Shown one piece after another: positions 1-64,000 of a stretch of 64,000 nt of DNA (position 1 is the first letter of the stretch; each line of letters opens with the position of its first letter). The translations under genes were made by a program, and so were the position numbers. The notes under the pieces are model-generated. The model had not been told where the DNA came from and made no database searches. It saw only the letters and a list, made by a program, of their open reading frames with translations. The stretch is taken from assembly GCF_024721605.1 (NCBI RefSeq), contig NZ_CP102630.1:1240001-1304000 (forward strand), written 5' to 3'. The DNA is from Sphingomicrobium flavum (lineage in GTDB: Bacteria > Pseudomonadota > Alphaproteobacteria > Sphingomonadales > Sphingomonadaceae).

Positions 1-495
1 GTCGGGGAAGGTGCGGATGGTGGTGTTATAGCCCTGCACCGCCTCATTATAGTCGCGGCGCGCCACCAGGATCGAGTTTTCGGTCCCTTCAAGCTGCACC
101 ATCAGGTCGGCATAGCGGCCCTGGCTCTGCAGCTGCGGGTAGTTTTCGTTGACGAAGGTGCCGAGCAGGCTGCGCGCACCCGACATCTGCGCCTGCGCCT
201 CGCTATAGGCACGCACCGCTTCGGGATCGTCCAGCTGGTCGGGCGACAGCTGTACGCTGGTTGCCCGTGCCCGCGCTTCGGTGATGCTGGTCAGCGTCTC
301 GTCTTCCTGGTCAGCGGCCGCCTTCACGGTCTCGACCAGATTATCGATGAGGTCATTGCGGCGCTGATATTCGGCCTGCAAATTGCCGAACGCCGCATTG
401 ACCTGCTCTTCGGCCGTGGGCACGCTGTTGAGGCCGCAACCGGCAAGGCTGAACGCCGCCACCGGCGCGATCAGGGCGAGACGAAATCGTGACAT
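1..495 (-). CDS. LemA family lipoprotein (C-terminus beyond window edge)
   Basis: This 165-codon fragment begins at an ATG whose complement is at 493-495 and runs off the left end of the window. The N-terminus is a lipoprotein signal ending in a lipobox LAGC, so the mature protein should be lipid-anchored in the envelope. After it come long amphipathic helices with the LemA-family pattern: an early segment with RRNDLIDNLVETVK, then AYSEAQAQMSG, then a tyrosine- and arginine-rich helix with VARRDYNEAVQGYN. LemA proteins are helical membrane-associated proteins of poorly defined role that are often encoded beside peptidases. A second, non-lipoprotein LemA homologue lies at 62986-63621 next to an M48 peptidase. 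The family call is firm; the function is not known. Confidence 0.85.
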   Translation of the reverse strand, partial: MSRFRLALIAPVAAFSLAGCGLNSVPTAEEQVNAAFGNLQAEYQRRNDLIDNLVETVKAAADQEDETLTSITEARARATSVQLSPDQLDDPEAVRAYSEAQAQMSGARSLLGTFVNENYPQLQSQGRYADLMVQLEGTENSILVARRDYNEAVQGYNTTIRTFPD

Positions 496-622
496 GGCAG
501 AACCCCTCTTCAAAAGCGTAACTGTATTACCCGTGTAAGTAGGGTTTTACCGCCCCCCTTTCAATGTCGGAAAAAAGACATATGGTGACCGGTTCCAAGG
601 GGGAACAGGATAGGGGGACTCC

Positions 623-1054
623 ATGCTCAAGGAATTCAAGGAATTCATCGCCAAGGGCAATGTCATTGATCTGGCCGTCGCGGTCATCATCGGCGGTGCC
701 TTCGCGCTCATCACGTCCAGCCTGACCGACGATGTCATCATGCCGATCGTCGGCGCGATTTTCGGCGGCGCCGATTTCAGCAACTATTTCACGCTGCTGG
801 GCGATCTGCCTGAAGGCTTTGCCGGCAATCCCAACAGCTACACCGACCTGAAGGAAGCGGGCGCCGCGGTGGTCGGCTGGGGTCAGTTCATCACGGTCGT
901 GATCAACTTCCTCATCCTGGCGTTCATCATCTTCATCATGGTCAAACAGGTGAACCGGGTGATCGCAAAGAAGGAAGATGAGCCCGCCGAAACCGGTCCG
1001 AGCGAGACCGACCTGCTCAAGGATATCCTTGCCGAACTGAAGAAGAATAACTGA
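623..1054 (+). CDS. mscL: large-conductance mechanosensitive channel MscL
   Basis: The 143-residue product matches MscL in length and plan: a short N-terminal amphipathic helix (MLKEFKEFIAKGNVIDLAVA), a first membrane helix rich in small residues (VAVIIGGAFALI), a periplasmic loop, a second membrane helix (VVINFLILAFIIFIMVKQVN) and a charged cytoplasmic C-terminal helix ending in LLKDILAELKKNN. MscL opens under extreme membrane tension to release solutes during hypo-osmotic shock. The start ATG follows the purine-rich stretch GGATAGGGGGAC. The gene is monocistronic, ending in a strong hairpin at 1074-1108. A second mechanosensitive channel, of MscS type, lies at 21496-22884. Confidence 0.97.
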   Translation: MLKEFKEFIAKGNVIDLAVAVIIGGAFALITSSLTDDVIMPIVGAIFGGADFSNYFTLLGDLPEGFAGNPNSYTDLKEAGAAVVGWGQFITVVINFLILAFIIFIMVKQVNRVIAKKEDEPAETGPSETDLLKDILAELKKNN

Positions 1055-1073
1055 TCGTCTGATCTGGCAGGAA

Positions 1074-1108
1074 AAGGCGCGGGAGGCAGCTCCCGCGCCT
1101 TCTTTCTT
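1074..1108. terminator. bidirectional intrinsic terminator between mscL and the amidohydrolase gene
   Basis: The arms AAGGCGCGGGAG and CTCCCGCGCCTT flank a GCAG loop and are followed on the plus strand by TCTTTCTT. The two genes converge here, so the hairpin can serve both. Confidence 0.85.
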
Positions 1109-1110
1109 GC

Positions 1111-3135
1111 CTATTTCGGCATGCCCGAAAAGCCTGCTGCTTCGCGCAGCGCATCGCCGTCCATGACATAGCCGTCGCTGATGACCGTCACGACGCGGCG
1201 CAGCGCGCCCAGATCCTGGCTCACATCGCCATCGACCAGAATCATGTCGGCTTCCTTGCCGACCGCGATCGAACCGGTACGATTGTCGATCCCCACCAGC
1301 CGCGCCGGGTTGATCGTCGCGGTCTGCAGCGCGGCCTCCTTGCTCATCCCCGCAATCTCGTAAATCTCGATCTCGCGCACCAGCTCGAGGCCATAGCCGT
1401 CTGTGCCAGCGACAATGGGAATGTCATTTTCATGCAGCTTGGCGATCAGGTCGAGCATCTTCTGGTAGCTCTTCTGCATGTCCTCGCGCGTCACATTTCC
1501 GAACAGCGGATAACCACCCTGGTTGAGGCTGCGCTCAAAGACCGCTGGCATCGTGCCCGAATAGGGCTGGTAAGCGGGCGCCAGCTGCGCATCGGTATAG
1601 GTGAAGCTGCCTTCGAAGATCATGATCGTGGGATCGACCCAGGTGCCGCGCTCCTTCAACAGGTCGATGAAGCTTGTCATCACTGGCCCATCCAGGTCGA
1701 CATCCTTGGCATATTGCGCGGGCCCTTCGAAGCGCGCCGCCGTATTGGAAATATCCACCACCGATTGCGGCATCGCTTCCATCATGATGAAGTTGAGATG
1801 AGTGACCTCGTCATAGCCCGCCTTGACTGCTTCGGATGGCCGCATCGTGGCGGGCACGTGGCCCAGCACGTTGAGCCCCAGTCTCTTGGCCTCGGCCGCT
1901 GCCGGCGCGATCCAATCGGGGTTCATCGAGGTATAGAATTTCACCCCCCACAGGCCATTTTCCGCAGCCTTGCGCACCGCTGCAATCGCTTCTGCCTCGC
2001 TCGATACCAGGTCAGCACCCTGCGCTGACAGCGGATGCTTCTGGTCGATGATCGGCGTGCCGAAAATCTCCGGCGCCACGATCTTTTCCTCGCGCTGTGC
2101 CTTGGCAAAGGTGACCAGCTCGGTCGTGCCATTACCCGGGCTGCGCAGGCTGGTCATCCCCGTCGCCACATTGGCGAGCAGGTCATAGCCATTGCTGTAA
2201 TGCTTGTGCGCATCCCACAGGCCGGGCGTCAGCGTCATGCCCGCCCCGTCGATCACGCGCACACCGTCCTTGGCCTCGATGCTCCCGGCCTCGGCGATGG
2301 CCACGATCTTGCCATCCTCGACCGCCACCGCGCGGCCATCGACGAAGATGCCGCGATCGGCATCGAACATCTTCACATTGTCGATGATGATTGGCGCGCG
2401 CGCCTCCGCGGTCAGGAAGCGCTTGGCAATCGCTTCGGTCTCCGCCGCGGCGGCGGCCTCCTGGACTTCCTTCAATTTGGCGAAATGCTCCTGATAGCCC
2501 TCGCGCATCAGGCCCATATAATCGATCGTCGCCAGATGCTTGCCATCCTGGTCCAGCCAGACCGGCGTCGGGATCGACTGCAGCCCGTCGATGAAGAAGA
2601 GCCGCGCATGCACATCGCCATCCTCATCCTCGATATGCACCGCCGGCCCCTCGCGCAGCGTGGCATTGCCGGTCGGCAGCAATTTGGTCTCCGGATGCTG
2701 CAGCATATATTCGGCGAACAGCCCGAAAATGCCCTGCGGCCCACCGCGCGTCAGATAATAGCCATCGCCGATGGAGGCCTCACCCCGGTCGGCACCGCTA
2801 TCCCAGCTCACGCCCTCGGCATGGGTACTGAGAATTTCTGCAGCGTCTCCATTCGGCGTCACCCCACGAATCTCGATATCGCACGGTACCCCGTCATCGC
2901 ACAGGCTGACCTTGGCATCGGTTTCCGTGATCCAGCCGCGCAGGCTCTGCGATTTTCGAAAGGCGACCTCGCCATTCTCGGTGGTCCACATCCACTCGCC
3001 GCCATGCTCGTTTGTCTCGGAGACGATGATGTAGCGCGTCGCATCGGCCGGCGGCTGCATCAGGTCTTCCTTGGGCACGGGTGATGCGGATAGGGCGGAC
3101 GAGGCCAACAGGCCGGAAATGAAGCTGATCATCAT
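1111..3135 (-). CDS. exported metal-dependent amidohydrolase
   Basis: The product is about 674 residues and is predicted to be periplasmic. I chose the ATG at 3135 because it follows AGGGGAACC at good spacing and begins a clean signal peptide (MMISFISGLLASSALSA); a longer reading from 3192 would place this signal internally. The first ~260 residues have no family I recognise. From about residue 265 the protein is an amidohydrolase: a small beta domain precedes the metal motif in GLWDAHKHYSNG, then GHVPA carries a further metal-binding histidine, and GTDGYG near the end carries the late aspartate. Such enzymes hydrolyse C-N bonds (imidazolonepropionase, dipeptidase and cyclic-amide hydrolase relatives). 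Substrate is unknown. The promoter is the minus-strand half of the divergent palindrome at 3220-3285. Confidence 0.85.
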   Translation of the reverse strand: MMISFISGLLASSALSASPVPKEDLMQPPADATRYIIVSETNEHGGEWMWTTENGEVAFRKSQSLRGWITETDAKVSLCDDGVPCDIEIRGVTPNGDAAEILSTHAEGVSWDSGADRGEASIGDGYYLTRGGPQGIFGLFAEYMLQHPETKLLPTGNATLREGPAVHIEDEDGDVHARLFFIDGLQSIPTPVWLDQDGKHLATIDYMGLMREGYQEHFAKLKEVQEAAAAAETEAIAKRFLTAEARAPIIIDNVKMFDADRGIFVDGRAVAVEDGKIVAIAEAGSIEAKDGVRVIDGAGMTLTPGLWDAHKHYSNGYDLLANVATGMTSLRSPGNGTTELVTFAKAQREEKIVAPEIFGTPIIDQKHPLSAQGADLVSSEAEAIAAVRKAAENGLWGVKFYTSMNPDWIAPAAAEAKRLGLNVLGHVPATMRPSEAVKAGYDEVTHLNFIMMEAMPQSVVDISNTAARFEGPAQYAKDVDLDGPVMTSFIDLLKERGTWVDPTIMIFEGSFTYTDAQLAPAYQPYSGTMPAVFERSLNQGGYPLFGNVTREDMQKSYQKMLDLIAKLHENDIPIVAGTDGYGLELVREIEIYEIAGMSKEAALQTATINPARLVGIDNRTGSIAVGKEADMILVDGDVSQDLGALRRVVTVISDGYVMDGDALREAAGFSGMPK

Positions 3136-3219
3136 GGTGGTTCCCCTGCTCGAAATCGCGCGGACGATGCGCCTGTTTGTGCACGCCGACAAGCAGGCTT
3201 GGCTTCAACCCTGCGAAAA

Positions 3220-3285
3220 ATTATAGTAAGTTAAAGCTCATCGGGTCAAAGTCAGCCTTTGACCTGCGTTAATTTTTTGTATAAC
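3220..3285. promoter_or_regulatory. divergent promoter region sharing one palindrome
   Basis: A perfect 8-bp inverted repeat GGTCAAAG-N5-CTTTGACC lies at 3244-3264. Its left arm read on the minus strand gives -35 TTGACC, with -10 TATAAT (complement of 3220-3225) after 18 bases, driving the amidohydrolase gene. Its right arm gives TTGACC on the plus strand, with TATAAC at 3280-3285 after a short 15-base spacer, facing the small gene at 3335. A second inverted repeat GCGTTA-N10-TAACGC is at 3266-3287. A regulator bound to the palindrome would cover both -35 elements. Confidence 0.55.
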
Positions 3286-3334
3286 GCAAACATGAATCGA
3301 TGTTCGGTACAGGGTTTTTGAAGAGGGGTTTTCG

Positions 3335-3589
3335 ATGTTGAAGAAGCTGATCACCGCGACTGCGGCAACCGCATTGATGGCGTCTGCCGCCACCGCATCG
3401 GTGCGTCCGATGGCCGCCGTACCGGTCACCACCACCACCGCGACGGCCGCGGTCCAGGTGCATGACGATGACGGCCACAACGAAATTTACTGGGTGATCG
3501 GCGTCGGTGCCGTCATCGGCATCGTCCTGTTCGTGCTCGCCTTCGACGGCGATGACGATGACGACGATATTCCGGTCAGCCTCGCCTAA
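3335..3589 (+). CDS. small exported or membrane protein with an Asp-rich tail
   Basis: This 84-residue protein has a typical signal sequence (MLKKLITATAATALMASAATA), a short middle part with a threonine run and HDDDGH, one strong hydrophobic helix (YWVIGVGAVIGIVLFVLAF) and an acidic tail with six consecutive aspartates. I do not recognise a family. The histidine/aspartate clusters could bind cations, but that is inference from composition. AAGAGGGG upstream of the ATG is a good ribosome binding site, and an intrinsic terminator follows directly, so it is a single-gene unit. It is divergent from the amidohydrolase gene and shares its promoter palindrome. Confidence 0.7.
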   Translation: MLKKLITATAATALMASAATASVRPMAAVPVTTTTATAAVQVHDDDGHNEIYWVIGVGAVIGIVLFVLAFDGDDDDDDIPVSLA

Positions 3590-3612
3590 GATAGTTTTCG
3601 GAAAAGTTCTTC

Positions 3613-3662
3613 GGCCTCGGCCCGTCGCTCTTTCACAGAGCGTCAGGCCGGGGCCTTTTTGT
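3613..3662 (+). terminator. intrinsic terminator after the small Asp-rich protein gene
   Basis: GGCCTCGGCCCGTCGCTC and GAGCGTCAGGCCGGGGCC form a long imperfect stem followed by TTTTTG. On the minus strand the same stem may end read-through from ssrA. Confidence 0.8.
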
Positions 3663-3689
3663 TGCACGCCGTCCGATAGGAATGAAGGT

Positions 3690-3755
3690 GGAGGGTTTCT
3701 GTTGCCCGGCACCCTCCGGGCCGCTGGAATCCCCTTCTGTTGCCCGGTGGGGTCC
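3690..3755 (-). other. two tandem stem-loops with nearly identical 14-nt loops, 3' of ssrA
   Basis: Read on the plus strand, stem GGAGGGT/ACCCTCC (3690-3717) and stem GGA-CCCC/GGGG-TCC (3726-3755) enclose TTCTGTTGCCCGGC and TTCTGTTGCCCGGT, identical at 13 of 14 positions. The stem sequences differ while the loops are kept. The pair lies immediately downstream of the tmRNA coding piece on the tmRNA strand, where the loops read as CCGGGCAACAGAA. It may be part of the tmRNA precursor, a processing signal or a separate RNA. Confidence 0.6.
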
Positions 3756-3757
3756 GA

Positions 3758-4036
3758 CCGCGCTTATTTCATTGTAACCTTAGGCGTTAGCCTTGGGGTT
3801 ACGCAGCAATAGCGAGCGCCTCGTTATCGTTGGCACTTGTGAAAATGAGCCGTCGCGGTGGTCTCATACCGATCGGCAACCGGGCCTTTACTACACTCGT
3901 CGATCCTGTTTCGCCCCCATCAGCAATCCCCGCAACGTCCGGGGGCTGGTGGTGGAGGCGCCGGGGTACTGCCCCCCGGGTCCGAAATGCTTATTTCACC
4001 CGATACTCTACCGACATAGCCGGAAAACCGGCCCCC
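3758..4036 (-). ncRNA. ssrA: permuted two-piece transfer-messenger RNA (tmRNA)
   Basis: On the minus strand the acceptor piece comes first and ends CGCCTCC-ACCA at 3960-3950. An intervening spacer (3949-3919) follows, then the coding piece starts with GGGGGCG at 3918, which pairs along its length with CGCCTCC to form the seven-base-pair acceptor stem (one G-U). The coding piece carries the D-arm-like GGATCGAC and, at 3834-3799, the tag reading frame A-N-D-N-E-A-L-A-I-A-A-stop, an ssrA-type degradation tag ending in AA. A hairpin (GTAACC/GGTTAC, 3774-3802) follows the stop codon. tmRNA with SmpB rescues stalled ribosomes and tags the nascent protein for proteolysis. This permuted two-piece form is typical of Alphaproteobacteria. 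The 3' end is approximate; no smpB gene is in the window. Confidence 0.95.
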
Positions 4037-4038
4037 AT

Positions 4039-4067
4039 TAGATAGGGGCTGGCAGCCTTGCACGCAA
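4039..4067 (-). promoter_or_regulatory. ssrA promoter
   Basis: On the minus strand, TTGCGT (complement of 4062-4067) and TATCTA (complement of 4039-4044) are separated by 17 bases. This places the transcript start near 4036, at the GGGGGCC that opens the acceptor piece. Confidence 0.6.
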
Positions 4068-4082
4068 CCCGCCGCGTTTGAT

Positions 4083-4107
4083 GGAACCCGATGCCAATCG
4101 CTTCGTT
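4083..4107 (+). promoter_or_regulatory. EcfG-type general stress promoter
   Basis: GGAAC at 4083-4087 is followed after exactly 16 bases by CGTT at 4104-4107. GGAAC-N16/17-CGTT is the known consensus for the alphaproteobacterial general stress sigma factor EcfG. It sits about 50 bases before the first of two small lipoprotein genes. A second such site is at 10661-10686. Confidence 0.65.
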
Positions 4108-4157
4108 GGGTCTGTTCACGCCGGGCGACCTACGTCCGGAATTTGGAAGGAACGGGG

Positions 4158-4376
4158 ATGCTGCTGCCGCCAGGCAAACAGATCACAAAATCCTTGGCCA
4201 TGGTCCTGGTTGCAGCTTCTGCGCCATTGACACTGGTTGCCTGCGCCGAAGAACCGCAGGACCAGATTATTGAGATTGAGGATGGCTATGACGAGAATGC
4301 TGCCAACCTCGAACAGGTTTCGCTCGAAGCTGCCGAAGAGCAGCAAGAAGCGGCGCCTGATAATATGGAACAATGA
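4158..4376 (+). CDS. small acidic lipoprotein, first of a pair
   Basis: The 72-residue product has a lipoprotein signal peptide ending in LTLVAC, so the mature protein should start at a lipid-modified cysteine. The remaining ~45 residues are strongly acidic and rich in Glu, Gln and Ala, with no recognisable domain and probably helical. I chose the ATG at 4158 because GGAAGG stands seven bases upstream; an upstream TTG would lack one. Eleven bases separate its stop codon from the next lipoprotein gene, so the two form an operon, preceded by an EcfG-type promoter. A stress-related envelope role is inferred from the promoter only. Confidence 0.7.
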   Translation: MLLPPGKQITKSLAMVLVAASAPLTLVACAEEPQDQIIEIEDGYDENAANLEQVSLEAAEEQQEAAPDNMEQ

Positions 4377-4386
4377 GGGAATTTTC

Positions 4387-4668
4387 ATGAAGAAGATCAC
4401 GATCGCAATCGCTACCGCCACCTCGCTCGCTCTGGCCGCCTGTGGCGGTTCGGGTGATGACGCCCTGGGCGATGAATATGAAGACAATGGCGAAGCTCAG
4501 GCTGACGCCCTTGAAGACATGGCCGACAACGCCACCGGCGCAGAAGCCGAGCGTCTTGAAGACATGGCCGACGCTGCTGAAGAGCGTGGCGAAGCCATGG
4601 AAGAAGCTATCGATGAATCCGACGTCAACGCCGATGGCGGTGAAACGGTCGACATCGAAGGCATGTAA
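4387..4668 (+). CDS. small acidic lipoprotein, second of a pair
   Basis: This 93-residue protein has a signal peptide ending in the lipobox LAAC followed by a Gly/Ser linker, then a very acidic helical region with the near-repeat ALEDMADNATGAEAE / RLEDMADAAEERGEA. The repeat suggests an amphipathic helix or coiled coil, comparable in style to small abundant outer-membrane lipoproteins, but I cannot assign a family. GAGGG precedes the ATG by seven bases and overlaps the end of the upstream lipoprotein gene region, which supports co-transcription. A terminator follows at 4692-4724. Another lipoprotein of similar acidic style is at 51216-51461. Confidence 0.75.
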   Translation: MKKITIAIATATSLALAACGGSGDDALGDEYEDNGEAQADALEDMADNATGAEAERLEDMADAAEERGEAMEEAIDESDVNADGGETVDIEGM

Positions 4669-4691
4669 GCTTCGATCCATCGAACTTGGGA

Positions 4692-4724
4692 AAGGTCGGG
4701 TCTTCGGATCCGGCCTTTTCTTTT
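4692..4724 (+). terminator. intrinsic terminator after the lipoprotein pair
   Basis: AAGGTCGG and CCGGCCTT form the stem around a TCTTCGGAT-type loop, followed by TTCTTTTG. Confidence 0.7.
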
Positions 4725-4751
4725 GCCCACGCTTTGCCGATAGCTAGGTTG

Positions 4752-5399
4752 ATGAGCGAACTTCCCGTCCGACCCGCCGCCACGCTCATCCTGATGCGCG
4801 AAGGCGAAGGCGCACCGCAAATGCTGATGGTTCGCCGAACCCGCGCCATGGCCTTTGCTGCCGGTGCCTGGGTATGGCCCGGCGGCCGCGTCGACAAGGC
4901 CGACGAGCTAGCGGCCGCAGCCCAAGCACATGAAGACGCGGCATTTCGCATCGCCGCTATCCGCGAAACCCATGAAGAGGTCGGCATCGACCTTGGCGAT
5001 GACCTTGACCAGCTGACGCCCTTTGCCCGCTGGCTCCCCAATTTCAATGTCGAGCGCCGCTTCGACACGCTCTTCTACCTCGCCCGCGCCCCCGAAGGCG
5101 CCGCGATCGCAAAGCTGCAGCAAGGCGAGATCGCCGAAGCCTGCTGGACCAGCGCCTCCGCCATGCTGGAGCGGATCGAGGCAGGCGATGCCACTGCCAT
5201 CTTCCCCACCAAGCGCAACCTCGAACGCCTTGCCCAATATGCCAGCATCGCCGAAGCGCTGGACGATGCAGCGCGATACCCGATCGCACCGATCACCCCA
5301 TGGGTTGAACAGCGCGGCGGCGAGGATCATGTCGTGATCGCCGACGATATCGGCTATCCCGTAACCTCCGAGCCGCTGACGAGCGCCATTCGTGCCTGA
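4752..5399 (+). CDS. Nudix hydrolase
   Basis: The 215-residue product carries a Nudix signature split by an insertion: GGRVDKADE followed later by RETHEEVGID, with the REx2EExG core intact. Nudix enzymes hydrolyse nucleoside diphosphates linked to another moiety (NUDT19/CoA pyrophosphatase-type proteins have a similarly spaced, longer Nudix box). The N-terminal part PAATLILMREGEGAPQMLMVRRT and the aromatic WVWPGG just before the box fit that subgroup, but the exact substrate cannot be read from sequence. The ATG at 4752 starts after the terminator of the lipoprotein operon; the stop codon overlaps the GTG start of the extensin-like gene, so the two are translationally coupled. Confidence 0.88.
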   Translation: MSELPVRPAATLILMREGEGAPQMLMVRRTRAMAFAAGAWVWPGGRVDKADELAAAAQAHEDAAFRIAAIRETHEEVGIDLGDDLDQLTPFARWLPNFNVERRFDTLFYLARAPEGAAIAKLQQGEIAEACWTSASAMLERIEAGDATAIFPTKRNLERLAQYASIAEALDDAARYPIAPITPWVEQRGGEDHVVIADDIGYPVTSEPLTSAIRA

Positions 5400-6135
5400 G
5401 CGCAAGGGGCCGCGCTGGGGATGCATGATCACCCTAGCCCTGCTGGCGCTGGCCGCTTTCCTCGGCTGGGACCGGTTCAAGGCCTATGAGGCCGCCCATC
5501 CCGAGCAGTTTCCATGGACCGCGCTCGACCTCGCGGATCCCATAGGCCCCTTTACCGATGACAAATTGGCAAGCCTTGGCGACGAGCCGCAGCGCTGCGC
5601 CGCCCTGATCGCCTCTGCCGGGCTTGGCGATCGCCCCGCCGCGCCGCGCTCGTCCTCCACCCCGCAATGCGGTTTTGACGACGGCATCGAGCTCGGCGCC
5701 GCGCCGGGCGCGCGCATTCCCTATGGCGACATCACCACCGCCTGCCCTGTGGCCGCCGCGCTGGCCTTGTGGGAACGCGACGTCGTCCAACCTGCTGCTG
5801 AGCGCCATCTTTCCACCACCGTCACCCGCATCGACCAGCTGGGCAGCTTTTCCTGCAGACGCCTTTATGGCCGCGATGACGGGCCATGGAGCGAACACGC
5901 CACCGCCGATGCCATCGACATTTCGGGCTTCCGTCTGGCCGATGGCCGCCGGCTGAGCCTCATTGCCGACTGGCAGGGCGACGATGCCGAAGCGCGCTTC
6001 CTGAAAGAAGTGCGCGACGGTGCCTGCAGCCTGTTCCGCACCACGCTGTCACCCGATTACAATGCCGCCCATGCCGACCATTTCCACCTCGACATGGCGT
6101 CGGGGCGCCCGGCGGGCTGGTCGATCTGCCGCTAG
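5392..6135 (+). CDS. extensin-like C-terminal domain protein
   Basis: The 247-residue protein starts at GTG 5392, inside the last codons of the Nudix gene. Residues ~10-24 form a hydrophobic N-terminal segment (CMITLALLALAAFLGW), a signal anchor or uncleaved signal. The C-terminal ~170 residues match the bacterial extensin-like domain (Extensin_2): paired cysteines, CPVAAALALWERDVV, then SEHATADAIDISGF and ADHFHLDM near the end. The conserved His/Asp set (H-A-x-x-D-A-x-D and H-x-D-H-F-H-x-D) resembles D-Ala-D-Ala metallopeptidases of the VanY/MepA type, suggesting periplasmic cell-wall action; this is inference. A hairpin terminator follows at 6162-6190. Confidence 0.82.
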   Translation: MPERKGPRWGCMITLALLALAAFLGWDRFKAYEAAHPEQFPWTALDLADPIGPFTDDKLASLGDEPQRCAALIASAGLGDRPAAPRSSSTPQCGFDDGIELGAAPGARIPYGDITTACPVAAALALWERDVVQPAAERHLSTTVTRIDQLGSFSCRRLYGRDDGPWSEHATADAIDISGFRLADGRRLSLIADWQGDDAEARFLKEVRDGACSLFRTTLSPDYNAAHADHFHLDMASGRPAGWSICR

Positions 6136-6161
6136 CGCTGGCGGCAAAAGCGCAAAAAGAA

Positions 6162-6190
6162 AGGGCCGCGGTTTCCCGCGACCCTCTTTT
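6162..6190. terminator. bidirectional terminator between extensin-like and SWIB genes
   Basis: AGGGCCGCGG and CCGCGACCCT pair with one mismatch and are followed by TCTTTTG; the flanking genes converge here. Confidence 0.7.
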
Positions 6191-6221
6191 GTCCCTCCCT
6201 CTTGGCGAAGGAGACGATCTC

Positions 6222-6482
6222 TTAGCTGAGATGCTTCGACAGATGCTTGTTCATTTCGAACATGGTGCACTTGTCGGTGCCGAAAATCGGACGCAGCTTG
6301 TCGTCAGCGATGATTTCGCGCTTGTTCTGCGGGTTCTGCAGATTGTTCGCCTTGATGTGCGCCCAGACCTTGGAAACCACTTCGCTACGCGGAAGCGGGT
6401 TGGGTCCCGTAATTGCGGCGAGTTCCGCCGAAGGCGTCACCGGACGCGCAAGACCACCACCAGCTTTTTTCTTATCAGCCAT
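6222..6482 (-). CDS. SWIB/MDM2 domain protein
   Basis: This 86-residue protein is almost entirely a SWIB domain: a short basic N-terminus (MADKKKAGGG) is followed by LAAITGPNPLPRSEVVSKVWAHI, then NNLQNPQNKREI, then DDKLRPIFG and a last helix MFEMNKHLSKHL. SWIB domains occur in eukaryotic chromatin remodelling proteins, in chlamydial topoisomerase tails and as stand-alone small proteins in many Alphaproteobacteria, where their role is unknown; DNA or nucleoid association is the usual guess. GGAGGG lies upstream of the chosen ATG at 6482. The gene is alone on its strand between convergent and co-oriented neighbours. Confidence 0.9.
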   Translation of the reverse strand: MADKKKAGGGLARPVTPSAELAAITGPNPLPRSEVVSKVWAHIKANNLQNPQNKREIIADDKLRPIFGTDKCTMFEMNKHLSKHLS

Positions 6483-6595
6483 TTTATCTTGGCCCTCCCT
6501 GTTAAGTTCGAGAGGAAATAGAGCACCCCCTCCATGAGGGCGCAAGGGGGTATGAGAGAGGAAAATCGCTTTTTTTGCCCTCGACTCGGGCGAAA

Positions 6596-7420
6596 TCAGC
6601 GCAGGCGGCCGAAGGGGACCACCTTATTGGCCGCGTCATGGCCGATATCGGCGCGCTCCACCGACCCGAGTCCCGCCCGAGTCACCCACTCTTCAAAAAT
6701 TGCCTCGGGCTCGCTCCCGAAGGGCCGGTCGTTGGCGGTGACATCGCTGAAGCGCCCCATCCGCAGCCTGGCCACGCCGCGGATCGCAGCACTCCCGGTG
6801 ACATGGAACAGCGTCCGGTCGATGCGGTAGTGATGCTCGGACACCTCTTCGACCATCAGGTCCATGCCGCGCATGTCCGGCTCGAGCGGGGTGCCGAGCA
6901 GGCTGGACAGCACCGTCAGGTTGAATGCCATGGCCGGCATGTCCGGTCGCAATCCCGGCTCCAGCGCATGCTCGTTTCTGTTAACCATCCAGGCGAACGC
7001 CCGATCGACCGCCGCATCGCCGCCCTCGCGCAGCACGTCCTGCGCCATCGGCCCATGCGCCACCTTGCAGCCCGCCTTGTGCAGACCGGCCAGCAGGAAA
7101 CCCAGATCGGAATAGCCCATATAGCTTTTCGCGAAAGCGGCTTCCGGCAGGTCGCGCATGGCGGTCTCGGCGATGCGATTGGAGCCATAGCCGCCGCGCG
7201 CGAACCAGACATGGTCGACGCTATCGTCCGCCATCACCTCGCGAAGCGCGGCCAGTCGTTCCTCATCCGGCCCGGCGAAATGCCCGGCGCTCGAAAAACA
7301 TTGTGGATGCACGCGCAGCTCGGCGCCCGCAGCATTCGCGCGCGCGTGCACCATCTGCGCCGCCCTTTCATCGAGCGGACAGGCCGGTGCGACGAGAGCG
7401 ATGACCATCTTCGTTGCCAT
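6596..7420 (-). CDS. LD-carboxypeptidase, peptidase family S66
   Basis: The 274-residue product has the S66 layout: an N-terminal half with VAPACPLDE and the glycine motif WFARGGYGSNRI, then GYSDLGFLL containing the likely nucleophilic serine, and a C-terminal half with conserved acidic and histidine residues. LD-carboxypeptidases remove the terminal D-Ala from murein tetrapeptides in the cytosol, yielding the tripeptide that Mpl-type ligases reuse. The gene is divergent from exactly such a ligase, starting 30 bases away, which supports a recycling role. I prefer the ATG at 7420, eight bases after GAGGG; an ATG at 7426 would abut that site. Confidence 0.9.
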   Translation of the reverse strand: MATKMVIALVAPACPLDERAAQMVHARANAAGAELRVHPQCFSSAGHFAGPDEERLAALREVMADDSVDHVWFARGGYGSNRIAETAMRDLPEAAFAKSYMGYSDLGFLLAGLHKAGCKVAHGPMAQDVLREGGDAAVDRAFAWMVNRNEHALEPGLRPDMPAMAFNLTVLSSLLGTPLEPDMRGMDLMVEEVSEHHYRIDRTLFHVTGSAAIRGVARLRMGRFSDVTANDRPFGSEPEAIFEEWVTRAGLGSVERADIGHDAANKVVPFGRLR

Positions 7421-7449
7421 GCTCATTTCCCTCGCATAGGGCAGCCGTG

Positions 7450-8832
7450 ATGACCAACCACTATTTCTTCTGCGGGATCGGCGGCAGCGGCATGCTTCCC
7501 CTCGCCGCCATCGTCCGCGCGCGCGGACACCGCGTGTCGGGCAGCGACCGCTCGCTCGATGCCGGCCGCACCGCGCCCAAATTCGACTATCTCAAATCGC
7601 TTGGCATCGACCTCTTCGCGCAGGACGGGTCGGGGCTCGAAGCGGGCATGACCCTCGTCGCCTCGGCCGCGGTCGAAGACAGCGTGCCCGATGTCGTCGC
7701 CGCGAAAGAACTCGGCGTGCCGCGCCTCGGCCGCCCCGAATTGCTGGCCGAAATGCTCAATGCTGCCGACAAGTCCGTCGCGGTAGGCGGCACCTCGGGC
7801 AAATCCACCGTCACCGGCATGATCGCCTGGATGCTGGTCGGCACGGGCTACCAGCCCACCGTCATGAACGGCGCGGTGATGAAGAATTTCGCCTCGCCCA
7901 GCGCCCCCTTCGCCAGCGCGCTGGCGGGCGATCCCGAACTGTTCGTCTCCGAAGTCGATGAAAGCGACGGCTCGATCGCCCTTTACCGCCCCACCGTCGC
8001 GCTGGTGAACAATATCAGCCTCGACCATAAGTCGATGGAGGAATTGCGCACACTGTTCGGCAACTTCCTCGACGTTGCCGACAAGGGCGTCGTCAATCTC
8101 GATGATGAAGAAGCCGCCGCCCTCACCCAGGGCCGCGACGGCCTCGTCACCTTCGCCTTCGACAATGACGACGCCACGCTGAGCGCGGTCGATCTCAACC
8201 TTGGCGAGATGGGGACCAGTTTCTGCGTCCTGTATCGCGGCAACCGCATCCCGGTCGCCCTGCCCATGCGCGGCCGCCACAATGCGCAGAACGCGCTGGC
8301 CGCACTCGCCGCTGTCCATGCGCTCGGCATCCCGCTTGGTGAAGCTGCCGCCGCCCTTTCCCGCTTTGCCGGCCTAAAGCGCCGCCTGGAACTGGTGGGC
8401 GAGGCTGGAGGCGTGCAGGTCTATGACGATTTCGGCCACAACCCGGACAAGGTCGCCGCCACATTGGACACCATGGCCGGCCACCGCCTGAAAGTGATGT
8501 TCCAACCGCACGGCTACGGCCCCATCCGCCAGATGGGCGAGCAGATGGCCAGGGTTTTCGCCGACAAGATGAAGCCTGGCGACTGCCTCTATCTTTCCGA
8601 TCCGGTCTATCAGGGTGGCACGGTTGACACGTCGATCGGCTCGGGCTGGCTCGCCGACCAGGTCCGCCAGGCGGGCGGCGAAGCCACCCATATTGCCGAC
8701 CGCGACGTCATCGCCGCACGCCTCGTCCGTGAAGCGGAAGCGGGCGACGTCATCCTCATCATGGGCGCGCGCGATGACAGCCTCATCACCTACGCCCAGC
8801 ATATCGTTGCCGAGCTCCAGGCGAGGGGTTGA
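7450..8832 (+). CDS. mpl: Mur ligase of the Mpl type (UDP-MurNAc:tripeptide ligase)
   Basis: The 460-residue protein has the three Mur ligase domains: an N-terminal Rossmann domain with GIGGSGMLPLA, a central ATPase domain with the P-loop GGTSGKSTVTG at about 112-122, and a C-terminal domain with YDDFGHNP. Mpl joins L-Ala-gamma-D-Glu-meso-Dap to UDP-MurNAc, bypassing stepwise synthesis; MurC has the same fold and adds L-Ala. Length fits both. I favour Mpl because the gene lies outside a division-wall cluster, opposite an LD-carboxypeptidase that makes its substrate, with an AmpG-like importer at 32008-33381. Its stop codon overlaps the next start (TGATG), so downstream genes are coupled to it. 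Confidence 0.75.
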   Translation: MTNHYFFCGIGGSGMLPLAAIVRARGHRVSGSDRSLDAGRTAPKFDYLKSLGIDLFAQDGSGLEAGMTLVASAAVEDSVPDVVAAKELGVPRLGRPELLAEMLNAADKSVAVGGTSGKSTVTGMIAWMLVGTGYQPTVMNGAVMKNFASPSAPFASALAGDPELFVSEVDESDGSIALYRPTVALVNNISLDHKSMEELRTLFGNFLDVADKGVVNLDDEEAAALTQGRDGLVTFAFDNDDATLSAVDLNLGEMGTSFCVLYRGNRIPVALPMRGRHNAQNALAALAAVHALGIPLGEAAAALSRFAGLKRRLELVGEAGGVQVYDDFGHNPDKVAATLDTMAGHRLKVMFQPHGYGPIRQMGEQMARVFADKMKPGDCLYLSDPVYQGGTVDTSIGSGWLADQVRQAGGEATHIADRDVIAARLVREAEAGDVILIMGARDDSLITYAQHIVAELQARG

Positions 8833-9206
8833 TGGCGCAGGGCACCGGTTGGATCCTTGACGAAGCAGACCGGCAGCGGCTGCTCGGCCGCTTCCCGCCC
8901 CGCCATGCCGACATCATCGCGCACCACGTCACGCTATGGAGCCGCCACGACAAACCCGATGCGCCCCCCGCACCGGCCCACCTCGCCGTGGTCGGCCATG
9001 CCGATGACGGGCGCGGCATCGAGGCGCTGGTTGTCGCCGTGAATGGCAGCACCGACCGCCCCGACGGCTCGACCTTTCACATCACCTGGTCGATCGACCC
9101 GGCATCGGGCTGCGTCGCAAAGCTGAGCAATAACCTGATCGCCGAGGCAGGATGGACGAGCATCGAGCCCCCCATTCCCTTTGCTGCGACGCCGGATTGG
9201 CTATGA
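8832..9206 (+). CDS. 2H-phosphoesterase-like small protein
   Basis: I recognised no named family over the full length of this 124-residue protein, but it carries two H-x-T motifs, AHHVTLW (His32, Thr34) and FHITWSI (His83, Thr85), separated by a beta-rich stretch (AHLAVVGHADD, GIEALVVAVNGST). Two H-x-[ST]-x motifs at this kind of spacing define the 2H phosphoesterase superfamily, which opens cyclic phosphates or processes RNA ends. The gene overlaps the mpl stop codon and its own stop overlaps the ATG of a HAD phosphatase gene, so all three are translationally coupled. A 2H esterase plus HAD phosphatase resembles RNA-end-healing pairs; this is inference. Its position after mpl is unexplained. 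Confidence 0.6.
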   Translation: MAQGTGWILDEADRQRLLGRFPPRHADIIAHHVTLWSRHDKPDAPPAPAHLAVVGHADDGRGIEALVVAVNGSTDRPDGSTFHITWSIDPASGCVAKLSNNLIAEAGWTSIEPPIPFAATPDWL

Positions 9207-9676
9207 CCCGCCGCCTCTTCCTCGATGTGGATGGCGTGCTCGCCGATTTCGATGGCGGCGTGCGCGACCTGCTCGGCATGGGACCGGACGAATATGAGGC
9301 CCGCCACGGGCGCGGCAGCTTCTGGAAGCATCTCGCCCGTGCCGACGGCTTCTACGCCAATCTCGACCTGCTGCCGGGCGCGATGGCGATGGTCGATGCC
9401 GTGCGCCACCTGCAGCCCACGCTGCTGACCGGCTTGCCGATGGGCGATTGGGCCGCCCCGCAAAAGCGCCGCTGGGCCGATCGCCATTTCCCCGATTTGA
9501 AAATCATCACCTGCATGGCGCGCGACAAATGGAAATATGCCGCGCCCGGCGACGTGCTGGTCGATGACATGGTGAAAGCGCGCGCACCCTGGAAAGAAAG
9601 AGCGAGCGGGGTGTTCATCCACCACCGCTCGCCCGAAGAGACTTTGGCAGAGCTGTCGAAATATTTCCCGCTTTAG
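9203..9676 (+). CDS. HAD-superfamily phosphatase, 5'(3')-deoxyribonucleotidase-like
   Basis: The 157-residue protein has HAD motif I as LFLDVDGVLADF (Asp8, Asp10), motif II as LLTGLP (Thr76), a lysine in DKWKYA and motif IV as VLVDDM (Asp121, Asp122). The compact all-helical cap between motifs I and II (FWKHLARADGFYANL) fits the cytosolic 5'(3')-nucleotidase (NT5C) type. HAD enzymes use the first Asp as nucleophile to remove phosphate, so a nucleotide or RNA-end phosphate is plausible. The ATG at 9203 overlaps the TGA of the 2H-like gene. The 3' end overlaps the convergent gene by four bases. Confidence 0.8.
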   Translation: MTRRLFLDVDGVLADFDGGVRDLLGMGPDEYEARHGRGSFWKHLARADGFYANLDLLPGAMAMVDAVRHLQPTLLTGLPMGDWAAPQKRRWADRHFPDLKIITCMARDKWKYAAPGDVLVDDMVKARAPWKERASGVFIHHRSPEETLAELSKYFPL

Positions 9677-10239
9677 GCGGCAGCCACGTCCACTTTCTCG
9701 ACCCATTCGGGCCAGAACACCGCCTCGCGATTCGACCAGCCCGGCGCCGTCGCGGCGCTTTCGCTGATCGACTGCAGCAATTCGCGGCGATGGTCAGGGT
9801 GGAGGTGCGGCAAGGCCGCCGCCGCGCAGAAGGCAGCCGGCAGCCAGGGGCGAACCGACGCACCCAGCAGGCGCTCGTAAAGGAAGCGGAAGGCGGCAAA
9901 GCTGTTGAGGCGGCCCTGGCCCAGGTCGAAAGCGGCCAGCGTGGTCAGCATGCCAAGGAAGGGCTCAAGCATGTCGAGACCGCTATCATCGGGGATCTGC
10001 ACCCGCAGATGCTCGAGCTGCTTGTAAAAGCGTCCCTGCGCGGTGATCGAGGCAGCCTCGATCTCGTCGCGGGCCCAGGTGGCGATCGGATCGGTACGCC
10101 CAAAGCCGACATCGAGCGAACGACGGATGTAGCGCTGCGTCGCCTTGTCGAAGGTCGCAAATTCTTTCATTTCGCTGATCAGCATGGTGCTGCCAGCGCT
10201 GCTACTATGGCCGTTCTTGCTGTTGCCCTTATCCGACAC
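9673..10239 (-). CDS. uncharacterised protein, probably helical
   Basis: I do not recognise the family of this ~188-residue protein. It is mostly helical with no signal peptide or membrane segment. The C-terminal half is rich in aromatic and leucine-patterned helices (FAAFRFLYERLLGASVRPWLPAAF, HPDHRRELLQSI, WPEWVEKV). The first 25 residues are Ser/Gly/Asn-rich and likely disordered. I chose GTG at 10239 because AGAAGGAG stands eight bases upstream; a TTG at 10293 or ATG at 10278 would extend it but lacks a ribosome binding site. It converges with the HAD gene with a four-base overlap and stands alone on its strand. Confidence 0.6.
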   Translation of the reverse strand: MSDKGNSKNGHSSSAGSTMLISEMKEFATFDKATQRYIRRSLDVGFGRTDPIATWARDEIEAASITAQGRFYKQLEHLRVQIPDDSGLDMLEPFLGMLTTLAAFDLGQGRLNSFAAFRFLYERLLGASVRPWLPAAFCAAAALPHLHPDHRRELLQSISESAATAPGWSNREAVFWPEWVEKVDVAAA

Positions 10240-10453
10240 TTGCTCATCTCCTTCTGCCCCAGATGAGACGATAACCATATCATGGTTGCTCAAATGTTAA
10301 CCGGCCCCCCGGTTGGTGTTCACAATGAATCAAAGGCTTGCCCCGCGCACAAGCGTTAACGCGCGCGGCTCACCGCAAAGGTGACAAGCTGTGGGATTTG
10401 GGCAACGATGTGCTTTAGTCGTTGCAGTTGCGGTTCAAAATCAGGCGCCGCGC

Positions 10454-10633
10454 CTAACCATTGGAAGGATAAGGGCCTTTATCCTCGCCGCCGCCCGGCT
10501 GCACCGCAGAATTGGCATCGGAGGCGTCCATGCTCTCGTCATTGCCAAGATCGACATGCACTTCTTCATTGTGGGGCTGTTCTGCGGCCTTTTCTTCCAG
10601 TTCCTTGCTGGGTTCGTCCTTGGGCTGGGTCAT
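10454..10633 (-). CDS. small acidic hydrophilic protein under an EcfG-type promoter
   Basis: The 59-residue product is very hydrophilic and acidic (EPSKELEEKAAEQ, VHVDLGNDESMDASDANS), with a C-terminus rich in Gly and Pro; it is probably disordered. GGAGAG lies five bases before the ATG. A GGAAC-N17-CGTT site about 30 bases upstream marks it as a likely general-stress gene. Small disordered acidic proteins are common in stress regulons of this group, but no activity can be assigned. It is divergent from the sensor kinase gene at 10776. Confidence 0.6.
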   Translation of the reverse strand: MTQPKDEPSKELEEKAAEQPHNEEVHVDLGNDESMDASDANSAVQPGGGEDKGPYPSNG

Positions 10634-10660
10634 GTTCGCTCTCCATTGTCTTTCATCATC

Positions 10661-10686
10661 AACGAGGCGCCCCGCCCCCATGTTCC
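10661..10686 (-). promoter_or_regulatory. EcfG-type general stress promoter
   Basis: On the minus strand, GGAAC (complement of 10682-10686) is followed after 17 bases by CGTT (complement of 10661-10664). It stands shortly upstream of the 59-residue acidic protein gene that starts at 10633. Confidence 0.65.
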
Positions 10687-10775
10687 TTGCCGCTTATCGA
10701 CCAGCGGCCCGCGGACTTCTACGAATGGGGACCTTGCTTATGGCGGGACGAGCCGAGTGAGCGTACAGCCAATTC

Positions 10776-12002
10776 ATGCGCCATTCATCGATTCAGGCGG
10801 CCAAGACGGGCCATCCGTTCGGCGGGCTCGGCTTTGCGATCAAGACGATCGTGGCCTTCTGGCTGATCTATCTGACCACCGTGTGCGTGCGCGCCATGCT
10901 CTCGGGCGATTTCTGGGGCGTGGTGCTCAACCGCGCGCCCACCGTCGCCAGCGGCATCGTCCTGACCTTCGGCATCTACCTGGTCATCCATTCGGTGCGC
11001 GAAGGCGCCGGCATCCGCCGCCGCGCGGTCATCGCCACCATCGCCTCGATCACTGCGGCCATGCTGCAGGGCGGCGCGATCATCGCCACCTCTCCCTTGG
11101 TCAATGACACCCAGTCCGAATATCGCATCCAGGCACGTGAAGGCGCAGTAATCGTCCAGAAGGGCCGCGAAATCACGATCGAGCGCAATTCTGGCGAGCC
11201 GCTCGTCTTCACTCTCCCCCAGATCGAGGAATTGGGCGCCAGCCAGAAGATGCGCATTGCCGCCGACGCCGCCGTCGTCTGGCTTTTCTTCTTCGCCGCA
11301 TGGAGCGCCGTCTATATCGCCGGCGTCTCTGCCGGACAGGTCGCCGCCAGCCGCCGCAAGATCGCCGAGGCCGAGGCCGCCGCCCAGGCCGCGCAGGTCC
11401 GCGCATTGCGCTACCAGGTCAATCCGCATTTCCTGTTCAACACGCTGAACAGCCTGTCCTCGCTGGTCATGACCGGCCGGACCGAGCGGGCCGAGAGCAT
11501 GTTGATGGCGCTGTCCACTTTCTTCCGCACCTCTTTGTCGCTCGACCCGGCGGAAAGCGTCACGCTGGCCGAGGAAATCGACCTCCAGCGTCTTTATCTC
11601 GATATCGAGCAGGCGCGCTTCCCCAACCGCCTGTCGGTCGATATCGACGTGCCGGACGAGGTCGCCAAGACCAAGGTGCCCGCGCTCATCCTCCAGCCGA
11701 TCGTGGAAAATGCCATCAAATATGGCGTCTCGGCGACCCGCGCGAAGGTCACCATCAAGATCCACGCCGAACGGCTTTTCGATGGCCGCGTGCAGATCGA
11801 CATCACCAATTCCATGCCCGAGGGCAAGGGAAGCACACAGCGCCCCCGCCCCTCGGGTACCGGCACCGGTCTCACCAATGTATGCCAGCGCCTCGATGCC
11901 CATTTCGGCAACGGCGCCGATTGCCGCTTCGGCCCGATCGACCATGGCTTCAAGGTGTCGATCGCGGTGCCAGCGACCAACAAGGAAGATGAAGATGACT
12001 GA
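10776..12002 (+). CDS. sensor histidine kinase, LytS/YehU type
   Basis: The 408-residue protein starts with about four membrane helices (roughly residues 24-40, 52-70, 82-106 and 170-190), with a short extracytoplasmic segment between the third and fourth. The cytoplasmic part has a coiled stretch (ASRRKIAEAEAAAQAAQ), then the His-kinase signature LRYQVNPHFLFNTLNSL with the phosphorylated His at 218. An ATPase domain follows with LQPIVENAIKYG (N-box) and GTGTGLTNV (G-box). This family pairs with LytTR regulators, and the next gene is one, overlapping by eight bases. The signal is unknown. No strong ribosome binding site precedes the ATG, so the start is not certain. Confidence 0.88.
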   Translation: MRHSSIQAAKTGHPFGGLGFAIKTIVAFWLIYLTTVCVRAMLSGDFWGVVLNRAPTVASGIVLTFGIYLVIHSVREGAGIRRRAVIATIASITAAMLQGGAIIATSPLVNDTQSEYRIQAREGAVIVQKGREITIERNSGEPLVFTLPQIEELGASQKMRIAADAAVVWLFFFAAWSAVYIAGVSAGQVAASRRKIAEAEAAAQAAQVRALRYQVNPHFLFNTLNSLSSLVMTGRTERAESMLMALSTFFRTSLSLDPAESVTLAEEIDLQRLYLDIEQARFPNRLSVDIDVPDEVAKTKVPALILQPIVENAIKYGVSATRAKVTIKIHAERLFDGRVQIDITNSMPEGKGSTQRPRPSGTGTGLTNVCQRLDAHFGNGADCRFGPIDHGFKVSIAVPATNKEDEDD

Positions 12003-12744
12003 GACCTTGAAGGTCCTTGTCGCCGATGACGAACCATTGGCATCCGAACGCCTGCAAATCCTGATCGAACGGCTCGACAATGTCGAAATGGTTGGCATCG
12101 CCGAAGACGGCGATGAAGCCGTAGCGCTGACCGAGGAGCTTAAGCCCGACCTGTTGCTGCTCGACATCGCCATGCCCGGCCTCGACGGCATCGAAGTCGC
12201 ACGCCGCCTGTCGCGCCAGGACGATGCCCCCGCCGTGATTTTCGTCACCGCCTTCGACCAGTTCGCGGTAGCGGCGTTCGAGGTCGCCGCCGTCGATTAT
12301 CTGATGAAGCCGGTCGACCAAAAGCGTCTGGAAACCGCTCTCGACCGCGCCCGCGCCGTCATCGCCGCGCGCGAGGAAGAAGGCCCGCGCCTGCGCAGCG
12401 ACGATGACAGCAAGTTCCTCGAGGAATTCTGGGCCTCCGACCTGTCGGGCCTCGTTCGCATTGCCTCCTGCGACATCGAGCGCGTGACCGCCGAGCGCGA
12501 CTATATGCGCCTTCATGTCGGCCCCAAGAGCTGGCTGATCCACCATTCGATGACCGCGCTCGAACAGGGGCTCGATCCCAAGATGTTCGTGCGCCTTCAC
12601 CGCAGCGCCATCGTGCGCCGCGATTTCATCGCCGGTTTCGCCCGCAACCCGTCAGGCCGCTGGGTCGCCCGCCTGGCCGACGGCACCGAACAACCGGTCG
12701 GCCGCATCTACAGCGAAAAAGTCCGCGAAATCGCGGTACGCTGA
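11995..12744 (+). CDS. LytTR-type response regulator
   Basis: The 249-residue protein joins a receiver domain (Asp11/Asp12 acidic pair, phospho-acceptor Asp57 in LLLLDIAMPG, conserved Thr in FVTAFD and Lys in YLMKPVD) to a C-terminal LytTR DNA-binding domain (residues ~150-249: ITAERDYMRLHV-like core, then FVRLHRSAIVRRDFIAGF). LytTR regulators bind short direct repeats; no obvious target is visible in this window. Its start lies inside the kinase gene, so kinase and regulator should be made together. In related bacteria such pairs control envelope or autolysis genes, which would fit the wall-related content here, but nothing in the sequence shows this directly. Confidence 0.92.
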   Translation: MTETLKVLVADDEPLASERLQILIERLDNVEMVGIAEDGDEAVALTEELKPDLLLLDIAMPGLDGIEVARRLSRQDDAPAVIFVTAFDQFAVAAFEVAAVDYLMKPVDQKRLETALDRARAVIAAREEEGPRLRSDDDSKFLEEFWASDLSGLVRIASCDIERVTAERDYMRLHVGPKSWLIHHSMTALEQGLDPKMFVRLHRSAIVRRDFIAGFARNPSGRWVARLADGTEQPVGRIYSEKVREIAVR

Positions 12745-12937
12745 GGGTCAGCGGAGCGAGTTCACAGCGACGTTCAGAGCTCTTGGCAAAGTGCGCTGGC
12801 TTGCGCCCGTCAATGGTTTCGGTGGCATCGCGCTGCCCCTCACCGTGCGGACCCCCGGCAATGTGTGCCTGCTTTGGCCCATCAGGTCCATGACTATCAG
12901 CAGGGCGGACGTGCGTGCGTCCAGTTGGTCTGGTCCC

Positions 12938-13801
12938 TCAAAAATCCAGGCAGTTGGCATTGGCGTCCTGCAGCTTAGACAATTCCGCGTTCAATTCGCT
13001 TAGCGTCACACGCGAGGACGGCATTACCCAGGCAATGGACGGGGTGTGAAATGACGTGCGCACGGCATTACCATCCTTGTCCCGGGCCGGCGTGAATTGC
13101 GCCCGGTCCATGATCACGGCACACGACTGGGCCGCCAGGATCACATTGCCGACAAAGGCGGACAGGGTGCAGTCGGCAACCTTGCCTTTTTCATCGACGA
13201 GCAGATAAGCCCGCGCGACCCCGCTTTCATTGGCTCTGAACGCCTCGGCAGGATAATCATCCGAAGAGAATACCGAGCGCACGTCGCCCTGCGCCGGTTC
13301 GGTTACCGTGTCGGTTCCGACATTCCAGTACGTACGAAGGCTGTCCATGCATTCGCCAAGTACCGTTGCGATGTCACCCATCTTGGGAACGACGAGATCG
13401 AAATTCTGGCGCGGGACATCTATCTCGATGCGTTCGATCGCCGCCAGTTCGCGCACCGGCATGTTGACCAGGTAGCGATAGACCTTTTTCCCCGACGTCC
13501 CGTAGCGCAACAACTGGGCGCGCTGGTCGACACCGTTGATGCGCAGCGGATATTCATCAACATCCACCCGTTTGGATTTGCCATCGACGATCATGGCGAT
13601 CTGCACATCGGTGCCCGTCGGCACCGGCTTGAAGGTCAGATAATCCTTCTCCTCGCCCTCGCCATAAGCAAGGCTGGCCACGCACTGGCTTTCGCCGAAA
13701 TCGACGACCCACCGGCCCGAAGGCTCGCGCGGCTCGAGCGCCGCCGCACTGGCCGGCTGCGCCATCAGCGCCAATGCTCCGGCAATCCCCCAAATACGCA
13801 T
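12938..13801 (-). CDS. periplasmic protein with TonB-like C-terminal domain
   Basis: The 287-residue protein starts at ATG 13801 after GGGGGAG and has a signal peptide (MRIWGIAGALALMAQPASA). The central part (~30-170) is beta-rich with no family I know. The C-terminal part (~190-270) follows the TonB_C pattern: YPAEAFRANESGVARAYLLVD, a short turn, then SCAVIMDRAQFTPARDKDGNAV. Without an N-terminal membrane anchor plus proline spacer it is not a classical TonB energy transducer; the domain is probably used for binding in the periplasm. A smaller paralogue is encoded just upstream on the same strand (13873-14343), 71 bases away. Confidence 0.7.
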   Translation of the reverse strand: MRIWGIAGALALMAQPASAAALEPREPSGRWVVDFGESQCVASLAYGEGEEKDYLTFKPVPTGTDVQIAMIVDGKSKRVDVDEYPLRINGVDQRAQLLRYGTSGKKVYRYLVNMPVRELAAIERIEIDVPRQNFDLVVPKMGDIATVLGECMDSLRTYWNVGTDTVTEPAQGDVRSVFSSDDYPAEAFRANESGVARAYLLVDEKGKVADCTLSAFVGNVILAAQSCAVIMDRAQFTPARDKDGNAVRTSFHTPSIAWVMPSSRVTLSELNAELSKLQDANANCLDF

Positions 13802-13872
13802 GCCACACTCCCCCGTCAGCAATCCGAGCGACAGCAGCCTACCATGCGAACGCGCGCAGGCAAGTCGCCTAT

Positions 13873-14343
13873 CTATTGCTCAGGGTTTTGCGGTGCGCTG
13901 ATCGGTGCCTGTTCGGGCAGGCGCCTAACGATGGTCTGGCGATAAAGCCCCGGCACTGGTTCGCCATCGCGCGCCCTGGCAGGCTCGAAGCGAGCGGTTC
14001 GCGTGAATTGCACGCACGAAGCCTGGTCGAGTGCAGCATGGCCGGCAGAACGCAGCAAGACGCATTCCTCTATTCCGCCCTGGCGGTCAACGCGAACCTC
14101 GATCACGCTGTCACCCTCCGCAGCCTCGCGCATCGCCTGGCTGGGATAGGAAAAGCCTCGCGCCACCTCGCCGCCATTCACCACGCGCGCGGTCCCTCGC
14201 ACCCGGCCCGCTTTCAGATCGAGCTCCCGCTCGGCTGCCGCCGCTTCCATCTGCCCCAGGGTCGGCGGCGCCATCGGCGCAGCCGGCGGCGCAGCGATCG
14301 CGCCGGTCAAGGATGTCAGGATCATGGGCAGGGCAAGGATCAT
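13873..14343 (-). CDS. TonB C-terminal-domain protein, small paralogue
   Basis: The ~156-residue protein begins with a hydrophobic signal-like segment (MILALPMILTSLTGAIA), a short proline/alanine linker (PPAAPMAPP), then a TonB_C-type domain: SYPSQAMREAAEGDSVIEVRVD, ECVLLRSAGHAALDQASC, FEPARARDGEPV. No tonB/exbB/exbD cluster is in the window. It resembles the C-terminal half of the neighbour at 12938-13801, so the pair likely arose by duplication. The start is uncertain: ATG 14343 has no clear ribosome binding site, and ATG 14325 is an alternative. Upstream, a strong terminator at 14411-14446 on the same strand separates it from the preceding purine-rich region. Confidence 0.7.
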   Translation of the reverse strand: MILALPMILTSLTGAIAAPPAAPMAPPTLGQMEAAAAERELDLKAGRVRGTARVVNGGEVARGFSYPSQAMREAAEGDSVIEVRVDRQGGIEECVLLRSAGHAALDQASCVQFTRTARFEPARARDGEPVPGLYRQTIVRRLPEQAPISAPQNPEQ

Positions 14344-14410
14344 GGCAGGGAACTCACGCGCAGGAACTGCCTGCTTCAATAACAGCGCCGTCGCACCAGG
14401 CAAGTCGCCC

Positions 14411-14446
14411 AAACAGAAATGGGGACCAGCATTGCTGCTGGTCCCC
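14411..14446 (-). terminator. strong intrinsic terminator of a minus-strand transcript
   Basis: A perfect 10-bp stem GGGGACCAGC/GCTGGTCCCC with a six-base loop is followed on the minus strand by ATTTCTGTTT. No minus-strand protein gene ends just before it, so it implies a non-coding or unrecognised transcript from 14447 onward. Confidence 0.75.
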
Positions 14447-14940
14447 ACTGCGCCGAGCCGAGGATCTGCCGGTGTTCGCTTCCCGCTGAACCGAAGTTCG
14501 TTGTTCTGCGATCCTTGCGCACCCGCTCAGGCTTCCGCTTCCCTCCTCATGTCCTCCCGTAAGGGAGCCGACGATCCTTCCAGCCACGTTTCCAATCCGA
14601 AGATTGGCGCGCTATCCTTCCGGTCCGTGGCCCGCGCATCCGAAGATGCTTGCAGCCATCAGGTCTTCCGCGGCCCTTCTTGGGCTGGTTTCCTTCGCGC
14701 CGCCTGCCTTCCCGGAGGAAGACCGCGTTTCGCGTCTGGAAGATCCAGCTCTTCCGGCGCCTCTGACCGGCTGGTCTTTGGTTACCCCCACTCCAGCTTC
14801 CCGAAGGACGTTGGTGCGGGTTGAATGGCAACCCAGTCGCCTGCCGGCGGAGATCGGAACTTGCGTTCCCTTCCTTCCGAAGAAGGCCGGGCGCTTCGTC
14901 CCGATCACATTTTCAATATGGCTATCAACGTGGCGCTTTT
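14447..14940 (-). other. purine-rich unexplained region, possible long non-coding RNA
   Basis: I see no convincing protein gene in either direction between 14344 and 15118. On the minus strand this part is unusually rich in GGAAG and GGA: about ten GGAAG occurrences, several in short hairpins such as GGAAGAGCTGGATCTTCC. It ends in the perfect terminator at 14411-14446. The composition differs from coding neighbours and from the shorter gaps of the window. It does not show the conserved cores of RNase P RNA, 4.5S RNA or 6S RNA that I know. A long sRNA with repeated GGA sites is one reading; a decayed gene is another. Confidence 0.4.
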
Positions 14941-14965
14941 CAACGGCCGGAAAGGCGATTCAGCC

Positions 14966-14992
14966 TGTGGATAACGGGGATATCGTGCATAA
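14966..14992. promoter_or_regulatory. pair of DnaA-box-like sites
   Basis: TGTGGATAA at 14966-14974 is a perfect consensus DnaA box (TTATCCACA on the minus strand). CGTGCATAA at 14984-14992 has one mismatch and the same orientation, nine bases further on. They lie about 130 bases upstream of the helicase gene. Confidence 0.4.
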
Positions 14993-15118
14993 CTACCACT
15001 TAATCGCGGGCACTACCCCATTTCAGCCGCGCCCCTAGCCCCCGCCAAGCCGATTCGCAAGCTGGAATCGGCCTTATTCGACTCGCACCCACGAATCGAT
15101 TCGCGCCGGGTTGCCGAA

Positions 15119-17551
15119 ATGTTCTCCCCGCACTACCTGAAGTCCGTGACCGAATCCGCCCCGCCCCCTGCAAGCGAAGCCCCCTGGCTCGCCGGCCTCA
15201 ACCCGCCCCAGCGCGAAGCCGTGCTGACGACCGAAGGCCCTGTCCTGATGCTTGCGGGTGCGGGCACGGGAAAGACGCGTGCGCTCACGGCCCGCCTCGC
15301 CAACCTCATCGCAACGCGAAAGGCATGGCCCAGCCAGATCCTCGCCGTGACCTTCACCAACAAGGCCGCGCGCGAGATGAAGGAGCGCATTTCCGACATC
15401 ACCGGCGGCGCAGTCGAAGGCATGCCCTATCTGGGCACCTTCCACGCCGTGTGCGCGCGCATGCTGCGCAGCCATGCCGAGCTGGTCGGGCTGCGCTCCA
15501 ACTTCACCATCATCGATACCGATGACCAGCTGCGCCTCCTCAAACAGCTCATCCAGGCCGCCAGCATCGACGACAAGCGCTTCCCCGCGCGCCTGCTCGC
15601 CTCGCTCATCGATGGCTGGAAGAATAAGGGCCTCACCCCCGCGCAGCTCTCCGCCGCCGATGCCGAAGCCTATGCCAACGGCAAGGGGCAGGATCTTTAC
15701 GCCCAGTACCAGGCCCGCCTGGCGCAAGTGAACGCCGCCGACTTTGGCGACCTCCTCCTCCACATGCTCACCATCTTCAAATCACACCCCGACGTCCTCG
15801 AAAGCTATCGCGACCGCTTCCGCTACATCCTGGTGGACGAATATCAGGACACCAATGCCAGCCAATATGAATGGCTGCGGCTCCTCGCCTCGCCCCGCAA
15901 TAATATCTGCTGCGTCGGCGATGACGACCAGTCCATCTACAGCTGGCGCGGCGCCGAAGTCGCCAACATCTTGCGCTTCGAAAAGGACTTTCCCGACGCG
16001 AAAATCATCCGCCTCGAACAGAATTACCGCTCCACCGGCCATATCCTGAAGGCTGCCGGCGGCGTCATCGCGCACAACTCCGGCCGCCTCGGCAAGGAGC
16101 TTTGGACCGACGCAGGCGACGGCGAAAAGGTGCAGGTCATCGGCGTCTGGGACGGCCCCGAAGAAGCCCGCCGCGTCGCCGAGGAGATCGAGAACCACCT
16201 CTCCAAGGGCGGCTCCCTCAACGACTGCGCCATCCTGGTCCGCGCCCAGCACCAGACCCGCGAATTTGAAGACCGCTTCATCGCCATCGGCATGGACTAC
16301 CAGATCATCGGCGGCTTCCGCTTTTACGAGCGCGCCGAAATCCGCGACGCCATCGCCTATCTCCGCCTGGTCCACCAGCCGGCCGACGACCTCGCCTTCG
16401 ACCGCATCGTCAACCAGCCCAAGCGCGGGCTCGGCGACAAGGCAATGCAGACCATCCACCGCTTCGCCCGCGCTTTGGGCGAACCGCTCCTCTTCTCCTC
16501 CGCGCAGATCCTCGACAGTGACGAGCTGCGCCCCGCCGCGCGCAACGCGCTCGCCCGCTTCATCGCCGACGTCTCGCGCTGGCGCGGCCTCCACCAATCC
16601 TCCCTGTCGCGCAGCGATGGGGAGGGGGACCATCGCGAAAGCGATGGTGGAGGGGTCATGGACCATGCCCAACTCGCCCGCACGATCCTGGATGAATCGG
16701 GCTACACCGCCATGCTCCAGGCGGACAAAAGCCCCGAGGCCGCCGGCCGCCTCGACAACCTCTCCGAACTCGTCCGCGCGATGGAAGAATATGACAGCCT
16801 CGAGGAATTCCTCGAACATGTCAGCCTGGTGATGGACAATGACCGCGATCCCGGCGGCGCGCGCGTCACCATCATGACCATCCACGCCGCCAAGGGGCTG
16901 GAATTTCCCCTGGTCTTCCTCGCCGGCTGGGAAGAAGGCCTCTTCCCCTCGCAGCGCGCGCTGGACGAAGGCGGCATCGCCAGCCTCGAGGAAGAACGCC
17001 GCCTTGCTTATGTGGCCATCACCCGCGCCCGCCAGCGCGCCACCATCCTCCACGCCGCCAACCGCCGCATCTACGGCCAGTGGACCAGCTCCATCCCCAG
17101 CCGCTTCGTCGAGGAACTGCCAGAAGAGCATGTCGAGGAAGAAACCACTTTGTCCGGCGGCGCCTCGCTCTGGCGCGCCCAATGGACCGCCCATGACGAC
17201 CCCTTCGCCCATGTCGCCAAGCCCGGCACAAGAGGCCCCGGCTTCCAGCGCGCGATGGCAAGCTCACCCTCTCCCCTTGCGGGAGAGGGAGGGCCCCACC
17301 GCTTCGGCGGTGGGAGGGAGAGGGGTCCCGCCTCAAGAGCCGACCGCATCCGCACCGCCAAGGGCCCCGTCGAAGCCCGCGGCAGCGCCGTCAGCCTCGG
17401 CAATAAGGGTCGCGGCGATTTAGCGGTCGGCCAACGCGTCTTCCACGACAAGTTCGGCTACGGGGTGATCGAGGCCATCGAAGGGAATAAGTTGGAGGTG
17501 GAGTTCGAAAAGGCGGGCAAGAAGCGGGTGCTGGATAGTTTTGTGAGTTAG
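15119..17551 (+). CDS. uvrD: UvrD/PcrA-type DNA helicase with two in-frame palindromic insertions
   Basis: The 810-residue protein is a superfamily 1A 3'-5' helicase used in nucleotide excision and mismatch repair. Motifs appear in order: Q-motif LNPPQREAV, Walker A AGAGTGKT (46-53), motif Ia AVTFTNKAAREM, Walker B VDEYQDTN, motif III GDDDQSIYSWRGA, motif IV LEQNYRST, motif V TIHAAKGLEFPLVF and motif VI AYVAITRA. The C-terminus has the PcrA/UvrD tail with GQRVFHDKFGYGVI. Two segments of low complexity, around residues 493-513 and 717-737, are encoded by palindromic DNA elements (16597-16656 and 17266-17327) that keep the frame. Both fall at points where such helicases vary, so the enzyme is probably active. 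ATG 15119 is assumed as start. Confidence 0.93.
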   Translation: MFSPHYLKSVTESAPPPASEAPWLAGLNPPQREAVLTTEGPVLMLAGAGTGKTRALTARLANLIATRKAWPSQILAVTFTNKAAREMKERISDITGGAVEGMPYLGTFHAVCARMLRSHAELVGLRSNFTIIDTDDQLRLLKQLIQAASIDDKRFPARLLASLIDGWKNKGLTPAQLSAADAEAYANGKGQDLYAQYQARLAQVNAADFGDLLLHMLTIFKSHPDVLESYRDRFRYILVDEYQDTNASQYEWLRLLASPRNNICCVGDDDQSIYSWRGAEVANILRFEKDFPDAKIIRLEQNYRSTGHILKAAGGVIAHNSGRLGKELWTDAGDGEKVQVIGVWDGPEEARRVAEEIENHLSKGGSLNDCAILVRAQHQTREFEDRFIAIGMDYQIIGGFRFYERAEIRDAIAYLRLVHQPADDLAFDRIVNQPKRGLGDKAMQTIHRFARALGEPLLFSSAQILDSDELRPAARNALARFIADVSRWRGLHQSSLSRSDGEGDHRESDGGGVMDHAQLARTILDESGYTAMLQADKSPEAAGRLDNLSELVRAMEEYDSLEEFLEHVSLVMDNDRDPGGARVTIMTIHAAKGLEFPLVFLAGWEEGLFPSQRALDEGGIASLEEERRLAYVAITRARQRATILHAANRRIYGQWTSSIPSRFVEELPEEHVEEETTLSGGASLWRAQWTAHDDPFAHVAKPGTRGPGFQRAMASSPSPLAGEGGPHRFGGGRERGPASRADRIRTAKGPVEARGSAVSLGNKGRGDLAVGQRVFHDKFGYGVIEAIEGNKLEVEFEKAGKKRVLDSFVS
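16597..16656. repeat. palindromic element inserted in frame in uvrD (first)
   Basis: Two adjacent stem-loops: CCTCCC-TG-TCGC around GCA (16599-16625), and a perfect ACCATCGC-GAAA-GCGATGGT (16629-16648), flanked by GGGG/AGGGG runs. It encodes a Ser/Gly/Asp-rich stretch absent from typical helicases. The layout is that of REP-like or Rickettsia-palindromic-element-like repeats. Confidence 0.7.
17266..17327. repeat. palindromic element inserted in frame in uvrD (second)
   Basis: CCCTCTCCC-CTTGC-GGGAGAGGG (17268-17289) is followed by CCCACCGC-TTCG-GCGGTGGG (about 17295-17313) and GAGAGGGG. Sequences of the CCCTCTCCC...GGGAGAGGG type are dispersed intergenic repeats in many Proteobacteria. Here it encodes a Ser/Pro/Gly/Arg-rich linker before the helicase C-terminal domain. 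Confidence 0.75.
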
Positions 17552-18729
17552 AGCAATTGGCCAGCCCCAAGGCACAATTTCTGATCATCGTCAGGGATGA
17601 TTTTTTTAGGCGATGGCCAGTCGGGCGCACCGATTACACCGGATTTCCTAAGATCATTCACAATCCGACCGAGCGAAGAGTAGGACACCAGGCAACTGCC
17701 AAGAATTTCAGGCCAAAGATCCTTCCACAGTACGAACTCTGGACCATTGGGCAGCTTATTAATCAGTATAGTTGCGGCATTCGCATTGCCTTGCTCAATT
17801 TGCTTGATGCTGAAGTCCGACCCTACCCATGCATCGCCGCTAAATAATCCTGGTTGGCCGGTTTTTTCTACACGACGAGCTTCTTTTGCCTGTGTTCGAA
17901 CCTTAGCTTGGGCATTGAGTGCTTTCGTTTGCGAGTCTCTGAAAACTTTGAGGCCGCTACTCTTCCGTGTGCCAAAAACGAGATGGTATAGGGTCCGGTC
18001 AGCGTGTGCTTTCTGGACAGTCAACGAAGGCACAAAGGTGTAAGCGCCCTCGCGTCTTACGCTGTCTTGAAATGCTCCGACGATCAGTGATTCTCTTTCG
18101 GTGCTCATTGTGCAGTTTGCCAATTGCGCACTCAGCAATTCCCAATCGACATGAGGCAATAAACGTCGGTGATTTGCAGTAATCTGTTCGTCAGGGTGAT
18201 CTACAAAGCGGCTAATAAAGTCATACATGAAGTTGATTAGTACTTCGGAATTTGGACGGCCTAGCAAGCATCCAACCTTCCTCAGGTCGAGCTTCATTCC
18301 CTTGGGATCGATCAAAAGAAACTGGAATGCATCATCCGGCAAGAGTTCGACAATTCTTTCGAGATTCGCTTCGAATTCGCCGTTGATGGGAACGATGTTT
18401 ATGTCGGGAAACTTCGCAACCAGCGTCTGGAGGTCTGCAAATGCTTCCTGTGATTTTTCTACTAAGATCGCCTTGGCAGAGACCTTGCGTCCCTTGCTTT
18501 TTTGGAACGAGACGGTTGCTCGCAAGGCATCTAGGGCAATTCCAAATGAAGTATCCTTGAACGCTTTTTCGTCGCGAGACTTCCACGGACCAGAAAAACC
18601 ATCAATATAAACTAGTTGATCGTAGCGAAAAGCAACCTTTTGAAACAACGCGGGCAGGTATTCCTGCAAAAAAGTATGCTTTACAAACGCGGGCTCTCGC
18701 CCCGCATACAAACCCTCGTCTATGGTCAT
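17548..18729 (-). CDS. tcmP: three-Cys-motif partner protein TcmP
   Basis: The 393-residue protein belongs to the family named for co-occurrence with a three-cysteine-motif protein, and it follows such a gene here after 12 bases. The N-terminal ~170 residues look like a Rossmann methyltransferase: YIDGFSGPW (42-49) as SAM-binding motif I, AILVEKS (88-93) as the acidic motif II, and FLLIDPKG (137-144) as the catalytic-type motif IV. The C-terminal part may be a winged helix (SLGRIVNDLRKSGVIG). Methyltransferase activity is inference. Base composition is clearly lower in G+C than the flanks. The gene ends four bases inside the convergent uvrD. Confidence 0.85.
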   Translation of the reverse strand: MTIDEGLYAGREPAFVKHTFLQEYLPALFQKVAFRYDQLVYIDGFSGPWKSRDEKAFKDTSFGIALDALRATVSFQKSKGRKVSAKAILVEKSQEAFADLQTLVAKFPDINIVPINGEFEANLERIVELLPDDAFQFLLIDPKGMKLDLRKVGCLLGRPNSEVLINFMYDFISRFVDHPDEQITANHRRLLPHVDWELLSAQLANCTMSTERESLIVGAFQDSVRREGAYTFVPSLTVQKAHADRTLYHLVFGTRKSSGLKVFRDSQTKALNAQAKVRTQAKEARRVEKTGQPGLFSGDAWVGSDFSIKQIEQGNANAATILINKLPNGPEFVLWKDLWPEILGSCLVSYSSLGRIVNDLRKSGVIGAPDWPSPKKIIPDDDQKLCLGAGQLL

Positions 18730-18741
18730 CAGGGCTTATTT

Positions 18742-19479
18742 CTATGCAACTCCAGTCTTCAAGCAAGGAAATTCGTTCCATTCTTCACCGTCTAGCATGC
18801 GGCCACCGGATTTCGGACGGAACCCACCCCACTGCTTGAAGAAGAATGGAACATCTTGCCGGCGGCACTCATCTCTAACTTCTCTCGCCCAATCGATATG
18901 CATTACACGAGCATTTGGCCCACTTTCACCACCCGCGATGACCCAATGAATGCCACGGAGATCTAGATCTCCCGTTGCCCCGATAAGCGGTTCAATTGAC
19001 AGGAAGCGTATTGCTGCGGGAGCCTCTCGCAAGTGCGCAATTCGTGATCGCCCCCGCGAATTTTCAACCGAAACACCGCACCAAATATGTTTCGGAGCGG
19101 GCCGATCAGAATAGCGCCGAAGCAGATAATCCCGCATCCTACTGCTTCGCTTGGTCAGAACTTGGAAAGTGTGCCAGTCACATTCTTCCATCGTCTCAAA
19201 AACCTTGTCGATGTAGTCGAACGGGACCTCTTTATGGAAGAGATCACTCATGGAGTTGACGAATATCATCCGAGGCCGTTTCCATCCTCTAGGTTGATCT
19301 AGTCGAAGTGGCCGAAGCGTTAAATCGAAGCCGTTTTCAAATGGGTGTCCCTCCACCCCTCTGAACCGCTCGGAAAACCGCTCGGCATAGCAATTATCAC
19401 ATCCAGCAGTGATTTTGGTACATCCGGTTACTGGATTCCAAGTTGCATCGGTCCACTCTATAGCAGAATTGTCGGACAT
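18742..19479 (-). CDS. DUF5131 / phage Gp37-Gp68-like three-Cys-motif protein
   Basis: The 245-residue protein starts at ATG 19479, eight bases after GGAG. It opens with IEWTDATWNPVTGC and carries the cluster C20-x6-C27-x2-C30 (GCTKITAGCDNCYAERF), a likely metal or iron-sulfur site of radical-SAM-like layout though not the classic Cx3Cx2C. Later conserved pieces are MIFVNSMSDLFH, VLTKRSSRM, IWCGVSVEN, FLSIEPLIG and WVIAGGESGPNARVMH, which mark the DUF5131 family known from phages and islands. Its biochemical role is unknown. It is the first gene of a two-gene unit with tcmP. DNA here is lower in G+C than its surroundings, indicating horizontal transfer. Confidence 0.88.
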   Translation of the reverse strand: MSDNSAIEWTDATWNPVTGCTKITAGCDNCYAERFSERFRGVEGHPFENGFDLTLRPLRLDQPRGWKRPRMIFVNSMSDLFHKEVPFDYIDKVFETMEECDWHTFQVLTKRSSRMRDYLLRRYSDRPAPKHIWCGVSVENSRGRSRIAHLREAPAAIRFLSIEPLIGATGDLDLRGIHWVIAGGESGPNARVMHIDWAREVRDECRRQDVPFFFKQWGGFRPKSGGRMLDGEEWNEFPCLKTGVA

Positions 19480-19584
19480 GCCTTTTCTCCAGTTGAAAGC
19501 TCGCATTCGTGATCGATTACAGTGCGACTTAAATAATTAAGCAGATTGCTAAGAAAATCGAGTGTTAAGTTAGCAACACACCAA

Positions 19585-19601
19585 GGTCAGCAATCCTGAC
19601 C
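19585..19601. other. short palindrome at the island edge
   Basis: GGTCAG-CAATC-CTGACC is a perfect six-base-pair inverted repeat between the island genes and the DUF1697 gene. It lacks a T-tract, so it may be an operator or boundary element rather than a terminator. Confidence 0.35.
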
Positions 19602-19630
19602 TACAATCGAAGGCAGGATATCGACTGCAA

Positions 19631-20134
19631 ATGCCCACCCACATCACCCTCCTCCGCGCCATCAACGCCGGCGTCACGCTGAAGATGGACGCGCTGCGCG
19701 CCATCGCGGGCGACTGCAGCTATGCCCATCCGCGCACCTACATCGCCAGCGGCAACCTCCTGTTCGAAAGCGATGAGGATGAGGCGACGATCAAGGCTCG
19801 CCTGGGCGCGGCGCTGGAGGCGCATGTCGGCCATCCCGTCGGCATCCTGGTGCGCACGCCCGAAGAATTGGCAGCGGTCATCGCCGCCAACCCCTTCCCC
19901 GGCGCCCCCGGCAACAAGGTCATGGCCCTCTTCCTCGACGACGCGCCAACCGATGCCGATATCGCCGCCGCCAAGAACCAGACAGACGAAGAAATCGCCC
20001 TAGGCACCCGCCACCTCTATCTCCATTATCCCCAAGGCCAGGGCCAAAGCCGCCTCCGCCTCCCCGCCCTCAACCGAGGTACCGCGCGCAATGTGAATAC
20101 GGTCGCGAAGCTGCTGGAGATGGCCTCAGTGTAG
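19631..20134 (+). CDS. DUF1697 family protein
   Basis: The 167-residue protein begins MPTHITLLRAINAG (family members start similarly with Y-x-x-LLRGINVGG), followed by the typical TYIASGNLLFES strand, a helix-rich middle with HVGHPVGILVRTPEEL, and a C-terminus with NRGTARNVNTVAKLLEM that matches the family's TARNWNTV-like motif. DUF1697 proteins are small alpha/beta proteins of unknown function, common in soil bacteria. Base composition returns here to the high G+C of the chromosome, so it marks the right flank of the DUF5131-tcmP island. A perfect hairpin at 20138-20159 follows the stop codon. Confidence 0.88.
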   Translation: MPTHITLLRAINAGVTLKMDALRAIAGDCSYAHPRTYIASGNLLFESDEDEATIKARLGAALEAHVGHPVGILVRTPEELAAVIAANPFPGAPGNKVMALFLDDAPTDADIAAAKNQTDEEIALGTRHLYLHYPQGQGQSRLRLPALNRGTARNVNTVAKLLEMASV

Positions 20135-20542
20135 AGGGGGGTCAGGGCGGCCTGACCCCGTCAGTCCTGTCGGCTATCGGCGTCGCCATGCCCCCGGCAT
20201 GGCTTGGGCCTCAAGGCCGCAGGCTGGCCGGTCTTCGCGCTCTCTTCGACAGAAAGACGCTCGCTTCGCTCCGCTCACTTTCTGCTCGGGCGCTTCGATT
20301 GTAGTAGACAAGTAGGATTTCATCTGCTCCACCTTGCACCGGCACTTTCATTTCCGCGCAATCCCCTTATCCGGATGGCTGAAGTTGACGAAGTTGACAC
20401 GCCCTAGGGGCGCCCGAGCAAATCCGCGCCCCGAACCGCCAGAAATGGCGGAAAAGGTGGAAGTTGACGAAGTTGACGACCCCCCATTTTCAATTGATCG
20501 GCGGGCGGGGCGGCATGTGCGCCCTCGCCCGCCGCGACAGGC
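20135..20542. repeat. gene-free gap dense in inverted and direct repeats
   Basis: No credible gene is present. It holds the hairpins GGGGTCAGG/CCTGACCCC (20138-20159) and GCCATGCC/GGCATGGC (20185-20203), a longer inverted repeat CAGAAAG...CTTTCTG (20250-20284), and the 9-mer GAAGTTGAC in two tandem pairs (20381-20398 and 20460-20477). Each 9-mer pair lies within a short frame reading EVDEVD, but these frames are too short and lack start signals to call genes. Confidence 0.6.
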
Positions 20543-21376
20543 TTATTTGTCGTCTTCATCCTCCGTGTCGACATCGAGGACTTTCCAGCCATTGCCGACG
20601 CGGCCCATGACCACGCGTTCGGTGTTGCGGTCGCCATTCAGCATCACGGTGTCGAAGGTCAGGATTTCCAGCGCACTCGCGCCCGGCGTATCGGGATCGG
20701 CGTCGCCTTCCACATTGACCAGCGTGCGCCGCTGCGCCCCGCCGGCATTGGCACGCATCAGCACGCCCAGTTCGAACAGGTCGTAACCGTTGCCCTGGCG
20801 GTAATTCTCGCTGGTCATTGCATAAGCGGCCTTGGCCTCGCCCGCGTCCACCCTTTTGAGGAAATCGCGCGCGGTGTCAGCGGATAGCGACTTGCTGGTG
20901 GCCACTTCCTTGGCCGGATGCGCCGCGGCTTCGGCCGCACCTGCTGAAGCGTCGGTGTTGACCGCGTCAGCTTCGGTCGACCCGTTCATGGTAAGGCCCA
21001 CGGCGGCGCCTGCGATGAGGGCAATCGTGATGGTCATGATAATCAATCCTCCTTTGCGCCGCTGCGGATGGGAAAGCCCCGCCCGCTCCTCGGCGTTGGA
21101 AGGAAGATCGTCTGTTCCGGTCTCGTTTTCACTCCCCAACGGCTTGTGCACAACGGGTTCGGGGGTGGTCCCCTCCGCCTGCGCCAGCAGCAAGGCCGCC
21201 TCACGGCTGCTGCCCGTGCCCAATTTGCGCCGCGCACTGCGCAGCCGGTCGTTGACCGTATGGTGTGACAGGCCAAGCTGCTGCGCACTCGACTTGGCAT
21301 CATGCCCCGCCAGCAGCAGCCGCAACGCCTCCTTTTCCTTCTCGCTCAGCGCATCCATCTTGCCATTGTCGTACAT
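20543..21376 (-). CDS. membrane-anchored LuxR-type HTH regulator with DUF4019-like domain
   Basis: This 277-residue protein combines an N-terminal HTH (residues ~8-62: LSEKEKEALRLLLAGHDAKS, then LGLSHHTVNDRLRSARRKLG) with a single membrane helix after the basic HPQRRKGG (about 110-130) and a periplasmic domain (SADTARDFLKRVDAGEAKAAYAMTS ... WKVLDVDTEDEDD) that resembles DUF4019. A cytoplasmic DNA-binding head and a periplasmic sensor in one chain is the ToxR/CadC design. The signal and targets are unknown. Two ATGs (21376 and 21358) are possible; neither has a strong ribosome binding site. It is divergent from the mechanosensitive channel gene. Confidence 0.78.
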   Translation of the reverse strand: MYDNGKMDALSEKEKEALRLLLAGHDAKSSAQQLGLSHHTVNDRLRSARRKLGTGSSREAALLLAQAEGTTPEPVVHKPLGSENETGTDDLPSNAEERAGLSHPQRRKGGLIIMTITIALIAGAAVGLTMNGSTEADAVNTDASAGAAEAAAHPAKEVATSKSLSADTARDFLKRVDAGEAKAAYAMTSENYRQGNGYDLFELGVLMRANAGGAQRRTLVNVEGDADPDTPGASALEILTFDTVMLNGDRNTERVVMGRVGNGWKVLDVDTEDEDDK

Positions 21377-21495
21377 GGGGTCAGCCTAGAAGAACTGCGC
21401 CCGAGTGCAAGGCACGCGCCCGGCCCTGCACGCCACCTCCGCCGCAGCTTGGTACGGCAGGGGAACAATCGGGGCGCTTCCCGCGCTTTTGGGCC

Positions 21496-22884
21496 ATGAT
21501 CCGCTTGCTTGCCCTGACGCTCGTCCTCTTCGCCGCTCCCGCCACCGCCATCCCGCTGGGCGGCGATGCTGCGGCCGAGGAAGCCGCACCAGCCGAACCC
21601 TCACAGGCCATCGAGGACGTGCAGGATGACGGCGCGGACGAGCGCATCGCCGAGCGCATCAGCGGCATCTTCGCCGAGCTTCCGGCGCTCTCAGCCGTCA
21701 CGGTCAGCGTCGAGGAAGGCGTCGTATCGCTCGACGGCACCGTCGCCGATCAGGCCGATATCGACCGCGCTGCAGCCATTGCCGGCCGCGTCACCGGGGT
21801 CGTCACGGTCGAAAACGGGCTCGAACGCGACCTCTCGCTCGACAGCGGCGTCGGCGGTCTCGTCAGCCTTGGCGACCGCTTCAACGACCTGGTGGCGCTG
21901 CTTCCGCTGATCGGGCTCGCGCTCGGCGTCGCCATCATCATCGTCATGCTCGGCTATCTGCTCGCCAGCTTCTCGGCCCTGTGGCGACGCATCACCCCCA
22001 ACAGCTTCCTGGCCGAGCTCGTCGCCAGCGCCATTCGCTTCGCCTCGGTCGTCCTCGCCTTGGTCGTCGCGCTCGACATGATCGGCGCCGCCGCGCTGAT
22101 GGGCGCGGTGCTGGGCGGCGCGGGCGTGATCGGCATCGCCTTGGGCTTCGCGATGCGCGACACGGTCGAAAATTATGTCGCCTCGCTGATGCTCTCCTTG
22201 CGCCAGCCCTTCCGCCCCAACGATCATGTGCTGATCGACGAACATGAAGGCCGCATCATCCGCCTCACTAGCCGCGCCACCATCATGATGACGATGGAAG
22301 GCAATCATCTGCGCATCCCCAACGGCCAGGTCTTCAAGGCGACCATTCTGAACTACACCCGCAACCCCCAGCGCCAGTTCGATTTTGAATTGGGCATCGA
22401 TGCCGATGACGATCCCGATGCCGCGCGCCAATTGGGCCGCGAAACGCTTGCCGCGATGGACTTCGTGCTGGACGAGCCCGAGCCCGAAGCGCGCACTATC
22501 GCGGTCGGCGACAGCAATATCGTGATCAGCTTTCTCGGCTGGGTCGACCAGCGCGAGGCCGATTGGCACAAGGCCCGCAGCCGCGCCATCGCTGCGGTCA
22601 AGAAGGCGCTGGAGGAAGCCGGCTTCGGCCTGCCCGAACCCATTTACCGCCTGCGCTTCGACCCGCGCACCACCGCGCTTCCCTTCGAAAATATCGCTGC
22701 CGGCGATGCGCGCTCCAGCACCGCCAGTGCCAAGGAAGCTGAGAAGGCCAAAGGCAATATCACCGCGATCGAATGCGACGAGGATGTCCGCCCCGCCGAC
22801 GAGGTCGCGCAGATGGTGAACCAGGAACGCGCCGCCAAACCCGGCGACAACGACCTGCTCGACGAGGGTCGCCCGGTCGAATAA
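21496..22884 (+). CDS. MscS-family mechanosensitive channel with N-terminal BON domain
   Basis: The 462-residue protein begins with a signal peptide (MIRLLALTLVLFAAPATA), then an acidic linker and a BON domain (residues ~40-105: DERIAERISGIFAELP, VSVEEGVVSLDGTVADQ, GVVTVENGLERD), a periplasmic module thought to bind phospholipid surfaces. Three membrane helices follow; the pore-lining third helix contains GAAALMGAVLGGAGVIGIALGFAMRDTVENYVAS, the MscS core. The cytoplasmic vestibule has NDHVLIDEHEGRIIRLTSRATIM and HLRIPNGQVF. It relieves osmotic pressure. The C-terminal ~70 residues are charged and variable. It complements the MscL channel at 623-1054. Confidence 0.92.
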   Translation: MIRLLALTLVLFAAPATAIPLGGDAAAEEAAPAEPSQAIEDVQDDGADERIAERISGIFAELPALSAVTVSVEEGVVSLDGTVADQADIDRAAAIAGRVTGVVTVENGLERDLSLDSGVGGLVSLGDRFNDLVALLPLIGLALGVAIIIVMLGYLLASFSALWRRITPNSFLAELVASAIRFASVVLALVVALDMIGAAALMGAVLGGAGVIGIALGFAMRDTVENYVASLMLSLRQPFRPNDHVLIDEHEGRIIRLTSRATIMMTMEGNHLRIPNGQVFKATILNYTRNPQRQFDFELGIDADDDPDAARQLGRETLAAMDFVLDEPEPEARTIAVGDSNIVISFLGWVDQREADWHKARSRAIAAVKKALEEAGFGLPEPIYRLRFDPRTTALPFENIAAGDARSSTASAKEAEKAKGNITAIECDEDVRPADEVAQMVNQERAAKPGDNDLLDEGRPVE

Positions 22885-22936
22885 GCGTATGACGTTGCCG
22901 CGTTGCATCACCTGAAAAGTGATGAAAATTAGCGAC

Positions 22937-22964
22937 TTGCACCCTCCCCATCCTTTGCTATCGC
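22937..22964 (+). promoter_or_regulatory. candidate promoter of the TIR-TPR gene
   Basis: TTGCAC at 22937-22942 and TATCGC at 22959-22964 are separated by 16 bases, about 40 bases before the start codon, which has GGGGGACAGG as ribosome binding site. Confidence 0.35.
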
Positions 22965-23001
22965 TAGGCCGAATGAATGGATACGGGGGACAGGCCGCCA
23001 C

Positions 23002-24975
23002 ATGGCCGATATTTTTCTGAGCTACAAAAAGGAAGATCGCGCCGTCGCAGCCGCGATCGTCGCGGCACTGCGCGAAGCGGGCAAGTCGGTCTGGTGGGAT
23101 GATGCGCTCAATCCCAAGCAGGCTTGGGACGCGATGATCGAGAAAGAGATTGCCGAGGCCAGGAAGGTGCTCGTCCTCTGGTCGCCGCGTTCGGTCAAAT
23201 CCGACTGGGTGCGTTCCGAAGCGCATTATGCGCAGGACCATCACAAGCTCGTGCCGGTCAAGATCGAGGAATGTTCGCTCCCCCTCGCCTTCATGCTGCG
23301 TCAAGCAGTCGATCTGTCGAGCGGCAATTATAGCGACGCCAATCCAGAATGGCTCAAATTGCTCGCCTGGATCGACGGCGCGGAGCCCGAGCCCGCAGCC
23401 GATGCTGCAGCGCCCGCGCCGCCCGCCAAGCAGACCCAATGGCTCAACCCCGCGCGCAAGAAAGGCCTGATGCTGGGCCTGGCGATCGTCGCGGTGCTGG
23501 CCATCGCCGCCGCCTTGTGGACCAGCGGCATCGGCCGCGCCGCGCCCCAGCCCGACGTCATCGTCGATGCCTTCGAAGTGCGCAGTGAAGAGTTGCCCGC
23601 CAGCTTCGCCTCAAGCCTCAATGACGAAATGAGCGCGGACTTCTCCGCTTCCTCGCGCATCAGCCCCAAATTTGGCGATGGCGCCCGCAATCTTGAAGCC
23701 TATCAGCTTGGCGGCAATGTCGAGACTGACGAGGAAAATGTCCGCCTCTTCACCCGCATTTTTGCTCCGGGGATCGAAGAGCCTGTCCTGACCACCCGGA
23801 TCGAGACCGAACGCAAATATGCGGCCGACGCTCCGCGCATCCTGGGCAGCAAGGTCGCCCGGCTGGTGCGCTGCATCGCCACGGCCAGCGACAGCACCGG
23901 CAGCGAAATCGTGAAATTGCCCGAAGCGGCGATCAAGCCGTGGGCGAAATTCTGCCAGCAGCTGACGGTCGATCTAGCTGCCAGCGAAACCAAGATCGGC
24001 ACGCTTGAAGACGTCATCGATGCCGCCCCCGACTTCGCCAATGCCTGGTCAAACCTTGCCGAGACACGCCTTTGGACCGCGTTGTCTCCGCAGGCCGATC
24101 GCGCGGCCGTCATCGCGTCCGCCGGCGAAGCTGCGGACCGCGCGCTCAAGCTTGACGAGAAGTCGGCCAAGGCGCTGGCGGTGAAAGCAATGATTGCCAT
24201 GGGAGTTTTCGACCAATATGGCGACAGCGACGCGAACGCGCGCTTTGGCGACCTGATGGAATGGGAAAAGCTGGCCGAACAGTCTGTTGCCGTACGGCAA
24301 AGCGATTGCGGCTGCGAAGGGCCGCAATTTGCCGGCGGACTGCAGATGGTCGGGCGCGCTTCGGAAGGCCTCACCCATTTGCGCGAAGCGGTCGATGCCG
24401 ATCCGCGCAATATGACCCACCGGCGTGAATATGCCGACATGTTGTCATCGCTCGGGCGGTACGACGCCGCAAACAAGGCGCTGGATGAGCTGGAAGAAAT
24501 CTGGCCGCCCGCCGAGCTCGATGGCCTTCGATACAGTTTTGCCATTGCCAATGGTCGGTTCGACGACGCGCTTAAGCTCTACCGTGATTCCCTCGACGGG
24601 AAGCCCGAAGATCCGCGCGCGATCGAAATGCTGGAGGCACTCAAGTCCAAGGATCAGGCGCGCATGGACAAGGTGCTCGAGCCCTATGTCCAACAAGCCG
24701 ACAAGCTTACCGATCCATCGGCGCTCTACTATCTGGCGCACGGCAACAAGATCGACGCGCTTAAGAAGGCCGCGCGGTCGAGCCTCGATGCGCGCAAACT
24801 ATTCCTGTTCCGAATGTTGTGGTCGCCGACGCTGCGCCAATATCATCGCAGCGATGAATTTGCCGCGCTGGTCGAGCAGGTCGGCCTGGTCGATTATTGG
24901 AAGAAAAGCGGTGAGAAGCCCGATATCTGCCAAGGCAATTTTGCCGCCGAACTGAAGTTCTGCGCGGCGCTTTAG
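23002..24975 (+). CDS. TIR-domain membrane protein with TPR-like C-terminus
   Basis: The 657-residue protein starts with a TIR domain (1-~130): DIFLSYKKEDR opens strand A, AGKSVWWDDAL follows, and SVKSDWVRSEAHYA supplies the conserved W69 and the likely catalytic Glu73 found in NAD-hydrolysing TIR domains. A proline/alanine linker leads to one membrane helix (~155-174), then a beta domain (DVIVDAFEVRSEELP...) and helical TPR-like repeats (ALKLDEKSAKALAVKAMIAM, ALDELEEIW, GRFDDALKLYRDSL). Predicted topology is TIR in the cytosol, repeats in the periplasm. Related Sphingomonad proteins use the same scaffold with other N-terminal domains. Roles in defence or signalling are inferred. It has its own promoter and a terminator at 24995-25024. 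Confidence 0.85.
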   Translation: MADIFLSYKKEDRAVAAAIVAALREAGKSVWWDDALNPKQAWDAMIEKEIAEARKVLVLWSPRSVKSDWVRSEAHYAQDHHKLVPVKIEECSLPLAFMLRQAVDLSSGNYSDANPEWLKLLAWIDGAEPEPAADAAAPAPPAKQTQWLNPARKKGLMLGLAIVAVLAIAAALWTSGIGRAAPQPDVIVDAFEVRSEELPASFASSLNDEMSADFSASSRISPKFGDGARNLEAYQLGGNVETDEENVRLFTRIFAPGIEEPVLTTRIETERKYAADAPRILGSKVARLVRCIATASDSTGSEIVKLPEAAIKPWAKFCQQLTVDLAASETKIGTLEDVIDAAPDFANAWSNLAETRLWTALSPQADRAAVIASAGEAADRALKLDEKSAKALAVKAMIAMGVFDQYGDSDANARFGDLMEWEKLAEQSVAVRQSDCGCEGPQFAGGLQMVGRASEGLTHLREAVDADPRNMTHRREYADMLSSLGRYDAANKALDELEEIWPPAELDGLRYSFAIANGRFDDALKLYRDSLDGKPEDPRAIEMLEALKSKDQARMDKVLEPYVQQADKLTDPSALYYLAHGNKIDALKKAARSSLDARKLFLFRMLWSPTLRQYHRSDEFAALVEQVGLVDYWKKSGEKPDICQGNFAAELKFCAAL

Positions 24976-24994
24976 CGCACCCTGCAAAAAGCGA

Positions 24995-25024
24995 GGGCGG
25001 CCCGGCATTGCTGCCGGACCGCCC
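24995..25024. terminator. bidirectional terminator after the TIR-TPR gene
   Basis: GGGCGGCCCGGC and GCCGGACCGCCC form a long stem around ATTGCT; the genes on both sides converge on it. Confidence 0.75.
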
Positions 25025-25054
25025 CATCCCTTGGTGGGATCTCGTTAAAGAGCC

Positions 25055-25282
25055 TTAGGCCATTTCGGCTTCGCGGCGGGTGTCCGCTTCAGCGCGCATG
25101 GCGGCCTTGCGCTCTTCCTCGGCGGCGCGCAGCTTGTCGGCGGCGATTGCGCGATTGGCGAGCTTTTCCCAGCTCCTGGCGGCGCGTTCGTGCAGGTCCC
25201 TCACCCGCACCAAGGTCGCCGCTTTCGCCTTGGCTTTTTCCTCGTTCATGCGATCGATCAGAAATTCGGTCTGGTGGGCCAA
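25055..25282 (-). CDS. small charged helical protein
   Basis: This 75-residue protein is read from TTG at 25282, seven bases after GAGGAG; the first ATG (25249) has no ribosome binding site. It is almost wholly one long charged helix (HQTEFLIDRMNEEKAKAKAATLV, RAARSWEKLANRAIAADKLRAAEEERKAAMRAEAD), likely a coiled coil, and lacks a signal or membrane segment. I do not recognise the family. The start codon comes just after an intrinsic terminator (25299-25330), so its expression may depend on read-through of that terminator. Confidence 0.6.
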   Translation of the reverse strand: MAHQTEFLIDRMNEEKAKAKAATLVRVRDLHERAARSWEKLANRAIAADKLRAAEEERKAAMRAEADTRREAEMA

Positions 25283-25298
25283 GTGGCGTCTCCTCAAA

Positions 25299-25330
25299 CA
25301 AAAAAGGCGCCATCCGGACGGATAGCGCCT
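25299..25330 (-). terminator. intrinsic terminator or attenuator before the small helical protein gene
   Basis: On the minus strand AGGCGC-T-ATCCG and GGAT-G-GCGCCT form a near-perfect stem followed by TTTTTTG. The next start codon on this strand is only 17 bases further on. Confidence 0.8.
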
Positions 25331-25461
25331 GTGTGGCGTCAGACAGGCAGCGGGGCGGGAACACCCGGATTGCGACCTGCCATCGTTAGGGGAGCGCACG
25401 TCAAAAAGCCGTGAAAACGGCCATGGGCATTGAGCCTGTGAATGTGCGTGCTTCTCTCGAT
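25299..25461 (-). ncRNA. candidate small RNA or attenuated mRNA leader, about 160 nt
   Basis: A near-consensus promoter at 25468-25496 and an intrinsic terminator at 25299-25330 delimit a transcript of about 160 nt on the minus strand. It can form hairpins GGCCG-TTTTC-ACGGC (near 25405-25420), CGCAC...GTGCG around it, and GGCAG...CTGCC (near 25341-25378) before the terminator stem. I could not match it to a known riboswitch or to 6S RNA. Because a coding start follows the terminator at once, it may be both an sRNA and a regulated leader. Confidence 0.55.
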
Positions 25462-25467
25462 GACCAC

Positions 25468-25496
25468 ATTATAGAGAATAAGGCGAAAAAAGGCAA
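25468..25496 (-). promoter_or_regulatory. strong sigma-70-type promoter for the 25.3-25.5 kb RNA
   Basis: On the minus strand TTGCCT (complement of 25491-25496) and a perfect TATAAT (complement of 25468-25473) are separated by exactly 17 bases. Confidence 0.75.
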
Positions 25497-25624
25497 AAAT
25501 CCGCCATTTTCGCGATTCCCGCCCCTCATTTGTCGCGGAAAACCAACATAAATTATGAAGTCGAGCGCAAAAATCGCGGTTTTTCAGTGCTTTTCAGCGC
25601 CCGATTCTCACCGAGTCGCATGCG

Positions 25625-26587
25625 CTAGAGAAACTCGACGACCGTCCCCGCGCTGACCGCCTGTGCCAGCCGCTGGGCATCCCAATTGGTCAGGCGCACA
25701 CAGCCATGGCTTGACGTCTTGCCGATATTGCCCGGCTCGGGCGTGCCGTGGATGCCATAGCCATCCTTGGTGAGATCGATCCAGATTCCGCCGACGGGAT
25801 TGTTGGGCCCGGCGGGGATGACCAACATCTCGTCGCCGCCCCAATTCTGCTCGGACGGGTCGAAGGTATAATTGGCCTCGGGTGCGATGGCGCGCACCTC
25901 CATCGAGCCCGATGGGCTGGGAAACTCGCCCGATCCCACCGTTGCCGGAAAGCTGGCGAGCAGCTTGCCGCCTTCGTCGAAGGCGCGCAGTTCGTTGGCG
26001 CCGCCATCGATCTCAACCCGCGCGACAGTGCCGATCGATCCGGGCTGCGCGCCGACGACGAGGATCTCGCTACCCTCGCCGAAATCGCTGTCCGGGTTGA
26101 GCGCCTCGAGGAGGCCCTGGCTCATCCCGAAGCGTTCGGCCAGCCCTTCGGACGCCGAGGCAAAGCCGACATTGCCCTCCTGCGCCATCGCCTTCATCGA
26201 CGATCCGGGCGCGGTGAAGCCGCCGGACAGGTCATCGGCGCTGATGACATAGGATACTAGCAGCGCGCCCGACGTCGCCTCGCGAAGCTTGGTCATCGTC
26301 GCCTCATCGGCATTGCCGGTGACGTCGAGGCCATGCGCCTTCTGGAAGGCCGACAGCGCGCGGCGCGTATTGCCGCCCGGATATCCATCGATGACACCGG
26401 GCGAATGCTGCGCGGCAGCCAGCATGATCTGCTGCGCCAGCACCTCCTTGCTGCGCTTGCTTGAGAAGATTGCCGAAGGTGGACTCTGCCCCCAATTTGG
26501 CGTGGACTGATCCTGCTGGGCAGCAATTGTGGGGGTTGCGAGCATCAGGGCGGCAACGGCGGACGCGGTACAGAATAATGTTTTCAT
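25625..26587 (-). CDS. L,D-transpeptidase (YkuD) with peptidoglycan-binding domain
   Basis: The 320-residue exported protein has a signal peptide (MKTLFCTASAVAALMLATPTIA), a peptidoglycan-binding domain (~55-105: VIDGYPGGNTRRALSAFQKAHGLDVTGNAD), a LysM-like or linker region with FGMSQGLLEALNPD, and a C-terminal YkuD catalytic domain with HGTPEPGNIGKTSSHGCVRLTN. The cysteine in SHGCVR is the nucleophile; the upstream His belongs to the active site. Such enzymes make 3-3 cross-links in murein or attach proteins to it, and resist most beta-lactams. A beta-lactamase-fold gene lies next upstream on the same strand. A second, smaller YkuD protein is at 59044-59736. Confidence 0.93.
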   Translation of the reverse strand: MKTLFCTASAVAALMLATPTIAAQQDQSTPNWGQSPPSAIFSSKRSKEVLAQQIMLAAAQHSPGVIDGYPGGNTRRALSAFQKAHGLDVTGNADEATMTKLREATSGALLVSYVISADDLSGGFTAPGSSMKAMAQEGNVGFASASEGLAERFGMSQGLLEALNPDSDFGEGSEILVVGAQPGSIGTVARVEIDGGANELRAFDEGGKLLASFPATVGSGEFPSPSGSMEVRAIAPEANYTFDPSEQNWGGDEMLVIPAGPNNPVGGIWIDLTKDGYGIHGTPEPGNIGKTSSHGCVRLTNWDAQRLAQAVSAGTVVEFL

Positions 26588-26629
26588 GGCTTCCCAACGG
26601 GGGAGCGGAGGCGATGGTTGCAGGTGGCG

Positions 26630-27856
26630 CTAGCTATCCAGTTCGAGCCAGTCGCGAAATTCCAGGCCGTAGACCAGATCCATCAGCTCATATTGCAGGC
26701 CCCAGGGCTTGCTGACATTGCTATTCCACATCGCCACCACGCCGGTCTTGAGCTCGGGATCGAACAGGATCAGCGAGCGATAGCCGTCCACCCCGCCGCG
26801 GTGGCCGACGATGGTGTGCCCTTCATAATCGTAAATGCGCCAACCCAGCCCGTAATAGGGCTCGCTGACCCGCTCGCGAAACTTGCGCAGGCGGCTATTC
26901 TCGCTGGGCGTGCGTACGATGGGGGCGTGCGCGGTGGCGAGCGTCTGCGGGCTGACGACCTCGGGGAAGAGCCCCATTTGCGCCTGCAGCCAGATCGCCA
27001 GATCCTTGATGTTGCTGTTGATCCCGCCGGCCGCCGGAACGCTGTAATAGGGCTGTTTCACCTCCAGCACGCGCTTGCCGGTGCTGTGCGGGCGCGCCCA
27101 GCTTGGCTGGTCCACGAGCCCCCCCCTTGTCATCGAGGTCGATGTCATGCCAAGCGGCACGAACAGGCGATCATGCGCCGCCTGTTGGTAGGTGGTGCCG
27201 GTGACCTTTTCGACCACGTCAGTCACCGCGTCGAAGGCGACATTCTGGTAGGACCAGCAGGTGCCCGGCTGGCAGGTCAGGTTGGTTTCCATCAGGTCGC
27301 GGCGGATCTGGTCGGGATCGGCGCCATCTTCCAGCCGGTCATCATAGGCGTTGCGCCACAGGCCGAGCCGATGCGAGAGCACATCGCGCACCCGCGCCTC
27401 ACGCTGCGCACCGCCGGGCAGCTGGAGATTGCCCGAAAAGCGCGCGATGCTTTCATCGAGCCGCAGCCGTCCTTCGTCCGCCAGCTTTGCGGTCAGCACG
27501 CCGGCCACGCCCTTGGAGACCGAAGCCCAGCGGAACACCGTGTCGGGTGACACCATCTCGCCGCTGCCATTTTCGGTTTCGCCATAGCCTTTGAGGAAAT
27601 GGATATGACCATTTTCGACCACGCCGACCGACAGGCCGACCATGCCATTTTCGTCCATCAGCCGCTGCAAGCGGCGATCAAAGCGCGCATAGTCGATCCC
27701 ATGCGCATCCGCTTCGGCCTCACCGATGGCGAGCGTGGCGCTATTGGTCAGCGGCGCTGCCGCTTCTTCCTCACCGCCACCGCCCCCAGAAACCGCGGCT
27801 AGGCCGACCGCACCAACCAGCGCAGCACCGGCAATCGCCAAGCGGACAATACTCAT
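26630..27856 (-). CDS. beta-lactamase family serine hydrolase
   Basis: The 408-residue protein has an N-terminal hydrophobic signal (LAIAGAALVGAVGLAAV) followed by a glycine run, then a class C beta-lactamase/penicillin-binding fold: SVSK (Ser112-Lys115) as catalytic SxxK, SYQN as the YxN motif, and GHRGG as the third (KTG-like) motif. Proteins of this group are usually D-amino-acid peptidases or esterases rather than true AmpC enzymes, so antibiotic resistance should not be assumed. ATG 27856 follows GAGAGGG. It is separated by 42 bases from the L,D-transpeptidase gene downstream and may be co-transcribed with it. Confidence 0.88.
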   Translation of the reverse strand: MSIVRLAIAGAALVGAVGLAAVSGGGGGEEEAAAPLTNSATLAIGEAEADAHGIDYARFDRRLQRLMDENGMVGLSVGVVENGHIHFLKGYGETENGSGEMVSPDTVFRWASVSKGVAGVLTAKLADEGRLRLDESIARFSGNLQLPGGAQREARVRDVLSHRLGLWRNAYDDRLEDGADPDQIRRDLMETNLTCQPGTCWSYQNVAFDAVTDVVEKVTGTTYQQAAHDRLFVPLGMTSTSMTRGGLVDQPSWARPHSTGKRVLEVKQPYYSVPAAGGINSNIKDLAIWLQAQMGLFPEVVSPQTLATAHAPIVRTPSENSRLRKFRERVSEPYYGLGWRIYDYEGHTIVGHRGGVDGYRSLILFDPELKTGVVAMWNSNVSKPWGLQYELMDLVYGLEFRDWLELDS

Positions 27857-28024
27857 AAAATCTGATCCCTCTCCCGAACCTGCTGATTGGCAGCGCGGCA
27901 CCGCTTGCGCAAGCATTGGCGGCATGATGGGCAGGCGAACGGATTCAACCGTGCGACGAAGCGCGACGGCTGGCAAAAGCGCGACTTTGCCACTAAGGCC
28001 GATGCCGAGGGAGGGAGCATCATC

Positions 28025-28345
28025 ATGCAATATCTCAAGACCATCTTCTGGGTCCTGGTGGCGCTGATCTTTGCGCTGTTCGTGAGCGCCAATAATCGCG
28101 CGGTCGAATTGACCATCTGGGGCGACCAGAAAATGGCGATCGCGATCTGGGCGCTGATCGTCATCGTCTTCACCATCGGTTTCCTGCCGACCATGCTCTA
28201 TTATCGCGCCAAGGTGTGGCGCCTGAAGCGCCGGCTGGAGCTGACCGAGCGCAATATCGCGCAGGCCCCGCTGACCCCGCCGCCGCCCTCGGCCCCGCCA
28301 AGGACCGCTGCCCCGCAACCTTCCAGCCCGTTTGAAAGCCAGTAA
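28025..28345 (+). CDS. LapA family (DUF1049) membrane protein
   Basis: The 106-residue protein has two membrane helices (YLKTIFWVLVALIFALFVSAN and MAIAIWALIVIVFTIGFLPTMLYY) joined by the family's typical NNRAVELTIWGD segment, then a basic helix (RAKVWRLKRRLELTERN) and a proline-rich tail. LapA/YciS proteins help organise lipopolysaccharide export in Enterobacteria with LapB; here only the family is certain. GAGGGAG precedes the ATG. Its stop codon TAATG overlaps the pyrF start by one base, so the two genes are coupled. Confidence 0.85.
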   Translation: MQYLKTIFWVLVALIFALFVSANNRAVELTIWGDQKMAIAIWALIVIVFTIGFLPTMLYYRAKVWRLKRRLELTERNIAQAPLTPPPPSAPPRTAAPQPSSPFESQ

Positions 28346-29019
28346 TGTCCAATCCTATCTATGTTGCCGTCGACACCCCTGACATGGAGCGCGCCCTCGC
28401 CATCGGCAAAGCGGTCAAGCGCCATGCCGGCGGGATCAAGCTGGGGCTGGAATTCTTCGTCCATAATGGACGGCCGGGCGTAATGGAGATGGCCGAGCTG
28501 GGGCTGCCCATCTTCCTCGACCTCAAGTTCCACGACATTCCCAATACGGTTGCCAAGGCGATCCAGGCGCTCAACCCGTTGGTGCCGTCGATCATGACCG
28601 TCCATGCCGGGGGCGGACGCGCGATGATGGAAGATGCCAAGGCCGCCGCGCCCGAGGGCACCAAGGTGGTCGGTGTCACTGTGTTGACCAGCCTCGATGT
28701 GGACGATCTGGGCGCGATGGGCGTGTCGGGCGATCCGTTGAAGCAGGTGGAACGGCTCGCTGGCCTCGCGAAGGAAGCGGGGCTTGATGGCATCGTCTGT
28801 TCGGGCAGTGAGGTCGCCGCGGCCAAGAAGGTCTGGAAAGACGGCTTCTTCGTCGTCCCCGGCATCCGTCCGGAAAGTGCCGCAGTGGGCGACCAGAAGC
28901 GCGTCATGACACCGCGCAAGGCGATGGATGCGGGTGCCTCCATCCTGGTGATCGGACGCCCGGTCACCCAGGCCGAAGACCCCGATGCGGCGCTGCGCGC
29001 CATCGGTGCGACGCTGTAG
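28345..29019 (+). CDS. pyrF: orotidine 5'-phosphate decarboxylase
   Basis: The 224-residue protein is a TIM-barrel decarboxylase that converts OMP to UMP, the last step of de novo pyrimidine synthesis. It begins with IYVAVDTPDMERAL, carries the catalytic FLDLKFHDIPNTV (the D-x-K-x-x-D charge network), MTVHAGGG in a central strand, VVPGIRP near the phosphate-binding loop and ILVIGRPVTQAEDP as the final phosphate gripper. Length and motifs match the bacterial short-chain type. It follows lapA with a one-base overlap and precedes accD by 57 bases, so it probably belongs to a lapA-pyrF-accD-folC unit. Confidence 0.96.
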   Translation: MSNPIYVAVDTPDMERALAIGKAVKRHAGGIKLGLEFFVHNGRPGVMEMAELGLPIFLDLKFHDIPNTVAKAIQALNPLVPSIMTVHAGGGRAMMEDAKAAAPEGTKVVGVTVLTSLDVDDLGAMGVSGDPLKQVERLAGLAKEAGLDGIVCSGSEVAAAKKVWKDGFFVVPGIRPESAAVGDQKRVMTPRKAMDAGASILVIGRPVTQAEDPDAALRAIGATL

Positions 29020-29076
29020 ACAAGACGGGGCCTCAGGGTCTAACCGCGCCCCCAACGTGATGAATAAGGATTTCGC

Positions 29077-29931
29077 ATGAGCTGGATCGACAAGGTTCGC
29101 AACGGCATCCCCTTCCTGCCCAAGAGGCAAAGCGAGGATCAACTCTGGCACAAATGCAAGCAGTGCGAGAGCATGGTCTTCAGCCGCGAATGGGAAGATA
29201 ATGCCTGGGTCTGCCCGCGCTGCGAATTCCATGACCGCATCGGCGTGAAAGAACGCTTCAAGCTCTTGTTCGACAAGGATCAGTGGGAAGAATTGCCCAG
29301 CCCGCAGGTTCGCGAAGATCCGCTGAAGTTCAAGGACAGCAAGAAATATACCGACCGCATCAAGCAGGCCCGCGCCAAGACCGGCGCCAAGGATGCTTTG
29401 ATCAACGCCAAGGGCAAGATCGAAGGCCATCGGGTCGTCGTCGGCGTGCAGGACTTCGGCTTCATGGGCGGATCGATGGGGGTCGCAGTCGGTGCGGCCG
29501 TCGTCGCCGGGCTTCGTGCTGCCATTGAGGAAAAGGCACCCTACATCCTCTTCACCGCCGCGGGCGGGGCGCGAATGCAGGAAGGTATTTTGAGCCTGAT
29601 GCAGATGCCCAAGACCACCGTCGCGCTGGCCGAGATGAAGGAAGCGGGCCTGCCTTACATCGTCGTGCTGACCGACCCCACCACGGGCGGTGTCACCGCC
29701 AGCTATGCGATGCTGGGCGACGTGCAGATTGCCGAGCCCGGCGCACTGATCGGCTTTGCCGGTGCGCGCGTCATCGAACAGACGATCCGCGAAAAGCTGC
29801 CCGAAGGCTTCCAGCGCGCCGAATATCTGCTCGATCATGGCATGATCGACATGGTGGTGCATCGCCATGCGCTGAAGGATCGGCTGGGACGGCTGGTCGG
29901 CTACCTGACCGGGAACCGGGACGCCGCTTAA
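29077..29931 (+). CDS. accD: acetyl-CoA carboxylase carboxyltransferase subunit beta
   Basis: The 284-residue protein carries the AccD N-terminal zinc ribbon with Cys27, Cys30, Cys46 and Cys49 and then the crotonase-fold carboxyltransferase core ([62 protein letters not shown]). With AccA it moves CO2 from biotin to acetyl-CoA, the committed step of fatty-acid synthesis. The stop codon overlaps the first base of folC (TAATGG). accD-folC is a widespread gene pair in Proteobacteria. Confidence 0.97.
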
Positions 29932-31253
29932 TGGCTGACGGGGCGCGCTCGTCCCATCCTGCGGTGCAGGCCGAGCTCGACCGGCTGATGGCGCTCGGCA
30001 TGGGCGGCGATGTGCTTGGGCTGGAGCGGATCGAGGAGCTGTGCGAGCGGCTCGGGCGTCCGCAGGATCGCTTAGCCCCCGTCTTCCATGTCGCCGGGAC
30101 CAACGGCAAGGGCTCCACCATTGCCTTCCTGCGCGCCATGCTCGAGGCTTCGGGCCAAAGCGTCCATGTCTTCACCTCCCCCCACCTCGTGCGCTTCAAC
30201 GAGCGCATCCGGCTGGCCGGTAGCCTGATCGAGGATGAGGCGCTGGCCCCATTGTTGGCCGAAGTGATCGACGCGGCGCAGGGCATGAAGGTCAGCTTTT
30301 TCGAGGCGACCACTGCCGCCGCCTTCCTCGCTTTTGCGCGCACGCCGGCCAATGCCTGCCTCATTGAAGTGGGGCTTGGCGGGCGGCTCGATGCCACCAA
30401 TATCGTCCAGCCTGTCATGACGGGCATCGCCGCGCTTGGCATGGATCATATGCATTTTCTGGGCGACACGCTGGCCGCCATTGCGGGCGAGAAAACGGGG
30501 ATCGCTAAGCCGGGTGTGCCGCTGGTGACGCACGATTATCCGGCCGATGCCGATGCTGTCATCGACGCGAAGGCGCGGGCGCTGGGCGTCAATCGCCTGA
30601 AGCGTGGACGCGACTGGAAGATCGAGGCGGATGGCGACGGCCTGCTTTACCGCGACGAGAAGGGCGAATTGGCGCTGCCCCGGCCCAGCCTGCCCGGCAT
30701 GCACCAGGCCGCCAATGCCGGCCTTGCCGTGGCCATGCTGCGCCACCAGCAGGCGATCGAGGCCGAGCGCTTCGCCGAAAGCATCGCCGCTGCAAACTGG
30801 CCAGCCCGCCTCCAGCAGCTGCCCGAGGGCGACCTGACGCGGCTGTTGCCCGACGGGGTGCCGGTGCGGATCGACGGCGCGCACAATCGCAATGCCGCCG
30901 AAGCCGTCGCGGAGGCCCTCAAGGATGGCGGCCCGCTCACCCTTGTCACCGGCATCCTCAAGAACCGCGCTATGGAGGATGTGCTAGCGCCCTTCGCCGG
31001 GCAGGTGAAGCGCCTTCTCACCCTCCCCATTACCGGCCATGACCATCATGACCCCAAGGATCTGTGCGTTGCAGGAATGAAGCTGTTTGGCTTGGACAGC
31101 TGCGGCCCCAGCGATGATCCGCGCCAGGCATTCGAACGGATTGGCGATGCCTTACGCCGCGACGGTATCGCGCCGGGCGAACGGGTATTGGTCGTCGGTT
31201 CGCTTTATCTTGCGGGCCAGGTGCTCGAACAGAATGGCACGCCGCCGGCCTAG
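29931..31253 (+). CDS. folC: bifunctional folylpolyglutamate synthase / dihydrofolate synthase
   Basis: The 440-residue Mur-ligase-fold enzyme has the FolC signatures FHVAGTNGKGSTIAFLRAM (P-loop), VFTSPHLVRFNERIRL, LIEVGLGGRLDATNI, HMHFLGDTLAAIAGEKTGI and a C-terminal domain with RIDGAHNRNAAEAVAEAL. It adds glutamate to dihydropteroate and polyglutamylates folates. ATG 29931 overlaps the accD stop codon. Its 3' end overlaps the convergent gene at 31250 by four bases, leaving no room for a terminator. Confidence 0.95.
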   Translation: MADGARSSHPAVQAELDRLMALGMGGDVLGLERIEELCERLGRPQDRLAPVFHVAGTNGKGSTIAFLRAMLEASGQSVHVFTSPHLVRFNERIRLAGSLIEDEALAPLLAEVIDAAQGMKVSFFEATTAAAFLAFARTPANACLIEVGLGGRLDATNIVQPVMTGIAALGMDHMHFLGDTLAAIAGEKTGIAKPGVPLVTHDYPADADAVIDAKARALGVNRLKRGRDWKIEADGDGLLYRDEKGELALPRPSLPGMHQAANAGLAVAMLRHQQAIEAERFAESIAAANWPARLQQLPEGDLTRLLPDGVPVRIDGAHNRNAAEAVAEALKDGGPLTLVTGILKNRAMEDVLAPFAGQVKRLLTLPITGHDHHDPKDLCVAGMKLFGLDSCGPSDDPRQAFERIGDALRRDGIAPGERVLVVGSLYLAGQVLEQNGTPPA

Positions 31254-31993
31254 GCGCGCAACTCGGCCAACTTGTCCATCGCCCAGCCATACATGCCGGG
31301 ATCCTGCTTGCGCATCTGTTTGCCGCCATGGCGCAGGCGTTGTTCGACCTCGGTCAGTTGCAGTTCGGCCTCCTTGTCGCGCCCCATGTCGAGCAGCAGC
31401 CCGGCATAGCGGCAGCGCACCTCATCGCCTGGCATGCGGGTGACGAGATCGGCATAGAGCGCCCGCGCCTCCTCCTGGCGATCGCAATCGGCAAGGATGC
31501 GCGCGCGCAGCATGTTCACCCGGTCGCGCTCGGCGGTGACATTGGGCAGGTCGATGGCGTCGAGCGCCTCCAGCGCCTCTTCGTTACGGTCTGCCAGATA
31601 GAGGCAGCGGGCAAAGCGCTCCCCCGATTTGGCCGCCGATGGCGAGCGGGCGATGACTTCGCGGTAGAGCGGGATCGCTTCGCCATGTCGCCCGGCATCG
31701 AACAGCGCGTCGGCCAGCCTGGCGCGGTTGGCGACCGTGTCGGCCATGTCGAGCTGAGCCTGTGCGTCGCGCACGTCGCGTTCGGGATCGATCGCCTTGC
31801 GGATCGCACCGCCCGCCGCCTGGGCGCGGCGATCATGTTTCAGCCGCGGCAGGATTTCGACGATGAAATAGGCCGCCGCGCTGATTCCCGGCGCGATCAG
31901 CAAGGGAAAGATCCAGAACTGCTTGGTCCCCTGCTTGACCACATCGACGATGCAGAAGACCTGGATGATGCCGATGAGGATGAAGAAACCCAT
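31250..31993 (-). CDS. membrane-anchored TPR protein
   Basis: The 247-residue protein has two N-terminal membrane helices (FILIGIIQVFCIVDVV and FWIFPLLIAPGISAAAYFIVEIL), with the short loop QGTKQ between them, followed by a cytosolic region of about four TPR-like helical pairs (ARLADALFDAGRHGEAIPLYREVI, ARCLYLADRNEEALEALDAI, RILADCDRQEEARALYADLV, GLLLDMGRDKEAELQLTEVE). The C-terminus KQDPGMYGWAMDKLAELRA is typical of a Sphingomonad family I cannot name. TPR proteins act as scaffolds; the partner is unknown. It is probably co-transcribed after the transporter gene at 32008. Confidence 0.75.
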   Translation of the reverse strand: MGFFILIGIIQVFCIVDVVKQGTKQFWIFPLLIAPGISAAAYFIVEILPRLKHDRRAQAAGGAIRKAIDPERDVRDAQAQLDMADTVANRARLADALFDAGRHGEAIPLYREVIARSPSAAKSGERFARCLYLADRNEEALEALDAIDLPNVTAERDRVNMLRARILADCDRQEEARALYADLVTRMPGDEVRCRYAGLLLDMGRDKEAELQLTEVEQRLRHGGKQMRKQDPGMYGWAMDKLAELRA

Positions 31994-32007
31994 GGCCTGC
32001 CCCCGCC

Positions 32008-33381
32008 CTAGCCTTGCGTTTTGGGCTCGGTAGGCGCGGTCGGGTCTTCATTGGTCACATCGCCAGCGCCTTCCTTTCCTGCGCTGCCGATCGAGCTGTC
32101 GACCAGCCCGAAATGCATCAATGCCCAGAAGAGCAGGATGCCGGGCACCGCGATGGCGGTGGTGAGCAGGTAGAAGTTCACATAGCCCATGCCCTCGATC
32201 AGCGAGCCCGCGGTCGTGCCCGTCAGCACGCGACCCACGATCGAGGCCGCCGCGCTGATCAGCGCATATTGCGATGCGGTGAAGCGCAGGTCGCACAGCG
32301 CCGAGAAGTAGGCGACGACACAGACGCCGCCTGCGCCTGAAGCGAGATTTTCAAAGCCGATGGCCGCGGCCATGCCGAGGTTGGAATCGCCCGCCGCCGC
32401 CAACAGCGCGAAGCTGAAGTTGGAGACCGCCATCAGGATGAGGCACCACATCACCGACTTTTTCAATCCCAGTTTGGAATACATCCAGCCGCCGATGAAG
32501 ATGCCGATCAGATAGGCCCAGAAGCCGACCCCGACGTCGTAAATCGCGATTTCGTCATTTGAGAAGCCAAGATCCTCGAACAACAGGCGGAAGGTAAGAT
32601 TGGCGAGTGTATCGCCAATCTTGTGCATCAGGATGAAGAGCAGGACGAGGAAGGCGCCGCGACGATTGAAGAATTCAACGAAGGGCCGCCACACTGCTGC
32701 GATGACCTTTTTCACCCCGCCGCCCGAGGCGATTTCCTTGTGGCGCTTGGGTTCGCCCATCACCAGCGCGGTGATCATGGCGGGCAAGGCGATCAGGGCG
32801 CAGGCCATATAGGCCGCTTCCCAACCATAACGCGCGGCCACGACCAGCGCGATTGCGCCCGCCCCTGCCGAACCGATGCGCCAGCCATATTGCACCATGC
32901 CCGAACCGGCGCCGAGCTGGCGCGGCTCCAATATCTCGATGCGATAGGCATCGATGATGATGTCGAATGAGGCGCCCGCAATGCCGACCAATATGGCGGC
33001 CGTCACGACGCCCTGTATGCCATCGGCAGGATCGACCAATGCCAGATTCACGACCGCAGCCATGACGAACAGGCCCAGCACCAGCATCCAGCTGACGCGG
33101 TGGCCCAGACGGCCGATGATCGGCAGCGTGATGCCGTCGATGATCCAGGCCCACAGCCATTTGAAATTATAGGCGAGGAAGACCAGCGCAAAAGCGGTGA
33201 TGGTCGATTTCTCGATATTGTCTTGCGCCAGACGGGTGGTCAGCGTGGCGCCGATCATCGCATAGGGAAAGCCCGACGACATGCCCAGGAACAGCGCCGC
33301 AAGCGGCCCGGCTTCCAGATAGGGGCGCATGCCCGCGGGCAGAGAATCTCGCCAGCTCGCGCCCTGAGTCGCCGTTGTCAT
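32008..33381 (-). CDS. AmpG-like MFS transporter
   Basis: The 457-residue protein has about 12 membrane helices. The first (LAALFLGMSSGFPYAMIGATL) and the following KSTITAFALVFLAYNFKWLWAWIID resemble the AmpG/PAT branch of the major facilitator family, in which the motif LxGFxSGLP-like stretch precedes helix 2. AmpG imports anhydro-muropeptides released during wall turnover. ATG 33381 lies six bases after GGAGGG. The presence of LD-carboxypeptidase and Mpl elsewhere in the window fits a murein-recycling role, but peptide or acetyl-CoA transporters of the same branch cannot be excluded. The C-terminal ~30 residues are acidic and cytosolic. Confidence 0.78.
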   Translation of the reverse strand: MTTATQGASWRDSLPAGMRPYLEAGPLAALFLGMSSGFPYAMIGATLTTRLAQDNIEKSTITAFALVFLAYNFKWLWAWIIDGITLPIIGRLGHRVSWMLVLGLFVMAAVVNLALVDPADGIQGVVTAAILVGIAGASFDIIIDAYRIEILEPRQLGAGSGMVQYGWRIGSAGAGAIALVVAARYGWEAAYMACALIALPAMITALVMGEPKRHKEIASGGGVKKVIAAVWRPFVEFFNRRGAFLVLLFILMHKIGDTLANLTFRLLFEDLGFSNDEIAIYDVGVGFWAYLIGIFIGGWMYSKLGLKKSVMWCLILMAVSNFSFALLAAAGDSNLGMAAAIGFENLASGAGGVCVVAYFSALCDLRFTASQYALISAAASIVGRVLTGTTAGSLIEGMGYVNFYLLTTAIAVPGILLFWALMHFGLVDSSIGSAGKEGAGDVTNEDPTAPTEPKTQG

Positions 33382-33452
33382 GTTTGCCCTCCGCCTTGAT
33401 TGATGCGCCACGCTAGCAGCTTCGGCGCGTGGGGAAAGGGGGAGAATGGAGA

Positions 33453-33878
33453 TCAGGCCGGCGTGTAGAGCGTCATTCCGGCAGGCGGCTCGACCGTGTC
33501 GCCAGCGATGATGCGGTCGACCGCATCGATGGCGTCCTTCAGCTGGCGATCGCTATAGGGTTTGGCGAGCGAGCCGATGGCGTATGCCGAACATTCATTG
33601 GGTGGATTGCCCGTGGCAAAGAGGACAGGCACGCCGAGCGAATGTGCGACCTTGGCGACGTCGATGCCGGTACGCTCGCCGGACAGGCGGATATCGCTGA
33701 GAAGCAGGTCGACTTCATGGGCTTCCAGGTCGGCCACGGCGTCGGAATAGTTGTCGCGCGTGCCGACCACATCATAGCCCAGCTTGGAAAGTCGTTGCTC
33801 ATTGTCGAAGGCGACTAGCGGCTCATCCTCGACGATAAGGATCGTTTTGATGAGACGCTTTTTCTTTCCGAACAGCAA
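33453..33878 (-). CDS. single-domain response regulator
   Basis: The 141-residue protein is a lone receiver domain: KTILIVEDEPLVAFDNE supplies the acidic pair, LLLSDIRLSG the phospho-acceptor Asp, FATGNPP the conserved Thr position and LAKPYSDRQL the Lys. The basic N-terminus (MLFGKKKRLIK) and the order EDEPLVA are typical of Alphaproteobacterial stand-alone receivers that act in stress phosphorelays. I read it from TTG 33878, since no ATG fits; the ribosome binding site is weak. It starts 23 bases from the divergent rluB start, so both promoters overlap. No kinase gene is adjacent. Confidence 0.85.
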   Translation of the reverse strand: MLFGKKKRLIKTILIVEDEPLVAFDNEQRLSKLGYDVVGTRDNYSDAVADLEAHEVDLLLSDIRLSGERTGIDVAKVAHSLGVPVLFATGNPPNECSAYAIGSLAKPYSDRQLKDAIDAVDRIIAGDTVEPPAGMTLYTPA

Positions 33879-33901
33879 TGGAGCACCTATGAGCCAGACC
33901 C

Positions 33902-34717
33902 GTGACACAGCATAAGCGCCAGAAAGGCCCGCGTGGTTCCCGCGCCAGGCCCGGATTTCCGAAAAAAACGCGTGGTCCAAAGCCAGGGCCGGCGCGCGAG
34001 GACGGACCACAACGTATCGCCAAGCTGCTGGCGCGCGCGGGCGTCGCCTCGCGCCGCGAAGTCGAACGGATGATCGAGGATGGCCGGATCGCCATCGACG
34101 GCGTGAAGGTGGGAACTCCCGCAACGCTGCTCGAAAGCGTCAAGGGCATCACCGTCGACGGCAAGCCGGTCGAAAAACCCAAGGCTACCAGGCTCTATTG
34201 CTTCTATAAGCCCAATCTCACGCTGACGGCGGAGCGCGATCCGAGCGGGCGCAAGACCATCTATGACGTGATGCCAAAGGGGCTGCCACGCCTGATGCCG
34301 ATCGGTCGGCTGGACTTCAACACCGAAGGCCTGTTGCTGATGACCAATGATGGCGAATTCAAACGGCAGATGGAATTGCCCTCCACCGGCGTGGTGCGCT
34401 GCTATCGCGCCCGTGCCTTTGGCGATGTGACGCAGGAACAATTGGAAGCGCTGGCCGAGGGCGTCACGATCGATGGCATGCGTTACGGCCCCATCGATGC
34501 CAATATGGAGCGCAGCAGCGGGCGCAACAAATGGATCGAGATGAAGCTGACCGAAGGCAAGAATCGCGAAGTGCGCAATGTGCTGGCGCATCTCGGGCTT
34601 CAGGTCTCGCGCCTCATCCGCACCCATTACGGATCGTTCGAACTGGGCGGGTTGAAACCCGGGCAGATTGGCGAGATCGACCGCAACGACCTGTTCCACT
34701 TCCGGAAGATCCTGTGA
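33902..34717 (+). CDS. rluB: 23S rRNA pseudouridine synthase, RsuA/RluB family
   Basis: The 271-residue protein starts at GTG 33902 with a basic, disordered N-terminus, followed by an S4 RNA-binding domain (PQRIAKLLARAGVASRREVERMIEDGRI) and the pseudouridine synthase domain. The catalytic aspartate lies in IGRLDFNTEGLLL, and KNREVRNVLAHLGLQVSRLIRTHYG is the family's conserved C-terminal motif. It isomerises a specific uridine in 23S rRNA (RluB) or less likely 16S rRNA (RsuA). rsmD follows with a four-base overlap, giving an rRNA-modification pair. Confidence 0.93.
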   Translation: MTQHKRQKGPRGSRARPGFPKKTRGPKPGPAREDGPQRIAKLLARAGVASRREVERMIEDGRIAIDGVKVGTPATLLESVKGITVDGKPVEKPKATRLYCFYKPNLTLTAERDPSGRKTIYDVMPKGLPRLMPIGRLDFNTEGLLLMTNDGEFKRQMELPSTGVVRCYRARAFGDVTQEQLEALAEGVTIDGMRYGPIDANMERSSGRNKWIEMKLTEGKNREVRNVLAHLGLQVSRLIRTHYGSFELGGLKPGQIGEIDRNDLFHFRKIL

Positions 34718-35262
34718 GGGTCATTGCCGGGCAGTATCGCGGTCGGACCCTGGCCGCGCCCGAGGGCCGCTCCACCCGTCCTACCGCAGATCGCACCCGC
34801 GAAACGCTCTTTTCCATGCTGGTCAGCCGGATCGGCGCGCTGGGCGAATTATGGGTAGCCGATCTGTATGCAGGATCGGGCGCACTAGGCATCGAGGCGC
34901 TGTCGCGCGGGGCCGCCAAGGCTGTATTCGTGGAAAATGACCGCGCTGCATTGAGCGCGATCCGCGCCAATCTCGACACGCTGGGCCTTGCCCATCTGGC
35001 AGATGTGCGCGGCCTGTCGGCGGCTAGCCTGCCGCCGCCATCGCCGCGACCCTTCGACCTGATCTTCGCCGATCCGCCTTATGCGTCGGGCAGCGGCAGC
35101 GCGGCGGTGGCCGAGGTCGCGCGGGCGGGATGGCTGGCGCCCGGAGGCTGGATGGCAGTGGAAACCGATGCCAAGGAAGCGACCGATCCCGGCCCCTTCA
35201 GCCTTGAAGTCGACCGCAAGGTTGGCCGAGCACGCATCACCCTGCTCAGCCGCCCGGCTTAG
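34714..35262 (+). CDS. rsmD: 16S rRNA (guanine-966-N2)-methyltransferase
   Basis: The 182-residue protein starts at GTG 34714, inside the rluB stop codon. It has VIAGQYRGRTLAAPEG, the RsmD marker TRPTADRTRETLFSML, SAM-binding motif I as VADLYAGSGALGIEALSRGA and the catalytic FADPPYASG motif. It methylates G966 of 16S rRNA during small-subunit assembly. The overlap with rluB shows co-translation. The opposite-strand neighbour ends two bases after its stop codon. Confidence 0.95.
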   Translation: MRVIAGQYRGRTLAAPEGRSTRPTADRTRETLFSMLVSRIGALGELWVADLYAGSGALGIEALSRGAAKAVFVENDRAALSAIRANLDTLGLAHLADVRGLSAASLPPPSPRPFDLIFADPPYASGSGSAAVAEVARAGWLAPGGWMAVETDAKEATDPGPFSLEVDRKVGRARITLLSRPA

Positions 35263-35264
35263 AG

Positions 35265-35687
35265 CTATTCCTCGTCGTTATCCTCGCGGCGCTTCTTGGC
35301 TTCTTCAAATTCCGCCATCAGACGCTTGCCGATAGCCGAGGCCGCTGCTGCGCCCGCCAGCTTCAGCGCGGCCTTGGAACCGCTGCTGGTCCCGCGCGCG
35401 CTCGTGACTTTTTTCTCGGCCAATGCCCCCACGGCAGCAACCGCGCCGGCAGCGACCAGGTCCGCAACCAAGGGATGATCGACCAGGCTGGCAATCGATT
35501 CCAGCCGATCGTCCTTCTTCTTGCCCTTCTTGTCCTTGGGTGCGTCCATCGGTTCGGCGATGCGGACCTTCTTGGCCTTTTCGACCGGCTTATCCTTCTT
35601 GGCTTTCTTGCTCTTCTTGGGCTTCACTGCCTTGGCTGCCTTGGCCTTGGCCAAGGCCTCGCCATCCTTCTTCGCCTTTTTCGCCAT
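35265..35687 (-). CDS. lysine-rich N-terminal protein of unknown function
   Basis: The 140-residue protein has a very basic, Lys/Ala-rich first half (AKKAKKDGEALAKAKAAKAV, KKSKKAKKDKPVEKAKK) like histone-H1-type tails, then a more ordered half with LESIASLVDHPLVADLVAAGAVAAVGALAEKK and an Ala/Gly helix before an acidic end. Nucleic-acid or nucleoid binding is plausible for the tail. AAGGAG lies six bases before ATG 35687 and overlaps the end of the SRAP gene region, so the two are probably one transcript. Confidence 0.65.
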   Translation of the reverse strand: MAKKAKKDGEALAKAKAAKAVKPKKSKKAKKDKPVEKAKKVRIAEPMDAPKDKKGKKKDDRLESIASLVDHPLVADLVAAGAVAAVGALAEKKVTSARGTSSGSKAALKLAGAAAASAIGKRLMAEFEEAKKRREDNDEE

Positions 35688-35690
35688 CAC

Positions 35691-36287
35691 CTACTCCTTT
35701 TCAAATTCGATCATATCATCATCGGGGAAGGGGCGCGCCAGCTGCGTCGCCTCCTCAAGATCGGCGCCCAGCCAGCGGTCGTGATCCGAGGCCTTGAGCA
35801 TCACCGGCATCGCCTTGGGGTGGACGCGGCCGACGGTCTCGTTGGGGGCGCAGGTCAGGAAGGCCATGTAGTTGGCCTCCTCGCCCGGCCGCCAGATGCC
35901 GGCGAAGGCAAACGGCTGCTCGCCTTCAAGCCCGAACCAATGTTTGACCTTGCGGCCCGTATCGGGATCGGCCTCGGCGCTCCATTCGCAAAAGCGGGTG
36001 ACGGGCACCAGGCAGCGCCGCGCCGGATTGGCCAGCGCCGAACGCCAGAAGGGCGATGCCAGGTTGCGTACATTGGTGACCGGCCTGCCCTTGGCCGCCT
36101 GCGGCCCGGGAAAGCCCCAGATCATTTCTTCCAGATGCAGTCCCTCCCCCTCGCGGCGCAGGATCGGCGCGGCGCGATTGGGGTAGATGGCATCGTAGCT
36201 CGGCAGGTTGGAGCGATCGCCCGCAAATCCGCCGAACAGTTTCTTCATCGCATCGACCGATGCGGCCATCGTGTAGAGATTACAGAT
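35691..36287 (-). CDS. SOS-response-associated peptidase (SRAP/HMCES/YedK), apparent ATC start
   Basis: The 198-residue protein belongs to the family that covalently shields abasic sites in single-stranded DNA through its Cys2. Family motifs are present: SYDAIYPNRAAPILRR, EEMIWGFPG, NVRNLASPFWRSAL, RRCLVPVTRFCEWSA, and AMPVMLKASDHDRWL near the end. The first ATG (36269) would remove the N-terminal CNLY segment and has no ribosome binding site. Reading from ATC at 36287 restores M-C-N-L-Y-T, with GGAGGGGAG just upstream, and an in-frame TGA at 36305-36303 excludes any earlier start. I therefore annotate an ATC start. A sequencing error for ATG is the alternative. Confidence 0.85.
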   Translation of the reverse strand: MCNLYTMAASVDAMKKLFGGFAGDRSNLPSYDAIYPNRAAPILRREGEGLHLEEMIWGFPGPQAAKGRPVTNVRNLASPFWRSALANPARRCLVPVTRFCEWSAEADPDTGRKVKHWFGLEGEQPFAFAGIWRPGEEANYMAFLTCAPNETVGRVHPKAMPVMLKASDHDRWLGADLEEATQLARPFPDDDMIEFEKE

Positions 36288-36432
36288 AGCTCTCCCCTCC
36301 TCTCACCGTCGCAAATGCATCATTCCGGCGTAAAGCTGGAAAGTAACGATTAACCCTGCCCGATCGTTGCCGAACGTTCAGTTTGGGCGGCGCAGCAATG
36401 GCTTCAACGCGAAACGCACAAGGAGTTTTGAG

Positions 36433-36768
36433 ATGCGCAAACAGATGTTGATCGCCCTTTCCGCTGCCACGCTCACGGCCCCCATGGCCGCGATGCCGGC
36501 CTTTGCCGACCATGACCGCTACCAGCGCTACGAGCCGCGCTATTATAACGGCCCGGTGTGGCAGGACGATCGCGGCTATTATCGCTGCAAGCGGACCAAC
36601 GGCACGACCGGCATGCTGGTCGGTGCGGCCAGCGGCGCCCTGATCGGCCGCGCCATCGACACGCGCGGCGAGCGCGCCACGGGCACGATCATCGGCGCTG
36701 CCGTAGGCGCGCTGCTGGGCCGCGAAGTCGAAAAAGGGCTGAAGTCCAAGAAATATCGCTGCCGCTAA
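36433..36768 (+). CDS. exported glycine-zipper (2TM) protein
   Basis: The 111-residue protein has a signal peptide (MRKQMLIALSAATLTAPMAAMPAFA), an aromatic/charged middle (DRYQRYEPRYYNGPVWQDDRGYYRCK) and a glycine-zipper region (GMLVGAASGALIGRAIDTRG then GTIIGAAVGALLGREVEKG), as in Rickettsia 17-kDa-antigen-like outer-membrane proteins. The two cysteines may form a disulfide. AGGAG precedes the ATG. It stands alone; role probably in envelope structure. Confidence 0.8.
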   Translation: MRKQMLIALSAATLTAPMAAMPAFADHDRYQRYEPRYYNGPVWQDDRGYYRCKRTNGTTGMLVGAASGALIGRAIDTRGERATGTIIGAAVGALLGREVEKGLKSKKYRCR

Positions 36769-36837
36769 GCGTTCGGCCGGCGCCGCCGCCACAGTCCCCC
36801 AGACCCGATGGCGGCGTCGGCCACCCCAAATGACATG

Positions 36838-36871
36838 CTGTATTGACACAATAATACAGTAGGGATTATCT
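36838..36871 (+). promoter_or_regulatory. promoter with overlapping operator-like palindrome
   Basis: A perfect -35 TTGACA (36843-36848) and -10 TTATCT (36866-36871) are 17 bases apart. CTGTATT (36838-36844) and AATACAG (36853-36859) form a seven-base inverted repeat with an eight-base spacer across the -35. The TGTATT...AATACA arms resemble operators of GntR-family (YtrA-like) repressors; that assignment is a guess. Confidence 0.6.
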
Positions 36872-36902
36872 TCCCCGAATTCAACAGGGGGAGATTTGCC
36901 CG

Positions 36903-38057
36903 ATGTATAGTCAACAGGAACTGGACGATGCCGTCTCTGCCGGCGCCATCAACCAGGAATCCGCCAATGCGCTGCGCGCCTTCGTCGCCCAGCAGCGCCA
37001 GGCGCCCGCGGTGGATGAAGAACATTTCCGCCTGATCACCGGCTTCAACGATATCTTTGTCGCGCTGGCCAGCGGCATCCTTTTGTTCGCAATGGGCTGG
37101 ATCGGCCAGTCGGTCGGTGAAGCGATGGGATTTTATATCGGCGCCAGTACGCCTGAGCCCTGGGACAACGGCCCCTCGGCAGTAGCCGGCATCCTCGTCG
37201 CCGTTACCGCCTGGGGCCTGGCCAGCTATTTCACTGCCAAGCGGCGCATGGCGCTACCCTCCATCCTGCTGATGTTCGCCTTTGTCGGCGGCGTTGCCTT
37301 TGCCAGCGGCACCTTGCTCGCGCAGATCACCTTGTCGATGGTCGGCGACAATCCTGGCAATGAAGCTGCGCTGGTCGGCGGGATCGGTGCGGTCACCGGT
37401 CTGATCACGGCCGCCGGGGCATGGTTCCACTGGAAGCGTTTCCGCGTGCCCGTCACCGTCGCCGCAGGCGCGGCGGCCGTCGCCGGAATCGTCGTCTCGC
37501 TCGTGGCCGCTGCCGTCGGCGACAGTGTGACCGACAATGACCAAATGGAGACCATCATCCTGTCGACCGTGCTGGTCCTCGGTATCGCCATCTTCCTCTA
37601 CGCCATGCGCTGGGACATGAGCGATACCGGGCGCGTGACCCGGCGCAGCGACGTCGCCTTCTGGCTGCACCTGCTTGCCGCACCGATGATCGTGCATCCG
37701 ATCTTCACGCTGCTCGGCCTGAACGATGGCGACGCCACCATCACCGAGGGCTTTGTCGTGGTGTTGCTCTATGTCGCGCTCGGCATCGCCGCGCTGGCCA
37801 TCGATCGCCGCGCGCTGCTGGTGTCGGGGCTGGCCTATGTGATCTGGGCGCTGAGCGACCTGTTCGAGCAGTTTGGAGCGATCGAGCTCAATATCGCGCT
37901 GACCGCCTTGGTCATCGGTTCGGCCCTGCTGCTGCTGTCGGCCTTCTGGCACCAGTCGCGCGCCAAGGTGATCGGCATGCTGCCGCCGGGCCTGACCGCC
38001 AAGCTGCCGCATCAGCCGGCAGGGGTGAAAGCGCTCAATCCCGAACCAGGCGCATAA
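36903..38057 (+). CDS. DUF2157 family multi-span membrane protein
   Basis: The 384-residue protein starts with a soluble helical domain (MYSQQELDDAVSAGAINQESANALRAFVAQQ), the usual DUF2157 N-terminus that resembles a small DNA- or protein-binding helical module, then about ten membrane helices (for example NDIFVALASGILLFAMGWIG, PSILLMFAFVGGVAFASG, VTVAAGAAAVAGIVVSLVAAAV, ALTALVIGSALLLLSAFW). The function of the family is unknown. GGGGGAG lies nine bases before the ATG. The dedicated promoter with a palindrome over the -35 indicates repressor control. Downstream it converges with the DUF2794 gene, overlapping it by 23 bases. Confidence 0.8.
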   Translation: MYSQQELDDAVSAGAINQESANALRAFVAQQRQAPAVDEEHFRLITGFNDIFVALASGILLFAMGWIGQSVGEAMGFYIGASTPEPWDNGPSAVAGILVAVTAWGLASYFTAKRRMALPSILLMFAFVGGVAFASGTLLAQITLSMVGDNPGNEAALVGGIGAVTGLITAAGAWFHWKRFRVPVTVAAGAAAVAGIVVSLVAAAVGDSVTDNDQMETIILSTVLVLGIAIFLYAMRWDMSDTGRVTRRSDVAFWLHLLAAPMIVHPIFTLLGLNDGDATITEGFVVVLLYVALGIAALAIDRRALLVSGLAYVIWALSDLFEQFGAIELNIALTALVIGSALLLLSAFWHQSRAKVIGMLPPGLTAKLPHQPAGVKALNPEPGA

Positions 38058-38376
38058 GCCGCCGTTCGAGCGGGGCCAGGATTTGCGATAATTCATGGCC
38101 CCGCTTCAACGTCTGACCATGTTCTGAAATCAGTGCGAACGCCCCCTGCTTCCTTGCGAGCTGGGGGCGTTTTTCAATGATGATCTCGGGCCGTTCGGAG
38201 GCGCGGCGATAGGCCGCGAACATCGCTACGTCCGCATCCATGCGGATGGCGTAATCCTTCCAGTTCCCGGCCGCGACCATCCGGCCATAAAGATCCAGGA
38301 TGGCCATGAATTCCTTGCGTTCGAATGTTGCCGCAGGCTGCGCCCCTCGTTGCGGGAAGGGCGTCACCACGCTCAC
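38035..38376 (-). CDS. DUF2794 family protein
   Basis: The 113-residue protein matches DUF2794, a short Alphaproteobacterial family: FERKEFMAILDLYGRMVAAGNWKDYAIRM is the conserved core, followed by FAAYRRASERPEIIIEKRPQLARKQGAFALISEHGQTLKRGHELSQIL. Its function is not known. GTG 38376 overlaps the stop codon of cysE (GTGA), so the two are translated together; the same neighbourhood occurs in other members of the group as far as I know. The 3' end overlaps the convergent DUF2157 gene. Confidence 0.88.
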   Translation of the reverse strand: MSVVTPFPQRGAQPAATFERKEFMAILDLYGRMVAAGNWKDYAIRMDADVAMFAAYRRASERPEIIIEKRPQLARKQGAFALISEHGQTLKRGHELSQILAPLERRLMRLVRD

Positions 38377-39050
38377 GCGCGGCGGCTCCCGCGGGCTTCG
38401 GCTGCTGCGTTGCGTGCCGCCTCCAGTTCAGCCTTGAGGCGCTTCAATTCCTGTTCGAGCTGGCACAATTTGATATCGACCGGATCGGTCAGCTCATCGC
38501 AGGGTGTGCCATAGGGCATGAAGCCCTTTGTGCTTTCGGCATCGACCGGGATTGGCCGCGCCACCGGTCCGACCATCGTAGCCCCCGGCGCGACATCCTT
38601 GGTCACCACGGCGCCGGCTCCCACACGCGCTCCCTTGCCGATCGTGATCGGCCCGAGCACCTGCGCGCCTGAGCCCAGGACGACATTGTCCTCAAGCGTC
38701 GGATGGCGCTTTCCGCCAATACCGTCGAACGGACTCGTCCCACCCAGCGTCACGCACTGATAGATGGTGACGTTTTTGCCGATCTCGGCGGTTTCGCCGA
38801 TCACGGTGAAGCCATGGTCGATGAAGAGATGCTCACCGATCTTGGCGCCCGGATGGATATCGATGGCGGTAATGGCGCGGGCAAAATGGTTCACCATGCG
38901 CGCCAAAAAATAAAGCTTCCCGCCCCACAGCCAGTGGGCAAAGCGATGCAGCCCCAGCGCGATGACGCCGGGATAGAATAGGATTTCCCAGCGGCTGCGC
39001 GGCGCGGGATCGCGCGCCTTGATGCTGTCGAGGAGGGAAAGGAGGGCCAA
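38373..39050 (-). CDS. cysE: serine O-acetyltransferase
   Basis: The 225-residue protein has the EpsC/CysE layout: a helical N-terminal region (SIKARDPAPRSRWEILFYPGVIALGLHRFAHWLW) and a left-handed hexapeptide-repeat beta-helix (IDIHPGAKIGEHLFIDHGFTVIGETAEIGKNVTIYQCVTLGGT, then NVVLGSGAQVLGPITIGKGARVGAGAVVTKDV). The His/Asp pair in FIDHG and the Glu in GET are catalytic or substrate-binding in CysE. It makes O-acetylserine for cysteine synthesis. The C-terminal coiled helix (LKRLKAELEAARNAAAEA) is longer than usual. The start is TTG at 39050 with a weak ribosome binding site; no ATG is available nearby. Confidence 0.92.
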   Translation of the reverse strand: MALLSLLDSIKARDPAPRSRWEILFYPGVIALGLHRFAHWLWGGKLYFLARMVNHFARAITAIDIHPGAKIGEHLFIDHGFTVIGETAEIGKNVTIYQCVTLGGTSPFDGIGGKRHPTLEDNVVLGSGAQVLGPITIGKGARVGAGAVVTKDVAPGATMVGPVARPIPVDAESTKGFMPYGTPCDELTDPVDIKLCQLEQELKRLKAELEAARNAAAEARGSRRA

Positions 39051-39104
39051 AAATTGCTCGCTTCTGCTGCGGTTTCGCCGTCAATTTAGGGCGCACCGGC
39101 CCGA

Positions 39105-39959
39105 TTGCAAAGACCTGGCTGCATTTGCCCGATTGCATCACGGCCAAATTGGCGACAGATCAGCGCGTCTCCACGGGTAAGGATCGCACCGCTGCTCGAT
39201 CTGATTCTGGCCAATCCTTCGGCCCTTCTGCCCTTCGTCCTGATTGGCTTTGCCGCGCAATTGATTGACGGCGCGCTGGGCATGGCGTTCGGGACCATCT
39301 CCACCACGCTGCTGGTCTCGATGGGCGTGCCTCCTGCCATGGCCTCGGCCGGCGTCCACACGGTAGAGACGGCGACCACGGGCGTGTCCGCGCTCAGTCA
39401 TATCGCGCATCGCAACATCAATTGGCGGCTTTTCTTTCGCATTGCTGTCCCGGGAATGATCGGCGGAGTAGTGGGGGCCTATGTGCTGACGCAGATTGAC
39501 GCAGAGGTCGCCCGCCCGCTGATCCTGGCCTATCTTGCTGCCATCGGCCTTTATCTGCTCTGGCGCGGCTGGAAGCATGTCCATGTCGAACGGGCGCCCA
39601 AAGTGGTCGAACCCCTGGGGCTGGTCGGGGGCTTTCTCGATGCAGCGGGCGGTGGCGGCTGGGGTCCGCTGGTGACCTCCAACCTGCTGGTCCAGGGAGC
39701 CACGCCGCGCACCACCATCGGTACTGTCAATTGCGCAGAATTCTTCCTGACGGTGGTCATTTCCGCCACCTTCATCATCCAATTAGGCTGGGAAGCCGTC
39801 ACGCAAGCGACAATCGGCCTGCTGATCGGCGGGGTCATCGCCGCTCCGTTGGGTGCGTTGGTCGCCAAGCGCCTGCGATCCGACCATATCCTCGTCCTCG
39901 TGGGAATCGTTCTCACCCTCACCAGTGGCGCCGGGTTGACCAAGGGGCTGATGGGCTGA
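39105..39959 (+). CDS. TauE/SafE-type sulfite exporter family protein
   Basis: The protein has about eight membrane helices with the TauE/SafE pattern: LLPFVLIGFAAQLIDGALGMAFGTISTTLL, then VGAYVLTQIDAEVARPLILAYLAAIGLYLLWRG and a second repeat VGGFLDAAGGGGWGPLVTSNLL. Family members export sulfite, sulfonates or other anions. Its divergence from cysE suggests sulfur metabolism, which is inference. The start is unclear: the frame opens with TTG 39105, while CTG 39192 sits eight bases after TAAGGA and would give a more usual N-terminus. No ATG or GTG fits before the first helix. Confidence 0.82.
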   Translation: MQRPGCICPIASRPNWRQISASPRVRIAPLLDLILANPSALLPFVLIGFAAQLIDGALGMAFGTISTTLLVSMGVPPAMASAGVHTVETATTGVSALSHIAHRNINWRLFFRIAVPGMIGGVVGAYVLTQIDAEVARPLILAYLAAIGLYLLWRGWKHVHVERAPKVVEPLGLVGGFLDAAGGGGWGPLVTSNLLVQGATPRTTIGTVNCAEFFLTVVISATFIIQLGWEAVTQATIGLLIGGVIAAPLGALVAKRLRSDHILVLVGIVLTLTSGAGLTKGLMG

Positions 39960-40008
39960 CATCAATCGACCTCTTCAATCAATCGAACGTGGGTGATAGA
40001 GTAGGCCG

Positions 40009-40914
40009 ATGATCGTCCACCTGCCCACCATCAAGCAATTGCAGTATCTCGTCGCGCTGCGGCAGCACGGCCATTTTGGGCGCGCGGCCGAGCATTGCTT
40101 CGTGACGCAAAGCACGCTGTCGGCCGGCATCCGCGAACTGGAATCGCTGCTTGGCACCACGCTCGTCGAACGCACGCGGCGCGTGGTGCGGTTCACCACG
40201 CTGGGCAACAAGATCGCCGACAAGGCGCAAAATGTGCTGGCCGAGGCGGCGGATCTTGCCGAACTGGCACGTGCAAAGGGCAAGCCCTTGTCGGGCGATT
40301 TGCGCATGGGGGTCATCCCCACCATCGCCCCCTTCATCCTGCCGCGCCTATTGCCGCATCTGCGCCAGCAATGGCCCGACCTGCAGCTCTACCTGCGCGA
40401 GGAAACCAGCCAGGCGGCCTGCGAGGCGCTGCATCGCGGTCAGCTAGATTGCGTCCTGCTCGCCATGCCCTTCGCCTGCGGCGATGTGGAACAGGCCGAC
40501 ATTTTCGCGGATCGCCTCTATGTCGCCTATCCCAAGGGCGAGGCGCCCAATGTGAAGGCCATCCATCCCGACGAGATTGAGGAGGGACGCTTGCTGATGC
40601 TGGAAGACGGGCATTGCCTCAAGGACCATGCCCTCTCCGCCTGCAACCGGCCCGAAATCCGCGCCTCGGCGGCGATGATGGGCACCTCGCTGCATACGCT
40701 GATCCAGATGGTCGACAATGGACTTGGCCTCACCTTCGTGCCCGAAATGGCGCTCAAGGCCGGCATCCTCAACCATACCGGGATCGAAAGCCTGCCGCTC
40801 GACAGCACGAATGCGGTTCGCACGATTGCGCTCGCCTGGCGGCGCAACAATCCCCGCGCGACCGAATTCGAATTGCTGGCAGAAACGCTGAAGGAACTGA
40901 CCGCCCCGGCCTAG
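40009..40914 (+). CDS. oxyR: LysR-type hydrogen-peroxide sensor OxyR
   Basis: The 301-residue LysR-type regulator has an N-terminal winged HTH (LPTIKQLQYLVALRQHGHFGRAAEHCFVTQSTLSAGIRELESLLG) and an effector domain. The OxyR mark is the redox-cysteine pair Cys203 and Cys212 in GHCLKDHALSAC, with the nine-residue spacing of the E. coli enzyme. GTSLHTLIQMVDNGLGLTFVPEMAL is the typical OxyR C-terminal region. It induces catalase and peroxiredoxin genes after disulfide formation; none of these targets is adjacent here. It converges with pgsA with a four-base overlap. Confidence 0.93.
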   Translation: MIVHLPTIKQLQYLVALRQHGHFGRAAEHCFVTQSTLSAGIRELESLLGTTLVERTRRVVRFTTLGNKIADKAQNVLAEAADLAELARAKGKPLSGDLRMGVIPTIAPFILPRLLPHLRQQWPDLQLYLREETSQAACEALHRGQLDCVLLAMPFACGDVEQADIFADRLYVAYPKGEAPNVKAIHPDEIEEGRLLMLEDGHCLKDHALSACNRPEIRASAAMMGTSLHTLIQMVDNGLGLTFVPEMALKAGILNHTGIESLPLDSTNAVRTIALAWRRNNPRATEFELLAETLKELTAPA

Positions 40915-41483
40915 TCCATATGTTTAAGGCCGACCCGCAAATAGTCGTAGCCGGTGATCAGCGTCAGCACGGCGGCCGCCCAGAGGCTGTAGACGCCGAC
41001 CTGATGGACCCATTCATGCTGCGGGACAGCGCCGCCCAAGATCAGCGCACCCAAGGCGACCAGCTGGAAGGTCGTCTTCCACTTGGCGAGCCGGCTGACG
41101 GGAAGCGACACGTTGAGCGGGCCGAGAAATTCTCGAAGCCCAGAAACGATGATCTCGCGCAGAAGGATGATCAGCGCGGGAATGACCGTCAGCCCGGCGA
41201 TGACCGGCTCGGGTTCATCGGGCACCTTGCGCGAGGCAATCAGCATGATCAGCACCGCGACCACCATGATCTTGTCCGCGATCGGATCGAGGAATTGCCC
41301 CAATCGACTGATCTGCCCCTGCGCGCGCGCCAAATAGCCGTCGAAATAATCGGTGATGGCGACGATCGAAAACAACACCCAGGTGATGGCATAATCGATC
41401 GGGCTGGGCTTCCATAACAGCCAGACGAGGATCGGCACTGCGAAGATGCGCGACAGGGTCAGGATGTTGGGCAGGGTCAGCAT
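40911..41483 (-). CDS. pgsA: CDP-diacylglycerol-glycerol-3-phosphate 3-phosphatidyltransferase
   Basis: The 190-residue membrane enzyme starts MLTLPNILTLSRIFAVPI and contains the CDP-alcohol phosphotransferase motif DYFDGYLARAQGQISRLGQFLDPIADK (D-G-x2-A-R-x8-G-x3-D-x3-D). It makes phosphatidylglycerol phosphate, the precursor of PG and cardiolipin. About five membrane helices are visible. I chose ATG 41483; an upstream start would add ten unusual residues. It is divergent from the LplT-like transporter gene, another lipid-related gene. Confidence 0.95.
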   Translation of the reverse strand: MLTLPNILTLSRIFAVPILVWLLWKPSPIDYAITWVLFSIVAITDYFDGYLARAQGQISRLGQFLDPIADKIMVVAVLIMLIASRKVPDEPEPVIAGLTVIPALIILLREIIVSGLREFLGPLNVSLPVSRLAKWKTTFQLVALGALILGGAVPQHEWVHQVGVYSLWAAAVLTLITGYDYLRVGLKHMD

Positions 41484-41630
41484 TGGCCATACGGGTAGGA
41501 CATTCGGGCGCAAAGGCCAAAGAAAATTGCCGCCTTGCCCAGCCCTTTCCCTCTGTTAAAGCTGGTGGCGTCAGGAATTTGGGGGAAAAATCGTGCAGCC
41601 TGTAGTGTCCGCAATGCCGCGCCCCGCCTG

Positions 41631-42929
41631 ATGCAGGACAGCATGCACCTGATGCGGACACGGCGCTTTGCGCCCCTGTTCGCCACCCAGTTCCTCGGCG
41701 CATTCAACGACAATCTCTATCGCTTCGCGATGGTCTTCCTGATCGTCTACGGCATTTATGCCGATCCGGCACAGGATGCGACCTTCAGCGCGGTCGCCGG
41801 CGGACTGTTCATCCTGCCCTTCTTTCTGTTTTCCGCACTAGCCGGGCAATTGGCCGATACGCGCGACAAGGCCGCCATCGTGCGCAAGGTGAAGAATGCG
41901 GAAATTGCGCTGATGGCGCTGGGCGCGCTCGGCCTGATGCTGCAGAGCATTCCGCTTTTGCTCACCATCCTGTTCGCCACTGGGCTGCAGTCGACCATTT
42001 TCGGCCCCATCAAATATGCCGTGCTGCCGCAGCATCTTGAAAAGGACGAAGTGCTGGGCGGCACCGGCCTGATCGAAGCGGGTACCTATATCGCCATCCT
42101 GCTGGGCACCATCATGGGCGGGGTGGTGATCATTACCCAACCTGACGGCAGCCTGCAGGCGGCCTGGGGCGCAGGGCTGGTGATCGTGATCGCCATCATC
42201 GGCAGACTGACCGCGCAATATGTGCCCCCTGCCCCGCCCGAACCCGGCATGCAAGGCACCCCCATCGACTGGAACATTTTCCGCTCCTCGGCGCGGCTGA
42301 TCGGGCAGGCGATGCGCAGGCCGCGGGTGCGCCTGGCGATTGTTTCGATCAGCTTCTTCTGGGCGATGGGCGCGGTGCTGGCGGCGCAATTCCCGCCCCT
42401 GGTGAACAATGCGCTGCAGGCCAACCACCATGTCGCCTCCGCCTTCCTGGGCGCCTTCTCGGTCGGTGTTGCGACCGGATCGGTGCTGGTCAATCGATTG
42501 CTCAAGGGAGAAGTCAGCGCGCGCTACAGCCCCGTTTCAGCGCTGCTGATGGGACTGTTCGTGCTGGACCTTTATCGCCGCGTCATCTCCTTCGACATTG
42601 CCGGCGATGACTTGCTGACCTTGTCCCAATTCGTCGCACAATCGCACGGTGCGCTGATCATCTTCGACCTGTTCGCCATCGCGGTCTTCGGTGGCATGTT
42701 CGTGGTGCCGCTTTACGCCTATCTCACCACCCATGTGGAAAAGAACGAGACCGCGCGCACCATCGCGGCGAACAATATCGTCAATTCAGGGCTGATGGTG
42801 CTGGCAACGCTGGTGTTGATGGCGGCGGTGCAATTGGGCGTGACAGTGGCCGACAGTCTAATAATCGTGGCGGTCGCGACGGTCATTTCCGCCTGGATCG
42901 GCTGGAAGCTGCATAAGGTCGCCGATTAG
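41631..42929 (+). CDS. MFS transporter, LplT-like
   Basis: The ~432-residue protein has about 12 membrane helices. The opening FAPLFATQFLGAFNDNLYRFAMVFLIVYG is characteristic of the lysophospholipid transporter LplT and the transporter half of Aas/MFS fusions, as are GQLADTRDKAAIVRKVKNAEIALM and GLQSTIFGPIKYAVLPQHLEKDEVLGGTGLIEAGTY. These proteins flip lysophospholipids inward for re-acylation. No acyltransferase domain is fused here and none is adjacent. The start may be ATG 41631 or 41643. It faces away from pgsA. Confidence 0.82.
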   Translation: MQDSMHLMRTRRFAPLFATQFLGAFNDNLYRFAMVFLIVYGIYADPAQDATFSAVAGGLFILPFFLFSALAGQLADTRDKAAIVRKVKNAEIALMALGALGLMLQSIPLLLTILFATGLQSTIFGPIKYAVLPQHLEKDEVLGGTGLIEAGTYIAILLGTIMGGVVIITQPDGSLQAAWGAGLVIVIAIIGRLTAQYVPPAPPEPGMQGTPIDWNIFRSSARLIGQAMRRPRVRLAIVSISFFWAMGAVLAAQFPPLVNNALQANHHVASAFLGAFSVGVATGSVLVNRLLKGEVSARYSPVSALLMGLFVLDLYRRVISFDIAGDDLLTLSQFVAQSHGALIIFDLFAIAVFGGMFVVPLYAYLTTHVEKNETARTIAANNIVNSGLMVLATLVLMAAVQLGVTVADSLIIVAVATVISAWIGWKLHKVAD

Positions 42930-43099
42930 GCGATGAACAGGCTGACAAACAGGAAACCGGCGGCGAAGGTGGTGAAGAACAGCCGGACATCCTTGGCCCG
43001 CGTCAATTCCTGCTCCACCTCATCGACAAAGGCGATGCGATAGGCGGCGCGCAAGCGCTTCAAAAAGGCATCAAAGGATCGGCGTGCGGCAATCTGCAT
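42926..43099 (-). CDS. 57-residue single-pass membrane protein
   Basis: A short minus-strand frame from ATG 43099 to TAA at 42926 encodes 57 residues: a basic amphipathic N-terminal helix (MQIAARRSFDAFLKRLRAAYR), an acidic turn (VDEVEQELTRAKD) and a C-terminal hydrophobic helix (FFTTFAAGFLFVSLFIA). The layout is that of a tail-anchored small membrane protein. The stop codon overlaps the LplT-like gene end by four bases. Charge asymmetry and codon use look like real coding sequence, but the ribosome binding site is weak. Confidence 0.55.
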   Translation of the reverse strand: MQIAARRSFDAFLKRLRAAYRIAFVDEVEQELTRAKDVRLFFTTFAAGFLFVSLFIA

Positions 43100-43181
43100 G
43101 GCAAGGTGTTAACGCACCTTTTACCATGAAGGAACCATCGCTTCGGCGATTTGCGCGTCCTGTCCCGCGCCGGGACAGCGC

Positions 43182-44798
43182 TTAGCCCTGCGCGGACTTT
43201 CGGGCCGCGGGCTCGACAAGGTCGAGCGCCGCATCGCCGCGCAGCAACTGTTCGGCATGATGCGCCGACATGGGCTTGCCGAAATACCAGCCCTGTCCCA
43301 GATCGCAGCCCAACCCCAGCACGGTCTCGTGCGTTTCGGCATTCTCGATGCCTTCGACCGTGACCGGCACCTTGATCGCCTCGGCCAGCGTGGAGACCGC
43401 GCGGATGATGGCTTCGGCTTCACGGTCCTGGTGCACGGCTTTGACAAAGCTGCGGTCGATCTTGATCGAATCGAAGGGCAGCGAGCGCAGGTGCGAGAGC
43501 GAGGAGAAGCCGGTGCCGAAATCGTCGAGCGCCAGGCGGATGCCCTGATTTTTCAGGCTGCTGACGATGGCGCGCGCGAGTTCAAGGTCCGAGAAGAGCG
43601 AGCTTTCGGTGATCTCGACCATCAGCCGTTCGGCCGGGAAGCCTGTTTCGGTCAGCATGCGCACCAGCTTTTGCGCCAGCCAGCTATCGGCCAGCTGGGT
43701 AGGCGACACGTTGATCGAGATGCGGATGTCATGCGGCCATTCCCTTGCGGCCAGCAGCGCTGCGACAAAGATCTCTTCGCTGAGCTGGTCGATCAGGCCG
43801 TTTTCCTCGGCAATCGGGATGAAGCGGTCGGGCATGACCATGCCCGAAATCGGGTGGTTCCAGCGCGCCAATACTTCGAAGCCGACGATCTTGCCGGTGG
43901 ACAGATCGACCTGCGGCTCGAAGAAGGGCATGAACTGCCCGTGACCGATACCGGCGCGGATCCCCTGCTCGACTTCCGAATGCGCCATCAGTTCGCGCTC
44001 CATCGCGCTGTCGAACCAGATCGGGCGACCAACGCGGCCTTGGCGGCCATGCGATTGAGCGATGTCGGCGCGGCGCAGCAGCCCGCGCACGCCAATCTCT
44101 TCGCTGTCGGCCGAGGCCATGCCGATGAAGGCGCCGACATTGACCAGCATCTGGTTGACCAGGATCGGTGCGGTCACTGCCTCCAGCATGGCCTTGGCAA
44201 GATGTTCGCAGGCCTCCCGCTTGCCGCGCCCGATCAACGCGATCACCGCAAACTCATCGCCGCTGACGCGCGCGAGGGCCCGTTGTTCGCCGACGATATC
44301 TTCAAGCCGGCGGGCGATCTGACGCAGTACCTCATCGCCGACATCGAAGCCATGACGGTCGTTGACCGCCTTGAAGCGGTTGAGCTGGACCGACACGATG
44401 GCAAGGTCGCGCCCTTGGGTACGCGCCTGTTCGACCATGCGTTTTCCGGCTTCGGAAAATCCGCGGCGATTGAGCAGGCCGGTCATGCCATCGGTCTTGG
44501 CGATGATCGCGGCGCGCTCTTCGCTTTCGGCGCGGCGCTGAATCTCGTGCTGCAAGTCGACATAATAGCGCCAGCCAAACAGGATAAGCGCGACGTTCAG
44601 GGTGAGCGTGGTCGATGACAGGCGGATGGCGCCGGTAAAACCGCTGGCCTGCGCCAGCTCACCGAAGAAGGTGGTGCCGTTCCAGATCAGCAGCGCGACG
44701 GCGCTGACCAAGATGCCCAGCACGAACAGGTCGCGCCGCATACGGCCCGTGCCCGGAAGCCTCGCCTTGAGCGATCCGATGAGATTACGCCTGTCCAC
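43182..44798 (-). CDS. membrane GGDEF-EAL protein (cyclic-di-GMP turnover)
   Basis: The 538-residue protein has two N-terminal membrane helices (RDLFVLGILVSAVALLIWNG and TTLTLNVALILFGWRYYVDL), then a GGDEF domain (~95-265) with the signature in RVSGDEFAV (SGDEF rather than GGDEF) and DGMTGLLNRRGF, and an EAL domain (~280-525) with FEVLARWNHP (EVL in place of EAL), NVSPTQL, EITESSLF, ALDDFGTGFSSLSHL and IKIDRSFV. The key phosphodiesterase Glu and the DDFGTG motif are kept, so c-di-GMP hydrolysis is likely; whether the GGDEF half is active is open. It is a single-gene unit. Confidence 0.93.
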   Translation of the reverse strand: MDRRNLIGSLKARLPGTGRMRRDLFVLGILVSAVALLIWNGTTFFGELAQASGFTGAIRLSSTTLTLNVALILFGWRYYVDLQHEIQRRAESEERAAIIAKTDGMTGLLNRRGFSEAGKRMVEQARTQGRDLAIVSVQLNRFKAVNDRHGFDVGDEVLRQIARRLEDIVGEQRALARVSGDEFAVIALIGRGKREACEHLAKAMLEAVTAPILVNQMLVNVGAFIGMASADSEEIGVRGLLRRADIAQSHGRQGRVGRPIWFDSAMERELMAHSEVEQGIRAGIGHGQFMPFFEPQVDLSTGKIVGFEVLARWNHPISGMVMPDRFIPIAEENGLIDQLSEEIFVAALLAAREWPHDIRISINVSPTQLADSWLAQKLVRMLTETGFPAERLMVEITESSLFSDLELARAIVSSLKNQGIRLALDDFGTGFSSLSHLRSLPFDSIKIDRSFVKAVHQDREAEAIIRAVSTLAEAIKVPVTVEGIENAETHETVLGLGCDLGQGWYFGKPMSAHHAEQLLRGDAALDLVEPAARKSAQG

Positions 44799-44861
44799 CC
44801 CCTCCTCCTAGGGAGAAAGGCTTAATTTTTTCTCCACTATGGAGGGGTTTTAGCGCCGCGT

Positions 44862-44947
44862 TGGTACGGACGGCGGGACTCGAACCCGCACTCCCTTACG
44901 GGAAGAAGATTTTAAGTCTCCAGCGTCTACCATTCCGCCACGTCCGC
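44862..44947 (-). tRNA. tRNA-Leu (anticodon UAA)
   Basis: On the minus strand the 86-base gene reads GCGGACGTGGCGGAATGGTA at the 5' end, has the anticodon loop ACTTAAAAT (anticodon TAA, UUA codons), a long variable arm as expected for class II tRNAs, T-loop GGTTCGAGTCC and an encoded CCA end. The acceptor stem closes with a G1-U72 wobble. Confidence 0.95.
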
Positions 44948-44968
44948 ATGCGCGGCGCCAAAGGCGTG

Positions 44969-45271
44969 TTATTCGTCGCCAGCGTCGCCAGCGCCAAGGT
45001 TGAGCCGTTCGCGCATTTCCTTGCCCGGCTTGAAATAGGGCACGCGCTTGGCATCGACCTCAACGGGTTCGCCGGTGCGCGGGTTGCGCCCGATGCGGGC
45101 ATCGCGCTGGCGCGTGGAAAAGGCGCCGAAGCCGCGTAATTCGACCCGTCCGCCATCGGCCAGCTGCTCGGTAATGCTGTCGAACAGCGCGCTGACGACA
45201 TTTTCGATCTCACGCTGGGTGAGATCGGGAAAATCCTGGCAAATCTTCTGCACCAGTTCAGAACGGATCAT
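44969..45271 (-). CDS. ihfB: integration host factor subunit beta
   Basis: The 100-residue HU/IHF-family protein begins [26 protein letters not shown], which is typical for the beta subunit, and carries [30 protein letters not shown], the beta-arm with the intercalating proline, and [17 protein letters not shown] bends DNA in replication, recombination and transcription. GGGGGA stands before ATG 45271. It lies 131 bases downstream of rpsA on the same strand, after a terminator, in the conserved rpsA-ihfB order. An acidic C-terminal tail extends it by a few residues. Confidence 0.93.
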
Positions 45272-45345
45272 CGGGTCCCCCGGGACAATTACACTCATGC
45301 GCCCGCCCCCCTTGGGCAGTGCTAGGCTGCAGGAATGTCAGGAAA

Positions 45346-45382
45346 AAAAGGGCGGCGCAACCCTCGTTGCACCGCCCTTTCT
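45346..45382 (-). terminator. intrinsic terminator after rpsA
   Basis: On the minus strand AAAGGGCGGTGCAAC and GTTGCGCCGCCCTTT form a long stem around GAGG, followed by TTTT. It separates rpsA from ihfB. Confidence 0.85.
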
Positions 45383-45402
45383 TTTTCTTGGGGAAGTGAG
45401 GC

Positions 45403-47298
45403 TTATTCGGCCTTTTCTTCCGCATCCTTTTTCTTGGCCGGAGCCTTCTTGGCAGCTGCCTTCTTGGCCGGCTTCTTCTCTTCGGCCTTTTCCTCGGCCT
45501 TGTCGTCGGCCTTTTCCTCGGCCTTGTCTTCAGCCTTGGCATCCGCCTTCTTGGCAGCGGCCTTCTTGGCCGGAGCCTTCTTGGCCGGCTTGGCTTCGGC
45601 GTCGTCGCCGCCCTTTGCCTTCAGCGCCTCACCAAGGATGTCGCCAAGCGATGCGCCGCTGTCGGACGAACCGTACTGCGCAACCGCCTGCTTCTCTTCG
45701 CTGATCTGCAGCGCCTTGATCGAGAAGTTGGGCTTCTTGGAACGGTCGAAACCGGTGACCATGGCGTCGAACTTCTGGCCGACCTGGAAACGCTCCGGAC
45801 GCTGTTCGTCGCGGTCGCGGCCAAGATCGCTGCGACGGATGAAGCCGATCGGGCCGTCTTCGCCGGCCTGCACTTCAAGACCGCCGTCGCGCACGTCCAT
45901 GACGGTGACGGTGGTGGTTTCACCCTTCTTGACGCTCGCGCCGTCGACGGTGACACCGCCGCGCTCAAGCTGCTTCATGCCAAGGCTGATGCGCTCCTTG
46001 TCGACATCGACATCGAGCACGACTGCCTTCACCGTCTCGCCCTTGTGGTGCAGGTTGAGGGCTTCCTCACCCGACACGCCCCAGGCGATGTCCGACATGT
46101 GGACCATGCCGTCGACGTCGCCAGGCAGGCCGATGAACAGGCCGAACTCGGTCGAATTCTTGACTTCGCCCTCGACCTCGGTGCCGACCGGGAACTTGTC
46201 CGCGAAATCGGTCCAGGGGTTGGACTGGGCCTGCTTGAGGCCAAGGCTGATGCGACGCTTTTCTTCGTCGACTTCCAGCACCTTCACTTCGACTTCCTGG
46301 CTGGTCGAGACGATCTTGCCCGGATGGACATTCTTCTTGGTCCAGCTCATTTCCGACACGTGGACCAGGCCTTCAATGCCCGCTTCCAGTTCGACGAAGG
46401 CACCATATTCGGTGATGTTAGTCACGCGGCCGGTGAACACGCCGTCGATCGGATATTTGGCGACTGCGCCTTCCCACGGATCCGATTCCAGCTGCTTCAT
46501 GCCAAGGCTGATGCGCTGCGTTTCGCGGTTGATGCGAACGATCTGCACCTTCACCTTGTCGCCGATGTTCAGGATCTCGCTGGGGTGACCGACGCGCTTG
46601 TAGCTGATGTCGGTGACGTGCAGCAGGCCATCGATACCGCCCAGGTCCACAAAGGCACCATAGTCAGTGATGTTCTTGACGACGCCTTCGATCACCTGGC
46701 CTTCGGTCAGGTTCTGGATGAGGTCGCTGCGCTGTTCGGCGCGGGTTTCTTCAAGGATGGCGCGGCGCGACACCACGATGTTGCCGCGGCGGCGGTCCAT
46801 CTTGAGGATCTGGAAAGGCTGCGGGATGTCCATCAGCGGGCCGACATCGCGGACCGGACGGATATCGACCTGGCTGCCGGGCAGGAAGGCAACGGCGCCG
46901 CCAAGATCGACGGTGAAACCGCCCTTGACGCGGCCGAAGATGGTGCCTTCGACGCGGCCTTCGCCTTCGAAATCCTTTTCAAGCGTATCCCAGGCGGCTT
47001 CGCGGCGCGCACGGTCGCGCGACAGCATGGCTTCGCCATTGGCATTTTCGACGCGGTCGACAAAGACTTCGACTTCATCGCCGACGGCGATGGTGGCCTT
47101 CTGGCCGGGGGCGGCGAATTCGCGCAGCGGCACGCGGCCTTCGCTCTTCAGGCCAACGTCGATGACCGCCAGGTCGTTTTCGATGCCGGTGACCTTGCCG
47201 GTGACGACCTTGCCTTCAAAGCCTTCGTCTTCACCGCCGAGTTTTTCATTAAGAAGCGCTTCGAAATCGTCGCGCGTAGGGAATGCCGTATCGGCCAT
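45403..47298 (-). CDS. rpsA: 30S ribosomal protein S1
   Basis: The 631-residue protein has six S1 (OB-fold) repeats; clear ones are GKVTGIENDLAVIDVGLKSEG, GTIFGRVKGGFTVDLGG, GVVKNITDYGAFVDLGGIDGLLHVTDIS, GRVTNITEYGAFVELEAGIEGLVHVSEMS and GEVKNSTEFGLFIGLPGDVDGMVHMSDIA. S1 binds mRNA leaders and helps initiation. The C-terminal ~75 residues are an Ala/Lys/Glu-rich tail (KAEDKAEEKADDKAEEKAEEK) not present in E. coli S1. ATG 47298 is preceded by an A/T run (CACTATATAT) with only a weak Shine-Dalgarno, as in E. coli rpsA, which is autoregulated. The usual upstream cmk gene is displaced by an ATPase gene. Confidence 0.97.
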   Translation of the reverse strand: MADTAFPTRDDFEALLNEKLGGEDEGFEGKVVTGKVTGIENDLAVIDVGLKSEGRVPLREFAAPGQKATIAVGDEVEVFVDRVENANGEAMLSRDRARREAAWDTLEKDFEGEGRVEGTIFGRVKGGFTVDLGGAVAFLPGSQVDIRPVRDVGPLMDIPQPFQILKMDRRRGNIVVSRRAILEETRAEQRSDLIQNLTEGQVIEGVVKNITDYGAFVDLGGIDGLLHVTDISYKRVGHPSEILNIGDKVKVQIVRINRETQRISLGMKQLESDPWEGAVAKYPIDGVFTGRVTNITEYGAFVELEAGIEGLVHVSEMSWTKKNVHPGKIVSTSQEVEVKVLEVDEEKRRISLGLKQAQSNPWTDFADKFPVGTEVEGEVKNSTEFGLFIGLPGDVDGMVHMSDIAWGVSGEEALNLHHKGETVKAVVLDVDVDKERISLGMKQLERGGVTVDGASVKKGETTTVTVMDVRDGGLEVQAGEDGPIGFIRRSDLGRDRDEQRPERFQVGQKFDAMVTGFDRSKKPNFSIKALQISEEKQAVAQYGSSDSGASLGDILGEALKAKGGDDAEAKPAKKAPAKKAAAKKADAKAEDKAEEKADDKAEEKAEEKKPAKKAAAKKAPAKKKDAEEKAE

Positions 47299-47540
47299 AT
47301 ATATAGTGCTCTCGTCTCTGGGTCTGCCGCAATCCTGGCCACCATGGCCGGACTTCCAAAAGCGGACTTGGACAAACCTGAAAACCACCCCTCCAGGCCC
47401 ATCCTGGAGAAGCATCCCCGATTTCGGCAGGTTCGTGAAGGCTTCAACGGGCGGACGGGCAGGCAAAAAAGCCTGAAATTCCAACATCCTCGCCTGGAGA
47501 CGGGCCCCCACGAGCGCAAACCGCCCGTTGGACGAGGGGG

Positions 47541-47569
47541 CCTATAGTCGCCGCGCCCCTACAAAGCAA
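47541..47569 (-). promoter_or_regulatory. candidate rpsA promoter and long leader
   Basis: On the minus strand TTGCTT (complement of 47564-47569) and TATAGG (complement of 47541-47546) are 17 bases apart, giving a leader of roughly 235 bases before rpsA. The leader contains a CAGGC-TTTTTT-GCCTG hairpin. The rest of the 47570-47835 gap shows nothing I can name. Confidence 0.55.
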
Positions 47570-47835
47570 GGGCATGGCGAACTCCGCCAGCTTGCAAGAA
47601 TCGGGCATTTGGACTAGAGGCGCTGGCGCGCAGCATGGGGCTGCGCCCTTCGGGAGACAACCGTTGCTGGATCAAAGGTCGCGATATTGCGGACTGTCCG
47701 GCAGTCATCCCACCCAGCCGTAGAACGGCGCTGTCCTTGGCGCCGCGGTGAAGGTGGAATGCTGCCGCGGCTCGTCTGATCATCGAAACAGATTTTACTG
47801 CCGGGCATCCGTGTGCCCTGCATGGACAGGCATTT

Positions 47836-49785
47836 ATGTTGAACCAATTCAAATTGGTGCGGAGCATCATGCTGCGCATCGGCCAAGGGCTGCCGAACAA
47901 GCACAAGCTGGCCAAGGCGCTCAGGAAATGGGCGAAAGAACAGAAGGAATGGCTTGCCATCGAGCATGATGGCCGGATCGAGGGACTATTGCATGCGCTC
48001 GGCGCCGCGCAGCGGGAGGAGGAAAGCCCGCTCGCGCTGATGCTGTGCGAGGCATTGTCGGACCGGCTCGACTTTGACGAGGCGGAACGGCTGCTGCTGC
48101 GCCTGGTCGTCGCGCGCGCGCAACTGCCCTTCGTCCATTCGCTGTTCGTGGCGATCAACGGCGCCGGGATCAGCAGCGTTCGGCTGATCGGGCAAATGAT
48201 CGGCTGGGAAGGCAATGAAGCGATGCGCCGAATGCGCCGCAGCAAGCCTGCCCGGCTTGGCCTGTTATCATTGTCGAGCGACCAGCAGGGCCAACAATTC
48301 ATCACCACCGGCGACCCGCTGGATCGGCTGCTGGACAAGGCCAGCGGGGTGGACGACGCCTTGATCGACAACATGGTCGGCGCGCGCCAGCCCTGCCCGC
48401 TGGGCCGGACCGATTTTGGCCATGTCGCGCCCTTCGATCATCTGGTGGCGCTCCTCAAGGGAGCAACCCGAGAAGGCGCCGAGGGCGTCAACATCCTCAT
48501 CCACGGCCCGCCGGGGACCGGCAAGACCGAGTTGGCCCGCGTTCTTGCCAACGAAGCCGGCCTGGCGCTGCACGCCGTGGGCGAGATCAACGAATGGGGC
48601 GAGGAGCCGCTACGTTATGAACGCGTCCTGGCATTCCAGCTGGCGCAAAGCCTGCTGGCATCGGGCCATCCCGCCGCGATCCTGTTCGACGAGATGGAAG
48701 ATCTGATCGGCGACACCAAGCCGACCCAGGGGGGCTGGATGACCAGCCGTCCCGGCAGCAAGATTATCGTCAACCGCCTGCTGGAAAATAACAAGGTGCC
48801 GGTGATCTGGACCACCAATACGATCGGCAATGTCGAGCCCGCTCTGCTACGGCGGATGACGCATGTGCTGCGCCTGGGTCCGCCGCCGCCATCGGCCGCG
48901 CAGCGGATCCTGCAGCGGATCGAACGCGACGAAGATACGGGTCCCCTGCCCGCCCTCGCGGCGCTTGCCCAGCGCGAAGCGGGTGCAACCACCGTCCTGC
49001 GGGTGGCGGCCAAGGCGGCGCGGTTGAGCGGCGATGAGCGCGGGGCCGAGATTACGGCCACCTCGCTGCTGTCGGCCATCAATGGTGACGGCATGGTCAA
49101 CCGCGCCGAAGCGCCCTTCGATCCGGCGCTCATCCACGCGGACCGTTCGCTCGCCAATCTCGAACAGCGTCTGTCCGCCAGCCACGCGCAGGATGCGACG
49201 CTCCTGCTCGCAGGCGCTTCGGGGACCGGCAAAAGTGCGCTTGCCCGCTATCTGGCGCGGGTGATGGATCGCCCGCTAATCACCGCCCGCGCCGGCGATC
49301 TGCTCGCCAGCAGCGATGCGACCGTCGCTCTCGCCCAGCTTTTCCTCTCAGCCCGGCAGAACGAGGCGATCCTCCTGTTCGACGAGGCGGAAAGCCTGTT
49401 GCCCGACCGCAGCGCGCTCGGCGGGGCAATGGATGTACGGCTGGTCAACGATGTGCTGGCGCGCATGGACGATCATCCGCTGCCTATCTTTGCGGCCACA
49501 CAGGCGACTGAGCGGTTCGATCCTGCCGCGCGGCGACGCTTCGTCCACCGCCTTGCGCTGGGTCCCGTCGCCTCTCAGTCGCTCGACCCTGCGGCGCGTC
49601 ATTTCTTCGCGCGGCCTGCACCCGAAGGGCTGGCGGCGCTGGAGGGGTTGGTGCTGGGCGATTTCGCGGTCGTCGCCAAACGGCTGCGCCATGGCGATCC
49701 GGTGGATGATCGCCAATTGCTGGCGGAACTGGCGCTTGAACTGCGCACGGCAGAGTCCGCCGCGCCGTTCGGCTTCACCTTCTAA
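47836..49785 (+). CDS. tandem AAA+ ATPase of unknown function
   Basis: The 649-residue protein has a basic helical N-terminus (MLNQFKLVRSIMLRIGQGLPNKHKLAKALRKW), a helical domain to about 200, and two AAA+ modules. The first has Walker A GPPGTGKT (224-231) and Walker B AILFDEMEDL (281-290) with sensor-1 IWTTNTIG. The second has GASGTGKS (about 461-468) and ILLFDEAESLLPDR with AATQATERFDPAARRRF as arginine finger region. Such double AAA proteins act as remodellers or unfoldases (COG0464-like); no substrate is evident. The gene sits on the opposite strand between cmk and rpsA and overlaps the cmk end by four bases. ATG 47836 is chosen as start. Confidence 0.82.
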   Translation: MLNQFKLVRSIMLRIGQGLPNKHKLAKALRKWAKEQKEWLAIEHDGRIEGLLHALGAAQREEESPLALMLCEALSDRLDFDEAERLLLRLVVARAQLPFVHSLFVAINGAGISSVRLIGQMIGWEGNEAMRRMRRSKPARLGLLSLSSDQQGQQFITTGDPLDRLLDKASGVDDALIDNMVGARQPCPLGRTDFGHVAPFDHLVALLKGATREGAEGVNILIHGPPGTGKTELARVLANEAGLALHAVGEINEWGEEPLRYERVLAFQLAQSLLASGHPAAILFDEMEDLIGDTKPTQGGWMTSRPGSKIIVNRLLENNKVPVIWTTNTIGNVEPALLRRMTHVLRLGPPPPSAAQRILQRIERDEDTGPLPALAALAQREAGATTVLRVAAKAARLSGDERGAEITATSLLSAINGDGMVNRAEAPFDPALIHADRSLANLEQRLSASHAQDATLLLAGASGTGKSALARYLARVMDRPLITARAGDLLASSDATVALAQLFLSARQNEAILLFDEAESLLPDRSALGGAMDVRLVNDVLARMDDHPLPIFAATQATERFDPAARRRFVHRLALGPVASQSLDPAARHFFARPAPEGLAALEGLVLGDFAVVAKRLRHGDPVDDRQLLAELALELRTAESAAPFGFTF

Positions 49786-50420
49786 CCGATCCGCGCATCG
49801 ACGAGGCGGATGGCTTCGGCCACGGCTTCGTCGATGCCCAGATTGCTGGTGTCCAGCAGGTCCGCATCCTCGGCCTGCACCAGCGGGGCGGCGGCGCGGT
49901 CGCTGTCGCGCTGGTCGCGGGCGCGGATGTCGGCGAGGACCTCGTCATAATGGGCGTTGGCACCGCGTGCCTGCAATTCGCCAAAGCGCCGTTCCGCGCG
50001 CACTTCGGGCGAGGCGGTCACGAACAGCTTGGAGGTGGCGGTGGGATAGATCACCGTGCCGATGTCGCGCCCGTCCAGCACCGCGCCTGAGGGCTGGCCG
50101 GCAAATTCTTCCTGCCGTTCCTTGAGGATCTGGCGCACTGCCGGATAGGCCGAAACGCGGCTGGCAAGCTCGCCGATCGTCTCGCTGCGCAATTCGGGAT
50201 CGTCGGGATCGATATTGCCGATTTCGCGCGCCGCGCCGGCAGCCTCGAATTCCTCGCCCGGATCGCCGCCAAAGCGCCACAACGCCAGGGCGGCCGAGCG
50301 GTAGAGCATGCCGGTATCCATGTGCGGCAGGCCATAATGGCGAGCGAGCGCCTTGGCGATGGTGCCCTTGCCCGACGCGGCGGGTCCATCGACGGCGATG
50401 ACAAGTCTGCGAGAATTCAT
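49782..50420 (-). CDS. cmk: cytidylate kinase
   Basis: The 212-residue P-loop kinase begins LVIAVDGPAASGKGTIAKALARHYGLPHMDTGMLYRSAAL, the standard cytidylate kinase signature, and continues with SRVSAYPAVRQILKERQEEFA, LDGRDIGTVIYPTATSKLFVTAS and RDQRDSDRAAAPLVQAEDADLLDTSNL. It phosphorylates CMP/dCMP. In many Proteobacteria cmk is directly followed by rpsA; here the tandem-AAA gene, on the other strand, lies between. The ribosome binding site is weak. Confidence 0.96.
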   Translation of the reverse strand: MNSRRLVIAVDGPAASGKGTIAKALARHYGLPHMDTGMLYRSAALALWRFGGDPGEEFEAAGAAREIGNIDPDDPELRSETIGELASRVSAYPAVRQILKERQEEFAGQPSGAVLDGRDIGTVIYPTATSKLFVTASPEVRAERRFGELQARGANAHYDEVLADIRARDQRDSDRAAAPLVQAEDADLLDTSNLGIDEAVAEAIRLVDARIG

Positions 50421-50513
50421 GGCAATGCTTTGACAGCGCCCCAAGGCTATGGCAAGGCGCGCGCCGATCGGCGGATTGCCATTTCCGCCAGAACCCAGAC
50501 AAGGACGATATTC

Positions 50514-50840
50514 ATGGTCAAACCCGAATGGGGCACCAAGCGGACCTGCCCCAAATGTTCGACCCGCTTTTATGACCTGGGCAATGAAGACCCGGTCACC
50601 TGCATCGAATGCGGCGAGGAATGGATTCCAGAGCCCGTGCTGAAGTCCAAGCAGCCGATGCCGTTCGAGGAGTCGGACGAGAAGAAGAAGAAAGACGACG
50701 AGGATCTCGCCGCCGACGATCTCGACGTCGATGTCGATGACGATGATGGCGGCAGCGCCGATGACGATGTCGACCTCGATACCGGCGATGAAGACCTGGC
50801 GGTCGTCAAGACCAGCGACGACGACGCCGACGACAATTAA
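50514..50840 (+). CDS. FYDLN-type acidic protein (TIGR02300)
   Basis: The 108-residue protein starts with a zinc-ribbon-like part: GTKRTCPKCSTRFYDLGNEDPVTCIECG with two CxxC pairs; the family name motif FYDLN appears as FYDLG. The remaining two thirds are extremely acidic (long Asp/Glu runs, e.g. LDVDVDDDDGGSADDDVDLD) and probably disordered. The family is restricted to Alphaproteobacteria and has no known function; a transcription-related role is often suggested from the zinc ribbon. AAGGACGA precedes the ATG. It is divergent from cmk. Confidence 0.93.
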   Translation: MVKPEWGTKRTCPKCSTRFYDLGNEDPVTCIECGEEWIPEPVLKSKQPMPFEESDEKKKKDDEDLAADDLDVDVDDDDGGSADDDVDLDTGDEDLAVVKTSDDDADDN

Positions 50841-50909
50841 GCGGTCCGCGCCGCAGGCATTTTGGGGTTGCATCGCGCTCCAAAAGCCTTAAACGGCGCG
50901 ACTGCAGAT

Positions 50910-51028
<119 letters not shown>

Positions 51029-51054
51029 CCCCAGCGCGAATGATCGCGCGACGG

Positions 51055-51142
51055 ATGGCATATTAGAGGTCAGGGGTTCGATCCTCCTTAAGCTCCAACA
51101 TCACCCCAAAGGGCGCTTCGCAAGAGGCTCCCTTTTCGATTC
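51055..51142 (+). pseudogene. decayed duplicate of the tRNA-Ala 3' half and terminator
   Basis: From ATGGCA onward it aligns with 50941-51028: the stretch AGAGGTCAGGGGTTCGATCC is identical, then CTCCTTAAGCTCCAACATCACC replaces CCCTCGGCTCCACCATCACC and the terminator stem has lost pairing. The 5' half of the tRNA is missing, so it cannot be a functional tRNA. Confidence 0.85.
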
Positions 51143-51166
51143 CAGGCAGACCTTGCCCCGGGAATG

Positions 51167-51193
51167 AAAAAGGCGCCCGGGGCGGACGCCTTT
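51167..51193 (-). terminator. intrinsic terminator after the acidic lipoprotein gene
   Basis: On the minus strand AAAGGCGTCC and GGGCGCCTTTTT form a stem around CGCCCC. Confidence 0.7.
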
Positions 51194-51215
51194 CTCCTTT
51201 GTCGAACGATGGCCG

Positions 51216-51461
51216 TCAGATGCGATCGTCAGGATTGCCTTCGTCGCCCATGTCATCGGCTTCATCGATCAGGCGATCGTCGGGATTTCCCCGATCGTCG
51301 CCATCCTCGCCCATGTCATTGCCCATGTCGTTTGCCATGGCAGCGCCATCATCCATCATCGGTTCTTCGACGACGTCGACATTCTCGACTTCGGCCGCTT
51401 CCTGTTCGGCGCACGCGGCAAGCCCGAGCGCCAGCGCGCTCATCATGATCAACTTCTTCAT
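51216..51461 (-). CDS. small acidic lipoprotein
   Basis: The 81-residue protein has the signal MKKLIMMSALALGLAAC with lipobox LAAC, followed by an acidic, low-complexity region rich in Asp, Glu, Met and Asn (MANDMGNDMGEDGDD, then two NPDDR units). The double NPDDR repeat and methionine content are distinctive; metal binding is possible but unproven. It resembles in style the lipoproteins at 4158-4668. GGGAGAATGAC precedes the ATG; a terminator follows at 51167-51193. No family recognised. Confidence 0.7.
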   Translation of the reverse strand: MKKLIMMSALALGLAACAEQEAAEVENVDVVEEPMMDDGAAMANDMGNDMGEDGDDRGNPDDRLIDEADDMGDEGNPDDRI

Positions 51462-51495
51462 GTCATTCTCCCTGTAAAGTTATCCTTCACGCGCA

Positions 51496-53502
51496 CTAGA
51501 ACTCACCCCGTGCCACGGCTTCCAGCCGCTCGCGCCATTCGGTCGCGAGATCGGGGGTCCCGAGCGCGATACGCGCCCAGTAGATGGCGTCCGAGCGGGA
51601 AATGCCCCGTCCCTTGGCCTTGGTCAGCTCCAGCGCAATCAGTTGCTGCGCCATCGCTTCCCCTTCGGATGCGGCGAAAAAGCATCGCCGCGCCCGCATC
51701 TCGAATTGCTGCTGTTCGCTCGACCAAAGACACAGCCACAGATTGGCTGCGGTATCGCCCTCGTCGGCCAGGGCATTGAGCGCCGCGAAATGCACGGCCG
51801 GCTCTTCACCGCGGATCATGAGCTCATAATGTGAGCGGGCATGACCGACATTGGCGGCATCGCGCAACACCGCCAGTCGCTCGGCATCGTCCGCCTCGCC
51901 GATCAAGCGATCCGCATAGGCTTCGGCCAAACGGAATGTGGCCTTGAGATATCCTTTCTCCCGCGCCGCGCGGTAGAGCTCGAGCGCCCCGCGCCCGTCA
52001 TAGGCCAACTGCATCCGCGTGGCATATTCGGCATAGCGCGCGAGGCCATACAGACCGGCGGGATGATCGGCCGCAGCCGATCGCTCGAAATGGACGCGCG
52101 CCTGGTCCAGATCGCGCGGCATGACGATGCCTTCGAAATGCATCACGCCCAGCAGATAGGCAGCGACGGCATCGCCCTGCTCGCTCAGCGTCAGCAGCTT
52201 CTGGGGGCTGGTGCCTGCGAACCCGTCGGACCCGCCCAGCACTGCCAGAATCAACTGCTCGTCATCGGTTTTCTCCAGCACACCGACGGCAATATCCAGA
52301 TGGTCGAAGGCCGGCAGCATGAAGAGCATGCCTCCGCCCCCGCCGCCGCCGAGGACGCCCGCCGCCGCAGGCTGAATCTCTTCCTCGCTGACAAGCGTCC
52401 GGAGCATCCAGACCCATTCCGGATTGAGCGGATCGGCGCGCCATATCCGCAACTGCTCATTATCGGGCATTTCGGCCAATTGTTCGTCGAGGAAGGCGAT
52501 GATTATTTTCTTTTCCTCTTCGGCCGCCAGCGCATCCAGCTCTGCCTGGCGCGCTGCATCGATGGCGGCATCGCCATCGCTGGTCACGGCTGCCTCGGCA
52601 CGCTGGAAAACGGAGACCGGCGGACGAAAATAAAAGCGCGCATCCATCCGCGTCGCCGCCACGGGACCCTGCTGGGGTTGCAATCCCTTGGTCACGCCCT
52701 TCACGTCACGGCGGACATATTTGTAGAAATCGGCCAACTCGATACCGGGATAGCGCAGCATGTTGAGGACCGCAGCCGCAAAAGGGCTTGCCGGTGCATT
52801 GGGCGGCACCGCGTCATAGGCCGATTCCGATGGGCCTGCCGAATAGATGACCCCGCTATTGTCGACATTGATGGCGCCAAAATGCTGCGGCGTCTCGCCA
52901 TTCATCGGCCCGTCCATCTCGATCACCGCGCCGCTGGTGCGACAGGCATCGAGGAAGAAGATCGACAATTTCTTCGCCGTCGAAGCGGTGATGAGGTCCG
53001 CCATCCGGATATGCTGGTCATCGACAAGGAGCTGCGGCACCTTGGCCGGTGCATCGACCGGGACAAGATAATTATGCTGGTCGAATTCGAACCCGTGCCC
53101 GGCATAATAGACCAGCGCGACATCGGCGTCGGCCGCCTTGATCGCAAAATCCTTCATTGCCTGCCTCAGCGTGGCATGGTCGGCATTCTTGATCAGCGTG
53201 ACGTCGAACGCCTGCTCCGCGCCGGCCTCTGCCGCAAGCATCAACCCCGTCGATCCAAACTGCGGGTTACGCAGGGCTGCCGCGATCCGGTCGGCATCGC
53301 TGCCGGCATTGGGCAGGTCCTTCCAGGCCGTGTCGTTGGCATAGTCGCCATTGCCGATGACCAGCGCCACGCGCTTGCCGTCGACGATTTCCAGTTCCTC
53401 GAGCGGATCGAGCGGGGAAAGCGGTTGAGCCTGCGCCGGCATGGGCAGCGCAAGCGGGATCAATCCCGCCAGGAGCCATGCCGATCCGCGCCGATTTGCC
53501 AT
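51496..53502 (-). CDS. exported caspase-fold (metacaspase-like) protease with Sel1-type repeats
   Basis: The 668-residue protein starts at ATG 53502 after GGGGGGACGG and has a signal peptide (WLLAGLIPLALPMPAQAQ). Residues ~43-260 form a peptidase C14 domain: KRVALVIGNGDY, the catalytic histidine in VYYAGHGFE (His136) and the catalytic cysteine in FFLDACRTSG (Cys187). A charged helix and glycine run (VLGGGGGGGM) lead to a C-terminal half of Sel1/TPR-like repeats (AAYLLGVMHFEGIVMPRDLDQARVHFERSA, LYRAAREKGYLKATFRLAEAYADR). Bacterial metacaspases usually cut after Arg or Lys. A trypsin-fold zymogen gene starts 100 bases away on the other strand. A periplasmic location is predicted, unlike cytosolic immune caspases. 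Confidence 0.88.
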   Translation of the reverse strand: MANRRGSAWLLAGLIPLALPMPAQAQPLSPLDPLEELEIVDGKRVALVIGNGDYANDTAWKDLPNAGSDADRIAAALRNPQFGSTGLMLAAEAGAEQAFDVTLIKNADHATLRQAMKDFAIKAADADVALVYYAGHGFEFDQHNYLVPVDAPAKVPQLLVDDQHIRMADLITASTAKKLSIFFLDACRTSGAVIEMDGPMNGETPQHFGAINVDNSGVIYSAGPSESAYDAVPPNAPASPFAAAVLNMLRYPGIELADFYKYVRRDVKGVTKGLQPQQGPVAATRMDARFYFRPPVSVFQRAEAAVTSDGDAAIDAARQAELDALAAEEEKKIIIAFLDEQLAEMPDNEQLRIWRADPLNPEWVWMLRTLVSEEEIQPAAAGVLGGGGGGGMLFMLPAFDHLDIAVGVLEKTDDEQLILAVLGGSDGFAGTSPQKLLTLSEQGDAVAAYLLGVMHFEGIVMPRDLDQARVHFERSAAADHPAGLYGLARYAEYATRMQLAYDGRGALELYRAAREKGYLKATFRLAEAYADRLIGEADDAERLAVLRDAANVGHARSHYELMIRGEEPAVHFAALNALADEGDTAANLWLCLWSSEQQQFEMRARRCFFAASEGEAMAQQLIALELTKAKGRGISRSDAIYWARIALGTPDLATEWRERLEAVARGEF

Positions 53503-53602
53503 TGCCGTCCCCCCGGAACCAGCCAACACAGATGGCCTACTAACAAAAAGCAATGAACTGCGATAGGGATATGCGCATATCAGGGTCGCAGGGGGCAAAG
53601 AG

Positions 53603-54574
53603 ATGCCGGATTGGATCATGTCACTGGCCGCGCTGGCAGCGCAGGAAGCGACCTTTCCCGACAATGCCGATGAACGCTATTTCTCGCCTGACTTGACGCA
53701 GGTGGAGGCCGATGTGCCCGAAACCTGCCCTGCCGAGACGATGGATGCCGAGGGCAATTGTCCCGGTCGACGGATCGTGTCCGACAATGCGGTCGAGGTG
53801 AAACCGGGTGAAGCGCCGTGGCAGGTCTCGATCCAGTCGTTCAAATGGGATTACACGCCCGCCGAGCTCCGCCGCGCCGGAAAGGCCGAATGGGAAGTGC
53901 GCCATATGTGCGGGGGTACGCTGATCGGCGGCCGCTGGGTGCTGACCGCCGCCCATTGCCTTTCCGACGAGCGACTGAAGAAGGATTTCGACCTGCGCGT
54001 GCGCGTCGGGGCGACCGATCTGGGCTCGGGCAAGGGCTGCGAATTCAAGGTCGGCCCCAAGCGTTTCCGTCACAAGTCATGGACCAAGGACACCAAGGTC
54101 CACGACATCGGGGTCATGGAGTTGCTGCCCCACCGCAACCGAAGCTGCGAAACATTGCTCAAATCGGTGATCACGCTGCAGGTCGAGCGTGAAGAACCGC
54201 CGACCGCGCAGATGCTGCAGGTCATGGGCTGGGGCAAAACCAAGAATGTCGAAGGCAATACGGGCTCGGCGCACCTGCTGGCGGCGGATACCGTCTATCT
54301 CGATTATCAGGCCTGCCGGCAGCGGCTTGGCGATCAGCGGGTGGTCTATGCCAGTATCTGCGCCTTCAAGGAGGCAAGCTCGGCCTGCCAGGGCGATAGC
54401 GGCGGCCCGCTGATCTGGCGGCGCGAGGGTAAGCCGGTGCAAGTCGGCATCGTCAGCTGGGGCAAGGGCTGTGCCGAGCGGCGCAAGCCGGGCGTCTATG
54501 TCCGCCTCGACGAATATATTCCCTGGATCGAGGAAAAGACCGACCTCAAATTGCGGCCGCGCCGGACACGATAG
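53603..54574 (+). CDS. trypsin-fold serine protease with zymogen-like prodomain
   Basis: The 323-residue protein has an S1 protease domain: VLTAAHC with His118, HDIGVMEL with Asp168 and ACQGDSGGPL with Ser266. Residues 1-57 are a prodomain ending GNCPGRR, followed by IVSDNAVEVKPGEAPWQVSI, the equivalent of the mature chymotrypsin N-terminus (R|IVxx). Activation should therefore need cleavage after Arg57. The pocket position six residues before the catalytic Ser is serine, suggesting chymotrypsin-like rather than trypsin-like preference. The N-terminus (MPDWIMSLAALAAQ) is a poor signal peptide, but the many cysteines imply an oxidising compartment. No upstream in-frame start exists before a TAG. 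Confidence 0.88.
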   Translation: MPDWIMSLAALAAQEATFPDNADERYFSPDLTQVEADVPETCPAETMDAEGNCPGRRIVSDNAVEVKPGEAPWQVSIQSFKWDYTPAELRRAGKAEWEVRHMCGGTLIGGRWVLTAAHCLSDERLKKDFDLRVRVGATDLGSGKGCEFKVGPKRFRHKSWTKDTKVHDIGVMELLPHRNRSCETLLKSVITLQVEREEPPTAQMLQVMGWGKTKNVEGNTGSAHLLAADTVYLDYQACRQRLGDQRVVYASICAFKEASSACQGDSGGPLIWRREGKPVQVGIVSWGKGCAERRKPGVYVRLDEYIPWIEEKTDLKLRPRRTR

Positions 54575-54638
54575 ACAAAAGGAAGACGGCGCCCCCTTGC
54601 GGAGACGCCGTCCTTGGTCCTTCGGTGGTGAGAACTAC

Positions 54639-54797
54639 TTAGAGTTCAGCAGCCACTTCGTTGAAGGTGGTGTCGAGGCCGTCACCGATGGCGCCCATGG
54701 CACCAATCGCGGCAACCGCGATCAGAGCAGCAATCAGGCCATATTCAATGGCAGTCGCACCGTCGTTGTTCTTCAGCATCTTGAAAAGCTTGGTCAT
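54639..54797 (-). CDS. Flp-type type IVb pilin
   Basis: The 52-residue protein has a short basic leader (MTKLFKMLKNNDG), the processing region and Flp signature ATAIEYGLIAALIAVAAIGAMGAIG with the conserved Glu five residues into the mature pilin, and a short tail. AAGGAG lies before ATG 54797. Flp pilins form Tad adhesion pili and are processed by a TadV/CpaA peptidase. None of the tad/cpa assembly genes are in the window, so this is a solitary pilin gene or its cluster lies elsewhere. Confidence 0.92.
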   Translation of the reverse strand: MTKLFKMLKNNDGATAIEYGLIAALIAVAAIGAMGAIGDGLDTTFNEVAAEL

Positions 54798-54973
54798 CAC
54801 TGGTCTCCTTAAGTTCCACAATCTACGCGGGGCTGACCCCCGTGATCCCTTGCGAGACATTCCCCGCGTTGGATGAGACCCAAATACGCCTTAAGGAGTT
54901 GAAAAAGGTTTAAACTGGCCGGTAAATTTTCGTTTACGACAAAATTGTTTTACACGGTTTTCCGCCGTTTTTG

Positions 54974-56953
54974 TCACAAACCGTCGAAAATTCTTTCAAT
55001 TTCACGTGCGATTCTCTCGAGCGCGTCGAGTTCCTCCGCCGGCGGCGGCGGGGGGAGTTGCGCAGGCGGCGGCGCCGGGCGGAAGTCGCGCGGCAGGCGT
55101 GGCCCGCGTGCGCCATCGACCTGCAGCGCCCCCTGCATAAAGCTCTTGAACACGCGCGCCGGGGCATCGCCGCCCGACATCCGTCCGAGCGATGTATTGT
55201 CGTCATAGCCCACCCACACGCCGACCACGAGATTGCCGGCGAAGCCGATAAACACCGCGTCGCGATTCTCCTGCGTCGTGCCGGTCTTGCCGAAAGTGGG
55301 GGTGCGCAAGGCGGCGCGGCGGCCCGTCCCCTCGTTGGCTGCGGCATAAAGAAGGTCGAGCATCGGCGCCCATTCGTCATCGACATCCATGCGCGATTGC
55401 TCGGCCAGCATCCGCCCGCGATCGTCAAGAGCACGTTCGGCCTGCAGCGCTGCGGGCTGCACGGGATAGCGACCCGAATAGATAGCGGCGTAGGCCGACG
55501 TCATTTCGAGCAAGCTGATTCCCGCCGTGCCCAGCGCCAGGCTGGGGCTGTCGTTGAGCGCACCGCTAATGCCCAGCTCGCGCGCAGTGCGGATGATCCG
55601 CTCGCGCCCCACATCCTCGGCCAGCCTTACCGTGGCGGCATTGGACGAGCGCGCAAAGGCTTCGCGCAGCGTGATCCGGCCGCGATACTGGCCATCGCTA
55701 TTGGACGGGGTCCAGCCATCGATGCTGATCGGCGCATCGTCGATCAGGTCGTCGGGTGACCAGCCGGCGCGCAAGGCTGCCAGATAGACGATGGTCTTGA
55801 AGGCGCTACCCGGCTGGCGCTTGGCCTGTGTCGCGCGGTTGAAGGGTGATTTCTTGTAGCTCCTGCCCCCCACCATCGCCACCACCTCGCCCGTCGGGCG
55901 CATCGCGACGAAGCCGATCTGGGCCTCGCCGATGGGAGCGTTGATGACGCTGCGCACCGCGATCCGCTGCAGCCGCGAATCCAGCGTGGTGGGCACCGTG
56001 ATCAGCCCATAATCGAGCGGCATGGTCCGCGCCGCGCGCTGCGCCGCCCAATCCGCGAAATAGGTGCCGACCGGAAGCTTCGTCCCGCGCCCCGTCGGCC
56101 GCGCCAGCCGCGCCGCCTTCGCCTCCGCCGGGGTGATGACCGCCAATTCCTCCATCGCGGCGATGACCAGCTTGGAACGTTCCTGCGAGCGTTCCAGATC
56201 GCGCGTCGGCGTCAACACCGACGGCGCCTTGACCATTCCCGCCAGCATTGCCGCCTCGCCGATCGACAGCGCGTCGGGCTCCTTGTCGAAATAATGCCGC
56301 GCCGCTGCGCGTAGCCCATAGACCCCGTCGCCAAAATAGATGGAGGAGACGTAGCGCGAGAGAATTTCATCCTTGGTCAGCCAGGCTTCGATCCACAGTG
56401 CGATGATCGCCTCCTGCGCCTTGCGCTTCATCGAGCGTTCGGAGGAAAGAAAACTGGTCTTGGCCAATTGCTGAGTGATGGTGGAGCCGCCCTGGCGCAC
56501 CCCGCCCGCCTTGGCATTGGCAACGACGGCGCGGCCCACGCCCCAGGGATCCACGCCCCAGTGCGAGCGGAACCGCCGATCTTCGATGGCGATGAAGGCG
56601 CCGCCGACATGGTCGGGCAGCTGGGTCACGTCGACCGGCTCGTCCTTGACCGCGCCGCGCCGGGCGATCCGCTCGCCATCGGCGCTGACGAACAGCATTG
56701 CCGGATCCTCCAGCGGCTCAAGCGACTTGCCGAGCGGCGCGGTGACGATCAGCCAGATCAGCGTGACGAGAAACAGGATCGAAAAGGCGTAAAAGCCCCA
56801 TTTGAACCAGCGCCAGCGGCTGCGCCTGGGTTTGGCTTCGACTTCGATCGGCGCGGCATCTGCGTCCTCGAGCGGCCAGTCGCCATCATATTCCGGGACA
56901 TGCCAGGCCGGCGGCTCTTCGCCCTTGTTCTTCCTTTTCCAGAAAAACCCCAT
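54974..56953 (-). CDS. class A penicillin-binding protein (PBP1a family)
   Basis: The 659-residue bifunctional murein synthase has a cytosolic charged N-terminus, one membrane helix (~50-72), a GT51 glycosyltransferase domain with AFIAIEDRRFRSHWGVD (catalytic Glu), RQGGSTITQQLAKTSFLS and RKAQEAIIALWIEAWLTKDEIL, and a transpeptidase domain with PGSAFKTIVYLAAL (SxxK), RSSNAATV (SxN) and FGKTGTTQENRD (KTG). It polymerises and cross-links peptidoglycan. The C-terminus is proline-rich (PAPPPAQLPPPPPAEE). A long cytosolic tail and length are nearer to short PBP1a types than PBP1c. ATG 56953 chosen; it is divergent from the solute-binding lipoprotein gene. Confidence 0.95.
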   Translation of the reverse strand: MGFFWKRKNKGEEPPAWHVPEYDGDWPLEDADAAPIEVEAKPRRSRWRWFKWGFYAFSILFLVTLIWLIVTAPLGKSLEPLEDPAMLFVSADGERIARRGAVKDEPVDVTQLPDHVGGAFIAIEDRRFRSHWGVDPWGVGRAVVANAKAGGVRQGGSTITQQLAKTSFLSSERSMKRKAQEAIIALWIEAWLTKDEILSRYVSSIYFGDGVYGLRAAARHYFDKEPDALSIGEAAMLAGMVKAPSVLTPTRDLERSQERSKLVIAAMEELAVITPAEAKAARLARPTGRGTKLPVGTYFADWAAQRAARTMPLDYGLITVPTTLDSRLQRIAVRSVINAPIGEAQIGFVAMRPTGEVVAMVGGRSYKKSPFNRATQAKRQPGSAFKTIVYLAALRAGWSPDDLIDDAPISIDGWTPSNSDGQYRGRITLREAFARSSNAATVRLAEDVGRERIIRTARELGISGALNDSPSLALGTAGISLLEMTSAYAAIYSGRYPVQPAALQAERALDDRGRMLAEQSRMDVDDEWAPMLDLLYAAANEGTGRRAALRTPTFGKTGTTQENRDAVFIGFAGNLVVGVWVGYDDNTSLGRMSGGDAPARVFKSFMQGALQVDGARGPRLPRDFRPAPPPAQLPPPPPAEELDALERIAREIERIFDGL

Positions 56954-57078
56954 CCGGTCCCGACTCGCTCCTGACAGACGATCAACACACAATTGCAGTG
57001 ACCGTTCTATCTATGTAATACACTTCTTAGCATTTTCCAGCCCCTTGCTGAATGGGCGTTGAAGCTTAGGTAGGAAGC

Positions 57079-58557
57079 ATGACATTATGGCGCCCCCTCC
57101 CCCTGATCATCGCCCTGGCGGCCCTGTCGGGCTGCGGCGACGATAATCCGGGCGAAACGCGCATCGCCATCATCGATGAGGAACCACAGCTGGTCGATCC
57201 CGCGCGAACGGCCCCCGATGCCGGCGATGAATATCTGCTGGCCTCACTCGCCCAGGGACTGGTGCGCTTCGATGCGCGCGGCCAGGTCGAGGCGGGTCTT
57301 GCCGAGCGCTGGCATGTTTCCGACGATGGGCGCAGCTATATTTTCCGCCTCGCCCCGCAGGAGTGGCCCGATGGCGAGCCGGTGACCGCGCGCGAGGTGG
57401 CGCGCGCCCTCAAACGCCAGATGACCGCGCGCGCCAATCCCTTGTCCGATGCTTTCGGCAGTGTCGAGGATGTGGTGGCGATGACCGACCGCGTCATCGA
57501 AATCCGCCTCACCCGCGCCCGGCCCGATCTGCTCTTCCTGCTCGCCCAGCCGCAGATGGCCTTGCTCCATGATGGCACCGGTTCGGGCCCCTTCCTTCTC
57601 TCCGAGGCCGAGGATGAGGATGGCCTCCACCTCAGCCGAATTGTAGAAACTGACCGCACCGCAGAGCTCGAAGAAGAAATGCTCCATGTCAGCCCCGCCA
57701 CGGCCCAGCGCGCTGTCGGCATGTTTTCGGCGGGCGAGGTCGAGATGGTGCTGGGCGGCAGCTTTGCCGATCTGCCCTTCGCGCAGGCCGCTGACCTGGA
57801 TCGCGGCCGCTTGCTGTTCGATCCCGTCATCGGCCTGTTCGGATTGAAGCCCCAGCGCCGCACCGATGCGCTCGACGATGCCGAGGTACGCGCCATCCTT
57901 TCACGCGCAATCGACCGCGACGCCTTTCTCGCCGATCTGTCGGTGCCCGGGCTGCTGCCACGCGCCCGCATCCTGCAGGCAGGGCTCGACGTGACGCGCG
58001 GTTTCGATGCCCCCGGGTGGATCGACGAACCGATCAAGCAGCGGCAAACGCGCTATCGCGCCCGGCTCGAAGCGATCCTCGGTGCCCCCGATGAAGACGG
58101 CGCGCCGCTGCTCGGCGTCCTCGTCCACCTGCCCGATGGGCCGGGAGGCGACATGCTGTTCAACCGGTTGGCGACCGATTGGGCGCGTATCGGCGTAGAG
58201 GCCCGCCGCGCCGAACAGCCCGGTGATGCCCATTATGTCCTGATCGACGAGGTTGCGCCGTCGGGCAGCAGTGCCTGGTTCGTGCGTCATTTCCGCTGCA
58301 CCGTCTCGACCTACTGCCTTGAAGAGGCCGATACGCTGATGGCGACCGCGCGCGAAGCGACCAATGTCGCCGATCGTGAAACGCAACTGGTGGGCGCGGC
58401 GTTGATGCTGGACGATGCCAATATCTTCATCCCCATTGCCGCCCCCGTGCGCTGGTCGCTGGTCGGTCCCTATGTCACCGGCTTCGCCCCCACCCGGCTC
58501 GGCCGCCATCCCTTGACCGGTCTCAAGGGACCCCTGCCGCAGGAGAATGCGCAATGA
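57079..58557 (+). CDS. peptide/nickel-type solute-binding lipoprotein (SBP_bac_5)
   Basis: The 492-residue protein has a lipoprotein signal (LPLIIALAALSGC) and the extracytoplasmic solute-binding family 5 plan: EPQLVDPARTAPDAGDEYLLASLAQGLVRFDARGQVEAGLAERWHVSDDGRSYIFRL, then EVARALKRQMTA and a second lobe with DDAEVRAILSRAIDRDAFLADL. Such proteins feed oligopeptide ABC importers. No permease or ATPase gene is adjacent, so it is an orphan; a sensory or chaperone role is possible. GTAGGAAGC precedes the ATG. It overlaps the DUF4112 gene by four bases (ATGA). Confidence 0.88.
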   Translation: MTLWRPLPLIIALAALSGCGDDNPGETRIAIIDEEPQLVDPARTAPDAGDEYLLASLAQGLVRFDARGQVEAGLAERWHVSDDGRSYIFRLAPQEWPDGEPVTAREVARALKRQMTARANPLSDAFGSVEDVVAMTDRVIEIRLTRARPDLLFLLAQPQMALLHDGTGSGPFLLSEAEDEDGLHLSRIVETDRTAELEEEMLHVSPATAQRAVGMFSAGEVEMVLGGSFADLPFAQAADLDRGRLLFDPVIGLFGLKPQRRTDALDDAEVRAILSRAIDRDAFLADLSVPGLLPRARILQAGLDVTRGFDAPGWIDEPIKQRQTRYRARLEAILGAPDEDGAPLLGVLVHLPDGPGGDMLFNRLATDWARIGVEARRAEQPGDAHYVLIDEVAPSGSSAWFVRHFRCTVSTYCLEEADTLMATAREATNVADRETQLVGAALMLDDANIFIPIAAPVRWSLVGPYVTGFAPTRLGRHPLTGLKGPLPQENAQ

Positions 58558-58952
58558 TTGACACGCCCGCCCCCGGTCCGCTGTCCAGCCGCGATCATCC
58601 CGCCGCCATCCGCGGTAGAGTCGAGCGGCTCGAGAAGCTGCTTGAAAATCTCATCGTCGTGCCGGGGATTAACCAGCCCGTCGGCCTCGACGCGATCCTC
58701 AGCCTGATCCCCGGGGTCGGCACCGTGTCCGCGACCGCTTTGGGCAGCTACATCATCTGGGAAGCGCGCAATCTCGGCCTCAGCAAGTGGCAGATGGCGC
58801 GGATGAGCCTCAATACCGGGTTCGACATGTTGTTGGGCGCGATCCCGATCGTCGGCGTCGTACCCGACTTCTTCTTCCGCTCCAACAGCCGGAACTTGCG
58901 CATCATCAAGCGCCACCTCGACAAGCATCACCCCGTCGACCAACCGCGCTAA
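58554..58952 (+). CDS. DUF4112 family membrane protein
   Basis: The 132-residue protein matches DUF4112: VERLEKLLENLIVVPGINQPVGLDAILSLIPGVGTVSATALGSYIIWEARNLGLSKWQMARMSLNTGFDMLLGAIPIVGVVPDFFFRSNSRNLRIIKRHL. Two hydrophobic segments are visible (around IPGVGTVSATALGSYII and MLLGAIPIVGVVPDFFF). The function is unknown. The start ATG overlaps the stop of the solute-binding protein gene, which makes co-translation likely. Confidence 0.93.
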   Translation: MIDTPAPGPLSSRDHPAAIRGRVERLEKLLENLIVVPGINQPVGLDAILSLIPGVGTVSATALGSYIIWEARNLGLSKWQMARMSLNTGFDMLLGAIPIVGVVPDFFFRSNSRNLRIIKRHLDKHHPVDQPR

Positions 58953-59043
58953 TATCGGGTCGCTACGCACCCGTAACGCTGGGAACTACCAACACTCTCA
59001 GAGGGTTGGTGGTTCAAACGCCATTTAGACAAAAGAGTAACCC

Positions 59044-59736
59044 ATGAAACAGCTAGCCGTCGTGCTGGCCACCGCTTCGCTCGCCCTTGCGAGCCCTGCC
59101 ATTGCCAGTAGCAATACCAGTAGCACCTCCTCCACCGGAAGCCTCGCCGCTTTCTCGACCAACGCGTCGAGCAGCGAAATGACGTTCACCTATGAGGGCG
59201 AAACCTTTTCCTATTCCAAGGCGGACGTGACGATCACGGGCGACATTGCCGGCGGGAAGAACACGCTGGAGAGCTACGCTGCGCGCGCCGAAGCCTCCAA
59301 ACAGGCCGAGCGTGGCTATCGTGACATGAAGAAGAAGTTCGGCGTCACCGACATTGCGCCCAATCGCTTCAAGTGGGACGCCAAGGGCGCAAGCGGCGAT
59401 CCGCGCGTCGTCGTGTCGATCGACCGCCAATTGGCATTCGTTTATCTGGGCAAGACGCTGGTCGGCGCCGCTTCAGTCACTACCGCGCGCGATGACAAAT
59501 TGACCCCGCAGGGCATCTTCCCGATCTGGATGAAGAAGGACATGCACTACAGCAAGGCCTACGATAACACGCCGATGCCCTACACCCAGTTCCTCGACCA
59601 ATATGGCATTGCACTCCATGCCGGCCCCAACCCCGGCTATCCCGCCAGTGCAGGCTGCGTGCGCCTGCCCAAGAGTTTTGCGAAGAAGCTTTTTTCGCTG
59701 ACCGACCTCGGGACCACCGTGCTGATCGGCGCCTGA
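59044..59736 (+). CDS. L,D-transpeptidase (YkuD) family protein
   Basis: The 230-residue exported protein has a signal peptide (MKQLAVVLATASLALASPAIA), a Ser/Thr-rich linker, then a YkuD domain (~120-230) with RVVVSIDRQLAFVYLGKTLVGAASVTT, IALHAGPNPGYPASAGCVRLP (nucleophilic Cys in AGCVR). It lacks a peptidoglycan-binding domain, in contrast to the enzyme at 25625-26587, and its H-A-G spacing matches the shorter ErfK/YbiS relatives. Upstream lies GGAAC-N17-GGTT (58981-59007 region), one base off the EcfG consensus, overlapping a hairpin ACCAAC/GGTTGGT. A terminator follows at 59761-59798. Confidence 0.9.
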   Translation: MKQLAVVLATASLALASPAIASSNTSSTSSTGSLAAFSTNASSSEMTFTYEGETFSYSKADVTITGDIAGGKNTLESYAARAEASKQAERGYRDMKKKFGVTDIAPNRFKWDAKGASGDPRVVVSIDRQLAFVYLGKTLVGAASVTTARDDKLTPQGIFPIWMKKDMHYSKAYDNTPMPYTQFLDQYGIALHAGPNPGYPASAGCVRLPKSFAKKLFSLTDLGTTVLIGA

Positions 59737-59760
59737 CCCCTCACGCCACAGCACCAGCCT

Positions 59761-59798
59761 AGGGCGGCCTCGCAAGTGGAGTGCGGGGTCGCCCTTCT
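59761..59798 (+). terminator. intrinsic terminator after the second L,D-transpeptidase gene
   Basis: AGGGCGGCCTCGCA and TGCGGGGTCGCCCT pair with small mismatches, followed by TCTTG. Confidence 0.6.
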
Positions 59799-59861
59799 TG
59801 CTGGGCGTTGCCTTCGATTTTCCTTGTGAAAGCGGTCACTTGCGACCATGGGGGCCGCTTC

Positions 59862-61595
59862 ATGACCATTTCCAGCCTTCCCCCGCTTCTCGCCGAAGCC
59901 ATCTCCGCGCGCGGCTATGACGCGCTGACCCCTGTCCAATCCTCCGTGATCAAGCCGGAGGCAGAGGGGCGCGACCTCATCGTTTCGGCGCAGACCGGCT
60001 CGGGCAAGACCGTCGCGTTCGGGCTCGCCATGGCCCCCGATCTCCTTGGCGAAGAGCAGCGACTGCCGCGCGCCGAAGCGCCGCTCGCGCTGGTCATCGC
60101 GCCAACGCGCGAACTGGCGCTGCAGGTCAGCCGCGAGCTGCAATGGCTCTACCAGAATGCCAACGCCTATGTGGTGACCTGCGTTGGCGGCATGGATTCC
60201 TCGCGTGAGCGGCGCAATCTGCGCCAGGGCGCGCATATCGTGGTCGGCACGCCGGGCCGCCTGCGCGACCATCTCGAACGCGGTGCGCTCGACCTGAAAG
60301 CACTGCGCGTTGCCGTGCTCGACGAGGCCGATGAAATGCTCGACATGGGCTTTCGCGAAGACCTGGAAGAAATCCTCGACGCCACCCCCGATGCGCGGCG
60401 CACCTTTCTCTTCTCCGCCACCCTGCCCCGCCCCATCGTTGCGCTGGCCAAGCGCTATACCGACGATGCGCTGCGCATCTCCACGGTGGGCGAGGATCGC
60501 GGCCATGGCGATATCAGCTATCAGTGCGTCACCGTCTCGCCCGCCGAGATCGAGCATGCGGTGGTCAACCTCTTGCGCTTCCACGAGGCGGAGACCGCCA
60601 TCCTCTTTTGCGCCACGCGCGACAATGTGCGCCACCTCCACGCCACGCTGGTCGAGCGCGGTTTCTCCGCGGTCGCGCTATCGGGCGAACATTCGCAGCA
60701 GGAGCGCAACCGCGCCATGCAGGCTCTGCGCGATCGCCGCGCGCGCATCTGTGTTGCAACCGATGTTGCCGCGCGCGGCATCGACCTGCCGACCTTGAGC
60801 CTCGTCATCCATGTCGAGCTGCCGCGCGATTCCGAGGTGCTGCAGCACCGGTCGGGCCGCACCGGCCGCGCCGGCAAGAAGGGCACGGCGATCCTCGTCG
60901 TCCCTTATCCGCGCCGCCGCCGCGTCGACAGCATGCTGCGCTTTGCCAGGATCCAGGCCGACTGGATCGACCCGCCCTCCGCCGAGGACATTCGCGGCAA
61001 GGATCGCGAACGGCTGCTGGAAAAGTTGATGGAGCCGGTCGATGCGACCGACGCAGATCGCGAACTGGCGGCCCACCTGGTCCAGCAGCAGAGCGCCGAG
61101 GATATCGCGCTGGCGCTGGTCGCCGCGCACCGCGCCAAGATGCCCGCGCCCGAAGAATTGCTGGGCGGCAAGGCCGGCGCGCCCGAAAAGAAGAAGCGCG
61201 AAGGCTTCGACCATACGGTCTGGTTCAAGCTCAATATCGGGCGCAAGCAGAATGCCGATCCGCGCTGGATCCTGCCGCTCATTTGCCGCCGCGGCCATGT
61301 CACCAAGAATGATGTCGGCGCGATCCGCCTGTCACAGCATGAAACCTTCTTCCAGATCCCGACGTCCATCGCCGATCGCTTCTACGAAGCGGTGCAGCGC
61401 ACCGGCGGCAAGGATGGCGAGGACGATGCCGGCGTGATCATCGAGCCCGCGCCCGACGGTGCCGGCCATGGCGAACATCGCCCGGCCCCGCGCGGCAAGA
61501 TCAAGCCGACCGGCCAGGGCCCGCGCGGCAAGCCGCTGGGCAAATTTAAGAAGCCGCACCGCAAGGGCGGGCCGAAGAAGCACTATAAAAGCTGA
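59862..61595 (+). CDS. DEAD-box RNA helicase, DeaD/DbpA-like
   Basis: The 577-residue protein has the full DEAD set: Q-motif LTPVQSSVI, SAQTGSGKT, APTRELALQ, VGTPGRL, VAVLDEADEML, FLFSATLP, ILFCATRDN, ATDVAARGIDL and HRSGRTGRAG. The C-terminal region (~430-520) with FDHTVWFKLNIGRKQNADPRWILPLICRRGHVTKNDVGAIRLSQHETFFQI is the RNA-binding DbpA domain found in DeaD/CsdA and DbpA. A basic, disordered tail (RGKPLGKFKKPHRKGGPKKHYKS) follows. It unwinds structured RNA in ribosome assembly or mRNA decay. ATG 59862 follows GGGGGCC. Confidence 0.94.
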   Translation: MTISSLPPLLAEAISARGYDALTPVQSSVIKPEAEGRDLIVSAQTGSGKTVAFGLAMAPDLLGEEQRLPRAEAPLALVIAPTRELALQVSRELQWLYQNANAYVVTCVGGMDSSRERRNLRQGAHIVVGTPGRLRDHLERGALDLKALRVAVLDEADEMLDMGFREDLEEILDATPDARRTFLFSATLPRPIVALAKRYTDDALRISTVGEDRGHGDISYQCVTVSPAEIEHAVVNLLRFHEAETAILFCATRDNVRHLHATLVERGFSAVALSGEHSQQERNRAMQALRDRRARICVATDVAARGIDLPTLSLVIHVELPRDSEVLQHRSGRTGRAGKKGTAILVVPYPRRRRVDSMLRFARIQADWIDPPSAEDIRGKDRERLLEKLMEPVDATDADRELAAHLVQQQSAEDIALALVAAHRAKMPAPEELLGGKAGAPEKKKREGFDHTVWFKLNIGRKQNADPRWILPLICRRGHVTKNDVGAIRLSQHETFFQIPTSIADRFYEAVQRTGGKDGEDDAGVIIEPAPDGAGHGEHRPAPRGKIKPTGQGPRGKPLGKFKKPHRKGGPKKHYKS

Positions 61596-61601
61596 TCCGG
61601 C

Positions 61602-62975
61602 TTAGTCCGCGCATTTCCCGTCAGGGCTGCCCGAACAGAAGGTCGTTTTTTCCCCGCCGACCCCATATTGGCGCCCCATCTCGACGATATGGTTGGGATC
61701 GAACCGCTTCATGGCGGCCTCAAGGCTGCCATCGAAGATGGTGTAGAATGTGCCCATGGAAAGCAGGGCGATCAGGAAATAGACAGTGATGTCGGGCTTG
61801 AGTCCCATGAAGTTACGCTGATCCTCGGGACGCCAGTCCCAATAGGCCTTGCAGGCGTCGCGCCAGTCATACCAATGCTCGCGATCCTCCATATAGACCT
61901 TTTGCATCTGGCGCGCATTGGGCGGTCGCTCGAGCGGGCGACCGTCATCGTCATAGCGCAGCCAGCGTTCAAACGGCTCCATCGGCTCATGGATGGGTGG
62001 CAGGAAGGCCTGGCGCGTATCGCGGCGGCTGCGCGGCTGCTCCATCAGGTCGCGCGCCAGTTTCTCGACCTTGGCAATCCGCTCCTCGATCGGGGCATTG
62101 GCGATGCCGCTACGATCAAGATTGTCCGAATAGAGCATGCCCTCGACCCGCATCGAGCCCGGGAAGCGGCTATTGCCCGAAATCTTGCGCAAGGCGGAAA
62201 TCAGCGCCGCCGGGTTATGCGTCAACCGCACCACTTCGGCATCGGCAAGATAATCGCGCCGCACCCGCAGCTTGCCCTTGGCGTGCCAGGCCAGTTTCTT
62301 GGCGACCAGCGTCGCCAGATGGCCCGCCACAAAGATGAAAAGCGAAGGCGGGAAGATGAAAATGAAGATGAAGACCGCCCAATGATCGATGCGGAAGGGA
62401 TTTTCCATCGCCATGCTGGTTCCGGTCTGCTCGAGCGCATGGTTGAGCGCGAGCAGCCTGGTGTCGCCCTGCCGGATATGCGCAAATTCGTGGGTGAGCA
62501 CGGCCAGCAATTCATCATCGTCCAGCCCGTGCAGCAGCCCGCGCGACACAGCGATCAGCCCGCGATCGGCGCTTTCGCCCACGGTCAGCGCGTTCATCGC
62601 CTTGCGCTCGAACACGCCAAAGCGCGGTAGCCGTACCCCGGCCGCGATTGCTGCCTGTTCGGCGATGGTGACGAAGCGTGGCTCGCTGGCGCGGCTGGCG
62701 ATGCGGATGCCCAGCTTGCGCTTCACCTCATAGGCGTGGCGGCGATAATGCCAGACCAGATAGGCGCCCGACAGTAGCAGGACGACCCAGCCATAGCGCA
62801 GCAGATAGCCCAGCGGATTGACGAAGGGCATGTGCGAATAATCGAACATCCACAGGAAGACGCCAATTACGAAGGCGCCGACCAGCTGGAAGGCGATGAG
62901 ATAGAGAAGCGTCAGCTCGATCGCGACGCGGCGATTGTTCGCCACATGGGTGACGAAGCCCTGTGCCTCGGCCAT
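61602..62975 (-). CDS. M48 family membrane metalloprotease
   Basis: The 457-residue protein has two N-terminal membrane helices (IELTLLYLIAFQLVGAFVIGVFLWMF and YGWVVLLLSGAYLVWHY), then an M48 catalytic domain with VSRGLLHGLDDDELLAVLTHEFAHIRQGD (HExxH), two further hydrophobic segments and RRDYLADAEVVRLT supplying the third zinc ligand. HtpX/Ste24-type enzymes degrade damaged membrane proteins. A LemA gene ends 11 bases upstream on the same strand; LemA-M48 pairing is widespread, so they probably work together in envelope quality control. Confidence 0.9.
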   Translation of the reverse strand: MAEAQGFVTHVANNRRVAIELTLLYLIAFQLVGAFVIGVFLWMFDYSHMPFVNPLGYLLRYGWVVLLLSGAYLVWHYRRHAYEVKRKLGIRIASRASEPRFVTIAEQAAIAAGVRLPRFGVFERKAMNALTVGESADRGLIAVSRGLLHGLDDDELLAVLTHEFAHIRQGDTRLLALNHALEQTGTSMAMENPFRIDHWAVFIFIFIFPPSLFIFVAGHLATLVAKKLAWHAKGKLRVRRDYLADAEVVRLTHNPAALISALRKISGNSRFPGSMRVEGMLYSDNLDRSGIANAPIEERIAKVEKLARDLMEQPRSRRDTRQAFLPPIHEPMEPFERWLRYDDDGRPLERPPNARQMQKVYMEDREHWYDWRDACKAYWDWRPEDQRNFMGLKPDITVYFLIALLSMGTFYTIFDGSLEAAMKRFDPNHIVEMGRQYGVGGEKTTFCSGSPDGKCAD

Positions 62976-62985
62976 GGTACCGATC

Positions 62986-63621
62986 CTACAGCTGAAGCGC
63001 CGTCGGGTCCTGCAGATCCTCGCGCCGTTCACCCAGCGAGAATTTCTCGCGGACCTTGATCCCCATCATCCCGGCGAACAGCCCGGCGGGAAATGTGCGG
63101 CTCACCGCATTCAGTTCCTCGACCGACATGTTGTAGAATTTGCGCGACGCGGTGACCTTTTCCTCGATCCGGATCAGCTCGGCGCGCAATTCCTTATAGT
63201 CGGACTGCTGCGTCAGCTGCGGGAACTTGTCGGCCAGCGTGAATAAATTCTGCAGCGAATTGGCGAACTGCTGGTTGGCCATCATCATGCTGCCGCCATC
63301 GAGCGCCTCGATCGCATCGACCCGGCTCAGCAGCACATCGGTCACCACTTCTCGCTCGGTCTTGGCATAAGCACGCACCGTTTCGGCAAGGTTGCTGATC
63401 AGGCCATGCCGTTCGGCCAGCAGCGCGTCGACATCGGCAAAGGCAGCGTCAGCGCGTTCATCCAGCTCGGCAAGGATATGGTGCTGCTTCTTGAGATAGA
63501 GGAACAGCCACAGGAGGAAGAGAAGGATGGGCCAGAGAAACCAATTGTCGAGCGCCCAATTGGCCGCCGTTACGGCGCGATCATAAAGGCCGATATCTTC
63601 GCTGAAACTGCGATCCTGCAC
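62986..63621 (-). CDS. lemA: LemA family protein
   Basis: The 211-residue protein has one membrane helix near the N-terminus (NWFLWPILLFLLWLFLYL) followed by a long four-helix LemA domain: LDERADAAFADVDALLAERHGLISNLAETVRAYAKTE, LLSRVDAIEAL, and RAELIRIEEKVTASRKFYNMSVEELNAVSRTFPAGLFAGMMGI, the family's most conserved part. ATG 63621 lies after GGGGGAGTGAAC. It is co-oriented with, and 10 bases upstream of, the M48 protease gene. The lipoprotein LemA at the left end of the window is a distinct paralogue. Confidence 0.92.
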   Translation of the reverse strand: MQDRSFSEDIGLYDRAVTAANWALDNWFLWPILLFLLWLFLYLKKQHHILAELDERADAAFADVDALLAERHGLISNLAETVRAYAKTEREVVTDVLLSRVDAIEALDGGSMMMANQQFANSLQNLFTLADKFPQLTQQSDYKELRAELIRIEEKVTASRKFYNMSVEELNAVSRTFPAGLFAGMMGIKVREKFSLGERREDLQDPTALQL

Positions 63622-63654
63622 GCGTTCACTCCCCCAAAACTCGGCCCCAAGCGA

Positions 63655-63693
63655 AAAGGGCCACCCCGCTATTTCGTAGCGTAATGGCCCTTA
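63655..63693 (-). terminator. intrinsic terminator after nadA
   Basis: On the minus strand AAGGGCCAT and GTGGCCCTT pair around an inner TACGCTA/TAGCGG hairpin and are followed by TTCG. Confidence 0.65.
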
Positions 63694-63725
63694 ATCAAAA
63701 AGCGATAATGGAAGGTTAGCGGCGC

Positions 63726-64000
63726 TTAGCTGCCCAGCTGTGGCTTGCCGACATCGCCCTGCCCCACCGTGCGCCCGGCCATGTCGAGCATGCGATCGAG
63801 CGGTTTGCGCGCCGCGTCCATCAGCTCTTCCGACAGCTCGATCTTCGGCTCCAGGTCGCGCAGCGCGATATAGAGCTTTTCCAGCGTGTTGAGCGCCATA
63901 TAGGGGCACATGTTGCAATTGCAGTTGCCGTCGCCGCCGGGCACGCCGATGAACTTGGTGCCGGGCGCGGCCTTTTCCATCTGGTGGATGATGTGCGGCT
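63726..64000 (-). CDS. nadA: quinolinate synthase (N-terminus beyond window edge)
   Basis: This 3' fragment of about 91 codons contains the NadA C-terminus: MEKAAPGTKFIGVPGGDGNCNCNMCPYMALNTLEKLYIAL. The last conserved cysteine (in CNCNMCPYMAL) is a ligand of the [4Fe-4S] cluster that binds the substrate. NadA condenses iminoaspartate and dihydroxyacetone phosphate to quinolinate in NAD synthesis. The final ~20 residues (TVGQGDVGKPQLGS) are poorly conserved. The start lies outside the window. Confidence 0.93.
   Translation of the reverse strand, partial: PHIIHQMEKAAPGTKFIGVPGGDGNCNCNMCPYMALNTLEKLYIALRDLEPKIELSEELMDAARKPLDRMLDMAGRTVGQGDVGKPQLGS

Follow-up and report, generated by a model that had tools for sequence, protein, structure and literature searches.

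In animals, the best-known proteolytic cascades run separately, with apoptosis relying on caspase-fold proteases and coagulation and complement on trypsin-fold proteases. S1A zymogens of the animal cascades are opened after a basic P1 residue, and the caspase-fold paracaspase MALT1 is Arg-specific. Several bacterial systems contain comparable domains, as far as the available text of the cited reports describes them. In Rhizobiales, trypsin, pseudo-orthocaspase (Gln-Cys) and DUF4384 domains are joined in one polypeptide (PMC6426788). Bacterial metacaspases may carry Sel1 or WD40 repeats, and 23 metacaspase operons include other proteolysis domains (PMC3501461). NTP-dependent conflict systems repeatedly feature trypsin, caspase and TIR domains, as in the alphaproteobacterial NucA-trypsin systems; for the vWA-MoxR systems, trypsin and caspase are called mutually exclusive (PMC7159879, PMC8195603). 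In nuclease-protease pairs and in canu, a protease, which is a caspase in canu, activates a co-encoded proenzyme (PMC12799240).

The window (64,000 nucleotides of Sphingomicrobium flavum, the whole stretch of DNA analysed) contains divergent genes for a caspase-fold and a trypsin-fold protease. Two protease types that form separate systems in animals are encoded side by side here. The caspase gene (51496..53502, minus strand) encodes a 668-residue protein (51499-53502) featuring a C14 domain, Sel1 repeats and a signal-peptide-like N-terminus, as determined by Pfam, profile comparison and alignment. The S1 gene (53603..54574, plus strand) encodes a 323-residue S1A serine protease zymogen, identified by Pfam, diagnostic residues and a structure match. 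The 100 bp between the two start codons (53503..53602) may serve as a shared promoter region, and the divergent arrangement is kept in two other genomes of the genus (G001 and G034).

As in the pair, a trypsin-like domain with an intact triad is associated with a caspase p20 domain in the alphaproteobacterial Rhizobiales fusion. In contrast, that protein is described as a single chain with a Gln-Cys pair and DUF4384, whereas the window features two genes, a His-Cys dyad and Sel1 repeats (PMC6426788). Pfam found no DUF4384 match in the window pair, which falls outside the fusion type. Sel1 metacaspases share the combination of caspase and Sel1 repeats, as well as N-terminal helices with a possible role as signal peptides; however, the terms "trypsin" and "serine protease" are absent from the main text of that report, which names no S1 partner (PMC3501461). 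Conflict systems are built around NTPases (PMC7159879, PMC8195603), whereas the AAA gene that the window carries at 47836-49785 does not figure among the listed neighbours of the pair in G001 and G034. In the nuclease-protease pairs and canu, the proenzyme is a nuclease rather than a second protease (PMC12799240). The preliminary description stated that no system pairing a periplasmic metacaspase with an S1 zymogen had been described. Our literature search turned up no paper describing the split pair, nor one on a link between S1 and TIR proteins, but the statement must be qualified, as a fused form had already been published in Rhizobiales (PMC6426788).

The caspase ORF, as listed, starts at a TTG codon and spans 722 residues. 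The ATG at 53502 yields the 668-residue protein, the N-terminus of which (MANRRG...PMPAQA) resembles a signal peptide. Pfam Peptidase_C14 matches residues 43-282 (E 4.3e-27; 95.7 bits against a curated cut-off of 21.4). A Sel1 match at residues 445-480 is below the curated cut-off (24.4 vs 30.7 bits); a profile of three orthologues clearly matches solved Sel1 proteins. The dyad residues His136 (codon 53095-53097, minus strand) and Cys187 (52942-52944, minus strand) are invariant in all 19 aligned caspases. Equally invariant (19/19) are Asp69 (53296-53298, minus strand) and Asp185 (52948-52950, minus strand), candidate P1 pocket residues that fit an Arg/Lys pocket. By motif, they may be equated with Asp95 and Asp211 of TbMC2, as numbered in the available text of PMC6426788. 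Among solved structures, MALT1 matches the caspase part best, both by sequence and by fold (Foldseek top matches). The caspase is predicted to be Arg-specific.

The S1 protein matches Pfam Trypsin (E 6.7e-45) and carries the triad His118/Asp168/Ser266, with Asp265 preceding the catalytic serine. Of its ten cysteines, Cys42 and Cys53 belong to the prodomain, and both are conserved across the three orthologues. The predicted activation site, Arg56-Arg57|Ile58 (53768..53776, plus strand), places a basic P1 residue directly before Ile58. RR precedes the predicted cut in the window and KR in G001 and G034, and residues 53-59 have a pLDDT below 50 in the predicted model. These data agree with the preliminary description in regard to the caspase fold and dyad, the signal-peptide-like caspase N-terminus and an S1 prodomain ending in Arg56-Arg57 before IVSDN. 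As a signal peptide, the S1 N-terminus (MPDWIMSLAALAAQEATF) is poor, a weakness that the preliminary description did not mention: in a simple hydropathy test of 12 S1s it ranked lowest for export signal, the other 11 having more hydrophobic N-termini. An earlier start with a better signal peptide was excluded, because the frame is closed by a TAG 39 bases upstream and the intervening codons include none of the usual starts (ATG, GTG, TTG). The S1 protein of the window may be exported.

Orthologues of the caspase were found in 3 of 71 genus genomes, and the same three carry the S1 orthologue (E < 1e-180). The genes are adjacent and divergent in all three, and occupy one common position, flanked by cmk and the gene of a penicillin-binding protein (PBP). 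The pair is not a chance arrangement, since both domains pass curated cut-offs and the two genes are kept at 42-50% identity in G001 and G034, which are close kin. We also considered a known defence system and rejected it. PADLOC gave single-gene matches only (a caspase model at 1.3e-8 for the caspase; LmuA at 0.058 for S1), and the flanks conserved in G001 and G034 consist of genes like cmk and that of the penicillin-binding protein. Similarly, the model for the EACC1-type caspase conflict system (NF047832) scores 62.2 bits on the caspase, below its cut-off of 140.

The preliminary description had suggested searching other genomes for the pair, and it does recur. Among 346 genomes of the order, at least 21 encode an S1 of this type together with a caspase, against 9.7 expected, a modest association uncorrected for kinship, as are all P-values of this survey. 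The two genes are within 6 kb of each other in 11 of the 21, compared with 0.16 expected from random placement, and nine of these 11 pairs are on the same strand. A twelfth close pair, in G255, has a caspase that fell below the survey threshold. Together with G001, paired loci number 13, in nine genera. Thresholds were E 1e-20 for S1, 1e-100 for TIR-TPR and 1e-6 for the caspase. Presence is a lower bound, because scoring was restricted to the top candidates of each genome (at most 3 or at most 6). Genes of relatives were read as stop-to-stop frames, in which true starts are not fixed; longest-ORF calling had missed genes in G+C-rich loci.

Eight genomes outside the family have an S1 match; in four of these, which also lie outside the order, one chain joins a trypsin of the zymogen type to a caspase. 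The S1 part is N-terminal and has Asp189 (chymotrypsin numbering), and the site reads R|IIGG or R|IVGG. DUF4384 follows the caspase in all three of the four fusions that were scanned. In contrast to the Gln-Cys fusions described in the available text of PMC6426788, both dyad residues, His and Cys, are in place.

Arginine is found at P1 in all 13 caspase-paired S1s. Among 39 unpaired S1s, seven have it by rule, eight when L111 is added by eye, and 12 in the loosest reading, the only count to include L099; the W/F/Y-Q anchor of the rule was not found in nine of the 39 rows, which were scored as site-less. Arginine at P1 is general for S1A zymogens, and when the tree is considered, three independent pairs remain, about two of which point the same way and none the other (not significant). 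G343 carries an S1 of the Arg type, and no caspase passed the threshold in that genome.

Caspase and S1 are very probably functional partners, and we propose that the two genes encode parts of one exported proteolytic module. The Sel1-repeat half may hold or trigger the caspase, which would cut after basic residues and open Arg57|Ile58, freeing the S1 protease, the new N-terminus of which would insert as in chymotrypsinogen. Activation of S1 by the caspase at Arg57 is plausible, if a little short of likely. In most relatives, an S1 with Asp189 probably also cuts after Arg, and the pair could self-amplify in both directions; in the species of the window, the change of Asp189 to Ser should block self-activation and make the relay one-way. 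Across the family, a likely target would be a TIR-TPR membrane protein encoded beside most S1 genes, whose cytoplasmic TIR domain would register proteolysis taking place outside the cytoplasm; it is doubtful that the TIR protein acts downstream in the species of the window. Conserved pairing and the TIR link hint at a proteolytic relay that works outside the cytoplasm and has not been described before. The fullest version is a sphingomonad, immune-like, outside-in relay: an S1 zymogen would be activated by an exported protease of the paracaspase type, and a receptor that spans the membrane once, with TPR outside and TIR inside, would sense the protease signal. Split, operonic and fused forms would be states of one system, of which the species of the window has a one-way version owing to the Asp189 to Ser change. 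Taken as a whole, this version is unlikely. If true, a bacterial module that joins both folds, probably outside the cytoplasm, and is linked to TIR would offer a simple, testable model for the origin of proteolytic relays and for outside-in TIR signalling. Such a module also points to one specific protein, with one predicted cleavage site, as a candidate substrate of an exported bacterial metacaspase.

The TIR-TPR membrane protein is the commonest neighbour of S1, being encoded in 45 of the 46 S1 genomes and within 6 kb of S1 in 40. S1 also lies beside a TIR gene in G187 and G188, which are additional to the survey list. The six exceptions are the window genome (G000), G034, G272, G140, G155 and G101. 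In the window genome, the gene (G000:C1:912501-914411) is about 380 kb from the pair, well beyond 6 kb; in G034 it also lies elsewhere in the genome, and in G272 it is 9 kb from S1. S1 is near a contig end in G140 and G155, and no TIR-TPR gene was found in G101. Paralogues about 5 kb from S1 in G001 and G034 were not counted as linked. The preliminary description had missed this neighbour. In an 8.3-kb Phenylobacterium contig (L152), a TIR-TPR frame comes immediately after that of a Sel1-type caspase, and no S1 was seen, so the TIR protein may occur with just one of the two proteases, whether S1 or caspase. Such a distribution, as well as the divergent genes and their 100-bp gap, would suit two proteases that work in parallel and share a substrate, such as the TIR-TPR ectodomain or proteins of the cell surface, neither activating the other, with the pairing reflecting shared regulation. 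We consider this somewhat unlikely, since the fusions and the arginine at P1 in every paired S1 suggest a tighter link.

In the window, position 189 of the S1 pocket is Ser260 (codon 54380..54382, plus strand), opposite the Asp of kallikrein in the alignment, and the pocket is of the chymotrypsin rather than the trypsin type. A Ser189 pocket prefers large hydrophobic residues; this S1 should therefore favour such residues and not activate itself. Asp189 is present in the G001 and G034 orthologues and in 11 of the 13 paired S1s in all, and trypsin-like specificity is therefore expected for them. Paired S1s with Asp189 could activate themselves, and an outside activator may therefore be unneeded there. 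The preliminary description read a two-step cascade from the pocket serine, an argument that we reject as a general rule because the orthologues have Asp189; Ser189 is peculiar to the species of the window. The relay might also run in reverse, with S1 activating the caspase by cutting it and the zymogen opened by itself or by another protease. S1s with Asp189 would be able to cleave after Arg or Lys, including at their own R|IV site, and S1 is N-terminal with Asp189 in all four fusions; the Ser189 of the window S1 argues against this direction, which we regard as quite unlikely.

We scanned genome contigs with the caspase alignment, keeping the best 80 of 352 confirmed stretches. Among these 80, 16 named Sel1-type caspase loci with a full-length match (L138, which is G001, set aside) have no S1 within up to 7 kb per side, less in some; a scan with S1 alone as query gave no matches. 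Conversely, S1 has no caspase neighbour in 34 of the 46 S1 genomes. A tree was built from 52 S1s; it excludes frames that lack the Asp-Ser-Gly motif, such as L040, along with two in which no His motif could be recognised. On this tree, placing all caspase-paired S1s in one clade is rejected (AU test, p 0.003), and pairing was therefore gained or lost more than once. It is highly unlikely that adjacency arose once in the ancestor of the three species and was kept by descent with no joint function: the few carriers in the genus, their common cmk/PBP site and the many Sel1-type caspases without S1 neighbours fit such an accident, but the neighbourhoods in nine genera, their excess over random placement, the AU result and the fusions do not. 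Domain swaps also connect the two protease types. The C-terminal part of operon caspases matches the region preceding the trypsin domain in nine caspase-less S1 proteins, and Sel1, the repeat of the window caspase, is present (E 0.01 or better) in 10 of the 33 unpaired frames scanned, a subset of the total.

The caspase gene of the pair (51499-53502, reverse strand) encodes a 668-residue protein whose N-terminus resembles a signal peptide and which carries a caspase domain (Pfam, 95.7 bits) and a half with Sel1 repeats. The S1 protease gene (53603-54574, forward strand) encodes 323 residues (Pfam, 154 bits). The start codons are 100 bp apart, in a window of 63% G+C within a genome that consists of a single 2.34-Mb contig. 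Both the caspase dyad His136/Cys187 and the S1 activation site Arg56-Arg57/Ile58, as read in the preliminary description, were confirmed in the sequence, and the triad His118/Asp168/Ser266, which that reading requires, is present. The export signal at the S1 N-terminus is the weakest among 12 compared. At E 0.001, a single protein of the genome matches the caspase domain and two match the trypsin family; besides the S1 protease, the latter include a 528-residue frame located elsewhere, which we guess to be a DegP-type protease. Directly downstream of the caspase gene, and on the same strand, an Asp/Glu/Met-rich, lipoprotein-like ORF of 81 residues (51219-51461), for which a Pfam scan returned no match, might be co-transcribed with it.

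Among 61 genomes (the species and its relatives), only this genome and two genus members, G001 and G034, combine an S1 match at E < 1e-80 with a caspase matching over most of its length. Across 71 genomes of the genus, three encode the caspase, and these three are also the only ones with the S1 orthologue; other S1 proteases are found in 13 further genomes. In all three, the pair is divergent and flanked by cmk (named by eye) and a penicillin-binding-protein gene. G001 and G034 are closely related, and their proteins share 48% (S1) and 42-43% (caspase) identity with those of the window.

Within the order, S1 proteases of the window kind are found in 46 of 346 genomes and caspases in 73; both occur in 21 genomes, versus 9.7 expected. 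In 11 of these 21, the two genes lie within 6 kb of each other, versus 0.16 expected under random placement; a twelfth genome with neighbouring genes is G255. Co-occurrence elsewhere, which had been set as a check on the proposed pairing, is thus found in both the genus and the order, and the caspase and the S1 protease are very probably partners. Two of the 11 neighbouring pairs are divergent (this genome and G034) and nine are on the same strand; at loci L124, L125 and L118 the caspase stop overlaps the S1 start by four bases. The S1 gene of L118 is flanked by one caspase and one caspase-Sel1 of the window type. Upstream of the pair in L124 lie two longer caspase-like proteins, the first matching a caspase domain and, weakly, beta-propellers, the second with GHG and DACHSG motifs seen by eye only. 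At 16 named Sel1-type caspase loci, not counting that of G001, no S1 gene was found within the fetched flanks, which are shorter at some loci. S1 proteases without a caspase neighbour are the majority. A tree of 52 S1 domains requires five changes of caspase adjacency, three of them forced by supported branches, and a single clade of caspase-adjacent S1s is rejected by the AU test (p 0.003).

In the class, an S1 match at 1e-30 occurs in 10 of 367 genomes, eight of which lie outside the family. In four of these eight (L237-L240), an S1 domain is followed by a caspase domain in one frame, and DUF4384 follows the caspase in all three fusions scanned with Pfam; in the stretches fetched from the other four, no match to a caspase or TIR domain was seen. 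A related S1-caspase fusion is described in passages of PMC6426788; its p20 domain carries Gln-Cys, whereas L237-L240 have His and Cys in place. Which of the two proteases bears kindred accessory domains varies between genomes, some having them on the S1 protease and others on the caspase, as the following matches show. In nine S1 proteins of the order that lack a caspase neighbour, the stretch before the trypsin domain is matched by the C-terminal portion of the operon caspases (domain E 3e-6 to 1e-12). Among 33 such proteins scanned at E 0.01, Sel1 was matched in 10 and WD40-type repeats in one, and one such protein additionally resembles, in its N-terminal part, the solved structures 1ouv and 1klx, both cysteine-rich repeat proteins.

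The residue preceding the activation cut (P1) is Arg in 13 of 13 caspase-paired S1s, versus 7 of 39 unpaired S1s by the same rule, 8 when L111 is added and 12 when counted most liberally (Fisher 1e-7 to 8e-6); when kinship is considered, only three independent pairs are left, about two for and none against the association, which is not significant. Of the 13 paired S1s, 11 have Asp at position 189; that of L123 has Ala there and that of the window has Ser. The serine therefore marks the window species and not the system, and the earlier argument for a two-step cascade from the pocket serine has to be dropped; with Asp189 in most paired S1s, a relay could run in either direction. Given Ser189, self-cleavage at Arg57 is not expected of the window S1, and an outside protease cutting after Arg would therefore be needed in this species. 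The caspase is a fair candidate for this role, since Asp69 and Asp185 are invariant across 19 aligned caspases and MALT1 is the solved structure that it matches best. That it opens the zymogen at Arg57 is plausible, with a probability somewhat below even. In the predicted S1 model, residues 53-59, around the activation site, have pLDDT < 50. Genome G343 carries two tandem S1 genes (L127:8364-10409, reverse strand) beside a TIR-TPR gene; one has an Arg activation site (CRRIVS) and its neighbour lacks the site.

A larger surprise than the protease pair is the link to TIR-TPR membrane proteins. Among the 36 S1 loci that were fetched and have no caspase next to the S1 gene, 35 contain a gene of this family, the exception being L101. 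The family is encoded by 45 of the 46 S1 genomes, versus 7.2 expected (hypergeometric 3e-46, kinship ignored), and lies within 6 kb of the S1 gene, mostly convergently, in 40. In the six TIR-TPR proteins examined, the TIR domain is N-terminal and contains an S-x-W-x-x-x-E motif, and each protein has one hydrophobic stretch after SRR (weak in that of L118), followed by TPR repeats; the part in between is presumably TolB-like. Caspase, S1 and TIR-TPR genes stand in one row on the same strand in L126 and L129. In the Phenylobacterium contig L152, the frame immediately after that of a Sel1-type caspase is a TIR-TPR one. Among the open-licence PMC papers listed, judged by title, abstract opening and passages of PMC3501461, PMC6426788, PMC7159879, PMC8195603, PMC12799240, PMC13236601 and PMC2605481, we recognised no description of a split exported caspase-S1 pair or of an S1 gene next to a TIR-TPR gene.

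The genome of the window encodes a TIR-TPR protein of the same family as those beside S1 genes in other genera (G000:C1:912501-914411; L221:5972-7921), about 380 kb from the pair and with no S1 gene beside it; the TIR-TPR gene of G034 (L222:6302-8248) has a similar neighbourhood. In G034 (L218:2882-6405) and G001 (L220:2506-6044), two tandem TIR-TPR frames lie downstream of the S1 gene at a distance of about 5 kb; none was found at the corresponding position of the window. The window itself encodes, at 22933-24975 (forward strand) and about 27 kb from the pair, a second TIR-TPR protein that is more distantly related (Pfam TIR_2, 5e-24). In G143 (L223:11504-14830) and G313 (L224:1730-4966), long caspase-type frames of 1108 and 1078 residues are separated by about 4 kb from a TIR-TPR gene, with no S1 match in either stretch; the protein from G143 also matches DUF7379.
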